From contig NZ_JAAAKZ010000026.1 of the NCBI RefSeq assembly GCF_009905605.1, forward strand, positions 1 to 59,293: DNA of 59,293 nt, read 5' to 3'. Positions 1-59,293 of the stretch are shown piece after piece. The stretch is from Runella sp. CRIBMP (GTDB lineage Bacteria > Bacteroidota > Bacteroidia > Cytophagales > Spirosomataceae). The notes under the pieces are model-generated. The model was not told the origin of the DNA, ran no database searches, and saw nothing but the letters and a program-made list of their open reading frames with translations. The translations under genes and the position numbers were made by a program. Each line of letters begins with the position of its first letter. Positions within the stretch are counted from its first letter, which is position 1.

Positions 1-76
1 CTGTCAAACAACTACCCCAAAATTGTACTTTTTCCAACAATTTCAATGAACTTCAAAGATATGTGCGGCGGGCCGC
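1..76 (+). mobile_element. 5' end remnant of an IS110-type element
   Basis: Bases 1-63 are the exact reverse complement of 59218-59280, and the match continues to base 76 with two mismatches inside a GC-rich tract. The segment holds the upstream end of the IS and the first codons of its transposase (start at 46, reading M-N-F-K-D-M). The IS sequence then stops in the GC-rich tract and is replaced by unrelated DNA. It is therefore a truncated second copy, oriented opposite to the copy at the right edge. The window may begin here because an assembly broke in the repeat. Confidence 0.8.
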
Positions 77-79
77 TCG
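64..79. repeat. GC-rich tract at IS truncation point
   Basis: The tract TGCGGCGGGCCGCTCG lies exactly where the IS110 remnant ends, after codon 6 of the transposase. The core GCGGCGGGCCGC matches GCGGCGGACCGC at 59206-59217 of the other copy, at the same IS position. It resembles the 16-bp insertions at 6062, 58642, 58803 and 59129. Its own boundaries are not certain because the sequence to the right has no reference copy here. Confidence 0.5.
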
Positions 80-207
80 GATCCCTTTGGGCACACGGGT
101 TTTCACGGATTAAATCCGTGTCATCCGTATGCCATTTAACAGTCTGAAAAAAGCAAAATAAGCTCAGTCAATACATTAGCAGTTAAAGCATAAAATTAAC
201 CCAAAAA

Positions 208-2016
208 ATGGCAAAAGGAAGAGGAACGGGCGTGGAATTGTCGCCCGAAGATAAAAAGCGAAAACTCAACAAAGAAAGTCTGTCGAAAGCCCTCAAGATA
301 TTTCGATTTATTTTACCCTATAAAAACACATTTCTGGTAGGAATCCTTTTCCTGCTTCTCTCGCTCACGACCAACCTTATTTTCCCCAAATTGATTGGCG
401 AAATTGTGGCGGTGATTGAAGGAAAATCGACTTATGAGCTCAATCAGGTGGTTCTTTTTCTGATTGGTATTTTGGTGCTGCAATCGCTCTTTTCGTTTGG
501 GCGTATTTATTTTTTCTCCATCGTGAGCGAGAAAGGCATGGCCGATATTCGACGTACTTTATACGGCAAAATCGTATCGTTGCCCATTCCTTTTTTTGAA
601 CAACGCCGCGTGGGCGAACTCATGAGCCGCATCACCTCCGATGTGCAGGCGTTGCAGGATGTGCTATCATTTACCTTGGCCGAATTGTTTCGTTCATTGG
701 CAACGGTGGTGGTGGGTATCGTAATTATCTGCTTTATTTCTTGGAAACTGACCATTTTTATGTTGGCTACGTTTCCCGTGGCTATCGTAGTCGCCATGAT
801 TTTTGGGCGCTACATCCGCAAACTCTCCAAGAAAGCCCAAGACGAACTGGCCAACGCCAACGTCGTGGTGGAAGAAACGCTCCAATCCGTGACAATCGTA
901 AAAGCTTTTACGAATGAATTTCTCGAAATCAACCGCTACGGCGACGCCCTTTCTCGCGTTATTACGGCCTCGTTAAAAGCGGCCCGTTTTCGCGGTGGAT
1001 TCGTTTCATTCATCATTTTTGCGCTGTTTGGCGGCATCGTCGGGGTGGTGTGGTACGGTGCTACGCTGGTACAAAGCGGTGAAATGCCCTTTTCTGAATT
1101 GATGACCTTCATTTTCTACACCATGTTTATCGGTGGTTCTATTGGCGGTTTGGGCGATATGTACGCCCAGATTCAGAAAACTTTGGGCGCTTCGGAGCGA
1201 TTGCTGGAAATTTTGGACGAAAAATCAGAAGTGGATGTGCACCAACGGGTACAACCGATTACGGTAAACGGCAATATTGCTTTTGATAACGTACAATTTG
1301 CCTACCCTACCCGACCCGATATGCAGGTATTGAAAGGCGTCTCGCTCAACGTACCTGCTGGTCAGAAAATCGCGTTGGTAGGTTATAGCGGCGCTGGAAA
1401 ATCAACCATCGTGCAACTTTTGATGCGTTATCATACCCCGCTGGGCGGCAAAATCTCGGTAGATGGGCAGGATATTCAGACCTTTGATATTACGGCTTAC
1501 CGCCAAAACATCGCCGTGGTGCCTCAGGAAGTCATTTTGTTTGGCGGCACCATCCGCGAAAACATCGCTTATGGAAAGCCCAACGCTACCCAAGAAGAGA
1601 TTCGGGAAGCCGCCCGCAAAGCCAACGCCCTCGACTTTATTGAATCTTTTCCCGACCAATTGGAAACCATCGTGGGCGAACGCGGCATCAAACTTTCGGG
1701 CGGTCAGCGTCAGCGGATTGCCATTGCAAGGGCCATTTTGAAAGACCCCAAAATCCTGATTCTCGACGAAGCCACCAGCTCGTTGGATGCCGAGTCGGAA
1801 AAATTGGTACAGGATGCCCTTGACCGTTTAATGCAGAATCGCACCACCATCATCATTGCCCACCGACTGGCCACTGTTCGCAACGTAGATTGCATCTATG
1901 TCATCAAAGAAGGCACCATCTTTGAGTCTGGCACCCACGAAGAACTGGCCCTGAACGAAAACGGCCTGTATGCGGGCCTGATTAAGTTACAATTTGAACT
2001 GGTCGACGGCGTTTAG
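208..2016 (+). CDS. ABC transporter, fused permease/ATPase half-exporter (MsbA-like)
   Basis: 602 residues, the usual length for a type IV half-transporter that works as a homodimer in the inner membrane. A hydrophobic domain with about six membrane segments fills residues 40-330. The ATPase follows, with Walker A GYSGAGKST near 392, signature LSGGQRQR near 496, Walker B ILILDEATSSLD near 516 and the switch histidine in IAHRLATV near 552. These residues are intact, so it should be active. The family exports lipid A, lipids, peptides or drugs, and substrate cannot be read from sequence. It is 4 kb from the RiPP genes on the other strand, so a role in peptide export is only a possibility. Confidence 0.9.
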   Translation: MAKGRGTGVELSPEDKKRKLNKESLSKALKIFRFILPYKNTFLVGILFLLLSLTTNLIFPKLIGEIVAVIEGKSTYELNQVVLFLIGILVLQSLFSFGRIYFFSIVSEKGMADIRRTLYGKIVSLPIPFFEQRRVGELMSRITSDVQALQDVLSFTLAELFRSLATVVVGIVIICFISWKLTIFMLATFPVAIVVAMIFGRYIRKLSKKAQDELANANVVVEETLQSVTIVKAFTNEFLEINRYGDALSRVITASLKAARFRGGFVSFIIFALFGGIVGVVWYGATLVQSGEMPFSELMTFIFYTMFIGGSIGGLGDMYAQIQKTLGASERLLEILDEKSEVDVHQRVQPITVNGNIAFDNVQFAYPTRPDMQVLKGVSLNVPAGQKIALVGYSGAGKSTIVQLLMRYHTPLGGKISVDGQDIQTFDITAYRQNIAVVPQEVILFGGTIRENIAYGKPNATQEEIREAARKANALDFIESFPDQLETIVGERGIKLSGGQRQRIAIARAILKDPKILILDEATSSLDAESEKLVQDALDRLMQNRTTIIIAHRLATVRNVDCIYVIKEGTIFESGTHEELALNENGLYAGLIKLQFELVDGV

Positions 2017-2038
2017 TGGAAATACCCGACAATTGTCC

Positions 2039-2068
2039 TTTGGATTTTCGGGAGTATTTCTAATTTTA
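2039..2068 (+). promoter_or_regulatory. Candidate Bacteroidota promoter for the holin-like gene
   Basis: TTTG at 2039-2042 and TAATTTTA at 2061-2068 are separated by 18 bases, close to the -33 TTTG / -7 TAnnTTTG pattern of Bacteroidota primary-sigma promoters. The start codon is 50 bases downstream. Confidence 0.4.
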
Positions 2069-2118
2069 CAACCGAAAATCTTTCCTTATTCATTTTCAAA
2101 CCAAACCTTTCCTCTTTT

Positions 2119-2457
2119 ATGATAAATCTGATTGTACGCCTCATTGTAAGCACTATTGTGGTGATAGCCGCCAGCCGCGTGCTCCAGGGCTTTTACGTTG
2201 ACACCACCCAAACCGCCATTATTGTTGCCATCGTGATGGGATTGCTCAATACGTTTATAAAACCGATATTGCTCTTTTTCTCGTTGCCCATCACCATTCT
2301 AACCCTTGGTTTGTTTTATTTCGTCATCAACATCCTGATTGTTTATCTCTGCGATTATCTGGTAGACGGCTTCAGCGTTTCTAGCATTTTGGCCGCGTTA
2401 TTGTTCAGCTTAGGACTGTCGTTGGCGCAAGCCATTGTTGGCATTTTTCTGGACTAA
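2119..2457 (+). CDS. Phage holin family 4 (YvlD-like) membrane protein
   Basis: 112 residues that are nearly all membrane: an N-terminal segment (IVRLIVSTIVVIAASRVL), then a conserved stretch with N-T-F-I-K-P-I-L near residue 45, and two more hydrophobic segments. Length and the NTFIKP-type motif fit the Phage_holin_4_2 / YvlD family, which is chromosomal in most bacteria and not evidence for a prophage. Its role is poorly defined and has been linked to envelope stress in some species. It has its own candidate promoter and is followed by a strong terminator at 2477. Confidence 0.8.
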   Translation: MINLIVRLIVSTIVVIAASRVLQGFYVDTTQTAIIVAIVMGLLNTFIKPILLFFSLPITILTLGLFYFVINILIVYLCDYLVDGFSVSSILAALLFSLGLSLAQAIVGIFLD

Positions 2458-2476
2458 AAGCGTACGTTTCAATATA

Positions 2477-2512
2477 AAAAGGGCCTGATTTTATCGAAAA
2501 TCAGGCCCTTTT
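2477..2512. terminator. Rho-independent terminator
   Basis: A perfect 16-base inverted repeat (AAAAGGGCCTGATTTT and its complement) with loop ATCG, flanked by A- and T-runs so it can act on either strand. It closes the holin-like gene. Confidence 0.85.
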
Positions 2513-2590
2513 GGTTGAACTTGGTGGGGTAGGTTTCTTAAAACCGCCCGTGAGGTTGCTCACAACCTTGTTTCTGATGGCGTAAGTAAC

Positions 2591-2736
2591 TTTTGATGCC
2601 GTTGCTGGTGTTCACATCAAAAACTTATACGGCATATCTATTTGAGAATGTACAGCTTTTCAATGTTGGACTTTTGTAGAAAATTACTTGTTAAAGAGTT
2701 AGGCAGGTTTGTTGGTAATAACATTAATAATGGCTA
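2591..2736. repeat. Palindrome-ended dispersed repeat, copy 1 (diverged)
   Basis: The left end TGCCGTTGCTGGTGTTCACA and the right end TTGGTAATAACATTAATAATGGC are diverged versions of the inverted ends seen best in copy 3 (5911-6097). The interior shares ggcatatctatttgagaa and gttggacttttgt with copy 3. It lies just upstream of the gene at 2764. Confidence 0.6.
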
Positions 2737-2763
2737 ATAACCTAATAAAATTACTCTATTTTT

Positions 2764-3447
2764 ATGAACTATAATAATTCAAATTGGTACTTGATGCAAT
2801 ACTCAATAACTCCAACAATAGTTGGGGTTAAAGATGGAATGCCACAGGCAAAAATAGAAAAAGAGGGATTTGCCAAAGAATCAAGTTATGAAAATATAAT
2901 TAACTGGTTCTCATCTTTTGAAAATAGATTTAAAATTCCAATCTATAGAATGTATTTTGAATGTATAAAAATGAAAAAATTTGCTAAATTGACCGATTTT
3001 ATCTCATTAAATTACATTAGTACTTGTGTTCAATTTGCTGTAAGCCCTAAAGCCGTACATACATTAAAGCAATATGAAATAAATTTTGAGTTGTATGATT
3101 GTCAAATTTATTATCGAAATTCAATTATTAATGACTACAAGGTGCTTTATTTACCTTTTCTTGATTTAGATAATTTTGATATAGAGAACTCTGTTTTTTA
3201 TACAGGTTCTTTTATAACGAAAGATAAACAATATTTAAAAATAAAAAATAAAGAAGATTATTTAAGTGTTAAATATGCAAAAAAAGCCGAAAAATTAAAG
3301 TTAGGAAAAATTTTTGATGAAAACACTGACATGTTTAATTCTATTTTCGGAGGCATAATTGTTTCTAAGAGATTAAAAGATGCTATTCTTAAAATAGGTA
3401 TAACAGGAATAGAATTTAACTTACCTGATAAGCCAATGATTGAATAA
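2764..3447 (+). CDS. Imm11/DUF1629-like immunity protein (putative)
   Basis: 227 residues, strongly AT-rich and Lys/Asn/Ile-rich, unlike the neighbouring core genes. No signal peptide or membrane segment is visible. The C-terminal part contains I-V-S-K-R-L-K-D-A-I near 195 followed by G-I-T-G-I-E-F, resembling the 'iVSerlkdal...gitGief' ending of DUF1629/Imm11 proteins, which neutralise secreted toxins. No toxin gene lies beside it, so it would be an orphan immunity gene. The family assignment is from memory of the motif and is tentative. It sits alone between two dispersed repeats, like a cassette, which suggests transfer. Confidence 0.6.
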   Translation: MNYNNSNWYLMQYSITPTIVGVKDGMPQAKIEKEGFAKESSYENIINWFSSFENRFKIPIYRMYFECIKMKKFAKLTDFISLNYISTCVQFAVSPKAVHTLKQYEINFELYDCQIYYRNSIINDYKVLYLPFLDLDNFDIENSVFYTGSFITKDKQYLKIKNKEDYLSVKYAKKAEKLKLGKIFDENTDMFNSIFGGIIVSKRLKDAILKIGITGIEFNLPDKPMIE

Positions 3448-3477
3448 TTTAAAAGGAAAAATTATTTAATTCTGACT

Positions 3478-3606
3478 CTTTTGTTTGTGTTATCATAAAC
3501 AACTTAAAACTACCGAAAATATATCGCTTTAAACGTTAAACTTTTGTAGTGCTTTACCTAATAAATACTGATAGTCAGGTTGTTGGTGATAACACCAACA
3601 ATGGCT
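3478..3606. repeat. Palindrome-ended dispersed repeat, copy 2
   Basis: The right end at 3580-3605 (TTGTTGGTGATAACACCAAC then AATGGC) is an uninterrupted version of the arm that is split in copy 3. The left end at 3481-3503 (TTGTTTGTGTTATCATAAAC) is a diverged inverted partner. The interior shares only short patches with the other copies. Confidence 0.6.
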
Positions 3607-3719
3607 AAAATAAACAAGGTTTATCAGTTTGTCTACGAAGTATTGCGTATATACAGATATTAGCGGTCATTGTAACAAACGACAGATTGCCGACAAAAAA
3701 CCAATTGACATTACAAACT

Positions 3720-4088
3720 ATGACACAAGATGAACAAATAATTGAATGCGAAACAAGACTTTTAGAAGCATTAAAAACTGGTGACATCCAAGTTCTCGAT
3801 GAACTGCTACACGACAATCTAATTTTTAATATTCCAACTGGACAGGCAATTACCAAAGAAATGGATATTGAAAATTATCGTTCGGGTATTATGACAGTTT
3901 ACGATATTTCGACAAGTGACCGAACCATAAAGACAGTTGAAAATGTTTCGACCGTTGTAGTTACTGTTTATTTAAAAGCAAAATATGCTGACCAAATTAT
4001 TGACGGAAAGTTTAGATATTTAAGAGTATGGAAATTGACTAATAATACTTGGAAAGTAATTGCAGGAAGCGGGTTTCAAATTCAATAG
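3720..4088 (+). CDS. SnoaL/NTF2-like (DUF4440) protein
   Basis: 122 residues from the ATG at 3720. An upstream TTG at 3687 would add an unlikely extension. The order of helices and strands fits the NTF2-like fold: an acidic N-terminal helix (DEQIIECETRLLEALKTGD), the motif L-L-H-D-N-L-I-F near 40, then alternating strands ending in V-W-K-L-T-N-N-T-W-K-V-I-A-G-S-G. Members are small hydrolases, isomerases or ligand-binding proteins, and no catalytic residue can be assigned here. AT-rich and single, between a dispersed repeat and an attC-like repeat, so probably a transferred cassette. Confidence 0.75.
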   Translation: MTQDEQIIECETRLLEALKTGDIQVLDELLHDNLIFNIPTGQAITKEMDIENYRSGIMTVYDISTSDRTIKTVENVSTVVVTVYLKAKYADQIIDGKFRYLRVWKLTNNTWKVIAGSGFQIQ

Positions 4089-4113
4089 AATAACCGACAC
4101 GAAATAACAACGA

Positions 4114-4246
4114 ACCGCTAACACGGGTTTTGTGTCATGCGGGGTGTCGTGCTTAAATCCAATTTCAGTTTTCCAATTGGGTGCTGGGTTGACAGTTTTG
4201 TGCTCCGAAATCCCGCCAGAACGCAAAGCCCGAAAACGTTGGTGGT
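4114..4246. repeat. attC-like nested inverted repeat
   Basis: Three nested complementary pairs: ACCGCTAAC (4114) with GTTGGTGGT (4238), CGGGTTTTGTG with CGCAAAGCCCG, and GCGGG with CCCGC. They fold the strand into one long imperfect hairpin. The outer arms end in AAC...GTT, as integron recombination sites do, though they do not fully match the RYYYAAC/GTTRRRY core. It directly follows the SnoaL-like gene. It fills most of the 345-base gap before the serine hydrolase gene. Confidence 0.5.
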
Positions 4247-4341
4247 AATTTTAGTGTAAATCTCAGTAGATCAGTGGAAAACACAACAAACTCCTTTCAA
4301 CACTAAAAACATACCGTTTATCACATTTTTAAATAATGCAA

Positions 4342-4364
4342 GATACTATGCAATGCAAGGTATC
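4342..4364. promoter_or_regulatory. Candidate regulator operator (PadR-like dyad)
   Basis: A 23-base imperfect palindrome with outer arms GATAC/GTATC and centre TGCAATGCA. It ends 11 bases before the -7 element at 4376, so it covers the expected -33 region. The TGCAATGCA-centred dyad resembles operators described for PadR-type repressors. No such regulator is adjacent. Confidence 0.4.
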
Positions 4365-4375
4365 ATGCTATCTTG

Positions 4376-4383
4376 TACCTTTG
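4376..4383 (+). promoter_or_regulatory. -7 element TACCTTTG upstream of the serine hydrolase gene
   Basis: TACCTTTG matches the Bacteroidota -7 consensus TAnnTTTG. It would start transcription near 4390, 45 bases before the ATG at 4434, and argues against the earlier in-frame ATG at 4353. Confidence 0.55.
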
Positions 4384-4433
4384 CTTTTCAACTACATTTA
4401 TCTATTAAAGATTTAAAGCAAAAGTATAACGCA

Positions 4434-5555
4434 ATGAAAAACTTATTTAGCGGTTTGAAAGTAAACATCGCATTCCTATTCCTAACAATAGGAAATATTT
4501 CCTTAGCCCAAACACGAATTCAAAAGATAGACAAACTACTTGATTCACTTATTTTACAGCAGAAATTTAATGGCAACGTTTTAATTGCAGAAAAAGGAGA
4601 AATTATTTACAATCGTAGTTTTGGACTTGCAAACGAAACAACAAAGGAAAAACTGACTCAAAAATCAATTTTTGAGCTAGCTTCTTGTTCAAAGCAGTTT
4701 ACCGCTATGGGTATTATAATTCTTAAAGAAAAAGGCAAGTTAAATTTAGACGATAAAATTTCAAAATACATTCCCGAACTATCAAACTATAAAGGAATAT
4801 CAATAAAAAATCTATTGCACCATACAGGGGGACTTCCGGATTATATGCCACTAATGGATAAAGTTTGGGACAAAACCAAAATAGCAACGAACAAAGATAT
4901 TATTGATTTTTTCAGTAAGTACAACCCGAAAGCTTTGTTTGAACCAAATACTAAGCATGAATATAGTAACACAGGGTATGCTCTACTTGCTACGATAATA
5001 GAAAAAGTATCAGGACAGACTTATGCAGAATTTATGAAGGAACAAGTTTTTAAACCTTTAAAAATGAAAAACTCATTTGTTTACAACAGACGACTCTCAC
5101 CAAAGAAAATTAAAAATTATGCTCTTGGATATTTATTTATAAAAAGTCAAAATAAGTATGTTTTACCGGATGACTATGAGAAAACAAAAATGGTATATTG
5201 GTTAGACGGGGTTGTAGGCGATGGAACTGTAAACTCAAACGTTATTGACCTTTTAAAGTGGGACAGGTCTTTATATACATCAAAATTGGTTTCAGCTGAG
5301 AGTTTAAAAGAAGTTTTTGCAAATGGGTTATTAAATGATGGTTCAAGCGGAAAACATGGATTTGGTTGGAGAATGTTAGACACAAAAGAATTTGGAAGAA
5401 TTGCAAAACATAGTGGAGGTTGGCCAGGATATATGACATACATTGAAAGAAACATGGATAATGACAAGACAATAATAATCCTTCAAAATCATTATAATGT
5501 TACAATGCCAGCAGACGAAATAAGAAACATTTTGTATAACATTGAAAAAAAATAA
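4434..5555 (+). CDS. Beta-lactamase-family (class C-like) serine hydrolase, secreted
   Basis: 373 residues. The chosen start gives a clean signal peptide (MKNLFSGLKVNIAFLFLTIG, cleavage after about SLAQ). Penicillin-binding fold motifs are present: SxxK as S-C-S-K near 86, YxN as Y-S-N in HEYSNTGYALL near 180, and the third motif H-S-G near 325 in KHSGGWPGY. Such proteins are usually peptidases or esterases acting in the periplasm rather than true resistance enzymes. The gene is AT-rich, stands alone, and follows an attC-like repeat and a possible repressor dyad, consistent with acquisition. Confidence 0.85.
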   Translation: MKNLFSGLKVNIAFLFLTIGNISLAQTRIQKIDKLLDSLILQQKFNGNVLIAEKGEIIYNRSFGLANETTKEKLTQKSIFELASCSKQFTAMGIIILKEKGKLNLDDKISKYIPELSNYKGISIKNLLHHTGGLPDYMPLMDKVWDKTKIATNKDIIDFFSKYNPKALFEPNTKHEYSNTGYALLATIIEKVSGQTYAEFMKEQVFKPLKMKNSFVYNRRLSPKKIKNYALGYLFIKSQNKYVLPDDYEKTKMVYWLDGVVGDGTVNSNVIDLLKWDRSLYTSKLVSAESLKEVFANGLLNDGSSGKHGFGWRMLDTKEFGRIAKHSGGWPGYMTYIERNMDNDKTIIILQNHYNVTMPADEIRNILYNIEKK

Positions 5556-5630
5556 ACGATAAATATAAAAAAATGCCACCAATAACTAAGAGCTTGTTTG
5601 GAAATAAATAAGTGATGGGAATCGTCTCAT

Positions 5631-5654
5631 CTTTGTTGTGACCAAACAACAAAG
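5631..5654. other. Small hairpin upstream of the 5672 gene
   Basis: CTTTGTTGT and its exact complement ACAACAAAG are separated by six bases. No T-run follows, so it may be an operator or leader hairpin rather than a terminator. Confidence 0.35.
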
Positions 5655-5671
5655 TGATTTAAATACTTAAA

Positions 5672-6040
5672 ATGAAGCTCATACAACTTTTTAAAGGATA
5701 CGATAATGTCTTGTATATTCATGCAGTATCTCCCTCAAAATTTGGCTTGGTAGAATCTGAGCCATATTATTCAATCAATTTAGATATTGAAATGGAGCAG
5801 AACTTAATATTATCATATATTAATAATGCATTGATAGGTAGCTTAAATGAGAAAATATTTGCTGAAGATGTTAATCCAAGAGAACTTGATAAATTACAGT
5901 CTCCTTTTGATGCCGTTGTTGGTGTTATCACCAACAATTTAAATCTATCTAAAACATTACGCTATCAAACGTTATGGCATATCTATTTGAAAATATATAA
6001 CTTTTTTGATGTTAGGCTTTTGTGTAAAATCGCCTCATAA
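5672..6040 (+). CDS. Hypothetical protein whose 3' end runs into a dispersed repeat
   Basis: 122 residues, not recognised. The first 79 or so residues look like a genuine small soluble protein with AT-rich codons (start MKLIQLFKGYDN). From about residue 80 (DAVVGVITNN) the reading frame is encoded by the dispersed repeat that begins at 5911, so the C-terminal third is not native. The original gene was probably longer and was cut by the repeat, or the repeat supplied its stop. No function is proposed. Confidence 0.45.
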   Translation: MKLIQLFKGYDNVLYIHAVSPSKFGLVESEPYYSINLDIEMEQNLILSYINNALIGSLNEKIFAEDVNPRELDKLQSPFDAVVGVITNNLNLSKTLRYQTLWHIYLKIYNFFDVRLLCKIAS

Positions 6041-6097
6041 AGAGTGAGAAGTGGGTTGTTGCGGGGCCGCCCGGGCGGTGATAACACCAACAATGGC
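5911..6097. repeat. Palindrome-ended MITE-like repeat, copy 3
   Basis: The left end (5911-5937) and right end (6056-6097) are inverted copies of the same 26-base sequence, TGCC(G/A)TTGTTGGTGTTATC and its continuation. Each end is itself palindromic around TTGGTG(T/A)TATCACCAA. The element would be 171 bp without the 16-bp GC-rich insertion in its right arm. The structure suggests a non-autonomous element. No transposase with matching ends was seen in the window. Confidence 0.65.
6062..6077. repeat. 16-bp GC-rich insertion in a repeat arm
   Basis: CGGGGCCGCCCGGGCG interrupts the right arm of repeat copy 3 between TTGTTG and GTGATAACACC. The intact arm is seen in copy 2 (3580-3605), so exactly 16 bases were added (placement ambiguous by one base). 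No target-site duplication is visible. Confidence 0.7.
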
Positions 6098-6124
6098 TAA
6101 AATTTTGAGTGGCAATAATTCTCA

Positions 6125-7996
6125 TCAATAAGTTTGCAATTGATTTTTCCACATTTGAAGAAATAGCAGTCGTTGAAATTTCCTGATTTTGTTAAAATCA
6201 AAGTTTTGATGATTCATATTTTGCAGGCCTTTTTTGATGAGGAGCAATTTTTCTTTTGTAACAGCGTCAAAGTCATTTTCCTGCATACACGCGTTGGTCA
6301 TGTCCGCAAGGATGAGCCAAATGGTTTTAGCAAAAAGTACCTTCGATTGCCTTAACCTGATTTTTTCGGGCAAAATCCCTGTCATTGCCCGTCGGAAATG
6401 ATACCGCGTCATGGCTTGAGGGCTTATTCTCATTCTGCCGGGCACCATCAGACTCAATTCTATAAAATCTTTATCAAGAAAAGGATGCGCATATTCAATC
6501 CCAAAAGCCGCTCCGGCCAGATTAAGTATTTCGTTGGTATCAATGATTCCGGCACAGCAAATACGGCTGAAATGCTCCCGTATATCGCCCGTAAGCGTTT
6601 CTGGAACATAGTTTGTCAACTGCGCCGGGGCCTTCGTTCCCGTTCCAAAAATCATTTTTTTTACTTTGCCAAAACCGAAAGAGGCCATTATCCGCATTAA
6701 ATCAACGAATGAAACGGTTTGATGATGCACAACTGCAACAAGCAATTGCCCTACCGCTGAAAGTCCGCCTTCTGCGTAATTTTTATGAAAAGCTCGTTTG
6801 ACAAGGTACACTCTTCTGACGCGTGTGGTTTTACGGTCACCTCCGATGGTCTCTTCAAATGCTTTGAATTTTAAGTTAAAAATAAGCGAAAAAAGATAAA
6901 ATAAGCCCGTATCCACCACGGTATCGCCTTCATGCCCCGTCAGAATGGTCGTCACTCCCTTCTTTTTGAATTCTATCAGCTCCGGAAGGATTTTGGCACA
7001 CATTGGTATGGTGCTCAAATCCGGTCGGTCAATGTGCATTTGAACCTGATCTATGCTTGCTCGCGAAACAACACTTCGCTCTATCTGATGATGATTTTGG
7101 AGGTTGTTTTGGACAACTTCCATGGTATATTCTCTCTCATCGGCTTCATCAACTTTGGGATAAAAATGCACAGAGAACAGGTTTTCTTTGGATAAATATC
7201 TTTCGGCCACTTTATACACCGAGCTTGAGTCGAGCCCTCCGCTTACCTGTACGCCCGTGAGCGGTTGTAATCGCCTGCTTACCGCTCTTTCAAACCTTTT
7301 GCGGTATTCTTCAATAATCAAAGATTCGGTGTTCAAATGACTGAACTGTTCAGGGTCTATTTTCCAATAGAAGGTTTCTTTGGATTGGTGCAAATCCATG
7401 TCTATCTCTAAAACAGTAGCCGGAAGTACCGAAAAAATATCCTGAAAAAAAGTCGTTTTAGAATAACCCCTGTGGTCGCTGGGCCATTGAAGATATTCTT
7501 CAAGCTTTTCTTCATTGAGTTCCGAAGAAACTTCATTGAGCGAAAGCAGGGCTTTGGGTTCTGAGGCAAAAGCCATAAACTCCCCCTCCCGGAAGCTGTA
7601 ATAAAGCGGACGTACGCCTAAATGGTCTCTGATGAGGAACACTTTTTGCCGAATTTCATCCACAATAAAGATGGAATAATCTCCCGCCAAACAGTCGACA
7701 AAATTGATACTTAATTTTGAATAAGCCCTGAAAATCAACTCATTCTCACTCATTTTCAGGGTCGCTGTAAGCCCGATATTTTCTAAGATTTCGGCTTGAT
7801 TATCAATCCGGGCGTCAGAGATGACCGAAACGCCATCCTGATAATAAAGTGTAGCTCCCCGGCAACTACTAAGCTGTCCTATACTAAAGACATCATTGGT
7901 TTTGAAAGTAGCTTGCCCGCGGTGAGACAAACAACGGCTCATGCGCTCCAATTCATTGGACTTGATGCCTCCAACGATGCCAATGATGCCTTTCAT
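6125..7996 (-). CDS. Asparagine-synthetase-like macrolactam (lasso) cyclase
   Basis: 623 residues. Residues 1-160 form a class II glutaminase-like domain (RDHLGVRPLYY near 125), and the synthetase domain follows with the pyrophosphate loop SGGLDSS near 250. The C-terminal part has R-Y-H-F-R-R-A-M-T-G-I-L-P as in lasso cyclases. The catalytic Cys2 of glutamine-dependent synthetases (M-C-G-I) is replaced by lysine (M-K-G-I-I-G), so it should not use glutamine. It is expected to adenylate an Asp side chain of a peptide and close a lactam ring. Its ATG follows the YcaO stop directly (TGAATG), giving a precursor-YcaO-cyclase operon. Confidence 0.85.
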   Translation of the reverse strand: MKGIIGIVGGIKSNELERMSRCLSHRGQATFKTNDVFSIGQLSSCRGATLYYQDGVSVISDARIDNQAEILENIGLTATLKMSENELIFRAYSKLSINFVDCLAGDYSIFIVDEIRQKVFLIRDHLGVRPLYYSFREGEFMAFASEPKALLSLNEVSSELNEEKLEEYLQWPSDHRGYSKTTFFQDIFSVLPATVLEIDMDLHQSKETFYWKIDPEQFSHLNTESLIIEEYRKRFERAVSRRLQPLTGVQVSGGLDSSSVYKVAERYLSKENLFSVHFYPKVDEADEREYTMEVVQNNLQNHHQIERSVVSRASIDQVQMHIDRPDLSTIPMCAKILPELIEFKKKGVTTILTGHEGDTVVDTGLFYLFSLIFNLKFKAFEETIGGDRKTTRVRRVYLVKRAFHKNYAEGGLSAVGQLLVAVVHHQTVSFVDLMRIMASFGFGKVKKMIFGTGTKAPAQLTNYVPETLTGDIREHFSRICCAGIIDTNEILNLAGAAFGIEYAHPFLDKDFIELSLMVPGRMRISPQAMTRYHFRRAMTGILPEKIRLRQSKVLFAKTIWLILADMTNACMQENDFDAVTKEKLLLIKKGLQNMNHQNFDFNKIRKFQRLLFLQMWKNQLQTY

Positions 7997-9994
7997 TCAG
8001 AACAGATTAAAAGTCCTGAGAGATTCTTCGGCAGGAACGTAGCCGTAGAGGTCACTGACCACATCATACAATCTGCCAGGCGCAAAGCGAGTATCCAAAT
8101 CCCTCATGCCGGGTACAATTGCCTTCACCACGGGCAATAAAACATCGCTCCGGGATAGGTCTTTATAGTATATATTCAGTCCTCTTTTTCTTATCTCCGT
8201 TTCTACAATTTTTAGCTCTTCGGTGATATCCAAGTTATCTTTTTCAAAAGACCAAACGGGTTTTTGCGGGGTATGATGATTCAATGCAGTGGCTATGTCC
8301 TGCATTTGTCCGTCGTCTAAACGGGTCTTTTTCGACAAATGACGAACATAGAGCTGATTGAGCTCGCCAAAAGCCTTTTCGCAGGCTTTCTCAAAACTGA
8401 TGTTTGAAGCACAGGCCAATACATAGGTGCCATCGAGATAGGCTGACACTACCGCGACCGTCGGGATGGAAATATCTTGGGTAATGTCAAATAAATATAC
8501 TTTTTTGCCCAATCGCTGGTGCTCCGCAAGGGCCAAACTCACTATCTCCAAATGGTCAATATACGCAAGATCAATGCCCTGGCACGGCAATCTATTGTAC
8601 CACCATATCGCGTAGGCATCTCTTTCAATCAGTTCATAGAGCGCATACAGCTTTGCCATATCAAGGGTAGAACCTGCCGCAGTACCGTTGGTGATCCATT
8701 TAAAAAACGTTTCAGAGGCGGTATCTTCAGCGGGCCGTCCCAGATACAGCAGGAAAGTAGGTATGCATCGGGGTGTGTCATCGACGCTGTCCGTTACATT
8801 ACTCCACGCAATGGGGATATTTTCATCAAATTCCACTAACAATTCGTCCGCATGACTGCGGGCATTTTTCTGGCGGTATTGCGTCGGGCTGTAAAGAAGT
8901 ATCTCGTTGGGGTGAATGGCCCTGTGCTTCAAGTCGTTGTAAGCGGCAATGATATACTCATCTTCATGTTCACGAAAAACCTGTGCGTATCTTTCCAACG
9001 TCTCACAAAAAGCTTTGGCTTCGGCCTCTTCTTTAGTTAAGCCATTGCCGCTTGCCCTTGTTCTTGAAAAGAATATTTCAGCATTTATTTGATTAGACCT
9101 GAAGATCACCCCTCCAGTACTTACCCACCCTCCCAGGGGTGTTTGTTGCGATGTGAGCTTATCAACCAACCCCAAAGGTGCTTCAAGGTGAAACGAAAGT
9201 TGCTCAAAAACAGCCTGAATATTAGCCGGCTTTTGGTGGGCATCAAGTATTTCGTACGTTCCTTTGGCAAATGAGCGAAAGAGCGGAGGCGATAGATAGG
9301 CGCGTTCGATGGTCAATCTTTCGTGGTCGAAAATCAAAAGGGTATTTTGGGATTCATTGGAATCAATAAAGGTAGGCAGGTAATCCAAAACCATCACCAA
9401 TGAAGCCGTAGACAAACAATCGTTCAGCGAAAGAGGATAGTTGCGCAAAGTCAGCAATTGACTGAAAAAGACTCTTTTGATTCTATGAAGAAAACAGAAA
9501 AAAGCCCCCGTTTCTGAAGTATCAAAAACGGGGAACAGTTTCAATTCATTGGCAAAAGCCCAAACAACGGTAAACTGTTTACTCTTGATTTTTGCAAATT
9601 CAACACTTTGTAAATGATATACATCCGAAACAACAAAAACCGTCAATGCATGCTGGTCAGCGGTCATCTGAACCCTTTTTAATTCAAGCTTTGCCATTTT
9701 CTCTCTGAGAGATGTGTCTTCGGGAAATTCGATGGCAATCGTTAAAAAAGCGTTGTCAATGATAATTTTATCCTGCACAAACCCATAAAAAGCGCCCAGT
9801 ATTTCGGGCAGTGAGTACGTATTTTGATAGGCTTTTCTTAACCCGTCGAGGGTGACTTCTTCACTACCGAAAAAATCACATAAAATACGATACTGTACAG
9901 AATTGCTGTATGTTTTTTGGGTATGACCATCATACAGTACAAAGGACTTGTTGTTGAATCCCAATAAATAAAAAGAGGAATTCCATTTCATCAT
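7997..9994 (-). CDS. YcaO-domain RiPP protein with fused N-terminal leader-binding-like region
   Basis: 665 residues from the ATG at 9994, which overlaps the precursor stop by one base (TGATG). An upstream TTG at 10000 is less likely. The last 380 residues are a YcaO domain: SGNGLTKEEAEAKAFCETLE near 325 and G-T-A-A-G-S-T-L-D-M-A-K followed by YELIERDA near 440 are its ATP-site signatures. YcaO enzymes phosphorylate backbone amides to make azolines, thioamides or amidines. The first 290 residues resemble the degenerate E1/ThiF-like, winged-helix partner that binds leaders in azoline systems, but this is a weak fold guess. The C-terminus (SLRTFNLF) lacks the usual PxPxP ending of azoline-forming members. 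Confidence 0.8.
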   Translation of the reverse strand: MMKWNSSFYLLGFNNKSFVLYDGHTQKTYSNSVQYRILCDFFGSEEVTLDGLRKAYQNTYSLPEILGAFYGFVQDKIIIDNAFLTIAIEFPEDTSLREKMAKLELKRVQMTADQHALTVFVVSDVYHLQSVEFAKIKSKQFTVVWAFANELKLFPVFDTSETGAFFCFLHRIKRVFFSQLLTLRNYPLSLNDCLSTASLVMVLDYLPTFIDSNESQNTLLIFDHERLTIERAYLSPPLFRSFAKGTYEILDAHQKPANIQAVFEQLSFHLEAPLGLVDKLTSQQTPLGGWVSTGGVIFRSNQINAEIFFSRTRASGNGLTKEEAEAKAFCETLERYAQVFREHEDEYIIAAYNDLKHRAIHPNEILLYSPTQYRQKNARSHADELLVEFDENIPIAWSNVTDSVDDTPRCIPTFLLYLGRPAEDTASETFFKWITNGTAAGSTLDMAKLYALYELIERDAYAIWWYNRLPCQGIDLAYIDHLEIVSLALAEHQRLGKKVYLFDITQDISIPTVAVVSAYLDGTYVLACASNISFEKACEKAFGELNQLYVRHLSKKTRLDDGQMQDIATALNHHTPQKPVWSFEKDNLDITEELKIVETEIRKRGLNIYYKDLSRSDVLLPVVKAIVPGMRDLDTRFAPGRLYDVVSDLYGYVPAEESLRTFNLF

Positions 9995-10131
9995 CAGCAA
10001 ACTGATAAACCTGTCATTCCATCGGCATCGCCACTGCCAGTGGCTGAAGTTAAATTTTTGACGTTGCCTAATTTTTTCAACTTAGGAGTTTGGTACTTCT
10101 TTTTTGTGTTTAAGGTTTTGCGGGTTTTCAT
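9994..10131 (-). CDS. Lasso-type RiPP precursor peptide
   Basis: 45 residues, found by reading upstream of the YcaO gene. The leader contains Y13, P16, L18, G22 and T28, which match the lasso leader pattern YxxPxLxxxGxxxxxT at every spacing. If T28 is at position -2, the core is ATGSGDADGMTGLSVC, with Ala1 as ring amine and Asp8 as acid partner, the standard geometry for an 8-residue lactam. The core also offers Thr2, Ser4, Thr11, Ser14 and Cys16 to a cyclodehydratase. The N-terminus is Lys-rich. The stop overlaps the YcaO start by one base (TGATG), so translation is coupled. Cleavage and ring position are inferred. Confidence 0.85.
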   Translation of the reverse strand: MKTRKTLNTKKKYQTPKLKKLGNVKNLTSATGSGDADGMTGLSVC

Positions 10132-10173
10132 AACAAAAAATATACTTATTGGGATATTAACTAACTAAAACCG

Positions 10174-10205
10174 TAAATATAGGTATATTCTCTCTTATAA
10201 ACCAT
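10174..10205 (-). promoter_or_regulatory. Weak candidate promoter of the RiPP operon
   Basis: On the minus strand TATATTTA (10174-10181) approximates the -7 TAnnTTTG element about 43 bases upstream of the precursor ATG. No clean -33 TTTG is at the expected distance. The rest of 10132-10287 is AT-rich with no other gene seen. Confidence 0.3.
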
Positions 10206-10287
10206 AAGAAGTGTACAACTTGTTTTTGATAAAATTATCTATAAATGATTTACGAAAGACAATAGGCAACTTTATAGGCTATAACAA

Positions 10288-10318
10288 CAAAAAACCCGTC
10301 AGATATTCTGACGGGCTC
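10288..10318 (-). terminator. Rho-independent terminator
   Basis: CCCGTCAGA/TCTGACGGG hairpin with a three-base loop, followed on the minus strand by a run of T. It ends the secreted-protein gene at 10385-10987 and separates it from the RiPP operon. Confidence 0.8.
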
Positions 10319-10384
10319 TCGCAAAATCGAATTGTCAAGATGGAGTGGTTATAGTAATTTGTTGATGAATGAAGACATTATGAG

Positions 10385-10987
10385 TTATTTCACATTAACG
10401 AATTGCTTGAAAGATTTATCGGCTACTACAAATTCAAAAGAATACTCGCCGCTTGGCAAATGTCCCAAATTGAAACGTGATGCGGTAGATAAATAACCTT
10501 TGTAAACAACTTCTCCCGCACGGTCAGCAATGATTACTTCCATGTCGGCTACGTTCTTCACCACGGTTGATACTTCAAAACGGTTGATTGCAATCATTTC
10601 AACTTTAGGAGCCAACGACTCTTTGTAGCTGTTTTCGTTGATTTCAATGTTACCGTTTGAGATCGAAAGTTGCTGAGAAGACCAGAAATTGTTGTTGAAG
10701 CAATTCAAGGTATACTCACCGCTTGGCAAAGCGTTCAGGTTAAACTGAGTCGCTACGTTTTCGCCACCTTTGATCTCGCCTTCGTATATCAGTACTCCTT
10801 CTTTGTCTCTTAACTCTACATCCAGAATTCCAACGTTAGGTTGGTTGACGCGAACTTCTACTTTCTTAGCGTCGCGTTTTACGATTTTCACGTCTTTTGT
10901 GAAAAGGTGACTCTCGGCCATTGCGTTTCCTGTGCTTACAAAAAACATGGCGGCAAATATTGACAGAAGCATTGTGTTCTTTTTCAT
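10385..10987 (-). CDS. Secreted protein with two LPSGEY-type beta-sandwich repeats
   Basis: 200 residues from the ATG at 10987, which gives a signal peptide (MKKNTMLLSIFAAMFFVSTG, cleavage near NAMA). A longer upstream frame would bury it. Two similar halves each end in a strand motif, LNALPSGEYTLNCF and LGHLPSGEYSFEF, the pattern of secretion-system C-terminal domains and DUF3244-like proteins in Bacteroidota, where the motif terminates an Ig-like fold. It is likely periplasmic or outer-surface with a structural or adhesive role. A poor -7 match (CACCTTTG on the minus strand, 11048-11055) lies about 60 bases upstream. Confidence 0.75.
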   Translation of the reverse strand: MKKNTMLLSIFAAMFFVSTGNAMAESHLFTKDVKIVKRDAKKVEVRVNQPNVGILDVELRDKEGVLIYEGEIKGGENVATQFNLNALPSGEYTLNCFNNNFWSSQQLSISNGNIEINENSYKESLAPKVEMIAINRFEVSTVVKNVADMEVIIADRAGEVVYKGYLSTASRFNLGHLPSGEYSFEFVVADKSFKQFVNVK

Positions 10988-11310
10988 TGTTTTATTGTTT
11001 TTGTACCATCTTGTCTCACCAGCTGTGATGACTTCGTTTTGACAATGCAAAGGTGTGAGGTTTTAAATTACAAAAAAATAGGGCAAAAACCCCCTCTTGT
11101 TAAATTCATATACCCAATTTCAACCTTTTCTCAGAATAGTACAAATCTTAAAATAATACAACCAGAAAATTCAAACCTCGCTGTGTTCCGTCCAATTATT
11201 TTTTTTGCAAAAATGAAAAGTTCTTTAAATAGTACAACGAAAATAGAAAAAGTACAACTATTTAAAGTCCTGTTCACTAACCAAAATGTGCAAAAACGTC
11301 ATTTTGACAA
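10988..11310. other. AT-rich intergenic region
   Basis: 323 bases between the secreted protein gene and the DinB-like gene. It holds the possible minus-strand -7 element at 11048-11055 and A-rich tracts with several copies of AGTACAA-type words. No convincing gene, hairpin or RNA was seen. Confidence 0.5.
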
Positions 11311-11847
11311 TTAAAATTGAGGCGCCAAGTTCACCCTACTCACCATAATTTGGTGATGGTGACGGATATGATAGGCCGTAAAAAGGAGCATCTCCCGCAC
11401 CGTAAGGGGTCCCATCAAAGGGTGCGGAATCACGTGTTCTTCCAATGCTTGCTCATCCCACTCGGAAAGGTGCGCAATGAGGGAGAGATAATCCTGCTTA
11501 AATTCACTCGCCAGCGCCACGGCGTCGGGCGTGGGAGTCAGGGGCGCAAACGCCCCTGCGGCTCCTTGGCGGCCGTTCAATGCCGCATGATAGGCCCCAA
11601 CAACCTCCTCGTAGGAGCGCGAAGGATGAGCGGCAGGCCCCCATTTTTCTAGAAAATAGGTTTTGGGGCGACCAAAAAGGCGGTTCAGGGGCTGAACCGA
11701 TTGCGATAAATGCTGCACATTCTCGGCCGCCGACCACACATTTTCGGCAGGCTTAAAATAAAAAGCCTCAGCAGGGCTGGCATAGGCAAAAGCGACAACT
11801 TCGTTTACGCCTTCGTTCAGGAAATCAATCAAGGTAGTTTTGTTCAT
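11311..11847 (-). CDS. DinB-like (DUF664) putative metal-dependent protein
   Basis: 178 residues with the four-helix DinB pattern. The likely metal-binding histidines are in VQHLSQS near residue 46 and in the C-terminal helix AYHIRHHHQIM near 163, the usual layout of the family. Members include thiol transferases and stress-induced proteins of unknown substrate. It begins five bases after the alpha/beta hydrolase gene and is the third gene of a TetR-hydrolase-DinB operon, so it is probably under that repressor. Confidence 0.8.
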   Translation of the reverse strand: MNKTTLIDFLNEGVNEVVAFAYASPAEAFYFKPAENVWSAAENVQHLSQSVQPLNRLFGRPKTYFLEKWGPAAHPSRSYEEVVGAYHAALNGRQGAAGAFAPLTPTPDAVALASEFKQDYLSLIAHLSEWDEQALEEHVIPHPLMGPLTVREMLLFTAYHIRHHHQIMVSRVNLAPQF

Positions 11848-11852
11848 GGCCG

Positions 11853-12761
11853 TTAAAGAGTAGTTTTTTTGAATGCGGGATTGTTATAGGTAAGTGTCGT
11901 GGAGACCATTGCTTCCAAATCTGCCACGACTTTGGTCCAAAATTGCGTTTTTAGTTTTCGGGAAAACAACCCGAAATGACCGATTTGCTTCAACCCAAAA
12001 TCAGCGGGACGAATGGCTTCGGTCATGATGTCAGCTTTTCGAAAATGGCGAAGCAGAGCAGGCACTGTTACGGCGTTGGCAATCGGGTCGTCGGTGGTCC
12101 AATAGGCCTTGATGGGTAAAGCAAGTTTGTCGTAAGCATTATAAGGAATACTTTTGTCCAGAAAATCAAACAGATAGTTTTCGGAATTGCACCATTCACG
12201 CCATTCCAACATCAACGCTCCTGGCAAATCTTCCATAATTTTCATTTTTTTGACTGGGACATACCCCAGAAAAGGAACCGTCAACGCGGGCAAAATATTA
12301 AAAAAGAAATACGACTTGAGGCGATACGGAAAAGTATGACGCCACCAAGTGCCCGTCGAAGCCGTAATCATGACCATTCCTTTCAGAACGTGGTGGTTGG
12401 GCATCAGGCCTACAAGCTGCCCCCCAATGCTGTGGCCTATCATCAATTTGGGCCAGTCGGGATACCTTGACTCCAGAAAATCAAGTACGGCCCGCATGTC
12501 AATCGCCCAGTCTTGCATCGTAATGGCGGCAAAATCTTCTTTATCAGACGGCCTCGAATCTCCCATGCCACGGTATTCCCAGAGGCAAACGATGAAGCCG
12601 TTTTCGGCCAAGTACCGCGCAAAATTTGTATAAAATCCTTTGCGCATCCCCGTTCCGATGTTAAACTGCACCACGGCTTTGGGCGCGCCGTGGTATTCAT
12701 ACAAGATGCCCGCCAGTTCAAATCCATCGGGCGTAGGGATGTTTATTTTGAGCTCTTTCAT
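11853..12761 (-). CDS. Alpha/beta hydrolase
   Basis: 302 residues from the ATG at 12761, four bases after the TetR stop. A longer frame to 12833 would overlap tetR. The nucleophile elbow G-H-S-I-G-G lies near residue 109, preceded by the EYRGMGDS loop typical of serine hydrolases, with a late acid in TTDDPIAN and a catalytic His candidate in IGHFGLF near 275. It is likely a cytoplasmic esterase or lipase. Linkage to a TetR repressor with its own operator suggests induction by a small hydrophobic or toxic compound. Confidence 0.85.
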   Translation of the reverse strand: MKELKINIPTPDGFELAGILYEYHGAPKAVVQFNIGTGMRKGFYTNFARYLAENGFIVCLWEYRGMGDSRPSDKEDFAAITMQDWAIDMRAVLDFLESRYPDWPKLMIGHSIGGQLVGLMPNHHVLKGMVMITASTGTWWRHTFPYRLKSYFFFNILPALTVPFLGYVPVKKMKIMEDLPGALMLEWREWCNSENYLFDFLDKSIPYNAYDKLALPIKAYWTTDDPIANAVTVPALLRHFRKADIMTEAIRPADFGLKQIGHFGLFSRKLKTQFWTKVVADLEAMVSTTLTYNNPAFKKTTL

Positions 12762-12765
12762 TCGT

Positions 12766-13356
12766 TTATTGTTTTTCAGTAACGTTATTGCTTTCTGCCG
12801 CATCAAAACGAGCCATGGCGCGCTCCAGCACATCTTGTAAATAATGGGAGCTGTCGGTCAGCTTCACCATTACCCAAGCACCTTCGTATTCGACCATGGC
12901 CTGTTCGGCCATTTGTCGCGCTTTTTTGGCGTCATATTTATATGAGTATAGGTGCGCGAGCGCATCTAAGTATTCTTCAAAAAAAGTACGCATAGCGGGT
13001 CGGAATTCATCCGTAACGAGTGCCGTTTCGATGGCCATGTTTCCCATCAAGCACCCGCCTTCCGTGCTTGATACCACCCGGATTTGCTTGGCGAGCATTT
13101 TTTCGAGGCGCTCGCGCGGCAAAAGCGTTTCATCGTAGGCAATCACAAAGATTTTTGCTTTAAAATAAGAATGAACGGCCCCGAGCACTTCTTTCATCAA
13201 GGCTTCTTTTCCGCTGAAATAGTGGTAAAAACTTCCTTTCAACAAACCGCAAGCTTCCGCCAAATCGGCCATGCTGGTGCGGTGATAGCCCCTCTTTTTA
13301 AAGAGCAAAAGCGCTTGGTTGACGACTTCCTCTTTGGTTACTTTTTGAATCGGCAT
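12766..13356 (-). CDS. TetR family transcriptional repressor
   Basis: 196 residues. The N-terminal helix-turn-helix (residues 10-55) has the family signature G-Y-H-R-T-S-M-A-D-L-A-E-A followed by G-S-F-Y-H-Y-F. The C-terminal ligand domain contains GGCLMGNMA, seen in the TetR_C subgroup related to AcrR/NemR-type sensors. A perfect 12-bp dyad lies 47 bases upstream of its start, so it probably represses itself and the hydrolase and DinB genes that follow. Confidence 0.9.
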   Translation of the reverse strand: MPIQKVTKEEVVNQALLLFKKRGYHRTSMADLAEACGLLKGSFYHYFSGKEALMKEVLGAVHSYFKAKIFVIAYDETLLPRERLEKMLAKQIRVVSSTEGGCLMGNMAIETALVTDEFRPAMRTFFEEYLDALAHLYSYKYDAKKARQMAEQAMVEYEGAWVMVKLTDSSHYLQDVLERAMARFDAAESNNVTEKQ

Positions 13357-13402
13357 CGTAAGGTGTATTCAGTTTCGAAATACAAAGTTGGAGATAATTT
13401 TA

Positions 13403-13430
13403 ATTTTACCAAACAAACGTTTGGTAAAAT
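13403..13430. promoter_or_regulatory. TetR operator
   Basis: A perfect inverted repeat ATTTTACCAAAC / GTTTGGTAAAAT with a four-base spacer AAAC. Its position between the divergent tetR and amidohydrolase genes makes it the likely binding site of the adjacent repressor. Confidence 0.75.
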
Positions 13431-13516
13431 ATTTTCTTCAAACTTTCTTCTTCCATTTCGGTTCAGGATAATGAGTCCTTGAGTACCTTTGCTTACTTAA
13501 CCCCCTCTTTACGCAC

Positions 13517-14833
13517 TTGAAACAATTACTCGCATTTATTGGATTTTTATTCTTCATTCAGGGGAATGGTTTCACCCAAAAGTTGTATCTGTTAAAACCC
13601 GACCGTGTTTTTGACGGAACGGCCATCTACGAAGGTTGGAGCGTACTGGTGCAAGGCGAAAAAATCATCGCCGTGGGCGAACCCAAAAACGTAGAAGAGG
13701 CCGCTAAAAATTTACAAACGTCGGGCAAATCTGCCCCCCAAATCATTGATTTGAAAGGATGTACCTTACTGCCAGGCTTTATCGAAGGACATTCACATTT
13801 ATTTTTACATCCTTATAATGAAACCACTTGGGACGACCAAGTGCTGAAAGAGGCGCGTTCGTTGCGCACCGTGCGGGCTACCCTACACGCTAAGCAAACG
13901 CTGATGGCAGGTTTTACCACCGTTCGAGATTTGGGTACGGAAGGTGCCGAATTTGACGATGTGGGACTCAAACAGGCTATCAATCAGGGAATCATCCCCG
14001 GTCCACGCATGGTTATTGCCACCAAAGCGCTCATTGCTACGGGCAGCTACGCCCCAAAAGGATTCAGCCCCGACATTGAAGTACCCCAGGGTGCCGAAGA
14101 AGCCGACGGCCACGACCGCCTCATCCAAGCCGTGCGTCGGCAAATCGGGAAAGGTGCCGATGTGGTCAAAATTTACGCTGATTATCGTTGGGGGTTAATG
14201 GGCGACGCCCGCCCTACTTTTTTGGTAGACGAAATAAAACTTATTGTCGAAACCGCCCGCAGCAGCGGCCGTCCCACCATCGCCCACGCGGGCAGTACGG
14301 AAGGAATGCGGCGGGCTATTTTGGGCGGCTGCGAAACCCTCGAACACGGCGACGCAGGCACGCCTGAAATTTTTTCGCTCATGCACGAGAAAGGCGTGGC
14401 TTTGTGCCCTACCTTAGCAGCAGGCGATGCCGTCAGCCAATACCGAGGCTGGAAAAAAGGCATTGAACCAGAGCCTGAACGCATCAAAAACAAACGGATT
14501 ACCTTTAAGCAGGCACTTGACGCGGGCGTAACGATTTGTTTCGGCGGCGATGTGGGGGTGTTTTCTCACGGCGACAACGCCCGCGAAATGGAAATGATGG
14601 TCGACTATGGCATGAAGCCCCTTGACGTACTGCGCTCGGCCACGTCCGTCAATGCAAACGTATTTCATTTGAGCCAATTAGGAAACGTCAAAACCAACTT
14701 TTGGGCCGATCTAGTTGCGGTAGAAGGCCGTCCAGAAGAGCACATCAGCGATGTTAGAAAGATAAAATTTGTGATGAAAAATGGAGAGATTTTTCGCAAT
14801 GAACCCAGTCTTAGCCCGAAGTCTGCTAAATAA
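13517..14833 (+). CDS. Secreted amidohydrolase (imidazolonepropionase/prolidase-like)
   Basis: 438 residues starting at a TTG codon at 13517. There is no in-frame ATG that keeps the signal peptide (KQLLAFIGFLFFIQG, cleavage after FTQ), so the TTG is preferred. The metal-binding H-S-H lies near residue 91 in EGHSHLFLH, with later ligands at IAHAGS and EHGD and a catalytic Asp in GGDVGVFSHGDN. These identify the metal-dependent amidohydrolase superfamily. Related secreted enzymes cleave dipeptides or cyclic imides. It is divergent from the TetR operon and could share the operator region, but that is not shown. Confidence 0.85.
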   Translation: MKQLLAFIGFLFFIQGNGFTQKLYLLKPDRVFDGTAIYEGWSVLVQGEKIIAVGEPKNVEEAAKNLQTSGKSAPQIIDLKGCTLLPGFIEGHSHLFLHPYNETTWDDQVLKEARSLRTVRATLHAKQTLMAGFTTVRDLGTEGAEFDDVGLKQAINQGIIPGPRMVIATKALIATGSYAPKGFSPDIEVPQGAEEADGHDRLIQAVRRQIGKGADVVKIYADYRWGLMGDARPTFLVDEIKLIVETARSSGRPTIAHAGSTEGMRRAILGGCETLEHGDAGTPEIFSLMHEKGVALCPTLAAGDAVSQYRGWKKGIEPEPERIKNKRITFKQALDAGVTICFGGDVGVFSHGDNAREMEMMVDYGMKPLDVLRSATSVNANVFHLSQLGNVKTNFWADLVAVEGRPEEHISDVRKIKFVMKNGEIFRNEPSLSPKSAK

Positions 14834-14976
14834 TAGTGGCCCCAAATGGGTTAAAAAACCTTTAAGTAAATCTTTTGTTTTCGAGCTATTTAGCCCTCGT
14901 CTATTTCTTTTTAACAAGAAATTTTGAAATAATTACCCTATAAAGTTTCATAGAAAAAAGTTTTTTATGAAAATTG

Positions 14977-14984
14977 TACCTTTA
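14977..14984 (+). promoter_or_regulatory. -7 element of the citrate synthase gene
   Basis: TACCTTTA, one base off TAnnTTTG, 38 bases before the citrate synthase ATG and preceded by a T-rich stretch. Upstream (14850-14960) nothing else was recognised. Confidence 0.45.
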
Positions 14985-15022
14985 TCCCAAATCCATCGAA
15001 TATTTTAACCTACCACCACTGT

Positions 15023-16309
15023 ATGTCAGATAAAGCCCAACTCATAGTAGACGGAAAAACGTACGAATTTCCGACCACCCAAGGAACTGAGCAAGAAAAA
15101 GCAATTGATATTAATTCATTAAGGGATTCAACGGGCTATATTACCATTGATAGTGGATACAAAAACACCGGAGCCACCAAAAGTGCCATCACTTTTTTGG
15201 ACGGTGAAGAAGGCATTTTGCGCTATCGTGGCTATTCAATTGAAGAATTGGCCGAAAAAGCTACTTTTTTAGAAGTGGCCTATTTGTTGATTTACGGTGA
15301 ATTACCGACCCAATCTCAATACGAAAACTTCGAGCACGAAATCCGGACGCATACGCTAGTCAACGAAGACATGCGCAAGATTTTTGAAGGCTTTCCTGTC
15401 AATGCGCACCCGATGGGCGTTTTGTCTTCATTGGTAAGTGCCATGAGCGCTTTTTATCCTGATTCTTATGACGATAAGGCCCCCGACAGCACCGAAACGC
15501 ACATCATTCGATTGATGGCAAAATTGCCAACGATTGCTACTTGGTCGTTCAAAAAATCACAAGGTCATCCCGTCAATTACCCTAAAAACGACTTGGATTA
15601 TTGCTCAAACTTCCTTCACATGATGTTTGCGTTGCCAGTTGAAGAATACAAAGTAGACCCTGTGGTTTCTAAGGCATTAAATAAATTGTTGATTCTTCAC
15701 GCTGACCACGAGCAAAACTGCTCGACCTCGACCGTCCGTTTGGTAGGATCGTCAAAAGCCAACATTTATTCTTCCATTTCGGCGGGTATCTGCGCCCTAT
15801 GGGGACCACTCCACGGCGGCGCCAACCAAGAAGTAATCGAAATGCTGGAAGACATCAAAGCCGACGGTGGCGATGTAGCCAAATACGTAGACATGGCTAA
15901 AAATGCCAAAACTAGCGGTTTCCGTTTGTTTGGTTTTGGTCACCGTGTTTATAAGAATTTTGACCCACGGGCCAAAATCATCAAAAAAGCAGCCGACGAT
16001 GTATTGGCAAAATTAGGCGTTAATGACCCCGTTTTGGAAATTGCCAAAGGATTAGAGGAAGCCGCATTGCACGACGAGTACTTCGTAAGCCGTCGTTTGT
16101 ATCCAAACGTTGACTTTTATTCAGGAATCATTTACCGGGCTCTCGGTATTCCCACCAATATGTTCACGGTGATGTTTGCCTTAGGGCGTCTGCCGGGCTG
16201 GATTGCACAATGGAAAGAAATGCGCGAAAACAAAGAACCCATCGGTCGTCCGCGTCAGATTTACACTGGAGCAACATTGCGGTCTTTTGTTCCGATGAAT
16301 GAAAGATAA
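15023..16309 (+). CDS. gltA: Citrate synthase
   Basis: 428 residues, the length of hexameric type II citrate synthases. It condenses oxaloacetate and acetyl-CoA at the entry of the TCA cycle in the cytoplasm. The catalytic residues are visible: His in L-H-A-D-H-E-Q-N, His in PLHGGANQEV, and the signature GFGHRVYKNFDPRA with its Asp. The N-terminal region (AQLIVDGKTYEFP) is the beta-rich extension of type II enzymes. It is monocistronic between a promoter at 14977 and a strong terminator. Confidence 0.97.
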   Translation: MSDKAQLIVDGKTYEFPTTQGTEQEKAIDINSLRDSTGYITIDSGYKNTGATKSAITFLDGEEGILRYRGYSIEELAEKATFLEVAYLLIYGELPTQSQYENFEHEIRTHTLVNEDMRKIFEGFPVNAHPMGVLSSLVSAMSAFYPDSYDDKAPDSTETHIIRLMAKLPTIATWSFKKSQGHPVNYPKNDLDYCSNFLHMMFALPVEEYKVDPVVSKALNKLLILHADHEQNCSTSTVRLVGSSKANIYSSISAGICALWGPLHGGANQEVIEMLEDIKADGGDVAKYVDMAKNAKTSGFRLFGFGHRVYKNFDPRAKIIKKAADDVLAKLGVNDPVLEIAKGLEEAALHDEYFVSRRLYPNVDFYSGIIYRALGIPTNMFTVMFALGRLPGWIAQWKEMRENKEPIGRPRQIYTGATLRSFVPMNER

Positions 16310-16331
16310 ATCATAAACAAGTGTAAACAGC

Positions 16332-16360
16332 AAGAGCGCCAGGGAAACCCTGGCGCTCTT
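16332..16360. terminator. Bidirectional terminator
   Basis: AAGAGCGCCAGGG / CCCTGGCGCTCTT with loop AAA. The stem can be extended outward by TAAACAG-type complementarity. It serves the convergent citrate synthase and M20 hydrolase genes. Confidence 0.8.
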
Positions 16361-16392
16361 ACTGTTTATAAAATCAATAAAACTAATAGAAG

Positions 16393-17736
16393 CTATTTGC
16401 TTACTTTCTTCGACTTTGCGCTTGTGGGTGTGGGTTTTGAGTTCATTTCCATGTAATCCACTACCAAATGACTCAGGGCTTTCACGCCCAAGGTAAAGCC
16501 ACTTTCGTCAATGTAAAAATCAGGGGTGTGGTGAGGGGCTACGTCGTAAGGACTTTTGCCTTTGGCCATACCGCCCAGAAAAAAGAAGAAACCCGGGATT
16601 TTCTTTTGGAAATAACTAAAATCCTCCGCTCCTGTTGCCACGGGAGAGATTATCACATTTTCCTTTCCCGCGAGAGCTTCAAGCGTTGGAATCATCTTGT
16701 CGGTCAGTGCTGGGTCATTGACCGTGGCTGGATAACCAATGCCAATTTCTACGTCGGCTTTTGCACCCGCACTTTCGGCAATGTGCGTAGAAACTTCTTT
16801 GATACGACGATGGACCAACGCCTGTTGGGCATCCCCGAATGTCCGAATCGTGCCAATCATTTCCAGAGATTCAGGAATAATGTTGTAGCGAATTCCGCCG
16901 TGAATGGCTCCCACAGTGACCACGGCAGGGTTTTCGGTAATATCCACATTCCGACTTACGATGGTCTGCAATCCCATCACAATCTGAGAAGCCGTCACGA
17001 TGGGGTCAACGCCCGACCAAGGCGAAGCGCCGTGCGTTTGTTTGCCTTTGAGTTTAATCGTCAACTGATCCACGGCGGCCATCGTAGCACCGGGGCGGTA
17101 GCGAATCTTACCTACTTCCGTTTGCGAATTGATGTGCAACCCAAAAATAGCGTCCACTTTTGGATTTTCCAGTGCTCCTTCTTCAATCATTCGGTTGGCA
17201 CCAAAGGTCCCACCTGTGTAAACGCCTTCTTCCGCTGGTTGAAAAATAAGTTTAACGGTGCCTGCCAAATCCTTTTGCATTGACGCAAACACTTCCGCTA
17301 CTCCCATCAAAATCGCGACGTGGCTATCGTGGCCGCACGCGTGCATCACGCCCGTTTTTTGGTTGTTAAATTCCGTCATCACCTTCGATTTGAACGGCAC
17401 ATCTACCCTTTCGGTCACGGGAAGGCCATCCATATCGGCCCTTAAAGCCACTACTGGGCCAGGCTTCCCACCTTTGAGAACCGCCACAACGCCCGTTACC
17501 GCCACTTTTTCACGGACTTCGTAGCCCAATTTACGCAGATGTTCTGCCACAATATTGGCCGTTCTGAACTCTTGATTCCCCAATTCGGGGTGCTCGTGCA
17601 AATCGCGACGCCACGCAATGACTTTACTTTCTATGGCGTCGGCCGATTGATTAATAACGGGTTTGAGACCGCTTTGGGCAAAGCCTGTCGAAAGGCTCAA
17701 TCCCGCCACAAGGCTATACAGGATAGGTCTGTTCAT
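16393..17736 (-). CDS. M20 family amidohydrolase/aminoacylase, exported
   Basis: 447 residues from the ATG at 17736, which starts a signal peptide (MNRPILYSLVAGLSLSTGFA). A longer frame to 17895 lacks this logic. Zinc ligands typical of the hippurate hydrolase/IAA-amino-acid hydrolase group are present: M-H-A-C-G-H-D-S-H near 150, the catalytic Glu in QPAEEG, and a late H-H-T-P-D-F. These enzymes remove acyl groups from amino acids or hydrolyse peptides. Being exported, it probably scavenges N-acyl amino acids in the periplasm. The Lys-rich C-terminal tail is not a known sorting signal. Confidence 0.9.
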   Translation of the reverse strand: MNRPILYSLVAGLSLSTGFAQSGLKPVINQSADAIESKVIAWRRDLHEHPELGNQEFRTANIVAEHLRKLGYEVREKVAVTGVVAVLKGGKPGPVVALRADMDGLPVTERVDVPFKSKVMTEFNNQKTGVMHACGHDSHVAILMGVAEVFASMQKDLAGTVKLIFQPAEEGVYTGGTFGANRMIEEGALENPKVDAIFGLHINSQTEVGKIRYRPGATMAAVDQLTIKLKGKQTHGASPWSGVDPIVTASQIVMGLQTIVSRNVDITENPAVVTVGAIHGGIRYNIIPESLEMIGTIRTFGDAQQALVHRRIKEVSTHIAESAGAKADVEIGIGYPATVNDPALTDKMIPTLEALAGKENVIISPVATGAEDFSYFQKKIPGFFFFLGGMAKGKSPYDVAPHHTPDFYIDESGFTLGVKALSHLVVDYMEMNSKPTPTSAKSKKVSK

Positions 17737-17829
17737 GAAGTGATTAGTTGAGGTTAACAAAATTTTTAGGCAATTTATAAAAATTCGGGATGGGATGTTC
17801 GATATTCGCGGTTTAAACCATTGAGAGTA

Positions 17830-18951
17830 ATGCAAAAACTTCTTTTTATAGACCGCGACGGAACCATCATTGTGGAACCTCCCGTCGATTTCCAAGTTGA
17901 TTCATTAGAAAAACTGGCGTTTTTACCCAAAGCGATTTCCAATCTACGGCGTTTGGCCGAGGAGACCGATTTTGGTTTTGTCATGGTCACCAATCAGGAT
18001 GGCTTAGGAACAGATTCTTTTCCAGAAGATACTTTTTGGCCCGCCCAAAATAAAATGCTCCAAACGCTGGAGGGCGAAGGAGTATCGTTTCAAAAAATCC
18101 ACATTGACCGCAGTTTTCCGCACGAAAACGCCCCCACGCGCAAACCCGGCACGGCGCTCTTGACCGAATATTTCAGTGAAGCATACGATTTGGCCAACAG
18201 CTACGTCATCGGTGACCGCCTGACGGATGTACAGTTAGCGGTGAATTTGGGCGCAAAAGCGATTTTTCTGGCCGCCGAATGGCCCAAAGATTTGCCCAAA
18301 GAACTGAATGACGCCATTACGCTCGTCAGCACCGATTGGGATAAAATCTACGAACACCTACGCTTACCCGCCCGCATTGCTTCGGTAGAGCGCAACACCC
18401 GCGAAACCCAAATCAAAATTGAACTAAACCTCGACGGCAACGGTCATTCAACCATCCATACAGGCATTGGTTTTTTTGACCACATGCTCGACCAGCTCGC
18501 CAAACACTCGGGCGCAGATTTAAAAATAACGGTGGAAGGTGACCTCCACATCGACGAGCACCACACCATCGAAGATACCGCACTTGCCCTTGGCGACGCC
18601 TACCGCAAGGCCATTGGCGACAAACGGGGCATCAGTCGATACGGTTTTTTGTTACCGATGGACGAAGCGTTGGCGCAAGTGGCCATTGATTTTTCTGGAC
18701 GCCCTTGGCTGGTATGGGATGCCGAATTTAAACGAGAAAAAATCGGTGAAATGCCTACAGAGATGTTTTATCACTTCTTCAAGTCTTTTTCCGACACAGC
18801 CCTGTGCAATCTCAACATTCAATGCAGCGGCTCCAACGAGCACCATAAAATCGAGGCCATCTTTAAAGGCTGGGCCAAAGCCATCAAAATGGCGGTAAAA
18901 CGTGACTTAAAAGCGCTGGATGTACTGCCCTCCACCAAAGGTGTTTTATAA
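17830..18951 (+). CDS. hisB: Bifunctional histidinol-phosphatase / imidazoleglycerol-phosphate dehydratase
   Basis: 373 residues from the ATG at 17830 (a TTG three codons earlier is possible). Residues 1-165 are a HAD phosphatase with D-R-D-G-T near 8-12. Residues 180-373 are the IGP dehydratase with metal-binding [18 protein letters not shown] and the later SNEHHKIEA. The fusion carries out two histidine biosynthesis steps in the cytoplasm, as in E. coli and many Bacteroidota. No other his genes are in the window, so it is separated from any his operon here. Confidence 0.95.
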
Positions 18952-18973
18952 TTCATAAAAAAAACGCATTATG

Positions 18974-19006
18974 TTTGGGGCGAAAGCCCTTACATTCTTA
19001 CTTTTG
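18974..19006 (+). promoter_or_regulatory. Promoter of the 39-residue membrane protein gene
   Basis: TTTG (18974-18977) and TACTTTTG (18999-19006) with a 21-base spacer, a good Bacteroidota promoter. It begins just after hisB ends and 43 bases before the small gene. Confidence 0.6.
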
Positions 19007-19048
19007 TAGGGAATACAAAAAAGGTTTCACTAAATTAAATTCAACATA

Positions 19049-19168
19049 ATGGACTTAAGAACGATTGGTACAATTATATTTTACGTTGTGTTGCTTGGAA
19101 TCGCGTTTTGGGTGGGAAGTCTTTTGGAAGGCCAAGAGCGTAACTACAAGAAATTCTTCAAAGACTAG
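19049..19168 (+). CDS. Small single-pass membrane protein
   Basis: 39 residues: one hydrophobic helix (TIGTIIFYVVLLGIAFWVGS, residues 6-25) and a charged C-terminal tail with R/K/E residues. It has its own promoter at 18974, a clear ATG and a stop well before the next gene. The composition resembles small respiratory-complex or envelope accessory peptides, but no family is recognised and no function is assigned. Confidence 0.65.
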   Translation: MDLRTIGTIIFYVVLLGIAFWVGSLLEGQERNYKKFFKD

Positions 19169-19293
19169 GTACATTCGTACAAAGCTGAAAATGCTCCTTG
19201 TACGTTGAAAAGAGCGAGCGATTGGAAACATCCAATGGCTCGCATTTTTTTATAAGCAACTTTAAATCGCATCGGCGTTCCGATATACTAATC

Positions 19294-19674
19294 ATGGACA
19301 TTAAAGGAAGAGTCATTCAGCTATTGGCCTTACAAACGGGTGAAGGCAAAAACGGCACGTGGAAAAAGCAGGATTTTGTGATTGAAACCGACGGACAATA
19401 TCCCAAAAAGATATGTATTTCGGCGTGGGGAGACAAAATCAACGAAAGTGCTTTGCAGGTGGGCAACGAAGTCAACGTTTCGTTTGACGTGGAAAGCCGC
19501 GAATACAACGGTCGTTGGTACACTGACGTTAAAGCTTGGAAAATTGATGCACTCAGTGCGGGTGGTTATGAGTCGGCTCCGGTTGCTTCTGGCACTGGTA
19601 GCACTTCTGCACGACCTACCACAGAACTCCCTTCTACATTCCAAAGCGGCGACGAAGACAATTTGCCGTTCTAA
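19294..19674 (+). CDS. DUF3127 single-strand-DNA-binding-like (OB-fold) protein
   Basis: 126 residues from the ATG at 19294 (MDIKGRVIQLLALQTGEGKN). An in-frame ATG-less extension upstream is not supported. The order I-K-G-R-V, then K-N-G-T-W-K-K-Q-D-F-V-I-E-T and I-C-I-S-A-W-G-D-K matches DUF3127, a Bacteroidota family predicted to fold like SSB. The tail is low-complexity (Ser/Thr/Gly) and ends in G-D-E-D-N-L-P-F, the acidic and final-Phe type seen on SSB partner tails. It is probably a DNA- or RNA-binding accessory protein. Confidence 0.85.
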   Translation: MDIKGRVIQLLALQTGEGKNGTWKKQDFVIETDGQYPKKICISAWGDKINESALQVGNEVNVSFDVESREYNGRWYTDVKAWKIDALSAGGYESAPVASGTGSTSARPTTELPSTFQSGDEDNLPF

Positions 19675-19762
19675 TCAACGGTACAAAGCCTTGGCAAGTT
19701 TGTCTATTAAATTTGCCAAGGCAAAAGAAATCAGCGAAAAAATCTTCTCCGCTGATTCGCCA

Positions 19763-21280
19763 TCACTCCTTCATTTTTAAATACACTCCGTTGGTCCAAC
19801 CAAAACCATCTTGGTTGGGGTATTCGCCGTCCTGCGCAGAAATATCATCCGTCAGCACGTTGTATTTTTCCATCATTTTGCCCGTTTTGGCATAATAAGT
19901 CTCATTGTTGTTCATCCAGTTGTTTTTGACTCTGTTGGCCAAGGCATCAAATTGATAATTCTTAAGTCCCTGATAAGCAATCCATTGTAGCGGCGCCCAG
20001 CCGTTGGGCGCGTCCCACTGCTCATGCGTAAATTGGAGCGTGGTCAGCAATCCGTTTTTCTGTAAAAATTTTTCTTCCAATACCTGTGCCACCCGTTTCG
20101 CCTGTACGGGGGTGGAGAGAGAAAAAAACAAAGGGAAGGCGGCCGCCAAAGTATAGTTATCTTTTTGTCGGGTTAGTTTCCAATCATAATCGAAGTAAAA
20201 CCCCGTCGCTTCATTCCAGCAAAAAGCTTGAATGGCAGCCTGACGCTGCGCTGCTTTTTCTTTATATCTGTCGGCTAAAAGCACATTTCCCCCTAATTCA
20301 TAGGCGCGTTGTAATCTTTTTTCAAGAAACCACAGCAGGCAATTCAAATCAACGGGAATCAGGTCAGTGGTATGGATGGTTTGCATGGTTTGGCTATCCT
20401 TAAACCATCGGCTGCTAAAATCCCAGCCCGACTCGGCAGCGGCCCGGAGGTGTCGATACACTTCTTCGGGAGATTGGTCATGCACCTGCGCGGCCAATGC
20501 CACGTCTTCTTTGTAGGCTTCGGGCCGGGGCAACGAAACATCGTCCCAATACCGATTCAGAATGCTCCCGTCGGGCAGCCTCACCACGCGATTTTTTACC
20601 ATTAGGGTAGGCGACAATTCTTCGTAGCCACGCATCCAAAACGCGTATTCTTCTTGCAATTGGGGCAAATAATGTTGCCACACTTGTTCTCCTTTGCTTT
20701 CGGCCAACAGATTGACCATCAAGGCAAAAAAGGGCGGTTGCGACCGACCCAAATAATAGGTGCGGTTTCCGTTGGGAATAAACCCTATCGTATCAATCAA
20801 ATGCGCAAAGTTGTTGACCATACTTTCGACCAATGCTTCCCGCCCCGAAACCTGCAAACCCAACATCGTGAAATACGAATCCCAGTAATAAATTTCCCGA
20901 AAACGCCCGCCCGGCACCACGTAGCTAAACGGAAGCGGAATGAGCGAGCCTTGCGCTTCGGTGGTGGACGGTTGACGGGTCAATACCTCCCACAAATCAT
21001 CCAAATGCTGTTGAATAGGTTTAGTAAGGTCGCTTTGATATTCGATGACTTGTTCGGTAGGAAGGATAAAATATTGTTCAATAAAAGCTTTTAAATCAAA
21101 ATTCGCTTCATTTTTTCGGCGATGATAACTATCGAAAATCTGAGCCAACGGCTCTTTGGCAATGGCGTCCGAAAACGTCTTGGAGTCGGAAAATAAAGAA
21201 CTGCGCTGCACCACATCAAACAACGTCTGAAAGTTTTCCGCAAGGTCACGGTCTGCAATTTGAGTTTCGGATAAAGTCAT
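19763..21280 (-). CDS. Alpha,alpha-trehalase (GH37)
   Basis: 505 residues. Both GH37 signatures are present: PGGRFREIYYWDSY near 120 and QWDAPNGWAP near 419. It hydrolyses trehalose to two glucoses. The N-terminus (TLSETQIADRDLAENF) is not a signal peptide, so the enzyme should be cytoplasmic, like TreF. The next gene on the same strand is an MFS transporter, and an AraC regulator is divergent, so the three look like a disaccharide uptake and use module in which sugar enters intact and is split inside. Confidence 0.93.
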   Translation of the reverse strand: MTLSETQIADRDLAENFQTLFDVVQRSSLFSDSKTFSDAIAKEPLAQIFDSYHRRKNEANFDLKAFIEQYFILPTEQVIEYQSDLTKPIQQHLDDLWEVLTRQPSTTEAQGSLIPLPFSYVVPGGRFREIYYWDSYFTMLGLQVSGREALVESMVNNFAHLIDTIGFIPNGNRTYYLGRSQPPFFALMVNLLAESKGEQVWQHYLPQLQEEYAFWMRGYEELSPTLMVKNRVVRLPDGSILNRYWDDVSLPRPEAYKEDVALAAQVHDQSPEEVYRHLRAAAESGWDFSSRWFKDSQTMQTIHTTDLIPVDLNCLLWFLEKRLQRAYELGGNVLLADRYKEKAAQRQAAIQAFCWNEATGFYFDYDWKLTRQKDNYTLAAAFPLFFSLSTPVQAKRVAQVLEEKFLQKNGLLTTLQFTHEQWDAPNGWAPLQWIAYQGLKNYQFDALANRVKNNWMNNNETYYAKTGKMMEKYNVLTDDISAQDGEYPNQDGFGWTNGVYLKMKE

Positions 21281-21319
21281 TCTTAATCAACGGTTTTAAC
21301 AAAAACAATCCATGTTTGC

Positions 21320-22576
21320 TCAATGTCCACCCACCGAGCTGATTTCGACCGTGGCGTTTTTTCCCTGCAAACGGCTGAATAAAATCAATGCTAGAATCAA
21401 CAATCCGATAGGAATCAGTGAAAAGTAAAAGGCCGTTTGCCCGCCGTAATGTTCAAATACATAGCCCGTAATCAGCGAACCCGTGGTTCCCCCCAATGCC
21501 GAAAATATCACAATCAAACCCGACATCAGACCGTGTTTTTTTAAAGGCAATGAGCTCAATATCAAAGAATTGATGGCTGGGTAAATAGGTGCTAAGAACA
21601 ACCCTATCATGGGAAAAATAAACGCTGCCAACGGCGCATTCCCCCATCCCGTTACCCCACTCGTTGGGGCATTTTGGGCCAAAGGCAGTGCGACCAACAC
21701 CAAAGCAGCCGAAACGGCAAGACACCCCGTTAAAACAAATAGCCAATTGAGTTTTTTTAATAACACTCCCGCCAAAAATCGCCCCAAGGCCGTAGCAATG
21801 GCCAACAGGCTTGCCATTTGAATACTCAGCGCATTGGGCAAATGAAGCACTTTGCTGTTGAACGTTGGCAACCAACTCATGATGCTCTGTTCTATCAAAA
21901 CATACGTAAAAGCACAAATGACAAATACCAATACTAAAGGCAGAATCATCAGGCGAAACATCTCGGCAAAATCGTCGGTAAAAGGCTTGGAGGCATCTAT
22001 TTTCAACGATGATTCATCCAGCGGAGTCGACAACAACAAAACAAAAGCAACCAAGGCAATTCCTCCTAAGAGGTAATATACTTTCAGCCAAGCGGTTGGG
22101 GTAGAATCGTCAATAAACCCACTGAATAAGAAGTATCCAGCCAAAATACCCACCATAAAGAACGACTCGATAAAATTCATGAGGCTGATATGCTCTTTTT
22201 TGTCGGCCGTAACCAATCCGATGGTACCGTATACCGAAACCTTAATGAGTGCAAAGCCTGCTCCCGCAACCGCAAAAACCACTTTGGTCATGCCAAAAGA
22301 ATGAATGGATGGCATCAGCAAACAAATAAGCGCATTGAACCCCAAGGCCACAAGCATGGCGTTTTTATATCCCAATCGGTTGATGTAAGAAGCAATTAAA
22401 AAAGACACCCCTGCGATACTTAAATCCTTAAACGCCTCCAGAATAGAAGCCGAGGTTTCGGAGACGTTGTAGGTACTCTGGACTTGTAAAATGACGGTGC
22501 CGACACTATTGAGCAGAATGGCAAAAACAAAATAATTCAGAAAAATCGAAAGCTTTACTTTCCAATACGATTGCAT
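21320..22576 (-). CDS. MFS transporter, probably sugar (trehalose?)
   Basis: 418 residues with 12 predicted membrane segments in the usual 6+6 arrangement and a central cytoplasmic loop (DESSLKIDASKPFTDD). The N-terminal half contains AFKDLSIAGVSFLIASYI and NRLGYKNA, an MFS loop variant. It lies 39 bases upstream of trehalase on the same strand, so it may import the enzyme's substrate. The substrate is inferred from context only. Confidence 0.85.
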   Translation of the reverse strand: MQSYWKVKLSIFLNYFVFAILLNSVGTVILQVQSTYNVSETSASILEAFKDLSIAGVSFLIASYINRLGYKNAMLVALGFNALICLLMPSIHSFGMTKVVFAVAGAGFALIKVSVYGTIGLVTADKKEHISLMNFIESFFMVGILAGYFLFSGFIDDSTPTAWLKVYYLLGGIALVAFVLLLSTPLDESSLKIDASKPFTDDFAEMFRLMILPLVLVFVICAFTYVLIEQSIMSWLPTFNSKVLHLPNALSIQMASLLAIATALGRFLAGVLLKKLNWLFVLTGCLAVSAALVLVALPLAQNAPTSGVTGWGNAPLAAFIFPMIGLFLAPIYPAINSLILSSLPLKKHGLMSGLIVIFSALGGTTGSLITGYVFEHYGGQTAFYFSLIPIGLLILALILFSRLQGKNATVEISSVGGH

Positions 22577-22830
22577 AGGGTTTAGGTTAAAAAGATGGAA
22601 GTGGAAATTGGGAATCTAGATACGAAACGGGTTGTCGGAGGCTTATAAAAAAAGAAGCGGGACAAAGCCCGCTCTTCAATCATCATAGGGAAGCGAGATA
22701 AAGCCAAGACAATTTTTTCATGACAAAGTTCTACTTTTATCTCAAAAAAAAATAGGCTTCTATTGCGCACTTTTTATCCTAGATTAAGATTTTTTACCCT
22801 ATTTTTGGCACAAATAGCTTAACACAGGCG

Positions 22831-23682
22831 ATGAAAACCGAATTTGAAGTCATTCGTCCCGACGAAGGGAGCTCGTTTCGCATCCTCCACAACGTTGTTT
22901 TGCCAGAGCTTTTCAGGTGGCAATTCCATTATCACCCCGAATACGAAATTGTCTGTGTCTTCAACGGCTCTGGCCGCCGGCATGTAGGAATGCATTTGAG
23001 CCATTATGAAGACGGCGATTTGGTGTTTATCGGCCCCAACGTCCCGCATTCGGGCTTTGGTCAGGAAGCCGTAGGGCCGCACGAAGAAATCGTGGTGCAA
23101 TTAAAAGAAAATTTATTGGGCGAACATTTTTTGGAAATGCCCGAAATGAAAGCCGTAAAACGGCTTTTTGAGCGTTCTCATTTTGGAGTGTGCTTCCATG
23201 GAGATACCAAAATTTACGTCAAACAACGGCTCAAAAAACTACTTGGCCTCCCACCCTTTGAACGGTTGATGGAGTTGGTCAATATTCTTCAAATATTGGC
23301 CACAACTTCCGAATCTTCCCTATTAAATACCGAAGGAATCAAACTTGAAGTGAGTCCTAAAGATGAACTTCGTCTGAATAAAATCTTAAAATACGTTGAA
23401 GAAAACTATCAAAAACCCATTGATATTCAAGAAATTGCCTCTATTACCCATTTAACCGTTCCTTCTTTTTGTCATTATTTCAAAAAGATGATGAACATAA
23501 CTTTTACCGACTTCGTCAATCGCTATCGCGTCAATCAAGCGTGTCGGCTACTTTCGACTGGCAAAAGCATTACGGATATAGGCTACGAAAGTGGTTTTGG
23601 AAACGTGGCCTACTTTAATCGTGTTTTTAAGGCCCACAAATTGCAAAGCCCTTCGGAATACCGAAAGGCTTTGCAGAAATAA
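22831..23682 (+). CDS. AraC family transcriptional activator
   Basis: 283 residues. The N-terminal cupin (residues 10-130) has FHYHPEYEIVCV and GDLVFIGPNVPHSG, typical of sugar-sensing AraC proteins. The C-terminal double helix-turn-helix (residues 185-283) has IDIQEIASITHLTVPSFCHYFK and ITDIGYESGFGNVAYFNRVFK. It is divergent from the MFS-trehalase pair across 254 bases and is the likely regulator of both. The intergenic region is AT-rich, and no clear operator repeat was identified. Confidence 0.92.
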   Translation: MKTEFEVIRPDEGSSFRILHNVVLPELFRWQFHYHPEYEIVCVFNGSGRRHVGMHLSHYEDGDLVFIGPNVPHSGFGQEAVGPHEEIVVQLKENLLGEHFLEMPEMKAVKRLFERSHFGVCFHGDTKIYVKQRLKKLLGLPPFERLMELVNILQILATTSESSLLNTEGIKLEVSPKDELRLNKILKYVEENYQKPIDIQEIASITHLTVPSFCHYFKKMMNITFTDFVNRYRVNQACRLLSTGKSITDIGYESGFGNVAYFNRVFKAHKLQSPSEYRKALQK

Positions 23683-23704
23683 TGGTTTTGAAAAATTATG
23701 CTCC

Positions 23705-25177
23705 CTACTTGGTGGTATAGTTGGGCGCTTCTTTCGCAATTTGAATATCGTGGGGGTGGCTTTCGCGCATCCCTGCCGCGCTGATTCTGACAAATTGGGC
23801 TTGTTTGAGTGCATCAATATCGGGGGCGCCACAATATCCCATTCCGGCTTTCAGTCCTCCTACCAATTGGTAGACGATGTCTGACACTTTGCCTTTAAAC
23901 GGTACGCGACCCACAATTCCTTCAGGAACCAGCTTTTTGATGTCATCTTCCGCATCTTGAAAATAACGGTCTTTAGACCCATCTTCCATGGCTTCCACTG
24001 AGCCCATGCCTCGGTAAGATTTAAAGCGGCGTCCTTCGTATAAGATTTCTTCGCCGGGTGCTTCGTCTGTACCAGCCAGTAGCGAGCCAATCATTACGGT
24101 ACTTGCGCCGCCCGCGATGGCCTTCACTACGTCGCCCGAATACCGAATACCGCCATCGGCGATGACCGGAACGCCCGTACCTTCAATTGCCTTCGCTGCC
24201 TCATAAACAGCTGAAAGCTGCGGCATCCCGATTCCCGCAATGATCCGGGTAGTACAAATACTGCCAGGCCCTACACCTACTTTGACGGCATCGGCACCCG
24301 CCTCTACCAATGCTTTGGCCGCCGCACCCGTGGCGATATTTCCGACAATTACGTCCAATTTAGGGAATTGCGCTTTTACACCTTTCAACGCCTCAATCAC
24401 CCCAAGCGAATGGCCGTGGGCAGTATCGATGCTTACTACATCAACGCCCGCTTTAAGCAACGCTTCCACCCGGCGAATCAAGTCGGCCGTGACGCCTACC
24501 GCCGCCCCTACGCGCAAACGTCCAAGGGAATCTTTACAGGCATTGGGGTGGTCTTTGCGCTTGATGATGTCGCGGTACGTGACCAATCCTACCAGTTTAT
24601 TGTCTTTGTCAACAATCGGCAATTTTTCAATTTTATATTCTTGAAGTGTGCTTTCGGCTTCTTCGAGGCTGATGCCCTCACGAGCAGTGATGAGGTTTTC
24701 CTTGGTCATTATTTGGGCAACCCCTTTTGCCATATCTTTCTGAAAACGTAAATCACGGTTGGTGACAATTCCGATGAGTTTACTGTTTTTGTCAACTACA
24801 GGAATACCGCCAATTTTAAATTCGGCCATGATGCGCATCGCATCTCTAAGGGTAGCGTCTTCGTTGAGGGTGATTGGATCAACAATCATTCCGCTTTCAG
24901 AACGTTTCACTTTACGAACCTGAGCGGCTTGATCTTCAACGCTCATATTTTTGTGAATCATTCCGATTCCTCCCTCCTGTGCCATGGCAATGGCTAACTG
25001 AAATTCGGTAACGGTATCCATCGCTGCTGAAATCAGCGGCACGTTAAGACGGATGTGACGGGTAAGTTGTGATTGCGTGTTGGTATCGCGCGGGAGTACT
25101 TCGGAGTAGGCAGGTACGAGGAGTACGTCGTCGTACGTTAGAGCTTCGTAAAGGAACTTAGTTGTGTCTGAGAGCAT
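23705..25177 (-). CDS. guaB: IMP dehydrogenase
   Basis: 490 residues. A TIM barrel is interrupted by two CBS domains (residues 95-210). The catalytic loop G-P-G-S-I-C-T-T-R places the nucleophile Cys near 308, and the flap includes Y-R-G-M-G-S near 390. It oxidises IMP to XMP with NAD, the committed step of guanine nucleotide synthesis. It is monocistronic. The -7-like TAATTTTA on the minus strand at 25207-25214 is a possible promoter. Confidence 0.97.
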
Positions 25178-25298
25178 AGCAAATAAACGATTCGTTATTT
25201 GCCGCGTAAAATTATGAGAAATTTTTGGGAATGTAAAATCTGAATTGTTTTTAACAAAAAAATAAAATAGTGAATTAGAGACATAAAAAAGTGATTTG

Positions 25299-25478
25299 CT
25301 ATTTATTCAGGCCTACTTTGTGATATGTATCCTTCATAACAATCTCAAAATCATCGATTTTAATCTTGCTTTTGAGGTCATCATAATTATCATTAAACCA
25401 CGAAGCGGAAACAAACACCACTTGTTCTTCATCCAAACGCCCCACAATGCTTTCGACCAAATATGCTAGGCTGACCAT
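25299..25478 (-). CDS. Short hypothetical reading frame
   Basis: 59 codons with host-like codon use (MVSLAYLVESIVGRLDEEQV, ending HKVGLNK), in the gap between guaB and tyrS. The frame remains open upstream into the tyrS promoter without an ATG, so it could be the 3' remnant of a longer gene. It looks protein-like (mixed charges, no repeats) but matches no family I recognise. Confidence 0.4.
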   Translation of the reverse strand: MVSLAYLVESIVGRLDEEQVVFVSASWFNDNYDDLKSKIKIDDFEIVMKDTYHKVGLNK

Positions 25479-25516
25479 CGCGTCTTGATTTTTAAGTAAA
25501 GATAGTAAAATACCAT

Positions 25517-25524
25517 TATTTTTG
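25517..25524 (+). promoter_or_regulatory. -7 element of tyrS
   Basis: TATTTTTG matches TAnnTTTG. A start near 25531 leaves the ATG at 25548 with a short leader and makes the ATG at 25533 almost leaderless, so 25548 was chosen as the gene start. Confidence 0.5.
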
Positions 25525-25547
25525 CGGCTTCAATGGTAAAGACAACA

Positions 25548-26852
25548 ATGCAAAAGAATTTTATTGAAGAACTTCGTTGGCGCGGAATGCTCAACGACAT
25601 GATGCCCGGGACGGAAGAGCAATTGCAAAAAGAAATTACGGCTGCCTATATTGGTTTTGACCCCACTGCTTCGTCGCTGCACATTGGAAATTTAGCTACC
25701 ATTATGTTGCTCAAACATTTCCAGCTATGCGGCCACAAGCCCTATGCCCTCGTAGGTGGTGCCACAGGCATGGTCGGCGACCCTTCGGGCAAAGCCGCCG
25801 AACGGTCGTTTTTGTCGGAAGAAACCTTGCGTTACAACGAGTCGTGTATCAAAAAACAACTGGAAAAATTCCTCGACTTTGATGGCGGCCCCAACTCGGC
25901 TGAAATCGTAAATAACTACGACTGGTTCAAAGGCATTAGCTTTTTAGATTTTTTACGCGAAGCGGGAAAATACATTACCGTCAATTATATGTCGGCCAAA
26001 GATTCAGTCAAGAAACGCCTCGAAACGGGCATTTCTTTTACCGAATTCAGCTACCAATTATTACAGGGCTACGATTTTTATTGGTTATACAAAAACAAGC
26101 ACGTTCGGCTGCAAATGGGCGGCTCAGACCAGTGGGGCAACATCACCACGGGTACGGAGCTTATTCGTCGCAAAGAATCCAACAACGACGAAACCTCCGA
26201 GCATCGGGCGTTTGCGCTTACTACGCCGCTTGTCACCAAAGCCGACGGCACCAAATTTGGAAAAAGCGAGGGCGGCAACGTGTGGTTGGATGCATCCATG
26301 ACGTCTCCTTTCCAATTCTACCAATTCTGGATTAACTGCACGGATGCCGATTGTCCGCGTTTGTTGCGGGTATTTACGCTTTATTCAAAAGAGGAAATCG
26401 AAACCTTTGAACAGCAACACGCCGAAGCGCCTCATTTACGAATTATGCAGAAAGCCTTGGCAAAAGATGTTACGATACGTGTTCACTCGCAACACGACTA
26501 TGAGATGGCCATTGCGGCGTCGGAAGTGCTGTACGGAAAAGGCACCCTTGAAACCCTTCAACGCATGGATGCGGCAACCTTCACATCCGTTTTTGAGGGC
26601 GTTCCTCAAACCATTATCAAACGGAGTGAATTAGAAAATTGCGCGTCTGTTACCGATTTATTGTCTACTACGACCCACAATGAGATTTATCCTTCCAAAA
26701 GTGAAGCTCGTCGTGCTATTCAGGGAAATGCGGTGGGAATCAACAAAACCAAAGTAACCGACGCAAACGCTCAACCCAACTTTGTGTTGCTCCAAGACAA
26801 ATATTTACTGGTTTCAAAAGGGAAGAAAAACCACCTCATTTTAGTAGAGTAA
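25548..26852 (+). CDS. tyrS: Tyrosyl-tRNA synthetase
   Basis: 434 residues from the ATG at 25548. It is a class I synthetase with the HIGH-type motif S-L-H-I-G-N near 44, the tyrosine-site region G-G-S-D-Q-W-G-N-I near 190, the KMSKS variant K-F-G-K-S near 236 and a C-terminal S4 RNA-binding domain (PSKSEARRAIQGNAVGIN). It charges tRNA-Tyr in the cytoplasm. It is single, with a -7 element just upstream and a terminator just after. Confidence 0.97.
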   Translation: MQKNFIEELRWRGMLNDMMPGTEEQLQKEITAAYIGFDPTASSLHIGNLATIMLLKHFQLCGHKPYALVGGATGMVGDPSGKAAERSFLSEETLRYNESCIKKQLEKFLDFDGGPNSAEIVNNYDWFKGISFLDFLREAGKYITVNYMSAKDSVKKRLETGISFTEFSYQLLQGYDFYWLYKNKHVRLQMGGSDQWGNITTGTELIRRKESNNDETSEHRAFALTTPLVTKADGTKFGKSEGGNVWLDASMTSPFQFYQFWINCTDADCPRLLRVFTLYSKEEIETFEQQHAEAPHLRIMQKALAKDVTIRVHSQHDYEMAIAASEVLYGKGTLETLQRMDAATFTSVFEGVPQTIIKRSELENCASVTDLLSTTTHNEIYPSKSEARRAIQGNAVGINKTKVTDANAQPNFVLLQDKYLLVSKGKKNHLILVE

Positions 26853-26880
26853 AATAGTTTTACAAAAAATATTTTCTCAA

Positions 26881-26907
26881 AAACGCCTCTTTGAGGCGTT
26901 TTTTTTG
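26881..26907 (+). terminator. Rho-independent terminator of tyrS
   Basis: AAACGCCTC / GAGGCGTTT with loop TTT, followed by a T-run. Confidence 0.85.
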
Positions 26908-26995
26908 TCACTTTATTAAAAAACAACGTCAAAAGGCAACAAAAATTGGGTATATTCTTTTTTTACAAAAAATATTTTCGACATTTATAAAAATT

Positions 26996-27010
26996 TGGCA
27001 CGACTATTGA
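26996..27010 (+). promoter_or_regulatory. Near-consensus sigma-54 promoter upstream of rpoN
   Basis: TGGCACGACTATTGA matches the -24/-12 consensus TGGCACG-N4-TTGC except that the -12 GC is GA. Spacing from GG to GA is correct. It lies 69 bases before rpoN, which raises the possibility of self-regulation. Confidence 0.4.
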
Positions 27011-27078
27011 GAACGTCATTTTGTTAGTAAATCATCTTCTAAACAAACGCATGGCCAATCTCTATAACCTTTAGTATC

Positions 27079-28533
27079 ATGCAGAAATTAAGCCTAAACC
27101 AAACGCTACAGCAAAAACTGTCGCCTCAGCAGATACAGTTCATTAAGTTATTGCAAATTCCTACGGCGGAGTTGGAAACGCGCATTGAAGAGGAGCTAGA
27201 GATTAATCCAGCGTTGGAAGAAGGGATGGAAGAAGATATGCTCTCAAAAGATGAATACAATAACGATTCGGAAGATGATTACGCTGATGATTATAACCAC
27301 CGCGACGACATCAGTCTGGATGATTATCTTCATCATGATGAATACGCAGGTTATAAAATGTACAGCGACGGCAACCACCCCGACGAAGATCGGGATATGC
27401 CGATTGCAACGATGAGTACACTTCATGATGCTTTGATTCAACAATTCGGTTTTTTACGGCTCAATGAGCGCCAAACCGTTATTGGTCTACAATTGTTGGG
27501 AAGCATTGAAAACGACGGTTACATCCGTCGCTCGTTGCAAGCCATTGTCAATGATTTGGCCTTTTCACAGGGTTTTTATTCTACCATTGAAGAAGTTGAA
27601 ACCGTTTTAAAGAAAATTCAAACGTTTGACCCTCCTGGCATTGGAGCACGTAATTTGCAGGAATGTCTGCTACTTCAACTGGACCGTAAAGACCCTTTAG
27701 ATCCCAACGTAACGTTTGCCATCAAGATAATTGAAGACTTTTTTGAAGAGTTTTCGAAAAAACACTACGAAAAAATCCAAAAACGGCTTGGCATCAACGA
27801 TGAACAAATGAAAAATGTGATTTATCTCATCACCAAGTTGAACCCAAAACCAGGATCGGTAGAGGGTGAAGATGGGCTAGCGCATTATTTATTACCTGAT
27901 TTTTGGGTGAGCAACACAAACGGCAAATTGGAAGTACATCTTAACTCCAAGAATGCCCCCGAACTGCACATCAGCCGTTCGTTTGCCGATATGCTTGATA
28001 CCTACGATAAAAGCGACAAAACAAACCGTCATATCCGCGAAACGGTAACCTTCGTCAAACAAAAATTGGATGCGGCCAAATGGTTTATTGATGCCATAAA
28101 ACAACGTCAGAATACGCTTCAGCGGACGATGAACGCCATCGTCAATTACCAATATGAATTCTTTCTCGACGGTGACGAAACTCGCCTAAAGCCCATGATT
28201 CTGAAGGACATAGCCAATCGAATTGAAATGGATGTTTCGACCGTGTCGCGCGTGGCCAACAGCAAAGCCGTACAAACTGAGTTTGGCGTTTATCCCCTGA
28301 AATATTTCTTTTCCGAAGGAATTTCGACCGACTACGGCGAAGATGCCAGCAGCCGGGAAGTAAAATCTATACTGAAAGAGTTTATCGAAAACGAGCCCAA
28401 AAGCAATCCACTTTCTGATGATAAATTAGAAAAACTCCTCAACGACCGAGGGTACAACATTGCCCGACGAACGGTGGCTAAATACCGCGAGCAGCTCAAC
28501 ATTCCAGTAGCCCGATTGAGAAAGCAACTTTAG
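27079..28533 (+). CDS. rpoN: RNA polymerase sigma-54 factor
   Basis: 484 residues. Region I is Gln/Leu-rich (LNQTLQQKLSPQQIQFIKLL), followed by an acidic stretch (residues 40-95, D/E/H-rich), the core-binding domain, a helix-turn-helix (IANRIEMDVSTVSRVANSKA) and the RpoN box A-R-R-T-V-A-K-Y-R-E near 467. It directs polymerase to -24/-12 promoters that need an AAA+ activator. No such activator is encoded in the window. A near-match to its own promoter type lies upstream. Confidence 0.97.
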   Translation: MQKLSLNQTLQQKLSPQQIQFIKLLQIPTAELETRIEEELEINPALEEGMEEDMLSKDEYNNDSEDDYADDYNHRDDISLDDYLHHDEYAGYKMYSDGNHPDEDRDMPIATMSTLHDALIQQFGFLRLNERQTVIGLQLLGSIENDGYIRRSLQAIVNDLAFSQGFYSTIEEVETVLKKIQTFDPPGIGARNLQECLLLQLDRKDPLDPNVTFAIKIIEDFFEEFSKKHYEKIQKRLGINDEQMKNVIYLITKLNPKPGSVEGEDGLAHYLLPDFWVSNTNGKLEVHLNSKNAPELHISRSFADMLDTYDKSDKTNRHIRETVTFVKQKLDAAKWFIDAIKQRQNTLQRTMNAIVNYQYEFFLDGDETRLKPMILKDIANRIEMDVSTVSRVANSKAVQTEFGVYPLKYFFSEGISTDYGEDASSREVKSILKEFIENEPKSNPLSDDKLEKLLNDRGYNIARRTVAKYREQLNIPVARLRKQL

Positions 28534-28634
28534 AGATTTAGTAGTAGTTATCTGTTAATAGTGTAATTTTACACCCTGATAGGTTTGGCAGTACCCAAAC
28601 AGTAATCAGTAACAGATAACCACCTACGCTACCC

Positions 28635-29273
28635 TTGAATACACGCCTTGCACAGGTCATTTCTGTCCTGTTTCACCCATTGTTGATGCCCACTTTCTTG
28701 TTGGGCCTGTTGTTTTTTTTCGCACCTGATGTTTTGGGTATCGACGTACTCGCCCCTTCTATCCGTATCACCCTGTTGGGGTTTGTCAGCATGACTACCT
28801 TTGTGATACCCTCCTTGGGAATTTACTATCTCTATCGTGCCAAATACATCAAAAGTCTGCACTTGGATGACTTGGCCGACCGTCGGCTTCCGTATTTTCT
28901 TTCGACACTTTTTTACGCTTTTGCTACTTATTTTTTCAGTTTCAGCATCCCACCGTTGTCAGAAATTGCCCCCGAAATCGGTATCGTGTTAGGAAGTATT
29001 ACGGTCTCAATTGGAATGGTGGGGCTGATTAGTCTTTATTGGAAAATCAGCGCCCATTCAGTCGGTATAGGTGGGATGTTGGGAGCGGTGTTGGGCATCA
29101 TTGTAAAATTTGGTCATACCAATCTCATGTATTCGTTCATTGTCCTCATTTTGATGACTGGATTTTTAATCAGTGCTCGCCTCAAACTCAACGCCCATAC
29201 CCCTGCCCAAGTGGCGGCTGGGCTTTTTTTGGGCGTTTCTATAAGTTTGGTGACAGTTTGGTGGTTTGTATAA
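28635..29273 (+). CDS. PAP2-like integral membrane protein
   Basis: 212 residues starting at a TTG (28635). No in-frame ATG precedes the first helix. There are about six membrane segments. The end S-A-R-L-K-L-N-A-H-T-P-A-Q-V-A-A-G resembles the last motif of PAP2 phosphatases (SRxxxxxHxxxDVxxG) with the Asp replaced by Gln, so catalysis is uncertain. It may act on lipid phosphates or be a non-enzymatic relative. It is close downstream of rpoN but separated by about 100 bases. Confidence 0.7.
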   Translation: MNTRLAQVISVLFHPLLMPTFLLGLLFFFAPDVLGIDVLAPSIRITLLGFVSMTTFVIPSLGIYYLYRAKYIKSLHLDDLADRRLPYFLSTLFYAFATYFFSFSIPPLSEIAPEIGIVLGSITVSIGMVGLISLYWKISAHSVGIGGMLGAVLGIIVKFGHTNLMYSFIVLILMTGFLISARLKLNAHTPAQVAAGLFLGVSISLVTVWWFV

Positions 29274-29328
29274 CAAACCTCTCGTTGCCAACGTTTTACT
29301 ATTGCTTTATCCTATAAATAACCTATCG

Positions 29329-30111
29329 ATGACCTTCGACAATATTTTGTTTGAACTATTTGGCGGCGTAGCTCGCATCACTCTCAACCGCCCCCACGTT
29401 TATAATGCCCTCAGCCCAGGTTTATTAAAGGATGTTACGGCGGCAATCAATGCCGCTGCCGAAGACGATACCGTCCGGGTGGTGGTCATTACGGGAGCGG
29501 GAGAAAAAGCCTTTTGCTCAGGAGCCGATTTAAAAGAAGGAATGGCAGGGGCTAAAAGTCTGGGCGATTCACTCCGTACCAACTACAATCCCATGATTCT
29601 GGCCATTCGTTCCATTCCCAAGCCCGTTATTTGCCGATTAAACGGCGTAGCAGCGGGGGCTGGATGCTCCTTAGCGCTCGCTTGTGATGTGGTCATTGCC
29701 GCAGAAGACGCCTATTTAAGCCAAATTTTTGTCAACATTGGCCTAATGCCCGATGCAGGCTCAACATTCTTTTTGCCACGATTGGTCGGAATGCAACGCG
29801 CCTTTGAGTTGGCAAGTACCGGGCGCAAAGTTTCGGCAGTAGAAGCCGTTCAGATGGGGCTTATTTCCCGGGCGGTTCCCTCAAGTGAGTTGGATTTGGT
29901 CGTGAGCGAAGTCGTAAGTTATTATCGAAATGCCCCCACCAAAGCGATTGGGGCCATGAAACAGGTCCTTAATCAATCAATTAACTCCAATCTGGAGCAA
30001 ATGCTTGAACTTGAAGCCGAGCGTCAAGATGACCTAAGCCGTACTTACGACGCCTCCGAAGGAATTATGGCGTTTTTACAGAAAAGAAAGGCTGTTTATC
30101 GGGGAAAGTAA
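29329..30111 (+). CDS. Enoyl-CoA hydratase/isomerase family protein (PaaG-like)
   Basis: 260 residues from the ATG at 29329. It has the crotonase fold with the oxyanion-hole segments A-F-C-S-G-A-D-L-K-E near 65 and A-A-G-A-G-C-S-L near 110. An Asp in L-M-P-D-A-G-S matches the isomerase-type residue of PaaG-like enzymes more than the two Glu of classic hydratases. It probably acts on aromatic or fatty acyl-CoA. A small monooxygenase-like gene and a thioesterase follow, and a PaaE-like reductase lies 6 kb away. Confidence 0.88.
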   Translation: MTFDNILFELFGGVARITLNRPHVYNALSPGLLKDVTAAINAAAEDDTVRVVVITGAGEKAFCSGADLKEGMAGAKSLGDSLRTNYNPMILAIRSIPKPVICRLNGVAAGAGCSLALACDVVIAAEDAYLSQIFVNIGLMPDAGSTFFLPRLVGMQRAFELASTGRKVSAVEAVQMGLISRAVPSSELDLVVSEVVSYYRNAPTKAIGAMKQVLNQSINSNLEQMLELEAERQDDLSRTYDASEGIMAFLQKRKAVYRGK

Positions 30112-30176
30112 ACGCCGAAAGAAACCTGAAGTGAAAAGCTGGAATCCAAGTATTCATTTCAAAACCTCTTCAAAAC

Positions 30177-30470
30177 ATGCTTATCCGAATTGTCCGTATG
30201 ACTTTTCAGCCCGAAAAAGTCGGTGAATTTTTAGACATTTTTGACCGCTCAAAACACAAGATTCGTGCTATGCCTGGCTGCCGCCACCTTGAGTTGCTGA
30301 GTGATTATGATCATCCCAACGTTTTCATCACCAACAGTCATTGGGATGATGTTACCGCTTTGAACAACTACCGTAATTCAGAATTATTCAAAGAAACATG
30401 GGCAAAGACCAAGGTACTTTTTTCTGAAAAGCCCTTGGCCTTTTCGTCCCGAAAAATAGGAACGGTTTGA
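30177..30470 (+). CDS. Antibiotic biosynthesis monooxygenase (ABM) domain protein
   Basis: 97 residues, the length of single-domain ABM proteins with a ferredoxin-like fold: M-L-I-R-I-V-R-M-T-F-Q-P at the start, M-P-G-C-R-H-L-E-L-L in the middle, and S-H-W-D-D-V-T-A-L-N-N-Y-R-N-S near 57, a common pattern of the family. It acts in the cytoplasm. Members are cofactor-free oxygenases or haem-degrading enzymes, but most are uncharacterised, and no specific reaction is claimed. It follows the crotonase gene by 65 bases. Confidence 0.85.
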   Translation: MLIRIVRMTFQPEKVGEFLDIFDRSKHKIRAMPGCRHLELLSDYDHPNVFITNSHWDDVTALNNYRNSELFKETWAKTKVLFSEKPLAFSSRKIGTV

Positions 30471-30474
30471 TAGC

Positions 30475-31023
30475 TTATTCGCCAAAAAGTGCTTTCAACT
30501 CGGTAGCTTCGGATGGCTTCATACGCCCCGCCAATACCAACCGCAACTGACGACGGCGCAAAGCACTTTGAAACAGTTCTTTTTCTTCTTCGGTTTCAGT
30601 AATTACGGGCGCTACTTCAATCGGGCGACCACTTTGGTCAACGGCCACAAAGGTGTAGAAAGCAGCGTTAGTATGAATGGCTTTTTCACCTGCTGAAAGA
30701 TTCTGCGCGCTTACTTTGATGTGTACTTCCATGGAAGACGTAAAAGCGCGCGTTACCTGTGCCTCAAACGTTACAATATTTCCGAGTTTAATGGGTTCAG
30801 CAAACGACACATTATCTACCGAAGCGGTAACGACCGTTCTGTGGGCGTGTTTTTGGGCGGTAATGGCCGCGCAAATATCCATCCAATGCAGCAAGCGCCC
30901 GCCCATTAGGTTGTTGAGGGTATTGGTATCGTTGGGCAATACCATTTCAGTCATAATAGTGTGAGATTCGCTGGCTTTTCTGGGCAGTGGCATGAAAAAT
31001 TCAATGGTTTTAGTGGTTGACAA
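30475..31023 (-). CDS. Acyl-CoA thioesterase (hotdog fold, YciA/ACOT type)
   Basis: 182 residues. The hotdog helix contains D-T-N-T-L-N-N-L-M-G-G-R-L-L-H-W-M-D near 33-50, with the Asn/Asp pair typical of hexameric acyl-CoA thioesterases, and then V-D-N-V-S-F-A-E-P. It hydrolyses acyl-CoA to free acid and CoA in the cytoplasm. It converges on the ABM gene with only four bases between stops, and no terminator is visible there. Confidence 0.9.
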   Translation of the reverse strand: MSTTKTIEFFMPLPRKASESHTIMTEMVLPNDTNTLNNLMGGRLLHWMDICAAITAQKHAHRTVVTASVDNVSFAEPIKLGNIVTFEAQVTRAFTSSMEVHIKVSAQNLSAGEKAIHTNAAFYTFVAVDQSGRPIEVAPVITETEEEKELFQSALRRRQLRLVLAGRMKPSEATELKALFGE

Positions 31024-31208
31024 CGCAAAACAACAAAAAAATAAATGATTATTTCGGTCTGCGAACGTAATTCTGACGAAGCAAATAGAGACATACGAAC
31101 CATTTCATTCGTACGGCTGTTACGTTGAAGTCCACGTATTCTTGCCCTAAACAATACAAGGTGGATTAATAAGGCAGTTTATAATTCGCCCCAAAACTTG
31201 CATCCAAT

Positions 31209-31508
31209 ATGAGCCAATTTATGGTTGAGTTTATTCTTCCTGAGGAAACAACGGAGGAATTTATCGCAAAAATCCCTCGTCAACGATTGAAAATCAATAA
31301 GTTGATGGAAAAGGGGAAAATAACATCGTATTCACTCGCTTCCGACCGCTCCAAGTTGTGGTGCGTTATCAAAGCCGAAAATGACATAGAAGTGATGGAG
31401 ATTATTGCCGAGTTTCCGCTGATTGGCTATATGCAGGCGACCATTAGCGAATTGATGTTCAACAATACCGCTACCGCCGTAAAACTGCCTCTTTATTCGC
31501 TGAATTAA
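31209..31508 (+). CDS. Muconolactone isomerase-like small protein
   Basis: 99 residues: MSQFMVEFILPEETTEEFIA at the start, then K-I-T-S-Y-S-L-A-S-D-R-S-K-L-W-C-V and F-P-L-I-G-Y-M. The fold and length fit the dimeric alpha-beta barrel muconolactone delta-isomerase/YCII group. Bacteroidota homologues are common and uncharacterised. It is a single gene between the divergent thioesterase and the MutS-like gene. Confidence 0.7.
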   Translation: MSQFMVEFILPEETTEEFIAKIPRQRLKINKLMEKGKITSYSLASDRSKLWCVIKAENDIEVMEIIAEFPLIGYMQATISELMFNNTATAVKLPLYSLN

Positions 31509-31551
31509 GCCATTTTATCGCCAGAGTTCTGATAATCCGAAAGGGTATTGC

Positions 31552-31559
31552 TACCTTTG
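31552..31559 (+). promoter_or_regulatory. -7 element TACCTTTG of the MutS-like gene
   Basis: Matches TAnnTTTG and overlaps the TTG codon at 31548, so that codon cannot be the translation start. The GTG at 31575 lies 15 bases downstream and is preferred. Confidence 0.55.
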
Positions 31560-31574
31560 CGGGCAAAAACAGCC

Positions 31575-33362
31575 GTGACCCCTTCCGAAATTTTCCTCCA
31601 TCGTCAAGCTCAATTTAAAGTCCAGGCTGACGATTTTCAAAAAACCTATAATCAACTCTCGACCATCCGCCTCATAGTGTTTATTGGGGCAATGGTGGCC
31701 GTTTGGCAATCACTCACTTTTTCTTTGTGGATTCCCGTCACGGCGGGGGTTGTGGGTTTGGTCATTTTTGCATTTATTCTACGTAAGCATCAAGCTACCA
31801 AACATCAACTGAAGCTGCACCGCGCCTTGGCCGCCCTCAATGCCGACGAAACAGAGCGCCTTTCCCTGCGTTTTTCTCGCCCACAGACGGGTGAGGAGTT
31901 TGCCATCAAAAACCACATTTATAGCAACGACCTCGATATTTTTGGGCCTCATTCTTTGTTCAGGCTGCTCAACCGCGCGCATACGCGGGTAGGGATGCAA
32001 ACTTTAGCCAATTGGCTGCTCGCCCCCGCCGACCCCATCGAAATTGCGGTGCGACAGGTAGCGATTAAAGAGCTTGCGCCCTTGTTGGATTGGCGTCAAG
32101 AACTAGAAGCGAATGCCTGGTTGGAAAAACAAATTGCCGAGCCAACTGATTTTTTGGAACATTGGCTTCAAGCTGGTGAAAATGAGTCTATCCTGAGATG
32201 GAAAAAACTCCGATGGCTGCCGTTGCTCACCATCGGCTTTATTATCGGGGCATTTGCAGGGTTTATACCTTGGTCAGTCGTACTACTTTTGTTAGGTTTT
32301 CACAGCTTTATTTTAAGTAAATTAAACCCTTCGGTCAAAGCATACGCGGAGCAATCTCAGGGAATCGTAGACACCCTGAAAGCCCTAGGTATATTACTCA
32401 AAAAAATTGAAAATCAACCTTTTCAGTCGGCAAAACTCAAACAGCTTCAATATCAGTTACAATCGGGGAGCACCACCGCATCTAAACAAATTGACACCCT
32501 CGCATCTGTCACCGAAAGTCTCAACTTTCGACTTAATCCTTATTTTATGCTGGCCGTTGGATTGCCATCTTTGTGGGATTTGCAATGGATGACGAAGTTA
32601 GAAGCCTGGAAAAAAACGCACCGCCACGACCTTGCCAAGTGGCTCTCGGTAGCGGGCGAGATGGAGACCTTGTGCAGTTTGGCGGGTTTTTCCTACGCCA
32701 ACCCTCAGTATCCGTTTGCGGAAATTTCTCCCGAATCCTTTGAATTTAAAGCACAACAGGCGGGGCATCCGCTAATACATCCGGACAAAAGGGTTTGTAA
32801 TGATTTTGAGCTTAGCCACGTGGGGCAAACGGCCATCATTACGGGGTCCAACATGTCGGGGAAAAGTACTTTTTTACGAACACTAAGCCTCAACACGGTA
32901 CTTGCACTGGCAGGCTCTACGGTGTGCGCAACGGCTTTGACGTGCTCGCCCGTTCGGGTATTTACGAGTATGCGAACGCAGGATTCACTCGAAGAAAACA
33001 CCTCTTCTTTTTATGCCGAACTCAAACGGTTGGAAGCGTTGCTGCAACTCGCCAAATCATCCCATATCCCTGTTTTTTACTTTTTGGACGAAATCCTGAA
33101 AGGCACAAATTCGGTCGACCGTCACAAAGGAGCCGAAGCCTTGATTCGACAACTCCATTTACTGCACTGCTCAGGGTTTGTTTCTACGCACGATTTAGAA
33201 CTAGGGATGATGTCGTCGGTGCATGATTACATCCACAATTATAGCTTCTATTCGACGTTTGCCGACGGTCAGCTTCACTTCGATTATCGCCTGCAAGAGG
33301 GCGTTTGTCGGGAGTTCAACGCCACGGCCTTGATGCGCCAAATTGGGATTGAGATTCAGTAA
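31575..33362 (+). CDS. MutS-family ATPase with membrane segments
   Basis: 595 residues from the GTG at 31575. Two hydrophobic stretches (residues about 35-70 and 215-250) precede a MutS domain V ATPase with Walker A G-S-N-M-S-G-K-S-T near 424, the following T-F-L-R-T, M-R-T-Q-D-S-L, and Walker B YFLDEILKGTNS near 502. There is no mismatch-recognition domain I, so it is not the canonical MutS. Such membrane MutS-like proteins are frequent in Bacteroidota and of unknown role, possibly DNA processing at the envelope. Confidence 0.85.
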   Translation: MTPSEIFLHRQAQFKVQADDFQKTYNQLSTIRLIVFIGAMVAVWQSLTFSLWIPVTAGVVGLVIFAFILRKHQATKHQLKLHRALAALNADETERLSLRFSRPQTGEEFAIKNHIYSNDLDIFGPHSLFRLLNRAHTRVGMQTLANWLLAPADPIEIAVRQVAIKELAPLLDWRQELEANAWLEKQIAEPTDFLEHWLQAGENESILRWKKLRWLPLLTIGFIIGAFAGFIPWSVVLLLLGFHSFILSKLNPSVKAYAEQSQGIVDTLKALGILLKKIENQPFQSAKLKQLQYQLQSGSTTASKQIDTLASVTESLNFRLNPYFMLAVGLPSLWDLQWMTKLEAWKKTHRHDLAKWLSVAGEMETLCSLAGFSYANPQYPFAEISPESFEFKAQQAGHPLIHPDKRVCNDFELSHVGQTAIITGSNMSGKSTFLRTLSLNTVLALAGSTVCATALTCSPVRVFTSMRTQDSLEENTSSFYAELKRLEALLQLAKSSHIPVFYFLDEILKGTNSVDRHKGAEALIRQLHLLHCSGFVSTHDLELGMMSSVHDYIHNYSFYSTFADGQLHFDYRLQEGVCREFNATALMRQIGIEIQ

Positions 33363-33401
33363 TACTTCCTTTTATGACCGCTTATTTCTGTAGAATTGCT
33401 T

Positions 33402-33424
33402 ATTTCTGACAATCTGTCAGAAAT
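33402..33424. promoter_or_regulatory. Perfect dyad upstream of htpG
   Basis: ATTTCTGACA / TGTCAGAAAT with spacer ATC, 68 bases before the htpG ATG. There is no T-run, so it is less likely to be the terminator of the MutS-like gene than an operator for htpG. Confidence 0.5.
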
Positions 33425-33491
33425 TTATGCCTTGGAATAAAAATTGACCGGTTGTCAATCGTCATAACATTTAATCACTTAAACATTGATT

Positions 33492-35330
33492 ATGGAAGCA
33501 ACTACATCAGCGACCGAAAAAGGTCAATTGTCGATTCATACCGACAATATTTTCCCAATTATCAAAAAATTCCTCTATTCTGATCACGAAATATTTTTGC
33601 GTGAGCTGGTTTCTAACGCCGTAGATGCCACCCAAAAACTCAAAAAACTGGCCGGTTTCGGTGAATTCAATGGTGAATTGGGCGAGCTGAAAGTAACGGT
33701 AAAACTGGATGAAGAAGCCAAAACCATTACCATCAGCGACCGAGGTATCGGGATGACGGCCGACGAAATCAAGAAATACATAAATCAGATTGCGTTTTCG
33801 GGAGCCGCCGAATTTGTGGAGAAATACAAAGAAAAAGAAGACACGCGCGGCAACATCATCGGAAACTTCGGACTGGGATTTTATTCTTCGTTCATGGTGG
33901 CGCGAGAAGTAGAAATCATCACCAAATCTTTTCAGGAAGGCTCCGAGGCCGTTCGCTGGACCTGCGATGGTTCAACGGAATTTAGCATCGAACCTGCCCA
34001 AAAAGAAGACCGAGGCACCGACATCATTCTGCACATTGCCGAAGATTCGGAAGAATTTTTGATGAAATACCGCCTCAACGAGATTTTAGAAAAATACGGC
34101 AAATTCTTGCCCGTTGAGATTGAATTTGACGAAAAAATCATCAACAATCCCAACCCAATCTGGACCAAGCAACCCTCTGAACTGAAAGACGAAGATTACA
34201 TTTCGTTCTACAAGGAACTACACCCGATGAGCGAAGATCCTTTGTTCTGGATTCACCTCAACGTAGATTATCCCTTCAATCTTACGGGCGTTTTGTACTT
34301 CCCGAAACTCAAAAACGACTTCTCAATCAAGAAGGAAAAAATCCAACTCTATAGCCGTCAGGTATTTATCACGGATGAAGTAAAGGATGTGGTACCCGAT
34401 TTCTTACAATTGCTCCATGGCGTGATTGACTCACCGGATATTCCGCTCAACGTATCTCGCAGTTATTTGCAGTCGGATTCAAACGTCAAGAAAATCAACG
34501 GATATATTACCCGTAAGGTAGCCGATAAGCTTTCGGAAATCTTCCGTAACGACCGTGAAGGCTTCGAGAAGAAGTTTGACGACATCGGACTGTTTGTAAA
34601 ATACGGTATGATTTCAGACGACAAATTTGGCGAAAAAGCCAAAGAATTCTGCCTCGTTAAAAACCTCGCGGGCAAGCACTTTACGTTTGAAGAATACACC
34701 GAAAAAGTCAAAGAAAATCAAACCGATAAAGGCGGCACCGTAGTGTGGCTGTATGCAAGCGACGTACAAAAGCAAGATACGTACATTCAATCTGCGCAAA
34801 AACGCGGCTACGATGTACTGATTTTTGACAGCGTCATTGACCCACACTTTATCAACGGTATTGAGTACAAAATCGAGAAAACCAGCATCAAACGTGTCGA
34901 TGCCGATACGTTGGATAAACTGATTGAGAAAGAAATCAAGCTCGAAAGTGTACTTTCAAAAGACGACGAAGAGCGTGCTAAAAAGCTGTTTGAAGAAACC
35001 CTCGGCGGTGCTCCTAAGCTCACGATTACGGTTGAAGCCATGCCAACGGACGAAATGCCCGTCGTCATTACGATTCCCGAGTTTATTCGTCGTATGAACG
35101 ATATGGCGGCTACTTCGGGACAAAAATCAATGTTTGGCGACATGCCAACGATGCTCAACTTAGCAATCAACGCCAACCACCCTGTTACGCAAAAAGTCTT
35201 GAACGCCCCTGACCCATCAGAGGCCTCTGCCTTGATTCGTCACACTTACAACTTGGCGCTATTGTCGCAGGGAATGTTGTCGGGCAGCGACCTGACGGCC
35301 TTCGTTCAGCAAGCCGTTTCGAGATTGTAA
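33492..35330 (+). CDS. htpG: Hsp90 chaperone HtpG
   Basis: 612 residues from the ATG at 33492 (a TTG two codons earlier was rejected). The N-terminal GHKL ATPase has F-L-R-E-L-V-S-N-A-V-D-A, D-R-G-I-G-M near 83 and G-N-F-G-L-G-F-Y-S-S near 125. The middle and C-terminal dimerisation domains follow. It is a cytoplasmic ATP-dependent chaperone. It is monocistronic, with a perfect dyad upstream that may be a heat-shock control site, and a strong terminator after it. Confidence 0.97.
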   Translation: MEATTSATEKGQLSIHTDNIFPIIKKFLYSDHEIFLRELVSNAVDATQKLKKLAGFGEFNGELGELKVTVKLDEEAKTITISDRGIGMTADEIKKYINQIAFSGAAEFVEKYKEKEDTRGNIIGNFGLGFYSSFMVAREVEIITKSFQEGSEAVRWTCDGSTEFSIEPAQKEDRGTDIILHIAEDSEEFLMKYRLNEILEKYGKFLPVEIEFDEKIINNPNPIWTKQPSELKDEDYISFYKELHPMSEDPLFWIHLNVDYPFNLTGVLYFPKLKNDFSIKKEKIQLYSRQVFITDEVKDVVPDFLQLLHGVIDSPDIPLNVSRSYLQSDSNVKKINGYITRKVADKLSEIFRNDREGFEKKFDDIGLFVKYGMISDDKFGEKAKEFCLVKNLAGKHFTFEEYTEKVKENQTDKGGTVVWLYASDVQKQDTYIQSAQKRGYDVLIFDSVIDPHFINGIEYKIEKTSIKRVDADTLDKLIEKEIKLESVLSKDDEERAKKLFEETLGGAPKLTITVEAMPTDEMPVVITIPEFIRRMNDMAATSGQKSMFGDMPTMLNLAINANHPVTQKVLNAPDPSEASALIRHTYNLALLSQGMLSGSDLTAFVQQAVSRL

Positions 35331-35345
35331 TTCACACTTCTTTAT

Positions 35346-35385
35346 AAAAAAGCCGCGACGCACCCATTGTGCGTCGCGGCTTTTT
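35346..35385. terminator. Bidirectional terminator
   Basis: GCCGCGACGCAC / GTGCGTCGCGGC with a five-base loop, A-run before and T-run after, shared by htpG and the convergent GNAT gene. Confidence 0.9.
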
Positions 35386-35427
35386 CTGTATTGATAAAAA
35401 TTTGCTAATGACTTAGTCGGAGCATAT

Positions 35428-35877
35428 CTACTCCAGTTCCAACACCGCTGAGTACAAATCGATGCCTGGAGCCCAATAGTCGGGCTGTTGAGAAAGGAGT
35501 TTAAAACCGAGTTTTTCGTAAAACCCAAAGGAGTGCTGCGAAGTCTCTACCAAAATCATTTTGGCTCCACCCGAGGCTTTAATCAGATCAATTCGATATA
35601 CCGCAAGGGCTTTTCCTACACCTGTTCCCTGAAAATCGGGACGTAAAAATGCCCACGAAAGCCCTCCCTGATGGTCGGAAGAGCGAATCCAGTATCCTCC
35701 GCCACCTACGATTCGGCCATCGACTACAGCCACCACATAATCGTCGCCGAATATATCGAGGTATTCCAAAAAATCCCCCAATTCTTCCGGGGCAAAATAC
35801 TTTGGAGTGTTCTGTAAAAAAATTTCTTCCAACTCGGTACGGTCACTGAGCTCATAGGTGCGAAACGTAATATCCAT
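35428..35877 (-). CDS. GNAT family N-acetyltransferase
   Basis: 149 residues. The acetyl-CoA site is visible as L-R-P-D-F-Q-G-T-G-V-G-K-A-L near 82-95 (the Q/RxxGxG/A motif), and the late region H-S-F-G-F-Y-E-K-L-G-F-K is standard for GNAT enzymes. The acceptor is unknown. It is cytoplasmic and divergent from nothing obvious. It precedes the PaaE-like gene on the same strand by 45 bases. Confidence 0.9.
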   Translation of the reverse strand: MDITFRTYELSDRTELEEIFLQNTPKYFAPEELGDFLEYLDIFGDDYVVAVVDGRIVGGGGYWIRSSDHQGGLSWAFLRPDFQGTGVGKALAVYRIDLIKASGGAKMILVETSQHSFGFYEKLGFKLLSQQPDYWAPGIDLYSAVLELE

Positions 35878-35922
35878 CTTTAAAACAGTTAATTCATGTA
35901 TTACGGCAAAAAAAGTGCCGGG

Positions 35923-36987
35923 TTACTCGATTTCCACCACGACATCTTTCGACAACGGATGCGCCACGCAAGTAAGAATATAGCCCGCCGCCAGCTCCGA
36001 CTTGGTCAGTCCGTCGTCTTCGTCTAAGTGCACCTTGCCCGAAGTGCATTTGCCCATGCAGGCCGTACACATCCCCGCCTGACACGAATAAGGCAGGTCA
36101 ATGTCGAGTTCGAGCGCCGCTTCCAGAATCGTTTGGTGCGGCTCTACTATAAATTTATACTCACTGCCTTCGTACAAAACGGTAATTTCCTGCGCTTTGA
36201 GGCTTCCGTCGTCGTCCTGCTCCACTACCTCCCCCACCGTATGGGCCGTTCCAAAGCTTTCTTTATGAACTTTTTCGTCGGGCACTTTCAGCAATGACAA
36301 CGCCTCTTTTGCTTCCACCATCATCCCCTCTGGACCACAAAGATAATACTCCGCCGCCGTGGGAACAAAGTCTTCCACTTCTTCCAATAACTTCAAAATA
36401 TGCGGTCGATTCAACCTCCCTTCATGGCCTTCCCAACCATTTACAGGCTGACTGAGGGTATATTTTAACACAAACCGAGCACCAAACTGCTGCGCCATTT
36501 CGGCTAGTTGCGACTTAAAGATAATCGAAGATTCATCGCGGTTGCCATACAAGAGTATTACACGACTTTCGGCTTCTATTTTCAAGAGAGATTTAGCAAT
36601 CGACATCAAGGGCGTAATACCACTCCCCGCGCCTATCAGCACCACAGTGCGGGCGTTGCGGGCATCTGGCTCCACCATAAAATGCCCCATGGGTTCTATC
36701 ACTTCAATGAAATCGTCGACTTTTACGTGGTCGATGAGCCAATTAGAGACCAAACCACCCGGTACCCTTTTGACCGTTACGGCGGGGGCCGTGTCGGTGT
36801 GGGGCGAGCTACTCATGGAGTAAGAACGCCGCACTTTTTGCCCGTCGACGGTCACCAGCAAAGTCAGAAACTGCCCTGGCTTATACTTTATCATTTCACT
36901 CAACGGATGCCAAAACGCAATCGTAACGGCTTCCGCTGTCTCTTTTATGACTTCTTTTACTTTCAGATGATAATACTTTATTGACAT
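35923..36987 (-). CDS. PaaE-like ferredoxin reductase (FNR fold plus plant-type 2Fe-2S)
   Basis: 354 residues. Residues 1-235 are an FAD/NAD(P)H module with R-R-S-Y-S-M-S-S near 55, G-A-G-S-G-I-T-P near 117 and a C-terminal-side Y-Y-L-C-G-P-E. Residues 260-354 are a 2Fe-2S ferredoxin with P-Y-S-C-Q-A-G-M-C-T-A-C and a last Cys in Y-I-L-T-C-V-A-H-P. This is the layout of PaaE/Hcr-type reductases, which pass electrons to an oxygenase. No paaABCD genes are adjacent, so it may serve another oxygenase. Confidence 0.9.
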   Translation of the reverse strand: MSIKYYHLKVKEVIKETAEAVTIAFWHPLSEMIKYKPGQFLTLLVTVDGQKVRRSYSMSSSPHTDTAPAVTVKRVPGGLVSNWLIDHVKVDDFIEVIEPMGHFMVEPDARNARTVVLIGAGSGITPLMSIAKSLLKIEAESRVILLYGNRDESSIIFKSQLAEMAQQFGARFVLKYTLSQPVNGWEGHEGRLNRPHILKLLEEVEDFVPTAAEYYLCGPEGMMVEAKEALSLLKVPDEKVHKESFGTAHTVGEVVEQDDDGSLKAQEITVLYEGSEYKFIVEPHQTILEAALELDIDLPYSCQAGMCTACMGKCTSGKVHLDEDDGLTKSELAAGYILTCVAHPLSKDVVVEIE

Positions 36988-37021
36988 GTGTATTTAATAT
37001 ATGCTCTCGCTTTTTAACCCT

Positions 37022-37029
37022 CAAAGTTA
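37022..37029 (-). promoter_or_regulatory. -7 element of the PaaE-like gene
   Basis: Reads TAACTTTG on the minus strand, a TAnnTTTG match 35 bases before the ATG, with TTG 17 bases further upstream. Confidence 0.45.
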
Positions 37030-37166
37030 CAATTTGTTTTTCCAACAACCTTTTATAGTTTCAAAAACCACCGTAAGAATCCCTGTTGATTTGAAACTTT
37101 TAAACCCTTGAATTGGTTTTTAAGGGTAGTAAATAATAAATTTATTTTTCTGAAATATAAGACACA

Positions 37167-37493
37167 ATGGTCACGGTAACTGATAAAGCAAAAGATAAAA
37201 TCTTTGAATTGCGCAAAGAAGAAGGGCGTCCCGACGATAGCCACATCCGGGTGGGTGTGCAGGGTGGCGGTTGCTCAGGCTTGATGTACAACCTCGAATT
37301 TGATTCTCAGAAACAACCCACCGATATGGAGTTTGTCGATAAGGGCATCAAAATTGTAGTCGACAAAAAAAGCATTCTGTACTTGGCGGGCACCGTATTG
37401 GACTTCTCGGATGGACTCAACGGAAAAGGTTTTCAGTTTGTCAATCCCAACGCCAGCCGTACATGCGGCTGTGGCGAAAGTTTTGCCGTCTAG
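37167..37493 (+). CDS. IscA/SufA-type iron-sulfur carrier
   Basis: 108 residues with the three conserved cysteines: one in G-G-G-C-S-G-L near 37 and the pair in T-C-G-C-G-E-S-F at the end. It transfers Fe-S clusters in the cytoplasm. It has its own short upstream region and a terminator. The divergent neighbour encodes an Fe-S reductase, a sensible but possibly coincidental association. Confidence 0.93.
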   Translation: MVTVTDKAKDKIFELRKEEGRPDDSHIRVGVQGGGCSGLMYNLEFDSQKQPTDMEFVDKGIKIVVDKKSILYLAGTVLDFSDGLNGKGFQFVNPNASRTCGCGESFAV

Positions 37494-37522
37494 CTTTTTC
37501 TGAATTCAATATCTCTTTCAAC

Positions 37523-37554
37523 AAAAAAGACGTCGAGTAATCGACGTCTTTTTT
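37523..37554. terminator. Bidirectional terminator
   Basis: AAAAAAGACGTCGA / TCGACGTCTTTTTT with loop GTAA, a perfect 14-bp stem. Confidence 0.9.
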
Positions 37555-37614
37555 GTTCCGTTTTGCCCAAATCTGACGCCCTCGCCCAGTCTGATTATCG
37601 TCTGACTTTCACCT

Positions 37615-38958
37615 CTACGCTTCGCCAAAAAGGTTTGTTTCAATAAACTCATTCCTGAACTTTCCATCGGGGTCATGCTTGGCCATCAGGGCTTTGAATT
37701 CAGGCAATTTTTCGATTCTCGATTGCAATACCGATGGCTTCAAAGTAAATAGTTTTCCCCAATGCGGCCGTGGATTGAACGGCGCAAGCGCTTCTTCAAT
37801 CAGCGGCAACAATTGCATTACTTCAGGAATCTCTTGTTTCCAAGTAAAATGAAACGCCACACAAGTCTTTTTATAAAACGGACTCATAAATAAATCATCA
37901 GCGGCAATGGCCCGTACTTCCGTAATCATCAAATGAGGCGAGACCTTTTCATTCAATTTTTCAATGGCCATAAAGCCTTCGTAGGCATGCTCAAAAGGCA
38001 CAAAATACTCAGACTGCAACTCTTTACCGCTGCTGGGGGTAAAGCCCATTTTAAAATGCGGCATCCGCTCATACCACGGGCCTTCTACGCCCATTTGGTC
38101 GGTGCAATTGATGGGGTCGAGGGCTTCGATGGGGTGGAGGTTTTTGGTAGCCAAGGTTGCGCCAAAATACGTGGAAGCTGTGTCTTTCATGTCTTCGGCT
38201 TTGCTTTTTATCCACACTTCGCTGACGTTCTTTTTGGTCCAATCCGTAAACAAACTCACGCTGTACCCACCCGACATTATCGCCTCAAAGTTTTTTTCCA
38301 ACTCCGCCATCGGTAAATTTTGGTAAACAACCTGCTTCATTTTGAAGGTCGGTTGCAGGTCAAGTGTCATTATGGTCACAATGCCAATCGCGCCCAAGCC
38401 AACCACTGCGGTCAAAAATTCATCTCCGTCTTTGTCGCGCGACAAAGTCACCACTTCACCCTTGCCATTGACCATTTCCATGGCCGAAACCGCCGTGGCT
38501 AAACTGCCGTTTTTGATTCCCGAACCGTGCGTAGACGTAGCACACGCCCCCGCCACCGAAATATGCGGCAGCGACGCCAGATTGGGCAAGGCGTAGCCAT
38601 TGTCATCTAAGTATTTACACAATTCTCCGTACTTGATACCCGCCTCCACCGTCACGGTGTTCTTGTCTTTATCTAACGAAATAATTTTGTTGAATTCTGC
38701 CGTGGAAATTTGATTTTCGGTACTGTCCGCAATTTTATTAAAACAGTGTTTGGTTCCTAAAGCCCTTACTTTTTTACAGCTTTTAATGGCTTCTTGCAAT
38801 TCGGCCACCGTTTTTGGCGTGTGCAAATTGTCGGTGCTGTAAGTCAGGTTACCCGCCCAATTGGTACGGGCTTCGGCTTTTTTACACGAAATTAAGTGAT
38901 TCAACATGGTCCCAGTAAGTAGCACAGAGGAGGTTTTTAGGAAAGTACGTTTGTTCAT
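37615..38958 (-). CDS. FAD-linked alditol/lactone oxidase-like protein, exported
   Basis: 447 residues. The N-terminus (MNKRTFLKTSSVLLTGTMLN) is a signal with L-I-S-C just after, so it may be a lipoprotein. The FAD-binding PCMH domain has A-L-G-T-K-H-C-F-N near 71; the His corresponds to the residue that holds FAD covalently in alditol oxidase. G-A-C-A-T-S-T-H-G-S-G near 147 and the C-terminal R-P-H-W-G-K belong to the ALO family. It would oxidise sugar alcohols or sugar lactones outside the cytoplasm. A DUF1080 gene precedes it by 13 bases. Confidence 0.88.
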   Translation of the reverse strand: MNKRTFLKTSSVLLTGTMLNHLISCKKAEARTNWAGNLTYSTDNLHTPKTVAELQEAIKSCKKVRALGTKHCFNKIADSTENQISTAEFNKIISLDKDKNTVTVEAGIKYGELCKYLDDNGYALPNLASLPHISVAGACATSTHGSGIKNGSLATAVSAMEMVNGKGEVVTLSRDKDGDEFLTAVVGLGAIGIVTIMTLDLQPTFKMKQVVYQNLPMAELEKNFEAIMSGGYSVSLFTDWTKKNVSEVWIKSKAEDMKDTASTYFGATLATKNLHPIEALDPINCTDQMGVEGPWYERMPHFKMGFTPSSGKELQSEYFVPFEHAYEGFMAIEKLNEKVSPHLMITEVRAIAADDLFMSPFYKKTCVAFHFTWKQEIPEVMQLLPLIEEALAPFNPRPHWGKLFTLKPSVLQSRIEKLPEFKALMAKHDPDGKFRNEFIETNLFGEA

Positions 38959-38971
38959 GCTAGAGGTTAGG

Positions 38972-39613
38972 TTAAGGTAGTTCTTGGATAATTATATCCT
39001 TATAAGCCACTTCCGCTTTTCCGCCGCCGTGGATTTGCAACCCAATCAGGCCAGATTGCGGAATACTCTCGTCGGGTTCGGTATAATCTACGGTCTGCTG
39101 ACCATTTAAAAAGATACGGATTCGGCGATTTTCGGCCCGAATTTCAAAGTCATTCCAAGCCCCGGGCTTCAATATTTTTTTAACGAGGGCAGCATCTGGG
39201 CCAATCAAGGTTTTATTTCTTCTTGATTCGTCGTACAAACTTGCCCAATAATTATCTCCCAAATCGGCCTGATAACCAATCATTTCGTAGGCGGGATTGG
39301 TCAATCGCTTGCTGCGAAACTGTACTCCAGAATTGATAAAACCCTCCGTACCCGACAATTTGAATTTGAGTTTCAAGATAAAATTCGAAAAGCTACGTTG
39401 GGTACAAAGAAAGTCATTGTGAGGCACTTTGGTCACGAGCGAGCCACCCACAAGCGCCCCGTTTTCAATCCGCCAAGTAGTGATGGTATCGCCTTCCCAG
39501 CCCTTAAAACTTTTACCATCAAACAGCCGAACCGTTTTTTGGGATGGAATCAGAAAAAGGTTAGTAAGGGTAAGGATACCCGCTAGTGAAAAAATCAGGA
39601 GATACTTTGCCAT
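38972..39613 (-). CDS. DUF1080 (3-keto-disaccharide hydrolase family) protein, exported
   Basis: 213 residues with an N-terminal hydrophobic signal (YLLIFSLAGILTLTNLFLI). The domain starts at V-R-L-F-D-G-K-S-F-K-G-W-E, the hallmark of DUF1080, and continues with a concanavalin-like beta-sandwich ending G-L-I-G-L-Q-I-H-G-G-G-K. Family members bind or cleave glycosides, and some hydrolyse 3-keto sugars. It is the first gene of a two-gene unit with the alditol-oxidase-like protein, which suggests joint carbohydrate processing at the cell envelope. Confidence 0.88.
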   Translation of the reverse strand: MAKYLLIFSLAGILTLTNLFLIPSQKTVRLFDGKSFKGWEGDTITTWRIENGALVGGSLVTKVPHNDFLCTQRSFSNFILKLKFKLSGTEGFINSGVQFRSKRLTNPAYEMIGYQADLGDNYWASLYDESRRNKTLIGPDAALVKKILKPGAWNDFEIRAENRRIRIFLNGQQTVDYTEPDESIPQSGLIGLQIHGGGKAEVAYKDIIIQELP

Positions 39614-40000
39614 GAGAGATGCCTTGTTTTATCTATTGTTTTAAAGGCAATTTGGGCTTTATCTACTTTCCGGAGAGATTGCAACAACTCGCTGTTTCCA
39701 AAATCAACAAGATTGCAAAACAAACTCTGCTTTCTTGGCGTAATATCCAGGTTTTAACAACTTTAATGGTAAAACAATGACAGCCATGGTTTTCGATTAA
39801 ACGGTTGGGAAATTAATACAAACTATCTATACCTTTGCTTAGTAGTCAGTTTCTACGATTTCACCGCCTGAAACCTGCGGTTTATTTCCGAATATCTCCC
39901 CTACTTTTTTGCCCAAGGCAAACGCATTTTAAAGCCACGCTCACCAGCGGTTATTGGCAACAATACTCATTTTTCCATGTTTTTTAATTATTGTTTAGCC
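39614..40000. other. Intergenic region with divergent promoters
   Basis: 387 bases between DUF1080 and the large secreted protein. TACCTTTG at 39830-39837, with TTG 22 bases upstream, is a good promoter for the rightward gene and implies a leader of about 160 bases. No gene or strong hairpin was seen in the remainder. Confidence 0.5.
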
Positions 40001-42970
40001 ATGAAAACACATTTCCTTTTAGCGGTATTCTCCCTTTCTTCCCTCTTACTCCGCGCCCAAACCTTGCCCAATCCCATTCTGTTTTGTACCCAAGTGCCTC
40101 AACCGTTTGGTTTTGCCACCAGCTTAGAGACCTTTGGCAATCATCAGGCAAGCACCTTTTCGGCCCCGCGAGGCGGCGACCTTTATATTCGCTATCCCGA
40201 CGGCTCGCTGAAGAATCTGACCCAAACGGCAGGTTACGGGCAAACGGGAATGCAGGGCGCTACGTCTATTGCAGTACGTGACCCATCTGTGCATTGGAGT
40301 GGCACCAAAGCAGTGTTCAGCATGGTTATCGGCTCGGCTACGGCCCGTTATCAGGTTCAGAGCTACCGTTGGAAGTTATACGAGATTACGGGGTTAGGTA
40401 AAAATGATAACCCTGTGATTACGCTCGTGCCCAACCAACCAGTGGGCTACAACAACATTCAGCCGATTTATGGCACCGACGACCGCATCCTTTTTACGAC
40501 AGATATGCCCCTCGGCGGGGCTGCGCACCTGTATCCACAGCACGACGAATACGAATCTTCCCCCATTGTGTCGGGGATTTGGCGGCTCGACCCCAATGCT
40601 TGTTCGATGACCGACGGGCTCGAAATGTTGACTCATTCGCCATCGGGAGATTTTACGCCAAGCATTGACCACGCTGGGCGCGTCATCTTCACGCGGTGGG
40701 ACCACCTTCAGCGCGACCAACAGGCCGATGCAGACATCATCGACAACACAGGTTACGGCACTTTTAACTACGCCGACGAAACCGCCAACGCCACCAAATC
40801 GTCTATTTTACCCGACGTAGAAATCTTCCCTGAGCCGCGTCCTGGCCGAACCGATTTACTTTCGCTGCCACAGTGGGCCAATACCAATCCCCAAAACTTC
40901 AATATTTTCAATCCTTGGATGATGAACGAAGACGGCACCGAAATGGAAATGCTCAACCACTTGGGCCGGCACGAAATGGGGAATTATATGACCCAAAATT
41001 TTACCAATGACCCCAATCTACACGATTTCTACACGCCTATCAGTCCGACGCCGATTCGGGCGATGTTTCATATTCGCGAATCCCCCGTCACGCCCGGTCT
41101 TTATTACGGAATCGAAGCCCCCGAGTTTGGAACACACGCCTCAGGAATGGTGGTAAAAGTAAACGCACCGCCCGGAATGCACCCCGAACAAATTACTTTT
41201 ACCTACGTTACGCACCCAGACACGCGCTCTCCCGACGAAACACCGAGCGCAAACCACAGCGGTATGTATCGCACTCCCCTGCCGCTTTCGGATGGACAGG
41301 TCATTGTATCGCACTCACACGCAACAGATTACGATGAAAACATAGGCTCTCCTGGCACTCCGCTCAGCAAATACGATTATCGCATTCGTCTTTTGGAAGC
41401 CACTGGCAGCTATTTTAAAGCCTCGGCCACGGCTTTGACGGGAGCGGGCATCACCAAAACCGTATCTTGGTGGAGCCCCGATGAGTTATTGACGTATTCA
41501 GGAGTACTTTGGGAAACCTACCCAGTAGAAGTAAAAGTTACCCCTCGTCCAACAACGCCTACCCTCCATTTGCAAACCGTTGCCCCTTCTGAGCAGGCAC
41601 TTTTTGCGGCGGCGGGCGTGAATTTGCACGATTTTCAAAAATTTCTCCGTCGCAATAACCTATCCGTCCTTGCCATCCGTGACGTGACCAGCCGGGACGA
41701 CGCCGACCAACAACAACCGTTTAATTTAAAGGTGTCGGGCAGCGCCCACCAAACCATCAATCCAATCAGCCCCTCCCCTGTTTATGAAGTAAAACACCTC
41801 CAATTTTTACAAAACGATTTGTTGCGCGGTATCGGCGGAATGGCAACACCCAAACCCGGGCGAAGAGGCATTGCCAAGTTTTTGCATGACCCCACGTCCG
41901 TAGTTTACAATCCGCCAACCACCGGTGCCCAAGGCAGTGCCAATATCCATCCCGACGGCTCCGCCGCCATGATTGTACCCGCCAAACGCGCCCTGACTTG
42001 GCAACTAACCGACGTCAACAATAGGGGAATTGTACGGGAACGGTTATGGATAAGCACCAAAGCAGGTGAAGTACGAACTTGCACGTCCTGTCACGGCGAA
42101 AGCACGTTGAACCAAGCTGGCTCACCCTCACCCGCCAATGCCCCGCAGGCTTTGACTACCCTACTGAATTACGTAAAAGGAATCGACCGCGACAACGACG
42201 GCATCAAAGACATTTACGATGCTTTTCCTACCGACGCGGCACGGCATATTGCTGAGCCTGTAAATGAGCAGTTTGTTGCCAGCTTAACCCATTGGATTAA
42301 CCAAAACCTTGACAACGATGCCGTTGTGTGGACTACGGAAAGTAACACCTGTCATGCCAACGCTGCCGTAATCAATAACCGAGCCGCCGATAATACTGGA
42401 AAGGTAGACCGACTCAAACGTTTTGTTGATCTTTCCAACATGGATTCTGCCAGCCTTACTTTTGAAGTAGCCTATGCCCGTTATGATGCTGTAAAATTCG
42501 ATAAACTTAGGGTTTGGGGCATTTCGTGCGACGGAACCCAACAACTTCTTTATGATAAATCAGGAAGTACGCTGGCCACCGCTCCCGACCAAACAGGGCT
42601 TTTTACCCCTGCAGATTGCAGCCAATGGCGCAAAGAAACGATTAATCTATCAGCCTATGCTGGAAAAACCCTAGAGTTGGTCTTTGAGGATGTGGGCGGA
42701 TGGGGCAATCGGCTGTTTTTGGACAACATTCTCATTCAGGAAACGGGCGTTTCTCCTCCCTGCCCCGATACACGCCTTGTGTTAGGAACCATCACCACTG
42801 GAAAATACGACGCAGCTACAACAATTGTCACTCAAAACGGTGGGCCAACAACGGTTTCAACTAGCACAAATGTACTGTTCAACGCGGGAAAATCGGTCAC
42901 TCTTCAACCGGGTTTTGAAGCGCAAAAGGGCAGTATTTTTAAAGCATATATTGACGGATGCGGTTATTAA
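40001..42970 (+). CDS. Large secreted protein with a haem-binding motif and HzsA/TolB-like region
   Basis: 989 residues from the ATG at 40001 (signal peptide MKTHFLLAVFSLSSLLLRAQ). An ATG at 39977 would add eight residues. The first 550 residues look like a beta-propeller with many W/D/G strands (GIWRLDPN, RVIFTRWDHLQRDQQADAD), as in HzsA-like proteins. A single c-type haem motif C-T-S-C-H is at residues 694-698. A D-x-D-N-D-G-type calcium site (DRDNDGIKD) follows, then a carbohydrate-binding-like sandwich. The last 70 residues (LQPGFEAQKGSIFKAYIDGC) match the C-terminal coat-hanger domain of Bacteroidota exports. The substrate is unknown. Confidence 0.75.
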   Translation: MKTHFLLAVFSLSSLLLRAQTLPNPILFCTQVPQPFGFATSLETFGNHQASTFSAPRGGDLYIRYPDGSLKNLTQTAGYGQTGMQGATSIAVRDPSVHWSGTKAVFSMVIGSATARYQVQSYRWKLYEITGLGKNDNPVITLVPNQPVGYNNIQPIYGTDDRILFTTDMPLGGAAHLYPQHDEYESSPIVSGIWRLDPNACSMTDGLEMLTHSPSGDFTPSIDHAGRVIFTRWDHLQRDQQADADIIDNTGYGTFNYADETANATKSSILPDVEIFPEPRPGRTDLLSLPQWANTNPQNFNIFNPWMMNEDGTEMEMLNHLGRHEMGNYMTQNFTNDPNLHDFYTPISPTPIRAMFHIRESPVTPGLYYGIEAPEFGTHASGMVVKVNAPPGMHPEQITFTYVTHPDTRSPDETPSANHSGMYRTPLPLSDGQVIVSHSHATDYDENIGSPGTPLSKYDYRIRLLEATGSYFKASATALTGAGITKTVSWWSPDELLTYSGVLWETYPVEVKVTPRPTTPTLHLQTVAPSEQALFAAAGVNLHDFQKFLRRNNLSVLAIRDVTSRDDADQQQPFNLKVSGSAHQTINPISPSPVYEVKHLQFLQNDLLRGIGGMATPKPGRRGIAKFLHDPTSVVYNPPTTGAQGSANIHPDGSAAMIVPAKRALTWQLTDVNNRGIVRERLWISTKAGEVRTCTSCHGESTLNQAGSPSPANAPQALTTLLNYVKGIDRDNDGIKDIYDAFPTDAARHIAEPVNEQFVASLTHWINQNLDNDAVVWTTESNTCHANAAVINNRAADNTGKVDRLKRFVDLSNMDSASLTFEVAYARYDAVKFDKLRVWGISCDGTQQLLYDKSGSTLATAPDQTGLFTPADCSQWRKETINLSAYAGKTLELVFEDVGGWGNRLFLDNILIQETGVSPPCPDTRLVLGTITTGKYDAATTIVTQNGGPTTVSTSTNVLFNAGKSVTLQPGFEAQKGSIFKAYIDGCGY

Positions 42971-43266
42971 ATGTTAAATCATCCCCGAAAGCGGGCAGAA
43001 AGTACTCCCAGTGATGGATTATTAAATGATTGTTAAAATTTACACGTTTCCAAATGAGCCTCACTACCACTCATTTAGGTCATTCTTTCATTTATTATGT
43101 TTAATTAGGAAGTAAGTCCCTTCAAAAAATCAAAACCGTTGCTTTGCTAAGGGTTAAGTGCCAACTGCTTACTACCAAATCGTGAAACATTTAACATTTT
43201 TTACGTGGAACAGTTTGGCAGAGTCCGAATAAAGATGGATATTTGAAGGCGGTAAACCTAACAACA
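42971..43266. promoter_or_regulatory. parA upstream region with two parS-like half sites
   Basis: 296 bases. CGTGAAACA (43184-43192) and CGTGGAACA (43205-43213) each match the right half of the parS consensus TGTTtCACGTGaAACA, but neither has a proper left half. They may be degenerate ParB or Noc-like sites. Nothing else was recognised. Confidence 0.35.
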
Positions 43267-44070
43267 ATGGGCAAGATTATAGCAATAGCCAACCAAAAAG
43301 GTGGCGTCGGTAAAACGACCACTGCCATCAACCTGGCAGCAAGTTTAGCAGTACTGGATTTTAAAACCTTAATCGTAGACGCTGACCCTCAGGCCAACTC
43401 TACGTCGGGCTTGGGTTTTAACCCCAAAGAAATCGAATACAGCATTTACGAATGTATGGTAGAAGGCGTCATTCCTCAAGAAGCCATCGTAGAAACCAAC
43501 TTCGAGAATCTGTACCTTTTGCCTTCTCATATCGACCTTGTAGGAGCGGAGATTGAAATGATTAATCTCAAAAACCGCGAGGAAAAAATGAAGGAAGCTT
43601 TGTGGCCCATCAAAGAAGACTACGATTTTGTCATCATTGACTGCTCTCCCTCACTGGGTTTGATTACCATCAACAGCCTCACGGCCGCCGATTCGGTGAT
43701 TGTACCCGTACAGTGCGAATATTTTGCGTTGGAAGGTCTGGGTAAATTGCTCAATACTATTAAAATTATCCAAACCCGACTCAATACCAATTTGGCCATC
43801 GAAGGCATTCTACTGACCATGTATGACATGCGCGTACGCCTTTCTAACCAAGTCGTCAATGAGGTGACAGCGCATTTCAAACACATGGTTTTCAATACTA
43901 TCATCCCCCGGAATATCCGTCTCAGTGAATCTCCGAGCTACGGTGTTCCTACCATTGCGCAGGATTCCGACAGCAAGGGCGCGGTCAGTTATCTCAACCT
44001 TGCCCGCGAAATTTTAAGTAAGAATGGGCTGCTTGAACAGGACGAACAAACCGTACGAAAAGCCAATTAA
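43267..44070 (+). CDS. parA: Chromosome partitioning ATPase ParA (Soj)
   Basis: 267 residues from the ATG at 43267; an upstream frame to 43243 is not needed. Deviant Walker A N-Q-K-G-G-V-G-K-T-T near 9-18, then D-A-D-P-Q-A-N-S-T near 40, and Walker B-like I-I-D-C-S-P-S-L-G. There is no N-terminal DNA-binding extension, so it is the chromosomal Soj type. It works with ParB on origin segregation at the nucleoid. The parB gene follows after about 100 bases. Confidence 0.95.
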   Translation: MGKIIAIANQKGGVGKTTTAINLAASLAVLDFKTLIVDADPQANSTSGLGFNPKEIEYSIYECMVEGVIPQEAIVETNFENLYLLPSHIDLVGAEIEMINLKNREEKMKEALWPIKEDYDFVIIDCSPSLGLITINSLTAADSVIVPVQCEYFALEGLGKLLNTIKIIQTRLNTNLAIEGILLTMYDMRVRLSNQVVNEVTAHFKHMVFNTIIPRNIRLSESPSYGVPTIAQDSDSKGAVSYLNLAREILSKNGLLEQDEQTVRKAN

Positions 44071-44173
44071 TTTCCTAGCGGGCTGTTTTGTTCCGCATTA
44101 TTGGCATAAGTAACAGGTTTACAAAAAGTTACGTCTTTCATTCAACCCAACATTCATAAAAAATCTTCTACAC

Positions 44174-45094
44174 ATGGAAAATATTGGAAAAGCGGCTCCT
44201 AAAAAAATGACAGGACTCGGACGTGGTTTGGGTGCATTACTCCATGACAGCGATAACGTCAACCGTTCAACTCGTCCTCTGCCCTACGACAATGTGAGCA
44301 TGATGAGCGAAATTCACGTTGAGCAGATAGATGTAAACCCTTTTCAACCTCGTACGCGTTTTGATGAAGAAGCCCTCAATGAACTAGCGGAATCTATTCG
44401 TATTCAGGGTATTATCCAACCCATCACCGTACGTCAGATTGGCCGAGACCGCTACCAGTTGATTTCGGGAGAGCGACGTTTGCAGGCTTCAAAGCTAGCA
44501 GGTCTGACCCACATTCCTTCGTACATCCGGACGGCCAACGACCAGCAAATGCTGGAAATGGCCTTGATTGAAAACATACAACGCGAAAACCTCAACGCCA
44601 TCGAAATTGCCCTGAGTTATCAGCGACTGATCTCTGATTGTGGTCTCAAGCAAGACGAATTGGGTGAGCGCGTCGGCAAAAACCGTACAACGGTCAACAA
44701 TTACATTCGTTTGCTCAAACTCCCGCCCATGATTCAGGCCGCCCTGCGCGACGACCAAATCACGATGGGCCACGCCCGAGCCATCATCAACATTGACAAT
44801 CCAGACGTACAGCTTAAACTGTTTCGTAAAACCATCGAAGAAGCTTGGTCGGTACGCAAAGTAGAAGATGCCGTGCGGAGTCTCCAGATGGAAACGCCCG
44901 ACCCTAACTCCCACGACCGTCGCCCGAGTGTGGTAAAGCAGGAAATGCGGTCGTTGCAGTTTAAACTTTCTTCGTATTTTGGTTCAAAGGTTTCTATTAA
45001 AACCGACGACAAACAAAAAGGAGAAATAAAAATCCCTTTTACTTCGCAGGATGAGTTGGAACGGATTTTAAAGGTTTTAAAATTTGAATCGTGA
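44174..45094 (+). CDS. parB: Chromosome partitioning protein ParB (Spo0J)
   Basis: 306 residues. It starts with the ParA-contacting G-L-G-R-G-L-G-A-L-L motif, followed by the CTPase/N-domain (N-P-F-Q-P-R, then GERRLQASKLAG with the GERR CTP-binding box near 100 and E-N-I-Q-R-E-N-L), a helix-turn-helix (QDELGERVGKNRTTVNNYIR near 165) and a C-terminal dimer domain. It binds parS near the origin, and degenerate half sites lie upstream of parA. Its stop overlaps the next gene's GTG. Confidence 0.95.
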   Translation: MENIGKAAPKKMTGLGRGLGALLHDSDNVNRSTRPLPYDNVSMMSEIHVEQIDVNPFQPRTRFDEEALNELAESIRIQGIIQPITVRQIGRDRYQLISGERRLQASKLAGLTHIPSYIRTANDQQMLEMALIENIQRENLNAIEIALSYQRLISDCGLKQDELGERVGKNRTTVNNYIRLLKLPPMIQAALRDDQITMGHARAIINIDNPDVQLKLFRKTIEEAWSVRKVEDAVRSLQMETPDPNSHDRRPSVVKQEMRSLQFKLSSYFGSKVSIKTDDKQKGEIKIPFTSQDELERILKVLKFES

Positions 45095-45783
45095 TACGGT
45101 CGGGATTATTGATCATTTGCTGGTGTGTGGTGGGGTTGTCAGGAGTAATGAGCCAGCAAGTTAAAACAGACTCCCTGCAAAAGCGCTTTGCCCGTTTGGC
45201 AACACTTGCCGATACCCTGCGCCCTGATTCACTCAAAAACGCTCAGGGACTGAAAGATACCCTGGCCAAAATCGTGGCCCCAGCCAAGCCTGCTGCCAAG
45301 CACAGCCCCCGTAAAGCCGCTATGTATTCGCTCGTGGTGCCAAGCCTTGGACAGGCGTACAACAAACAGTATTGGAAAATGCCTTTTGTGTACGCGGGTT
45401 TCGGAACGGTCATTTATTTTATCCGTTATTTCAATATTCGGTACCACGACTATCTAACGCCCTACATTGACAGTTATAATCCTGTAACAGGCGCGGCATT
45501 ACGGACAGAAGCACCTGTATATATTCGGGGTCAAAAAATAACGCGTACCCTAACGATTGAGCAGATTACGAAAGGGAAAGATTTTTATCGTCGCTACCGG
45601 GATTTGAATTTTGTGATGCTAACGGCCGTTTGGGCGCTTAACATCATCGAAGCCAACGTAGCGGCTCACTTAAAAACCTTTGATATGTCGGAAGATATAT
45701 CGTTTCGAGTTCAGCCCGATGCTGGCTATAATTCATTTACGGGGGGCATCATCGGGGCTAAAATAGTGATACCGATTAAATAA
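45091..45783 (+). CDS. DUF5683 membrane protein
   Basis: 230 residues. The GTG start overlaps the parB stop by four bases (GTGA), indicating coupling. A signal-like N-terminus (LLIICWCVVGLSG) is followed by a Ser/Ala/Lys-rich linker and then the DUF5683 core H-S-P-R-K-A-A-M-Y-S and P-S-L-G-Q-A-Y-N-K-Q-Y-W-K, with two membrane segments. Homologues sit behind parAB in many Bacteroidota, but the function is unknown. Conserved linkage hints at a role coupling segregation to the envelope. Confidence 0.85.
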   Translation: MIRSGLLIICWCVVGLSGVMSQQVKTDSLQKRFARLATLADTLRPDSLKNAQGLKDTLAKIVAPAKPAAKHSPRKAAMYSLVVPSLGQAYNKQYWKMPFVYAGFGTVIYFIRYFNIRYHDYLTPYIDSYNPVTGAALRTEAPVYIRGQKITRTLTIEQITKGKDFYRRYRDLNFVMLTAVWALNIIEANVAAHLKTFDMSEDISFRVQPDAGYNSFTGGIIGAKIVIPIK

Positions 45784-45856
45784 TAATTTGCTGATTGCTC
45801 ATTCATTCACCTTTAACGCATACCAGTGCTTTGGCACAAAATAAATTTTCAAATTA

Positions 45857-46576
45857 ATGAATATTCTTCTTCTGGGCTACGGCAAAATGGGCAAAGTAAT
45901 CGAACAAATCGCCCTGAGTCGCGGTCACCAAATTGTCGGAAAAATTGACGTTACCAATCGCCACGAGCTGGATACTTTCAGCCGAGACAATGTAGATGCC
46001 GTCATTGAATTTAGCGCCCCCGAAGCCGCCTACGAAAACCTCAAATGGTGCATGAACAAAGGCTTGCCCACCGTATGCGGCACCACGGGTTGGCTGGATC
46101 ACCGCGCCGAAATCGAACAACTTTGCCAAGCGCACGGAGCCGCTTTTTTCTACGCCTCCAATTACAGCATCGGCGTCAACTTGTTTTTTAGATTGAACAA
46201 GTACTTGGCCAAGCTCATTGCGCCCTATCCACAGTATAGCGTTCATACCACCGAAATTCACCATATCCATAAGCTAGACGCGCCCAGTGGCACAGCCATT
46301 ACGCTCGCCGAAGGCCTGATAGAGCACCTCGCGGCCAAAACGGAATGGGCCAATCAGGCCGATGTTGCCGAAAATCAAATCCCGATTGTATCTTTGCGCG
46401 AAGGTGAAGTGCCTGGCACTCACGTTATCCGCTATGACTCTGCCGTTGATAGCATCGAGATTCAACACGTGGCCCATAGCCGTCAAGGATTTGCTTTAGG
46501 GGCCGTCGTCGCCGCTGAATGGCTCTCCCCTCGCAAGGGAGTCTACGGCATGGACGATTTACTCGGCGAAGACTAA
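45857..46576 (+). CDS. dapB: 4-hydroxy-tetrahydrodipicolinate reductase
   Basis: 239 residues, a little shorter than E. coli DapB and usual for Bacteroidota. N-terminal Rossmann motif L-G-Y-G-K-M-G-K, active-site region E-I-H-H-I-H-K-L-D-A-P-S-G-T-A near 135-150, and late R-E-G-E-V-P-G-T-H. It reduces HTPA with NAD(P)H in the diaminopimelate/lysine pathway, feeding the cell wall. The signal peptidase gene follows with a 39-base gap and is probably cotranscribed. Confidence 0.95.
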   Translation: MNILLLGYGKMGKVIEQIALSRGHQIVGKIDVTNRHELDTFSRDNVDAVIEFSAPEAAYENLKWCMNKGLPTVCGTTGWLDHRAEIEQLCQAHGAAFFYASNYSIGVNLFFRLNKYLAKLIAPYPQYSVHTTEIHHIHKLDAPSGTAITLAEGLIEHLAAKTEWANQADVAENQIPIVSLREGEVPGTHVIRYDSAVDSIEIQHVAHSRQGFALGAVVAAEWLSPRKGVYGMDDLLGED

Positions 46577-46615
46577 GTTTTTCATTCACCAAATTTGCAT
46601 TCAATACTACCGGAA

Positions 46616-47755
46616 ATGTCAAAACCCAACCCCAAAAAATCTGCCTTTAGAGAGTGGCTTGATTCCATTGTTTTTGCCGTCGTGGCAGCTACCTTAATCC
46701 GTTGGTTATTTTTAGAAGCCTACACCATTCCTTCGTCTTCGATGGAGAAGAGCCTGTTGATTGGCGACTTCCTCTTTGTGAGTAAACTGCATTACGGTGC
46801 CCGCACCCCGGGAACGCCCTTGCAAGTGCCACTGACCCACCAAACCATCTGGGGAACTAATATTCCGTCTTTTTCGACCCTGATTCAACTTCCAATGTAC
46901 CGCCTGCCGGGCTTTTCGGACGTAAAACGCAACGATGTGGTGGTATTCAACTATCCCGGCGACCCCGATGAGCCGTTTGAAGATCCCGCACAGGGCAACG
47001 GCGGCTACAAAGCATTCCCTGTTGATTTGCGTACCAACTTCATCAAACGCTGTATTGCCGTCGGTGGCGACTTGGTTGATATTAAAGGCGCCGATGTGTA
47101 CGTGAACGGCAAACCCGCCGAAGTTCCCGCTAAAGCGCAGTTTTACTACCGCATGTGGTCTACGGACTTATTGGATGACCGTTTCTTTGAAAATGAAGAC
47201 ATTCAGGATTACAGCTCGTACCCCAGCGATTCTTTGGCTCCCAACAAATTTTTATACCAGATTCGCACGACCCCACAAATTGTGGAAGGTTTGTTGAAAC
47301 ACCCATTTATTAAGGACGTAAAACACGAATATCGCTATGCCCCTACAAGCACCGAAATGGGGCTATTTCCAGCGGGTGCCAAGCAAAATCCTGACTTTTG
47401 GGGCCCGATTCAAGTTCCCAAAGCAGGCCTGACCATTCAACTCGACTCGGCTAATGTGTCAAAATATGGCCATGTGATTAAGTTCTTTGACCACAATGAC
47501 GCCTCAAAAGTAGTCGTGGACAAAAACTCCATCAGCATCGACGGCAAAGCCATCACAAGTTATACTTTCAAGCAGGATTATTACTTTATGATGGGCGATA
47601 ACCGCTATGAATCCGCAGATTCACGCTTTTGGGGCTTTGTGCCCGCCGATCACATCGTCGGCAAAGCGGTCTTTATCTGGATGTCCATTGACCCCAATCC
47701 AAAGTCAATTCTCAACAAAATTCGTTGGAATCGTTTGTTTAGAATCATTGATTAA
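46616..47755 (+). CDS. lepB: Signal peptidase I
   Basis: 379 residues from the ATG at 46616 (a TTG at 46595 is not needed). An N-terminal membrane anchor (DSIVFAVVAATLIRWLF) precedes the catalytic serine in P-S-S-S-M-E near 40. The general-base Lys region is in T-N-F-I-K-R-C-I-A-V-G-G-D near 146, and the last motif is M-G-D-N-R-Y-E-S-A-D-S-R near 330. The insertion between the catalytic motifs is large, as in Bacteroidota. It cleaves Sec signal peptides at the outer face of the inner membrane. Confidence 0.95.
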   Translation: MSKPNPKKSAFREWLDSIVFAVVAATLIRWLFLEAYTIPSSSMEKSLLIGDFLFVSKLHYGARTPGTPLQVPLTHQTIWGTNIPSFSTLIQLPMYRLPGFSDVKRNDVVVFNYPGDPDEPFEDPAQGNGGYKAFPVDLRTNFIKRCIAVGGDLVDIKGADVYVNGKPAEVPAKAQFYYRMWSTDLLDDRFFENEDIQDYSSYPSDSLAPNKFLYQIRTTPQIVEGLLKHPFIKDVKHEYRYAPTSTEMGLFPAGAKQNPDFWGPIQVPKAGLTIQLDSANVSKYGHVIKFFDHNDASKVVVDKNSISIDGKAITSYTFKQDYYFMMGDNRYESADSRFWGFVPADHIVGKAVFIWMSIDPNPKSILNKIRWNRLFRIID

Positions 47756-47772
47756 GACTTTCTGTTTGTACG

Positions 47773-47803
47773 AAGAGCCGCAACGTGTTGCGGCTCTTTT
47801 TTA
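47773..47803 (+). terminator. Rho-independent terminator of lepB
   Basis: AAGAGCCGCAAC / GTTGCGGCTCTT with a two-base loop and a T-run. Confidence 0.88.
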
Positions 47804-47978
47804 TGCCGTACATTGGGTTGTAAGCAACCCAAACGTTGGTTTTGAGAAACCAGCTCCACGGCCAACAATGCAACGTTTGTGTAGAAGGGCGAATCGCCGA
47901 TACGATTCTTACAACCTAAAATTTTTCTAATCTTTACTTTGGAAGGGAGGTCGTTGGGGAAAACGCACCAACAATGGC
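47803..47978. repeat. Palindrome-ended dispersed repeat, copy 4 (diverged)
   Basis: Left end TGCCGTACATTGGGTTG... and right end ...GCACCAACAATGGC share the outer bases (TGCC...GGCA) and arm words of copies 1-3 in the island at 2591-6097. It starts just after the lepB terminator and precedes the DUF433 gene, again at the edge of an accessory patch. Confidence 0.5.
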
Positions 47979-48055
47979 AAAAGATAACGGCAACAGGGTC
48001 AGGGATGCACCAACCAGATAAAATCAGTATATATGTTCGAAAAAATCAACCAGCT

Positions 48056-48289
48056 ATGAATGCACTGTTAAGTCGTATTACAATCAACCCCGATATATGT
48101 CACGGAAAACCAACTATTCGTAACAAACGCTATCCTGTAGAGCTCATTTTAGATTTACTCTCGGCAGGAAGCACTCACCGGGAAATACTGGATGATTATC
48201 CCTCTCTGGAAAACGACGATATTTTAGCATGTCTGACTTACGCAGCTAAACTTTCAAAAGTCAAAAGCATCCAAAAAGTATTGGTATGA
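48056..48289 (+). CDS. DUF433 antitoxin
   Basis: 77 residues from the ATG at 48056. An upstream open frame lies in the repeat. The family signature is clear: I-T-I-N-P-D-I-C-H-G-K-P-T-I near 8 and later L-L-S-A-G-S-T-H-R-E-I-L-D-D-Y-P, the helix-turn-helix of DUF433. These are antitoxins of DUF5615 PIN-like toxins. The stop overlaps the toxin start (ATGA), the normal arrangement, but the toxin is broken. Confidence 0.85.
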   Translation: MNALLSRITINPDICHGKPTIRNKRYPVELILDLLSAGSTHREILDDYPSLENDDILACLTYAAKLSKVKSIQKVLV

Positions 48290-48411
48290 AGTTTTTGGTA
48301 GATGCACAATTGTTGGATTTGTTTCGCAAGAATTTTCAGCAGATTGTGGGACTTTTTGGCTATTGCAATTTTGTAGAAATGGACAATATTGAACTCATTG
48401 CTCACGAATGA
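48286..48411 (+). pseudogene. DUF5615 toxin with an internal deletion
   Basis: 41 codons. The first nine residues M-K-F-L-V-D-A-Q-L are the standard start of DUF5615 PIN-like toxins, and the remainder (FVEMDNIELIAHE) matches their C-terminal end. The catalytic middle, about 60 residues in full-length members, is missing without loss of frame, so the acidic active site is gone. The antitoxin has been kept. Deletion extent is estimated from the family. Confidence 0.7.
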
Positions 48412-48420
48412 GTTGATAAA

Positions 48421-48660
48421 AGGAATTTTGAAGGCTGTAAAACAGATGGTTTGGCAATTACCGTGCTATATATAAATACTCTTTTTATATTACATTCTGG
48501 GTGGCCTTCGGAAGACCCCGCACAACGGATGTTTTTGAAAGCCAAAACAAAGGAGTTTGGAAGGCTATAAAGCAGATGGTTTGACAATCACCGTGTTACA
48601 AACACTATGTTTATTTTTGGCTCAGAGTGGCCTCGAACAACGGAGGGTTAGGGTCGGGGT
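48421..48660. repeat. Degenerate direct repeat of about 120 bp
   Basis: GAAGGCTGTAAAACAGATGG (from 48429) recurs as GAAGGCTATAAAGCAGATGG (from about 48560). The copies continue in parallel through ACCGTG, a T-rich stretch and a GTGGCCT word, then drift apart. The region 48412-48769 has no convincing gene and may be remains of a duplicated coding segment. Confidence 0.55.
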
Positions 48661-48769
48661 TGTCTTTCAGAACATCCCAAATAACGGAGGAGATGATGAT
48701 TTACTGAGTTTAGGCATCTACAAAAACACTACCATTGTAAGTATGGCACAATTTATCCAACTCCTTGCA

Positions 48770-49903
48770 CTACTTTGAGATTGAACTATCGATGAGCACA
48801 TCACCTATAGATTTATTTTCTACTTCTGTTATTTTATTGTCATCAACCCAGATATAGCTTAGGTCTAAGTAATTAAAATTCATTTCATTAATTGTAAAAG
48901 GATTTTTCACTAACCAGTGCTCGGTAACATTTGAATATGATGGATAGATTGAGGTGATAAACACACCAGTTACGGCATTATAAGATTGATTTGAATTTTT
49001 GCAAAAAACTCCATCGAGGCTTGTCTGAAAATATTGATTTTTTTCATTTCTTTTTTCAAATTCCTGATTCCTAAAACTTCCAAATAAAGCATTATATACA
49101 TCTTCCGTATAAGTTTGTTTGATACTTAATGAGTTAATACAAATAATATATGGTCTATCCAATATTCCATATCGGTTTGCTTTTTCTTTTATTGCATATT
49201 TTATAGCTTCTTCGCATCCACCTGCATAACCACCTCCTAATGGTGAAATTATAGGCTTATCTAAATCAAAATCAACTTTCCATAATGTTATTGAGACCTT
49301 TATATCTTCATCTTGATAGATAATTTCTCGCTCATAACGACCTAATGATGGATGAAGATTTAAAGCATAAAAGTCTCCATTGTCATCTATAAACTTCTGA
49401 AAGTAATCTCTAATTTTCCGTAACCTTGCTTGCTTATTTGAAAGAAAATTTATTTGTCTAACACTTATACCATATCGCTTAGAACTAATAAGGTTTAAAG
49501 CATCCAATACTGCATTTTGCTTATTTTTTAGTAATCTTACTTCATTAGATTCATCGAAAGAAACTGTTGCTTCTAAGTAAATTTCAAAATCGCCTTTCTT
49601 TGCCAAAAAATCTGGGTTTTTAGTTGAATTCGGTACAGTTGGGTGAGTAATTAATGTAAAACCTTGTTGGTAAAATAATTCATGGATAAATAACTCAAAA
49701 AAAGCTGGTTCAAACTGGCTTTGCAAATCACGTTTCAATTGTTTTTTCCCTGCATCAGGGTATCTGTCAAACCAAGTATTTAGCCTTTCGCGTACTAAGA
49801 TAAATTCATTAATAGCTGATTCATCATAAAATTCATAACTATTATGCTGGTAATCTGCATATTTAAAGTTGTTTCTGTCTTTATCTTCAAAAAGTTTTTC
49901 CAT
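48770..49903 (-). CDS. PD-(D/E)XK nuclease-like hypothetical protein
   Basis: 377 residues, AT-rich, no signal or membrane segment. Around residue 88-115 the sequence H-P-T-V-P-N-S-T-K-N-P-D-F-L-A-K-K-G precedes D-F-E-I-Y-L-E-A-T-V, a spacing like the PD...ExK core of restriction-type nucleases, but with Thr in place of the final Lys. The remainder is unrecognised. It sits alone in an accessory patch beside a broken toxin gene and a perfect palindrome, so a defence role is possible but unproven. Confidence 0.5.
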   Translation of the reverse strand: MEKLFEDKDRNNFKYADYQHNSYEFYDESAINEFILVRERLNTWFDRYPDAGKKQLKRDLQSQFEPAFFELFIHELFYQQGFTLITHPTVPNSTKNPDFLAKKGDFEIYLEATVSFDESNEVRLLKNKQNAVLDALNLISSKRYGISVRQINFLSNKQARLRKIRDYFQKFIDDNGDFYALNLHPSLGRYEREIIYQDEDIKVSITLWKVDFDLDKPIISPLGGGYAGGCEEAIKYAIKEKANRYGILDRPYIICINSLSIKQTYTEDVYNALFGSFRNQEFEKRNEKNQYFQTSLDGVFCKNSNQSYNAVTGVFITSIYPSYSNVTEHWLVKNPFTINEMNFNYLDLSYIWVDDNKITEVENKSIGDVLIDSSISK

Positions 49904-49923
49904 AGTTTAATTACTTAATAATT

Positions 49924-49959
49924 TTTCGATGGTTTGCGTTTAAACGCAAACCATCGAAA
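49924..49959. promoter_or_regulatory. 36-bp perfect palindrome
   Basis: Two 18-base arms meet with no spacer (centre GCGTTTAAACGC). No T-run follows on either strand. It lies 20 bases upstream of the nuclease-like gene and 21 bases after the S9 peptidase stop, so it may be an operator or a cruciform site. Confidence 0.6.
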
Positions 49960-49980
49960 CTTAGCGTTTTTAACACCAAT

Positions 49981-52329
49981 CTACTTCAACTTCTCCTGAA
50001 ACAACTTCAGAATGCGTTTATATTCATCCATCCAACTGGTTGGCTCCACAAAACCATGGTCTTCCATTGGGTAGGAAGCCATTTCCCAATTGTCTTTTTT
50101 CAGCTCAATCAAGCGCTGTACCAAACGGTATGAATCCTGAATATGCACGTTAACATCGACCATGCCATGACAAATTAATAAATGATCTTTCAATCCTGCC
50201 GCGTGATAAATAGGCGAGCTGCGACGATACGCCAATGAATCCGTAGCGGGTTCGTTGAGGATATTGGCCGTATAAGGATGATTGTAGGCCGCCCAGTCGG
50301 TCACGGGACGCAAAGCAGCTCCTGCTTTGAAAACGCCTGGCTTGGTAAACATGGCCATCAAAGTGATAAAACCACCGTAAGAACCACCGTAAATACCGAT
50401 GCGGTTAGCGTCAATTCCGTGTTTTTCAACCAAGAATTTTGCCCCGTCAACGTTATCGTCCAAATCTTTTCCGCCCATAAATCGATAAATCCCCGTGCGT
50501 ACATCGCGGCCATAGCCCGCCGACGCGCGGTAATCCATGTCGAGCACGGTATAGCCCAAATCCACCAACAGGTTATGAAACATATACTCTCTGAAATATT
50601 GACTCCACCATTTATGGGCATTTTGAAGGTAACCTGCCCCATGAACAAACACCACCGCCGCTCCATTTTTCTTTTTGGGAACGTACAAACGGGCGTAAAT
50701 ATCGACCCCATCACTGGCCTTTACGGTCACAATTTGGGGTTCGCGCCACTGATACGAGCTAAACTCAGGGGAAAGTGATTTCGTAAGTTGCGTAGCCGTA
50801 GCGTTGGGCTGCGCCTCCTGAAGGTACAATTCCCAGGGTTTTGTGGCAGAAGAATATCGAATCAACAACTTCGACTCATCGGGCGAAAGCGTGGCATCAT
50901 TGGCTCCCACCATGCCCGTCAGCTTGGTACGCTCCCCGCCCGTAACGGCCATTTTATAGAAATGCTGCTCACCAGGATGTACTTCATTTGACTGAAAATA
51001 GATGGTTTTCTTATCTTTTGAAAGCTGCGCTTGCTGCACCTCAAACTTCCCCGACGTGAGGGTTTTGCGCTCACCTGTGCGTATATTAACCGAGTACAAA
51101 TGCGAATAGCCCGTGGCTTCGGAATGAAAAATAATGGTCTCGTTGTCGATCCATTCCAACCAAAAACTACCCGGGCCACCCACCCATGCTTCGTCGCGCA
51201 GGTGGTCAAGGACTTTAAATTTAGCGGTTTCGGGGTCGAGAGAAGCAATCCAACGGTCTTTATTGTCTTGTGAACGCATCATGGCAACCACATACTTGCC
51301 ATCTTCCGACCACCGAACGTTGATAAACTGCACTTTGCGGGCGGCGGCTTTTTTAGATGTATCGGCTTTGTATTCTTTCAGGTATTCAGGTTTTACGTTG
51401 ATACCCGTCAGGTCTTTGGTCGATGCTTCAAGTACGGTATCTTTCTTAATGTTGTAGATAAACAACTGAGAGTTGTTTTGGGAAGCGCCCACTTTCGTGC
51501 GGGCGGGCAGGTTTTCGGTGTAGCCAGATTCGGTTACATAACTCGGCACAACGGTTGATTTGGCGCCACTCCCCCCTTTGGTCGAACGGTAAGTGATAAA
51601 CTCCGCCGTGGGAGACAAGAGGATATTATCCAAGATAGCATCGTTGGTATAAATTTCTTTCGGGCGTTTCGGTTGGTTTGATTTTGTAATTTTATCCGCT
51701 TCCTTTTTCTTATCATCCCGCTCTTTCAAAACCTCAAACAATGCCAATTGGTCTTTTTTCAGCCACTTATCCTGCTCGTTTGCGGCCGCGTCGGCTTTCT
51801 TTGTTCCCGGCAAAAAATTTGTTAGTTGAATCAACTCTCCCGTGAGTAAATGTTGCGAAAACAAGTTTTGTCCGCGTCTAAAAATAGCTTTGCTGCCATC
51901 GGCGCTAAACGTAACGTTTGATTCTGCGTCTACGGTATTGGTCAGCTGCCGGGTTTGGCCAGTTTTCACGTCAATCCAATAAATATCCCCATTTTTTATG
52001 AATAATTTTTGGGTGAAAGCACGGTTATAATCGCCCGATGCTGTCGGCAGCAAACTGCGCTCCAGCGGCGTTACTTTACGGGTTTGCTTAGTTGACAGTT
52101 CGCACACGTAGAGTGAGTCCCCCGTGTTTTTTTCAGGATTCCAGTTAAAGAAAATTTTGGTGCCGTCTTCGCTCCAGTAGGGATTGGAAGGAGCGACGCC
52201 CATCCATTTGGGGTCGCGCATGATTTTTTCCACCGAAAGCGGCGCAAGGGTCTGGGCTTTGAGCGCGACGTTTAGGGTACAAAAAAAGGCAAGAAACAGG
52301 TGGGTTCGCCAAAGGTAAAAGTATCGCAT
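49981..52329 (-). CDS. S9 family peptidase (DPP IV/prolyl oligopeptidase-like), exported
   Basis: 782 residues. Signal peptide MRYFYLWRTHLFLAFFCTLN with cleavage near LKAQ. Residues 40-530 form a beta-propeller with WSEDG/LSPD-type blades. The hydrolase domain carries Ser in G-G-S-Y-G-G near 650, Asp in G-M-V-D-V-N-V near 724 and His in M-E-D-H-G-F near 757. It cleaves peptides, probably after proline, in the periplasm. No operon partner is adjacent. Confidence 0.93.
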   Translation of the reverse strand: MRYFYLWRTHLFLAFFCTLNVALKAQTLAPLSVEKIMRDPKWMGVAPSNPYWSEDGTKIFFNWNPEKNTGDSLYVCELSTKQTRKVTPLERSLLPTASGDYNRAFTQKLFIKNGDIYWIDVKTGQTRQLTNTVDAESNVTFSADGSKAIFRRGQNLFSQHLLTGELIQLTNFLPGTKKADAAANEQDKWLKKDQLALFEVLKERDDKKKEADKITKSNQPKRPKEIYTNDAILDNILLSPTAEFITYRSTKGGSGAKSTVVPSYVTESGYTENLPARTKVGASQNNSQLFIYNIKKDTVLEASTKDLTGINVKPEYLKEYKADTSKKAAARKVQFINVRWSEDGKYVVAMMRSQDNKDRWIASLDPETAKFKVLDHLRDEAWVGGPGSFWLEWIDNETIIFHSEATGYSHLYSVNIRTGERKTLTSGKFEVQQAQLSKDKKTIYFQSNEVHPGEQHFYKMAVTGGERTKLTGMVGANDATLSPDESKLLIRYSSATKPWELYLQEAQPNATATQLTKSLSPEFSSYQWREPQIVTVKASDGVDIYARLYVPKKKNGAAVVFVHGAGYLQNAHKWWSQYFREYMFHNLLVDLGYTVLDMDYRASAGYGRDVRTGIYRFMGGKDLDDNVDGAKFLVEKHGIDANRIGIYGGSYGGFITLMAMFTKPGVFKAGAALRPVTDWAAYNHPYTANILNEPATDSLAYRRSSPIYHAAGLKDHLLICHGMVDVNVHIQDSYRLVQRLIELKKDNWEMASYPMEDHGFVEPTSWMDEYKRILKLFQEKLK

Positions 52330-52554
52330 AAGTAAGTAAAATGAAGTGTTTATGTTTGAAAATACAATTTAAAAATCAAAACAAATAAATACCGCCCACA
52401 AAACGATGGAATGAGGACGTAGCCTTGGTTTAAAGAGATAAAAGTAGTTAAAATCGCATCTTTTGCCGATATTTCCCCCTTTATTTCCTGATAATTATCA
52501 TTTTTTCAAACCATTACAGCGCCTACAATTGCGCCAAACCAAACGGCCCACCCC

Positions 52555-53841
52555 ATGCGCCCAAAAATCAGCTACGTTTCTCCGCAAGAGGCTCTTTCGT
52601 GTGTTCAATCTGGCCATCGAGTCTTTGTTCATGGAAGTGCACAAACACCTTCGTTTCTTTTAAAACACCTTGCTCAGGAAGCCCCTCGTTTACAAGATGT
52701 TGAGGTTGTTTCTATCACCGTTTACGGCAATGTATACATTGATAAACCCGAATTCCAGGGTCATTTTCACATCAATTCACTTTTTGTTTCGGAGAGCATT
52801 CGCAAGGCCGTCAATGAAGGGCGTGCCGATTATGTTCCCGTGTTTTTAAGTGAAATCCCAGAGTTGTTTAATCAAGGAATTTTGCCCCTTGACGTTGCCT
52901 TGGTGCACGTGTCGGTACCCGACCAACACGGCTACTGCTCGTTGGGACTTTCGGTCGACATTGCCCGCTCGGCTGTCAACAACGCCCGTTACGTCATTGC
53001 TCAGGTAAACCCCAACGTTCCGCGTACGCAGGGCGACGGCATGATTCACGCCAGTAAATTTCACGCGATGGTTTATTGTGAAGATGCCCTCCACGAAGCC
53101 AATTTCAGCAGTTCAGTTTCAGAAAGTGACCAAAAAATCGGGCAATACGTTGCCGAATTGATTGAAGACGGTAGCACCCTCCAAATGGGTATTGGCTCCA
53201 TTCCTAATGCGGTTTTGCAGTGTCTATATAACCACAAAAATCTGGGCGTACACACCGAAATGTTCAGCGATGGGCTGATTGATTTGTTCGACAAAGATGT
53301 TATCAACAATCGATTTAAGGTAATCATGCCCAACAAAACCGTCACGGGTTTTGCCTTAGGCACCAAGCGTCTGTATGATTATGTCAATGACAATCCTGCG
53401 TTTTCGTTTCTTGACATTGATTTTGTAAACGACCCGTATATTATCAAACAAAACCCCAAAGTGGTGGCCATCAACAGCGCCGTAGAAGTCGATGTAACGG
53501 GACAAATCTGTTCCGACTCGATTGGAACGTACCAATATTCGGGCGTGGGCGGCCAAATGGATTTTATGCGCGGAGCCGCCCTTAGCCAAGGCGGGAAACC
53601 CATCATTGCGCTTCCCTCCCGCACCCAAAAAGGTATTTCACGGATTGTGCCTTACCTTAAGCAGGGTGCTGGGGTAGTCACCACCCGCGCCCACGCGCAC
53701 TATATCATTACTGAATACGGGGTAGCGTATTTGTTCGGAAAAAACCTCCGGCAACGTGCCAAAGCCCTCATCAACATAGCCCACCCCGACGACCGTGAAG
53801 ACATTGAACGCCAATGCTTTGAACGATTTAAAACGTTGTAA
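52555..53841 (+). CDS. Acetyl-CoA hydrolase/transferase family (4-hydroxybutyrate CoA-transferase-like)
   Basis: 428 residues with the CoA-transferase fold. The catalytic glutamate is in G-V-H-T-E-M-F-S-D-G near 236, and the glycine-rich regions M-G-I-G-S-I-P-N near 210 and G-V-G-G-Q-M-D-F near 330 bind CoA. It moves CoA between acetyl-CoA and a carboxylate in the cytoplasm. It is monocistronic with a hairpin terminator just after. Confidence 0.92.
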   Translation: MRPKISYVSPQEALSCVQSGHRVFVHGSAQTPSFLLKHLAQEAPRLQDVEVVSITVYGNVYIDKPEFQGHFHINSLFVSESIRKAVNEGRADYVPVFLSEIPELFNQGILPLDVALVHVSVPDQHGYCSLGLSVDIARSAVNNARYVIAQVNPNVPRTQGDGMIHASKFHAMVYCEDALHEANFSSSVSESDQKIGQYVAELIEDGSTLQMGIGSIPNAVLQCLYNHKNLGVHTEMFSDGLIDLFDKDVINNRFKVIMPNKTVTGFALGTKRLYDYVNDNPAFSFLDIDFVNDPYIIKQNPKVVAINSAVEVDVTGQICSDSIGTYQYSGVGGQMDFMRGAALSQGGKPIIALPSRTQKGISRIVPYLKQGAGVVTTRAHAHYIITEYGVAYLFGKNLRQRAKALINIAHPDDREDIERQCFERFKTL

Positions 53842-53862
53842 ATAATGAATTACTATAATACA

Positions 53863-53898
53863 AAAGCAGCGCCAACCGTGTCCGATTGGCGCTGCTTT
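53863..53898. terminator. Hairpin terminator
   Basis: AAAGCAGCGCCAA / TTGGCGCTGCTTT with a ten-base loop, between convergent genes. Confidence 0.7.
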
Positions 53899-53918
53899 GA
53901 TGTATATAAGAAATGTTG

Positions 53919-54710
53919 TTAAATGTCAGAATAGTCGGTTGGATAAAAGAATCGGGTGTCATTCTTAGAAACATTTTTTTGGTATTCGGGCATCGCCGCA
54001 AGTTTTTTCCAGTAAGCATCGGCACTGAATGCTTTCCAATGCTCATCGCGGGAAGCGCGGTTTTCAAAAGTGGTGAGGTACATCAGATTGGGCATCCGAC
54101 TACCCGATACGACTTCGGCATAAAACACCGCGTTAAAGCCAAGACGCTTGAAGAGACCAATTTCGTCGCCGTCGTTAAACATCTTTATTTTGTTCTTAGA
54201 TATTTTTTCGGTGTGGCCTTCGTAACTCCTTAATTCATAGACTCTTTCTTTGGGCGCAGAAGTGAGTTGGGGCATGGTAAATTGCAGGCTTTTATCAAAC
54301 GCATTCAATAAAATTGATTCAATTCTATCATACGGCGGCTCACTGAATACCGCGTCGTGGTAGGCTTTACCGTCGTTCCAATACGCCTTATCTTTCGCCA
54401 GTTTTTGTTCTAATGTAAAAAAATCATCGCGTGAGCGGAAAGGGATAAAAACATAGATAAGTTTTTCGTCGGTCGGCTTGGCCGTTTCGGGGTTGACGAT
54501 AGGTTTAAAAACCCCCACTTTACTGATACCGATTCGATGCAGGGCGGGCAAGTACGCGTCTTTTAAAAACGCATCTACCTTTTTCTCCTGCTCTTCCGTT
54601 TTGAGGTGATAAATTTTAATTTGGTAAAAATCCCGTTTTGCAGCGTTCGCCGAAATACCAAAACTCAGAAAACACACTGCCAACAACAATGGCATAAATA
54701 ACTTAGACAT
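53919..54710 (-). CDS. NIPSNAP family protein, exported
   Basis: 263 residues. Signal peptide MSKLFMPLLLAVCFLSFGIS with cleavage near ANA. Two NIPSNAP-type ferredoxin-like halves: F-Y-Q-I-K-I-Y-H-L-K near 27 and V-Y-E-L-R-S-Y-E-G-H near 150, followed by W-K-A-F-S-A-D-A-Y-W-K. The family is widespread in Bacteroidota with no established reaction. It is isolated between a convergent CoA transferase and an HxlR regulator. Confidence 0.88.
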   Translation of the reverse strand: MSKLFMPLLLAVCFLSFGISANAAKRDFYQIKIYHLKTEEQEKKVDAFLKDAYLPALHRIGISKVGVFKPIVNPETAKPTDEKLIYVFIPFRSRDDFFTLEQKLAKDKAYWNDGKAYHDAVFSEPPYDRIESILLNAFDKSLQFTMPQLTSAPKERVYELRSYEGHTEKISKNKIKMFNDGDEIGLFKRLGFNAVFYAEVVSGSRMPNLMYLTTFENRASRDEHWKAFSADAYWKKLAAMPEYQKNVSKNDTRFFYPTDYSDI

Positions 54711-54855
54711 ACAGAAAATGATTTTTGGGGGTTACGTTGTAATTTGGGTCAAAGTAACGGCTAGTTTTTCAGTAAAGCCACTGTCAAAAGCATCTCCCCT
54801 AACTCATAATTTTCGAAGCTGTCGCTACATGCGTTATTCCGAATAAATGATAGAA

Positions 54856-55212
54856 TTACGAAGGAAATTCCATTTCATTCTCAGCAAAACTGCACAAACC
54901 GCCCAGCAACTCGCTCAGTTTTTCGCCCGTTTCGGTCAAGGTATATTCTACCCGAGCCGGAACTTCGCCCAAGTGATTGTTTCTAACAATGAGTTTATAT
55001 TGTTCAAGAAGCTTGAGGCGGTCAGCCAAAATATTGTCGCTGATGTGCTTTAAATCCTCTTTCAGGCTTGAAAATCGGCTGTTGCCTTCTTCAATGCTAA
55101 ACATAACCTCCGTTAGCCACCTTTTGCTCAGAAGATGAATCAGCTCATTGAGCGCACATTTATCTTCCAAAAACGTCTGATTATAATAATTGGTAGAGCT
55201 TAACTTTCTCAT
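54856..55212 (-). CDS. HxlR family transcriptional regulator
   Basis: 118 residues from the ATG at 55212; a longer frame exists but lacks family similarity before it. The winged helix has the HxlR order C-A-L-N-E-L-I-H-L-L-S-K-R-W, R-F-S-S-L-K-E-D-L-K-H-I-S-D-N-I-L-A-D-R-L-K, then V-P-A-R-V-E-Y-T-L-T-E-T-G. A cysteine at about residue 19 matches the redox-sensing Cys of HxlR/HypR members. It is divergent from an aldo/keto reductase, which it likely controls in response to electrophiles or oxidants. Confidence 0.9.
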   Translation of the reverse strand: MRKLSSTNYYNQTFLEDKCALNELIHLLSKRWLTEVMFSIEEGNSRFSSLKEDLKHISDNILADRLKLLEQYKLIVRNNHLGEVPARVEYTLTETGEKLSELLGGLCSFAENEMEFPS

Positions 55213-55367
55213 CGCTATCACTAACTTTTTAAGGAGTTGTTCAATATTACCTAAACTATTGTTCAAAGTTAGATTTAAACGTTCATTTGTAAACTGATTT
55301 TTATCGAAAATAGTAAATAAAAACGGCAACCTACCTGTATACATGTTTTGTTATTAATACTATTTCT

Positions 55368-56381
55368 ATGAACTATCGAAAAATTGGCACCTCAAACAAA
55401 CAAAATCAAGCAGGTCTTGATGTATCCGTGATTACCTTTGGCGCTTGGGCCGCTGGAGGATGGATGTGGGGCGGAACTGAGCGAAACGAAGCCGTAAAGG
55501 CCATCAGAGCATCTTACGACGTGGGCGTCACTTCCATTGACACCGCTCCTATTTATGGGCAAGGGCTCAGCGAAGAAATCGTGGGCGAAGCCATCAAGGG
55601 TATTCCGCGCGACAAAGTACAAATCCTCACAAAATTTGGGATGCGCTGGGACTTGGCGAAGGGAGATTTTGCCATGCACAGCAAAAAAAACGACGGTCAA
55701 GCCATTGATATTTACCGGTATGCGGACAAAGAGAGCATTGTCAAAGAATGTGAAGACAGCCTGCAACGCTTGGGCACCGATTATATTGACCTGTATCAAA
55801 TTCACTGGCCAGACACCACAACACCCATCGGTGAAACCATGGAGGCCGTTTCGCGGTTAATAGATCAAGGAAAAGTGCGCTACGCGGGTGTTTGCAATTA
55901 CAACGCCGACCAAATGCGCGAAGCCGAAAAGTTCATCCCTCTTGCTTCCAACCAAGTGCCTTACAGCATGGTGAAAAGAGACATTGAAAAGCAAACGGTT
56001 CCGTATTGCATCGAACACGGAAAAGCCATTTTGGCCTACAGCCCGTTGGAACGTGGATTATTGACTGGAAAAATGAAACCCGGCCACCAATTTGCGGCCG
56101 ACGACCACCGAGCAAAGCTGTTTTTTTACAAGGATGAAAATCTCAAACGGGTTGATGCATTTTTGGATAAAATCAAACCTCTGGCCGATGATAAAAAAGC
56201 AACGATTGGACAATTGGTGCTGCGTTGGACCGTCGAGCAACCGGGCATTACCATTGCGTTGGTCGGGGCGCGTGACGCCAAACAAGCGCTCGAAAATGCC
56301 GCCGCCATGGACATCCATTTGAGTAATGAAGAAATTAATTTTATCACTGGGCATTTAAACCACCTCGAATTGGTTCAATAA
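55368..56381 (+). CDS. Aldo/keto reductase
   Basis: 337 residues, TIM-barrel AKR. The catalytic tetrad is readable: Asp and Tyr in S-I-D-T-A-P-I-Y-G near 56-64, Lys in I-L-T-K-F-G-M near 90 and His in Y-Q-I-H-W-P-D near 145. The NADPH region A-Y-S-P-L-E-R-G-L-L-T-G-K follows. It reduces aldehydes or ketones in the cytoplasm. Divergent from an HxlR regulator across 155 bases, it probably belongs to a detoxification response. Confidence 0.93.
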   Translation: MNYRKIGTSNKQNQAGLDVSVITFGAWAAGGWMWGGTERNEAVKAIRASYDVGVTSIDTAPIYGQGLSEEIVGEAIKGIPRDKVQILTKFGMRWDLAKGDFAMHSKKNDGQAIDIYRYADKESIVKECEDSLQRLGTDYIDLYQIHWPDTTTPIGETMEAVSRLIDQGKVRYAGVCNYNADQMREAEKFIPLASNQVPYSMVKRDIEKQTVPYCIEHGKAILAYSPLERGLLTGKMKPGHQFAADDHRAKLFFYKDENLKRVDAFLDKIKPLADDKKATIGQLVLRWTVEQPGITIALVGARDAKQALENAAAMDIHLSNEEINFITGHLNHLELVQ

Positions 56382-56459
56382 CAAAGGAGGAAGGAGAATC
56401 CACGGCCCTATTCTATTTTTAACATTTCAACCTATCGTTTTTTTATTCATTTTCATTTT

Positions 56460-57641
56460 ATGACGAACAACAAAACCTTACTCAAAAAGAGCCTTCCCGT
56501 TGCGTTGACAGGCTTGATTTTAACCGCTTCCGTTGCTTTGATGAGCAATAGCGGTATCACGGAGGGTACAAATTCTGTACAACAAATAACCGAAGCCAAC
56601 TTGAAAGTAGACACCGTTGCCAGAGGGTTGACCATGCCATGGGCAACCGCTTTTCTGCCCAACGGCGACTTGCTAGTGACCGAGCGCGTCGGCAAATTAC
56701 GTCTGGTGAAAAATGGTGTTTTGGACCCGCAAGAAATTACTGGCTTGCCATCCATTCTTTACAAAGGACAAGGCGGCTTGCTCGACGTAGCGTTGCATCC
56801 CGATTATGCTGCAAACGGCTGGATTTATATTAGTTATTCATCACCCAAAGCAGCAGGTGAAGAAGGCGACGAGGGCGGCGCAAATACTGCATTGCTGCGC
56901 GCCAAGCTGAAAGACCACGCCCTAACCGATATTCAGTACCTGTTTAAAGCCCTCCCTAACGTAAAAGCCAATGTACACTTTGGTGGCCGCATTGTGTTTG
57001 ACAAAAAAGGCTATGTGTTTTTGTCGCTCGGCGAACGCGGACAAAAAGAAAACTCACAAAATCTGAGCAAAGACCAAGGAAAAGTGGTCCGCCTGCACGA
57101 AGACGGAAAAATCCCTACCGACAATCCATTCGTAAAAACCGCTGGTGCACGTCCCGAAATCTGGACCTATGGCCACCGCAATCCCCAAGGAATGACGATT
57201 CACCCCACCACGGGCGTTATTTGGGAGCACGAACATGGTCCGCAAGGAGGTGATGAGCTGAATATCGTAGAGCGGGGCAAAAACTACGGCTGGCCTGTGA
57301 TAACGTTCGGGATTGACTACGACAACAGCATTATCTCCAAAGATACCGCCAAAGTAGGTATGGAGCAACCCGTTACGTACTGGAAGCCTTCGATTGCGCC
57401 GTGTGGAATGACGTTTATCACGAGCGATAAATTCAAAGAATGGAAAGGCGACCTGATTGTTGGCTCACTTAAATTTGCGTACCTCCAACACCTCGTGGTA
57501 AAAGGCAACAAAGTAGTAAGCCGCGAAATCATGTTCGAAAAACTCGGACGCGTACGTGACGTGCGCCAAGGACCCGACGGCAATATCTACGTAGTGCTTG
57601 AAAACTCAGGCAAAATCGTTAGAATCAGCCCCAAAGCGTAA
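56460..57641 (+). CDS. PQQ-dependent sugar dehydrogenase-like (GDH-B/Asd fold), exported
   Basis: 393 residues. The N-terminus has a hydrophobic export segment (PVALTGLILTASVALMS). The six-bladed propeller has M-P-W-A-T-A-F-L-P-N-G near 60, a conserved His in A-L-H-P-D-Y near 118, H-F-G-G-R near 170 and E-H-G-P-Q-G-G-D-E near 260, the PQQ and calcium site motifs of soluble aldose dehydrogenases. It oxidises sugars in the periplasm. A cytochrome c gene follows after a hairpin and is a natural electron acceptor. Confidence 0.9.
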   Translation: MTNNKTLLKKSLPVALTGLILTASVALMSNSGITEGTNSVQQITEANLKVDTVARGLTMPWATAFLPNGDLLVTERVGKLRLVKNGVLDPQEITGLPSILYKGQGGLLDVALHPDYAANGWIYISYSSPKAAGEEGDEGGANTALLRAKLKDHALTDIQYLFKALPNVKANVHFGGRIVFDKKGYVFLSLGERGQKENSQNLSKDQGKVVRLHEDGKIPTDNPFVKTAGARPEIWTYGHRNPQGMTIHPTTGVIWEHEHGPQGGDELNIVERGKNYGWPVITFGIDYDNSIISKDTAKVGMEQPVTYWKPSIAPCGMTFITSDKFKEWKGDLIVGSLKFAYLQHLVVKGNKVVSREIMFEKLGRVRDVRQGPDGNIYVVLENSGKIVRISPKA

Positions 57642-57677
57642 ATCGTTTTTATTAGCATAACTTACTTAGAAATAATG

Positions 57678-57714
57678 ATTTGAGCAGTTATGTTAACCCC
57701 ATAACTGCTCAAAT
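57678..57714. terminator. Hairpin between dehydrogenase and cytochrome genes
   Basis: A perfect 15-base stem (ATTTGAGCAGTTATG and complement) with a seven-base loop. There is no proper T-run, so it may attenuate rather than stop transcription, or stabilise the upstream mRNA. Confidence 0.5.
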
Positions 57715-57752
57715 TGTGTTTGATGAATTATCCATACTTACCACTTTTTCGC

Positions 57753-58163
57753 ATGAAACTGTTAGTCATTTTTTGTTCAGGCATCTTTTTTTGTTCTGCC
57801 ACCTTCCCCCATCAGGACGAAGCACTTACCAAAAGCATGGAACGGGGAAAAGTGATTTACGCTGAAAACTGTATTACGTGCCACATGGGCGCAGGAGAAG
57901 GCGTTGCGGGAGCTTTCCCACCACTTGCCAAAGCCGATTATTTGGTCAAAACCCCCGAGAAAGCCATTGCAGCCATTAAATTCGGTCTGTCGGAAAAAAT
58001 CACCGTCAACGGTGTTGCCTACGAAGGAATGATGCCCAATCCGGGGTTAGACAATGAAGAAATTGCGGATGTGATGAATTACATTCAAAATTCATGGGGC
58101 AATACCTCCAACAAAAAACTCGTAACGGCAAAGATGGTTGAGGAAGTAAAACCGAAAAAGTAA
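57753..58163 (+). CDS. Exported class I cytochrome c
   Basis: 136 residues from the ATG at 57753, which gives a signal peptide (MKLLVIFCSGIFFCSATFPH). An ATG at 57723 is in frame but would spoil it. The haem site C-I-T-C-H is at residues 40-44, and the axial Met candidate is in G-M-M-P-N-P-G near 93. Late A-D-V-M-N-Y-I-Q-N-S-W is typical of the last helix. It carries electrons in the periplasm, most likely from the sugar dehydrogenase upstream. Confidence 0.92.
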   Translation: MKLLVIFCSGIFFCSATFPHQDEALTKSMERGKVIYAENCITCHMGAGEGVAGAFPPLAKADYLVKTPEKAIAAIKFGLSEKITVNGVAYEGMMPNPGLDNEEIADVMNYIQNSWGNTSNKKLVTAKMVEEVKPKK

Positions 58164-58170
58164 CACTACC

Positions 58171-58230
58171 GCCAATAACTAAAAAACGGATAGCATCTCT
58201 CAAATGCTATCCGTTTTTTTAGTTATTGGC
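58171..58230. terminator. Large hairpin terminator
   Basis: Arms of about 26 bases (GCCAATAACT...CGGATAGCAT) with a short loop and A/T-runs within the stem. It acts as a terminator for the cytochrome gene and borders the broken IS element. Confidence 0.8.
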
Positions 58231-58641
58231 CCCTTTGCTGCCGTTTGGTCGATGTAGGGAATGTGTACGTAAAAAACAGACACTTGGGGCTTTGAGTGGT
58301 CTTGTTGAGACGGACAGTCGAAACGCGTAATCGCACGGATTTCTATGGTTTAAGCAATCGTGCGAGTATAATTTTTGTCATATTTTTGCTGGTGATGTAC
58401 CACCGAGCAGATTCGATGGATGAGTTTGTTGCGAACAGCATTCAAGACTGACATTTTGTTCTTGCCTTCGGCAACTTTTCGCAAATAATAGTCTTGGATT
58501 TCACCTTTGACTCGAATGGCGGACATCGCTCCTAAATGAAAGAGGCTTTTTAAGCGTTTTCGGGCATGGTGGTTAACCTTGGTTTTTCCTCTAATGCTAC
58601 TGCCCGATTGATATTCAAAAGGGGCAACCCCTGCATGACAG

Positions 58642-58657
58642 TCGGACGGCCGATGCC
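58642..58657. repeat. 16-bp GC-rich insertion A in transposase
   Basis: On the coding strand GGCATCGGCCGTCCGA lies between ...AAATTAGC and CTGTCATG. Deleting it joins K-K-L-A to C-H-A-G in frame. It differs from insertion B by one base. Confidence 0.75.
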
Positions 58658-58802
58658 GCTAATTTTTTGGGATCAGTAATGGCAGTAAATTCGTTAGTGG
58701 CGATAATTACCTCAGAAGCAGTAGCTGATCCTACTCCTGGTACAGAAGTAATTAGTTCAAAAAGTTCTTTTAAATGTGGGTCTTTGTCTATCAAATTTTT
58801 AA

Positions 58803-58818
58803 GCGGGTCGCCGCTGCG
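58803..58818. repeat. 16-bp GC-rich insertion C in transposase
   Basis: On the coding strand CGCAGCGGCGACCCGC lies between AAACAAT and TTAAAAAT. Deleting it joins I-E-K-Q to K-N-L-I-D in frame. It contains GCGGCGACCCGC, like the tracts at both window ends. Confidence 0.75.
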
Positions 58819-59128
58819 ATTGTTTTTCAATCTTATCAATATCAAGATTGATGGCTTTTAGTGAAGCCTGACAGGTTTTGGTAAGCTGCTTTTGCAATGA
58901 AGGGCTTACGAATTCCTGCTGTTCCTCTAAAGGTTGTTGCAGTTGCTGACGGGCTATTAAAAGTCTCTGACGAACCGCGCTCAGAGCTGCTAATTGTTGA
59001 ATAACCTGACGAGGAGGCTGCCATAGACGAGTTTTATCTTTAAATCGGAAGGCGTATTCAGCTATACGAACGGCATCAATACTATCAGTTTTGCCGCGCT
59101 GTAAGCCGCCTGCCCGTTTAATTTGCAA

Positions 59129-59144
59129 TCGGACGGCCGACGCC
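59129..59144. repeat. 16-bp GC-rich insertion B in transposase
   Basis: On the coding strand GGCGTCGGCCGTCCGA lies between GAAAACAGC and TTGCAAAT. Deleting it joins W-L-E-N-S to L-Q-I-K in frame. It shares 15 of 16 bases with insertion A and the same left neighbour AGC. Confidence 0.75.
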
Positions 59145-59204
59145 GCTGTTTTCTAACCAGATGGGAAAATGCATTTGATATAAATAAGCCAGTAAATGAG
59201 CATT

Positions 59205-59217
59205 GCGGTCCGCCGCT
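59205..59217. repeat. GC-rich tract at the transposase deletion point
   Basis: On the coding strand AGCGGCGGACCGC sits where about 70-80 N-terminal codons are missing. The copy at the left window edge has GCGGCGGGCCGC at the same IS position, so both IS copies break in a related tract. Confidence 0.6.
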
Positions 59218-59280
59218 CATATCTTTGAAGTTCATTGAAATTGTTGGAAAAAGTACAATTTTGGGGTAGTTGTTTGACAG
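59205..59280 (-). mobile_element. IS110 5' end, inverted relative to bases 1-76
   Basis: Reverse complement of the left window edge: 63 bases identical, 74 of 76 overall. It contains the upstream end and start codons of the transposase. The final 13 bases of the window (59281-59293) lie outside the shared segment. Confidence 0.8.
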
Positions 59281-59293
59281 GGGTGAACAGCAG

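Follow-up and report, generated by a model that had tools for sequence, protein, structure and literature searches.

Lasso peptide pathways comprise genes for a precursor (A), an RRE (B1), a protease (B2) and a cyclase (C). In the fused cyclodehydratases of the LynD/TruD/MusD type, which belong to cyanobactins and their kin, an RRE, an E1-like domain and a YcaO domain form a single chain. Here, we describe a cassette of Runella sp. CRIBMP that resembles both systems. It is located on contig NZ_JAAAKZ010000026.1, of which positions 1 to 59,293 were analysed and are called the window in the following. With lasso peptides, the cassette shares a leader motif with threonine at -2, a small core residue 1, Asp8 and a cyclase in the same clade. 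It differs from them in that B1 and B2 are missing from the cluster, a fused RRE-YcaO protein is encoded between A and C, and the core ends in a lone cysteine. Added modifications of the lasso scaffold, as proposed here, have been reviewed (PMC9266682, PMC8498205, PMC13352647); the portions of their main text covered here do not mention YcaO, and their sole mention of thiazoline (PMC8498205) refers to hybrids engineered from lasso peptides and other RiPP classes. We found no published report of a lasso/YcaO hybrid pathway. The cassette has the following features.

2513..10319, no strand: accessory segment bearing the cassette, with no counterpart at the same place in relative G165
9994..10131, minus strand: precursor peptide gene, 45 residues, with a lasso-type leader and the core ATGSGDADGMTGLSVC
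10048..10095, minus strand: leader recognition motif Y13-x-x-P16-x-L18-x3-G22-x5-T28 (T at -2), invariant in 6/6 cassette precursors
10021..10023, minus strand: codon of Asp37 (core Asp8), the predicted ring acceptor, invariant in 6/6
9997..9999, minus strand: codon of Cys45 (core Cys16), the last residue and predicted YcaO target, based on the association of Cys with YcaO
7997..9994, minus strand: fused RRE/E1-like/YcaO protein, 665 residues counted from the overlapping ATG
9749..9994, minus strand: RRE (leader-binding) fold, residues 1-82
9260..9748, minus strand: E1/ThiF-like domain (residues 83-245) in which most metal-site cysteines are gone (matches to MccB, MoeB, ThiF and TruD; CxxC deleted)
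8042..9238, minus strand: YcaO catalytic domain, residues 253-651
8000..8020, minus strand: C-terminal tail LRTFNLF where LNPxPxF is expected
6125..7996, minus strand: lasso-cyclase-like protein (asparagine-synthetase fold), 623 residues, based on PF00733, PF13537, NF033535 and the tree
7223..7243, minus strand: residues 252-258 of the cyclase, its ATP-pyrophosphatase loop SGGLDSS

A first-pass annotation of the window had described three overlapping or abutting genes, and all three frames are present on the minus strand at the positions given there: the stop codon of the precursor shares bases with the start codon of YcaO (TGATG), and the cyclase gene begins immediately after the YcaO stop codon (TGAATG). 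The mechanical open reading frame of the YcaO protein begins at a TTG (position 10000); as the first in-frame ATG is at 9994, the gene counted from this ATG spans 7997-9994 and encodes 665 residues. In locus L184 of the relative G165, the flanks of the accessory segment (196-2512 and 10320-15180; 82% and 81% identical) are only 179 bp apart.

Taken as a whole, we favour with moderate confidence the reading that the cassette is a lasso peptide pathway that includes its own tailoring enzyme of the azoline type. The RRE of the YcaO protein would bind the precursor via its YxxPxL leader, and the YcaO protein would, with ATP, activate the amide preceding the terminal cysteine, with ring closure to a C-terminal thiazoline as the most likely result. 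The release of Ala1 would fall to a leader protease, for which B1/B2 from another place in the genome are the most likely candidates. The cassette cyclase would adenylate Asp8 and couple it to the amine of Ala1 to form an eight-residue ring, through which, judging from homology, the modified tail would be threaded.

Following the suggestion to search for homologous three-gene loci and to align their precursors, we detected the cassette in 6 of the 222 genomes of the family, in three genera. In all six, a small frame homologous to the precursor is found directly upstream of YcaO, and leader and Asp8 are conserved. The flanks differ between genera, and the neighbours of the cassette are not common across genera. 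Two extra YcaO/cyclase pairs, P0004/P0122 and P0006/P0126, are suggested by contigs of identical length. A draw at the level of the order resulted in four positives among 390 genomes, all of which were already included in the family search. Among the best 80 of 111 loci from a scan of genome contigs, L001 and L002 are the only cassette relatives, and the other 78 have 28-36% identity, mainly across the YcaO domain alone. The host of the distant relative P0130 was not found in 395 genomes of the class; the four matches there (E 1e-40) are all lasso-type cyclases with 30-40% identity, and three of them, one being the cassette cyclase itself, come from the window's genome. Similarly, the host of P0008 was not found in 395 genomes of the phylum, where the one match is the window's own protein. 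Among plasmid records, 10 matched at E 1e-30, all with distant TOMM proteins (best match with 83% coverage and 27% identity).

The precursor of the window fits every position of the lasso leader pattern YxxPxLxxxGxxxxxT, as had been read from the sequence, and the pattern with Thr at -2 is found in all six cassette precursors. Past the first two residues, six leader positions are invariant (Y, P, K, L, G, T), and the codons of the motif differ synonymously between genera. Against two NCBI models of lasso leaders, the precursor scores below the cut-offs: it matches NF033528 with 27.3 bits (E 2.6e-6, cut-off 33) and NF033521 with 17.4 bits (cut-off 19), and while all six precursors match both profiles at E up to 1, only that of L092 is above a cut-off (NF033521). 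Core position 1 is A, G or S in all six precursors. Core Asp8 is invariant, whereas core position 6 varies, which agrees with the predicted Ala1-Asp8 ring geometry. Asp8 is also present in P0243 and P0245, two further Cys-ended precursor copies that were detected by profile search in sequences without known gene context. At other lasso loci of these genomes, the leaders are of the same type and the cores follow the pattern GS...D.

The small frame could instead be a chance open reading frame, or the cassette could be decaying without a product, since it is accessory and, in one of its six copies, the YcaO frame is broken and the core lacks Cys. Between the window and R. rosea, the precursor shows five non-synonymous and no synonymous changes; thus, no purifying selection on it is visible at this short distance. 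The YcaO gene, however, shows 57.5 synonymous versus 26.5 non-synonymous differences in the same comparison, and gene order, leader and Asp8 are conserved across three genera, such that we consider chance or decay extremely improbable. The conserved upstream frame in 6/6 genomes, the invariant leader positions and Asp8, and the further Cys-ended copies indicate that the precursor is more than a chance frame.

The cyclase had been judged to fit a lasso cyclase, and the tree places it accordingly. In a midpoint-rooted tree, the cassette cyclases form one clade of nine, five of which have a known gene context, with support 100/100 within the lasso-cyclase group of the family. The cassette cyclase scores 260.8 bits against NF033535 and misses the cut-off of 525, a cut-off that is reached in none of the nine family genomes, where the other lasso-type cyclases miss it likewise. 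A score this far below the cut-off would also fit a product that is not a lasso peptide, where the asparagine-synthetase-like enzyme, like PesC and TsrC, turns a carboxylate into an amide or nitrile and closes no ring. The N-terminal glutaminase Cys, which PesC and TsrC presumably keep and which is expected of such enzymes, is replaced by Lys2 in P0126 and at the five loci (the three remaining rows of the clade are truncated at the start). According to the part of PMC13060819 covered here, about 300 uncharacterised asparagine-synthetase-like enzymes are found near RiPP genes outside lasso pathways, and PesC accepts ammonia instead of glutamine, so that amidation is compatible with a lost glutaminase Cys. 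Nevertheless, the position of the cyclase among lasso cyclases, the failure of all nine genomes to reach the profile cut-off, the loss of the glutaminase Cys and the invariance of lasso leader and Asp8 make amidation without ring closure very unlikely.

For the YcaO protein, AlphaFold2 gave a good model of no more than the first 240 residues when supplied with 11 sequences (overall pLDDT 51), whereas 92 sequences resulted in a confident model. In this model, the RRE fold resembles TbiB1, which bears out the leader-binding-like region that had been recognised at the N-terminus, and the fold match to LynD runs over the full length. The RRE, E1-like and YcaO domains are modelled with confidence as those of a heterocyclase of the LynD/TruD type that carries an RRE at its N-terminus. 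As such RRE matches are common to RREs of many RiPP classes, the fold match does not demonstrate binding of the cassette leader. Residues E331, E334, E454, E457 and E544, which we take to be the ATP/Mg site, are identical across all 92 aligned YcaOs.

In contrast to the LynD/TruD/MusD type, the cassette protein lacks the CxxC, the GKG lysine and the NPxP tail, its partner is a lasso-type cyclase, and it is 110 residues shorter than LynD (665 versus 775). The GKG lysine, which is 98% conserved elsewhere, is Asn in 9/9 rows of the cassette group (window and P0001-P0008), where many further alignment columns are changed. An NP near the end is found in 80/83 non-cassette relatives and P.P in 42/83; the cassette tail has neither. 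The curated cut-off of TIGR03604 (219.25 bits) is not reached (203.1 bits). The lost tail, the Lys-to-Asn change and the other changed columns suggest that the chemistry may differ from ordinary azoline formation. YcaO proteins that form thioamides have a TfuA partner; none was found among the eight window proteins scanned with Pfam, and no additional gene is common to cassettes of different genera. The enzyme might modify the lasso peptide differently, by introducing an amidine, a thioamide or an oxazoline at a different bond, while the terminal Cys would have a recognition or structural role; amidines and thioamides are among the known YcaO products in the covered parts of PMC10352776 and PMC12338566. 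The lost metal-site cysteines would fit this as well. Since TfuA is missing from the proteins scanned and the terminal Cys is the only YcaO-specific feature that we found in the core, we regard such a different chemistry as possible, though unlikely.

In the preferred reading, heterocyclisation by YcaO would take place at the terminal cysteine. A C-terminal Cys is present in 5/6 YcaO-linked cores, compared to no Cys at any position in 17 cores beside cyclases without YcaO (Fisher p 1.8e-4), a set from which 4 of the 21 YcaO-less loci (L157, L159, L164 and L165) are left out as having no precursor in the motif search. After collapsing near copies, a terminal Cys is found in 4/5 versus 0/11 cores (p 0.0027); cyclase loci C449 and C169 of the incomplete genome G170 are left out of the comparison. 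The sole Cys-less cassette core adjoins a YcaO gene with a broken frame, next to a cyclase frame that is open to the contig end. Based on this contrast and its exception, the C-terminal Cys of the core is the most likely site of YcaO action, plausibly yielding a thiazoline, and Cys16, which the first-pass annotation had named, is the best candidate for the modification site.

Ser4, or the GS motif, was also considered as a YcaO-specific target; it was rejected, as GS is found at core positions 3-5 in 14/14 YxxP-type lasso precursors without YcaO. The related YxxP precursor P0249, which has no known gene context, has two cysteines, both internal, and does not end in Cys, a pattern that counts against the terminal-Cys reading.

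If our reading is right, the daptide enzyme DapY would be similar in that it, too, is a YcaO that modifies the extreme C-terminus of a RiPP. It differs in that prior decarboxylation and amination are needed and the product is an imidazoline (PMC12338566, in the part covered here); the two systems have no other gene in common. According to the same part of this preprint, DapY, which requires the peptide to be decarboxylated first, is the earliest characterised YcaO to modify a residue at the C-terminus; repulsion between charges, involving a free terminal carboxylate, is offered there as a possible reason. This statement counts against direct action at the terminal Cys.

The absence of B1 and B2 had been taken to mean that the YcaO protein stands in their place. 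Profile searches of the 9-25 kb surrounding each of the six cassettes found neither of them; elsewhere in the cassette genomes, however, B1 is encoded in 6/6 and B2 in 5/6 (all five well-assembled ones). Moreover, among the 21 cyclase loci of the family without YcaO, nine consist of a precursor-cyclase pair and have no B1/B2 in the surrounding 14-17 kb. We thus conclude that the absence is not special to the cassette, and the replacement is not supported in the form proposed. The well-assembled genomes contain 2-6 cyclase genes each and only one or two B2 genes, so that leader cleavage in trans is likelier than cleavage by YcaO. In the window's genome, a B2 of the cognate YxxP-cluster type was not found.

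MusD hydrolyses a C-terminal bond and can serve as a model for an ATP-dependent leader cut. By analogy, the RRE would bind the leader and ATP-dependent amide activation would hydrolyse the leader-core bond, with YcaO and cyclase as a complete two-enzyme pathway. With at least one B2 in 5/5 well-assembled cassette genomes, with neighbouring B1/B2 also missing at YcaO-less loci and with the terminal Cys left unexplained, we find this doubtful. In an extended version, one bifunctional RRE-YcaO would combine B1, B2 and heterocyclase, binding the leader, forming the thiazoline at a free C-terminal Cys whose carboxylate is tolerated by the altered tail, and cutting the leader with ATP; this two-enzyme lasso pathway appears even more doubtful.

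If the preferred reading of a lasso pathway with a built-in heterocyclase is true, the product would be a lasso peptide carrying a backbone heterocycle, and two RiPP chemistries would be joined in a single compact natural cassette. YcaO would then directly modify a C-terminal residue that has not first been decarboxylated, and its own tail would show a matching change, which would open the catalytic role proposed for the YcaO C-terminus to a direct test. The surrounding genomes point to a split lasso system, where several precursor-cyclase pairs are served by one common protease set.

The genome of the window (G000, genus Runella) comprises 7.13 Mb in 55 contigs, and the window is its complete contig C19 of 59,293 bases. 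The cassette consists of three genes:

9994-10131, minus strand: precursor gene, 45 codons
7997-9994, minus strand: YcaO gene, overlapping the precursor stop with its first in-frame ATG
6125-7996, minus strand: asparagine-synthetase-like gene, 623 codons, starting directly after the YcaO gene

This overlap of precursor stop and YcaO ATG, with the cyclase gene immediately behind, bears out the arrangement described in the first-pass annotation. The YcaO protein matches PF02624 (Pfam, E 5e-71) and, with 203 bits and thus below the cut-off of 219, TIGR03604 (NCBIfam). In both databases, the product of the third gene is related to lasso cyclases and asparagine synthetases (PF00733 and PF13537 in Pfam; NF033535 in NCBIfam with 261 bits, below the cut-off of 525).

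When the YcaO protein was searched against 222 family genomes, the window's included, six genomes from three genera reached the threshold of E 1e-60. An order-wide draw for further cassette genomes yielded four of 390, all already found in the family search. Across the phylum, a draw queried with the most distant YcaO relative yielded one of 395, which is the window's own genome. A search for homologous loci with alignment of their precursors, proposed earlier as a check, found the small frame conserved at all six cassette loci, where it carries a lasso leader and lies immediately upstream of the YcaO gene. At five of these loci the complete cyclase gene comes next, either directly or with a one-base overlap; at the sixth (L092), the contig stops within the cyclase.

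In the alignment of the six precursors, the Met-Lys start, the leader Tyr, Pro, Lys, Leu, Gly and Thr and one core Asp are kept; given Thr at -2, this Asp is core position 8. Of the 16 leader codons, 5 to 9 show synonymous differences between the window and the loci of other genera (L089, L090 and L091). Lasso-leader models match each of the six precursors with E values of up to 1, in most cases under the cut-off; for the window's precursor there are two such matches, both below cut-off. Searching 5.8 billion proteins with the precursor profile returned nine, three of them already known. Of the other six, all known without genomic context, P0243 and P0245 end in Cys and keep Asp8, P0246-P0248 are YxxP-type precursors without Cys, and P0249, a distant match (E 1.3e-3), has 56 residues, a YxxP leader and two internal cysteines.

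As a comparison set, we used lasso precursors beside cyclases in eight family genomes, found by a leader motif search that is blind to the core; precursors were recovered at 17 of the 21 cyclase loci without YcaO. None of these 17 cores contains a cysteine, whereas five of the six YcaO-linked cores have a single cysteine, which in each case is the final residue, at core lengths of 16 or 17. Fisher's test of this association yields p = 1.8e-4; collapsing near copies (4/5 vs 0/11) raises the value to 0.0027. Because the sequences are related, both values serve as guides only. The exception without cysteine is the Runella MAG copy (L092, the same locus as L001), where the reading frame of YcaO breaks near codon 35. 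Its cyclase frame is open up to the contig end, and its precursor is recorded also on a longer contig (P0244). With a completeness of 83% and 790 contigs, this genome may contain an assembly error at the broken frame. The joint loss of cysteine and YcaO is what would be expected if YcaO serves the cysteine. By contrast, all 14 YxxP-type precursors from loci without YcaO carry a GS motif at core positions 3-5; in Spirosomataceae, this motif is a lasso feature.

In the best-supported course of events, the RRE would bind the precursor leader, the YcaO protein would act in an ATP-dependent manner at the C-terminal Cys, the leader would be removed, and the Asp8-Ala1 lactam would be formed; here, we infer the order of the steps, the identity of the product as a thiazoline, and the threading. 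The cassette would work as lasso pathways do, supplemented by a heterocyclase that belongs to the LynD type but lacks some hallmarks of that group. The main chemical objection to action at a free C-terminal Cys comes from the daptide enzyme DapY. A 2025 preprint (PMC12338566) describes DapY as the earliest YcaO known to act directly on a C-terminal residue, and only after decarboxylation, and suggests repulsion between a free terminal carboxylate and that of the YcaO itself. Suggestively, exactly the tail implicated in this repulsion is altered in the cassette YcaOs. A further YcaO protein, P0008 (34% identity over 95% of the query), has an Asn in the GKG loop in common with the cassette YcaOs and keeps the tail NP; judged by its sequence, it is an intermediate YcaO.

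In a midpoint-rooted tree of 46 cyclases, where the long branches flagged by the program lie outside the region of the cassette clade, the nine cassette cyclases (context known for five) form one clade (100/100 support). This clade is nested in a 33-row group of lasso-type cyclases (100/99), outside of which lies a Nostoc lasso cyclase. Its sister, the context-free database proteins P0130-P0134 (35-36% identity to the window's cyclase), may indicate that other bacteria carry a related cassette. The cassette cyclases keep the ATP loop SGGLDSS (SGGVDSS in P0128) and a late Arg-x-x-Lys. Residue 2, the position of the glutaminase cysteine in asparagine synthetases, is Lys in the five loci and in P0126; the surrounding lasso cyclases have Ser or a different residue there. 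This state fits an enzyme that draws on an amine within its own substrate, as lasso cyclases do, but free ammonia may also be used.

In a literature search with subscription journals largely outside its coverage, none of the listed titles and abstract openings, which include 40 of the 50 papers that mention both lasso peptides and YcaO, reports an azoline-bearing lasso peptide or a lasso cluster with a YcaO for tailoring, and the word YcaO is absent from the main text of three lasso reviews (PMC9266682, PMC8498205, PMC13352647). The cassette cyclase type may be represented in the network of asparagine-synthetase-like RiPP enzymes that supplements PMC13060819.

The flanking genes of the cassette are common only to the Runella copies. 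The cassette belongs to an accessory segment, because its two flanks lie 179 bp apart in a relative without it (G165). A repeat about 150-200 nt long that contains GGTGATAACACC palindromes occurs at window 2590-2740, 3469-3611 and 5904-6103, separating short ORFs that adjoin the cassette: a weak Imm11 match (below cut-off), a DUF4440 protein, a PF00144 serine-hydrolase fold and one unassigned ORF. The same repeats lie between different ORFs in R. rosea (L088, 12700-14000). The region presumably resembles a gene-cassette array with attC-like sites.

The absence of the leader-binding protein B1 and the leader protease B2 from the cluster, remarked on in the first-pass annotation, extends to all six cassette loci, where neither has a profile match. 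Four further lasso cyclase loci with precursors are present in G000, on C5 (L103), C13 (L161), C14 (L093) and C22 (L102); for the four together, the search found just two B1 genes and one B2 gene. The single B2 sits in a WxxP-type cluster on C14. In the C22 cluster (L102, 14412-15633), B2 is missing and B1 and an HprK-like kinase are about 50 bp apart, unlike in R. rosea (L156) and G161 (L105), where B2 is present between the two. The missing YxxP-type B2 in G000 cuts against leader removal in trans by a split system. In this genome, either the C14 B2 serves, or something else does, the YcaO protein included. The rival reading, in which the YcaO protein would itself be the leader peptidase, rests on MusD (PMC10885120); action at the terminal cysteine is the better-supported role.

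Across nine genomes, lasso cyclases outnumber B2 genes in six.

Lasso cyclase matches (NF033535, E 1e-40) and B2 matches (above Pfam cut-off) per genome
Genome: cyclase; B2
G000: 4; 1
G164: 4; 2
G170: 3; 0
G161: 2; 2
G065: 3; 1
G049: 6; 2
G098: 2; 1
G198: 1; 1
G208: 1; 1

Three cassette genomes (Dyadobacter and Arundinibacter; L168, L169 and L170) carry B1, B2 and an HprK-like kinase together, with no cyclase and no recognisable precursor in the 14-15 kb fetched, which suggests a maturation set that is shared between lasso loci and acts in trans. Conversely, precursor-cyclase pairs without nearby B1 or B2 occur at nine of the 21 YcaO-less loci (L103, L104, L158, L160-L163, L166 and L167). A split lasso operon has reportedly been found in another system, that of the cebulassopins. 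From the excess of cyclases over B2, the B1/B2 loci without cyclase and the bare precursor-cyclase pairs, these bacteria therefore appear to run a split lasso system, of which the YcaO cassette appears to be one of the pairs.
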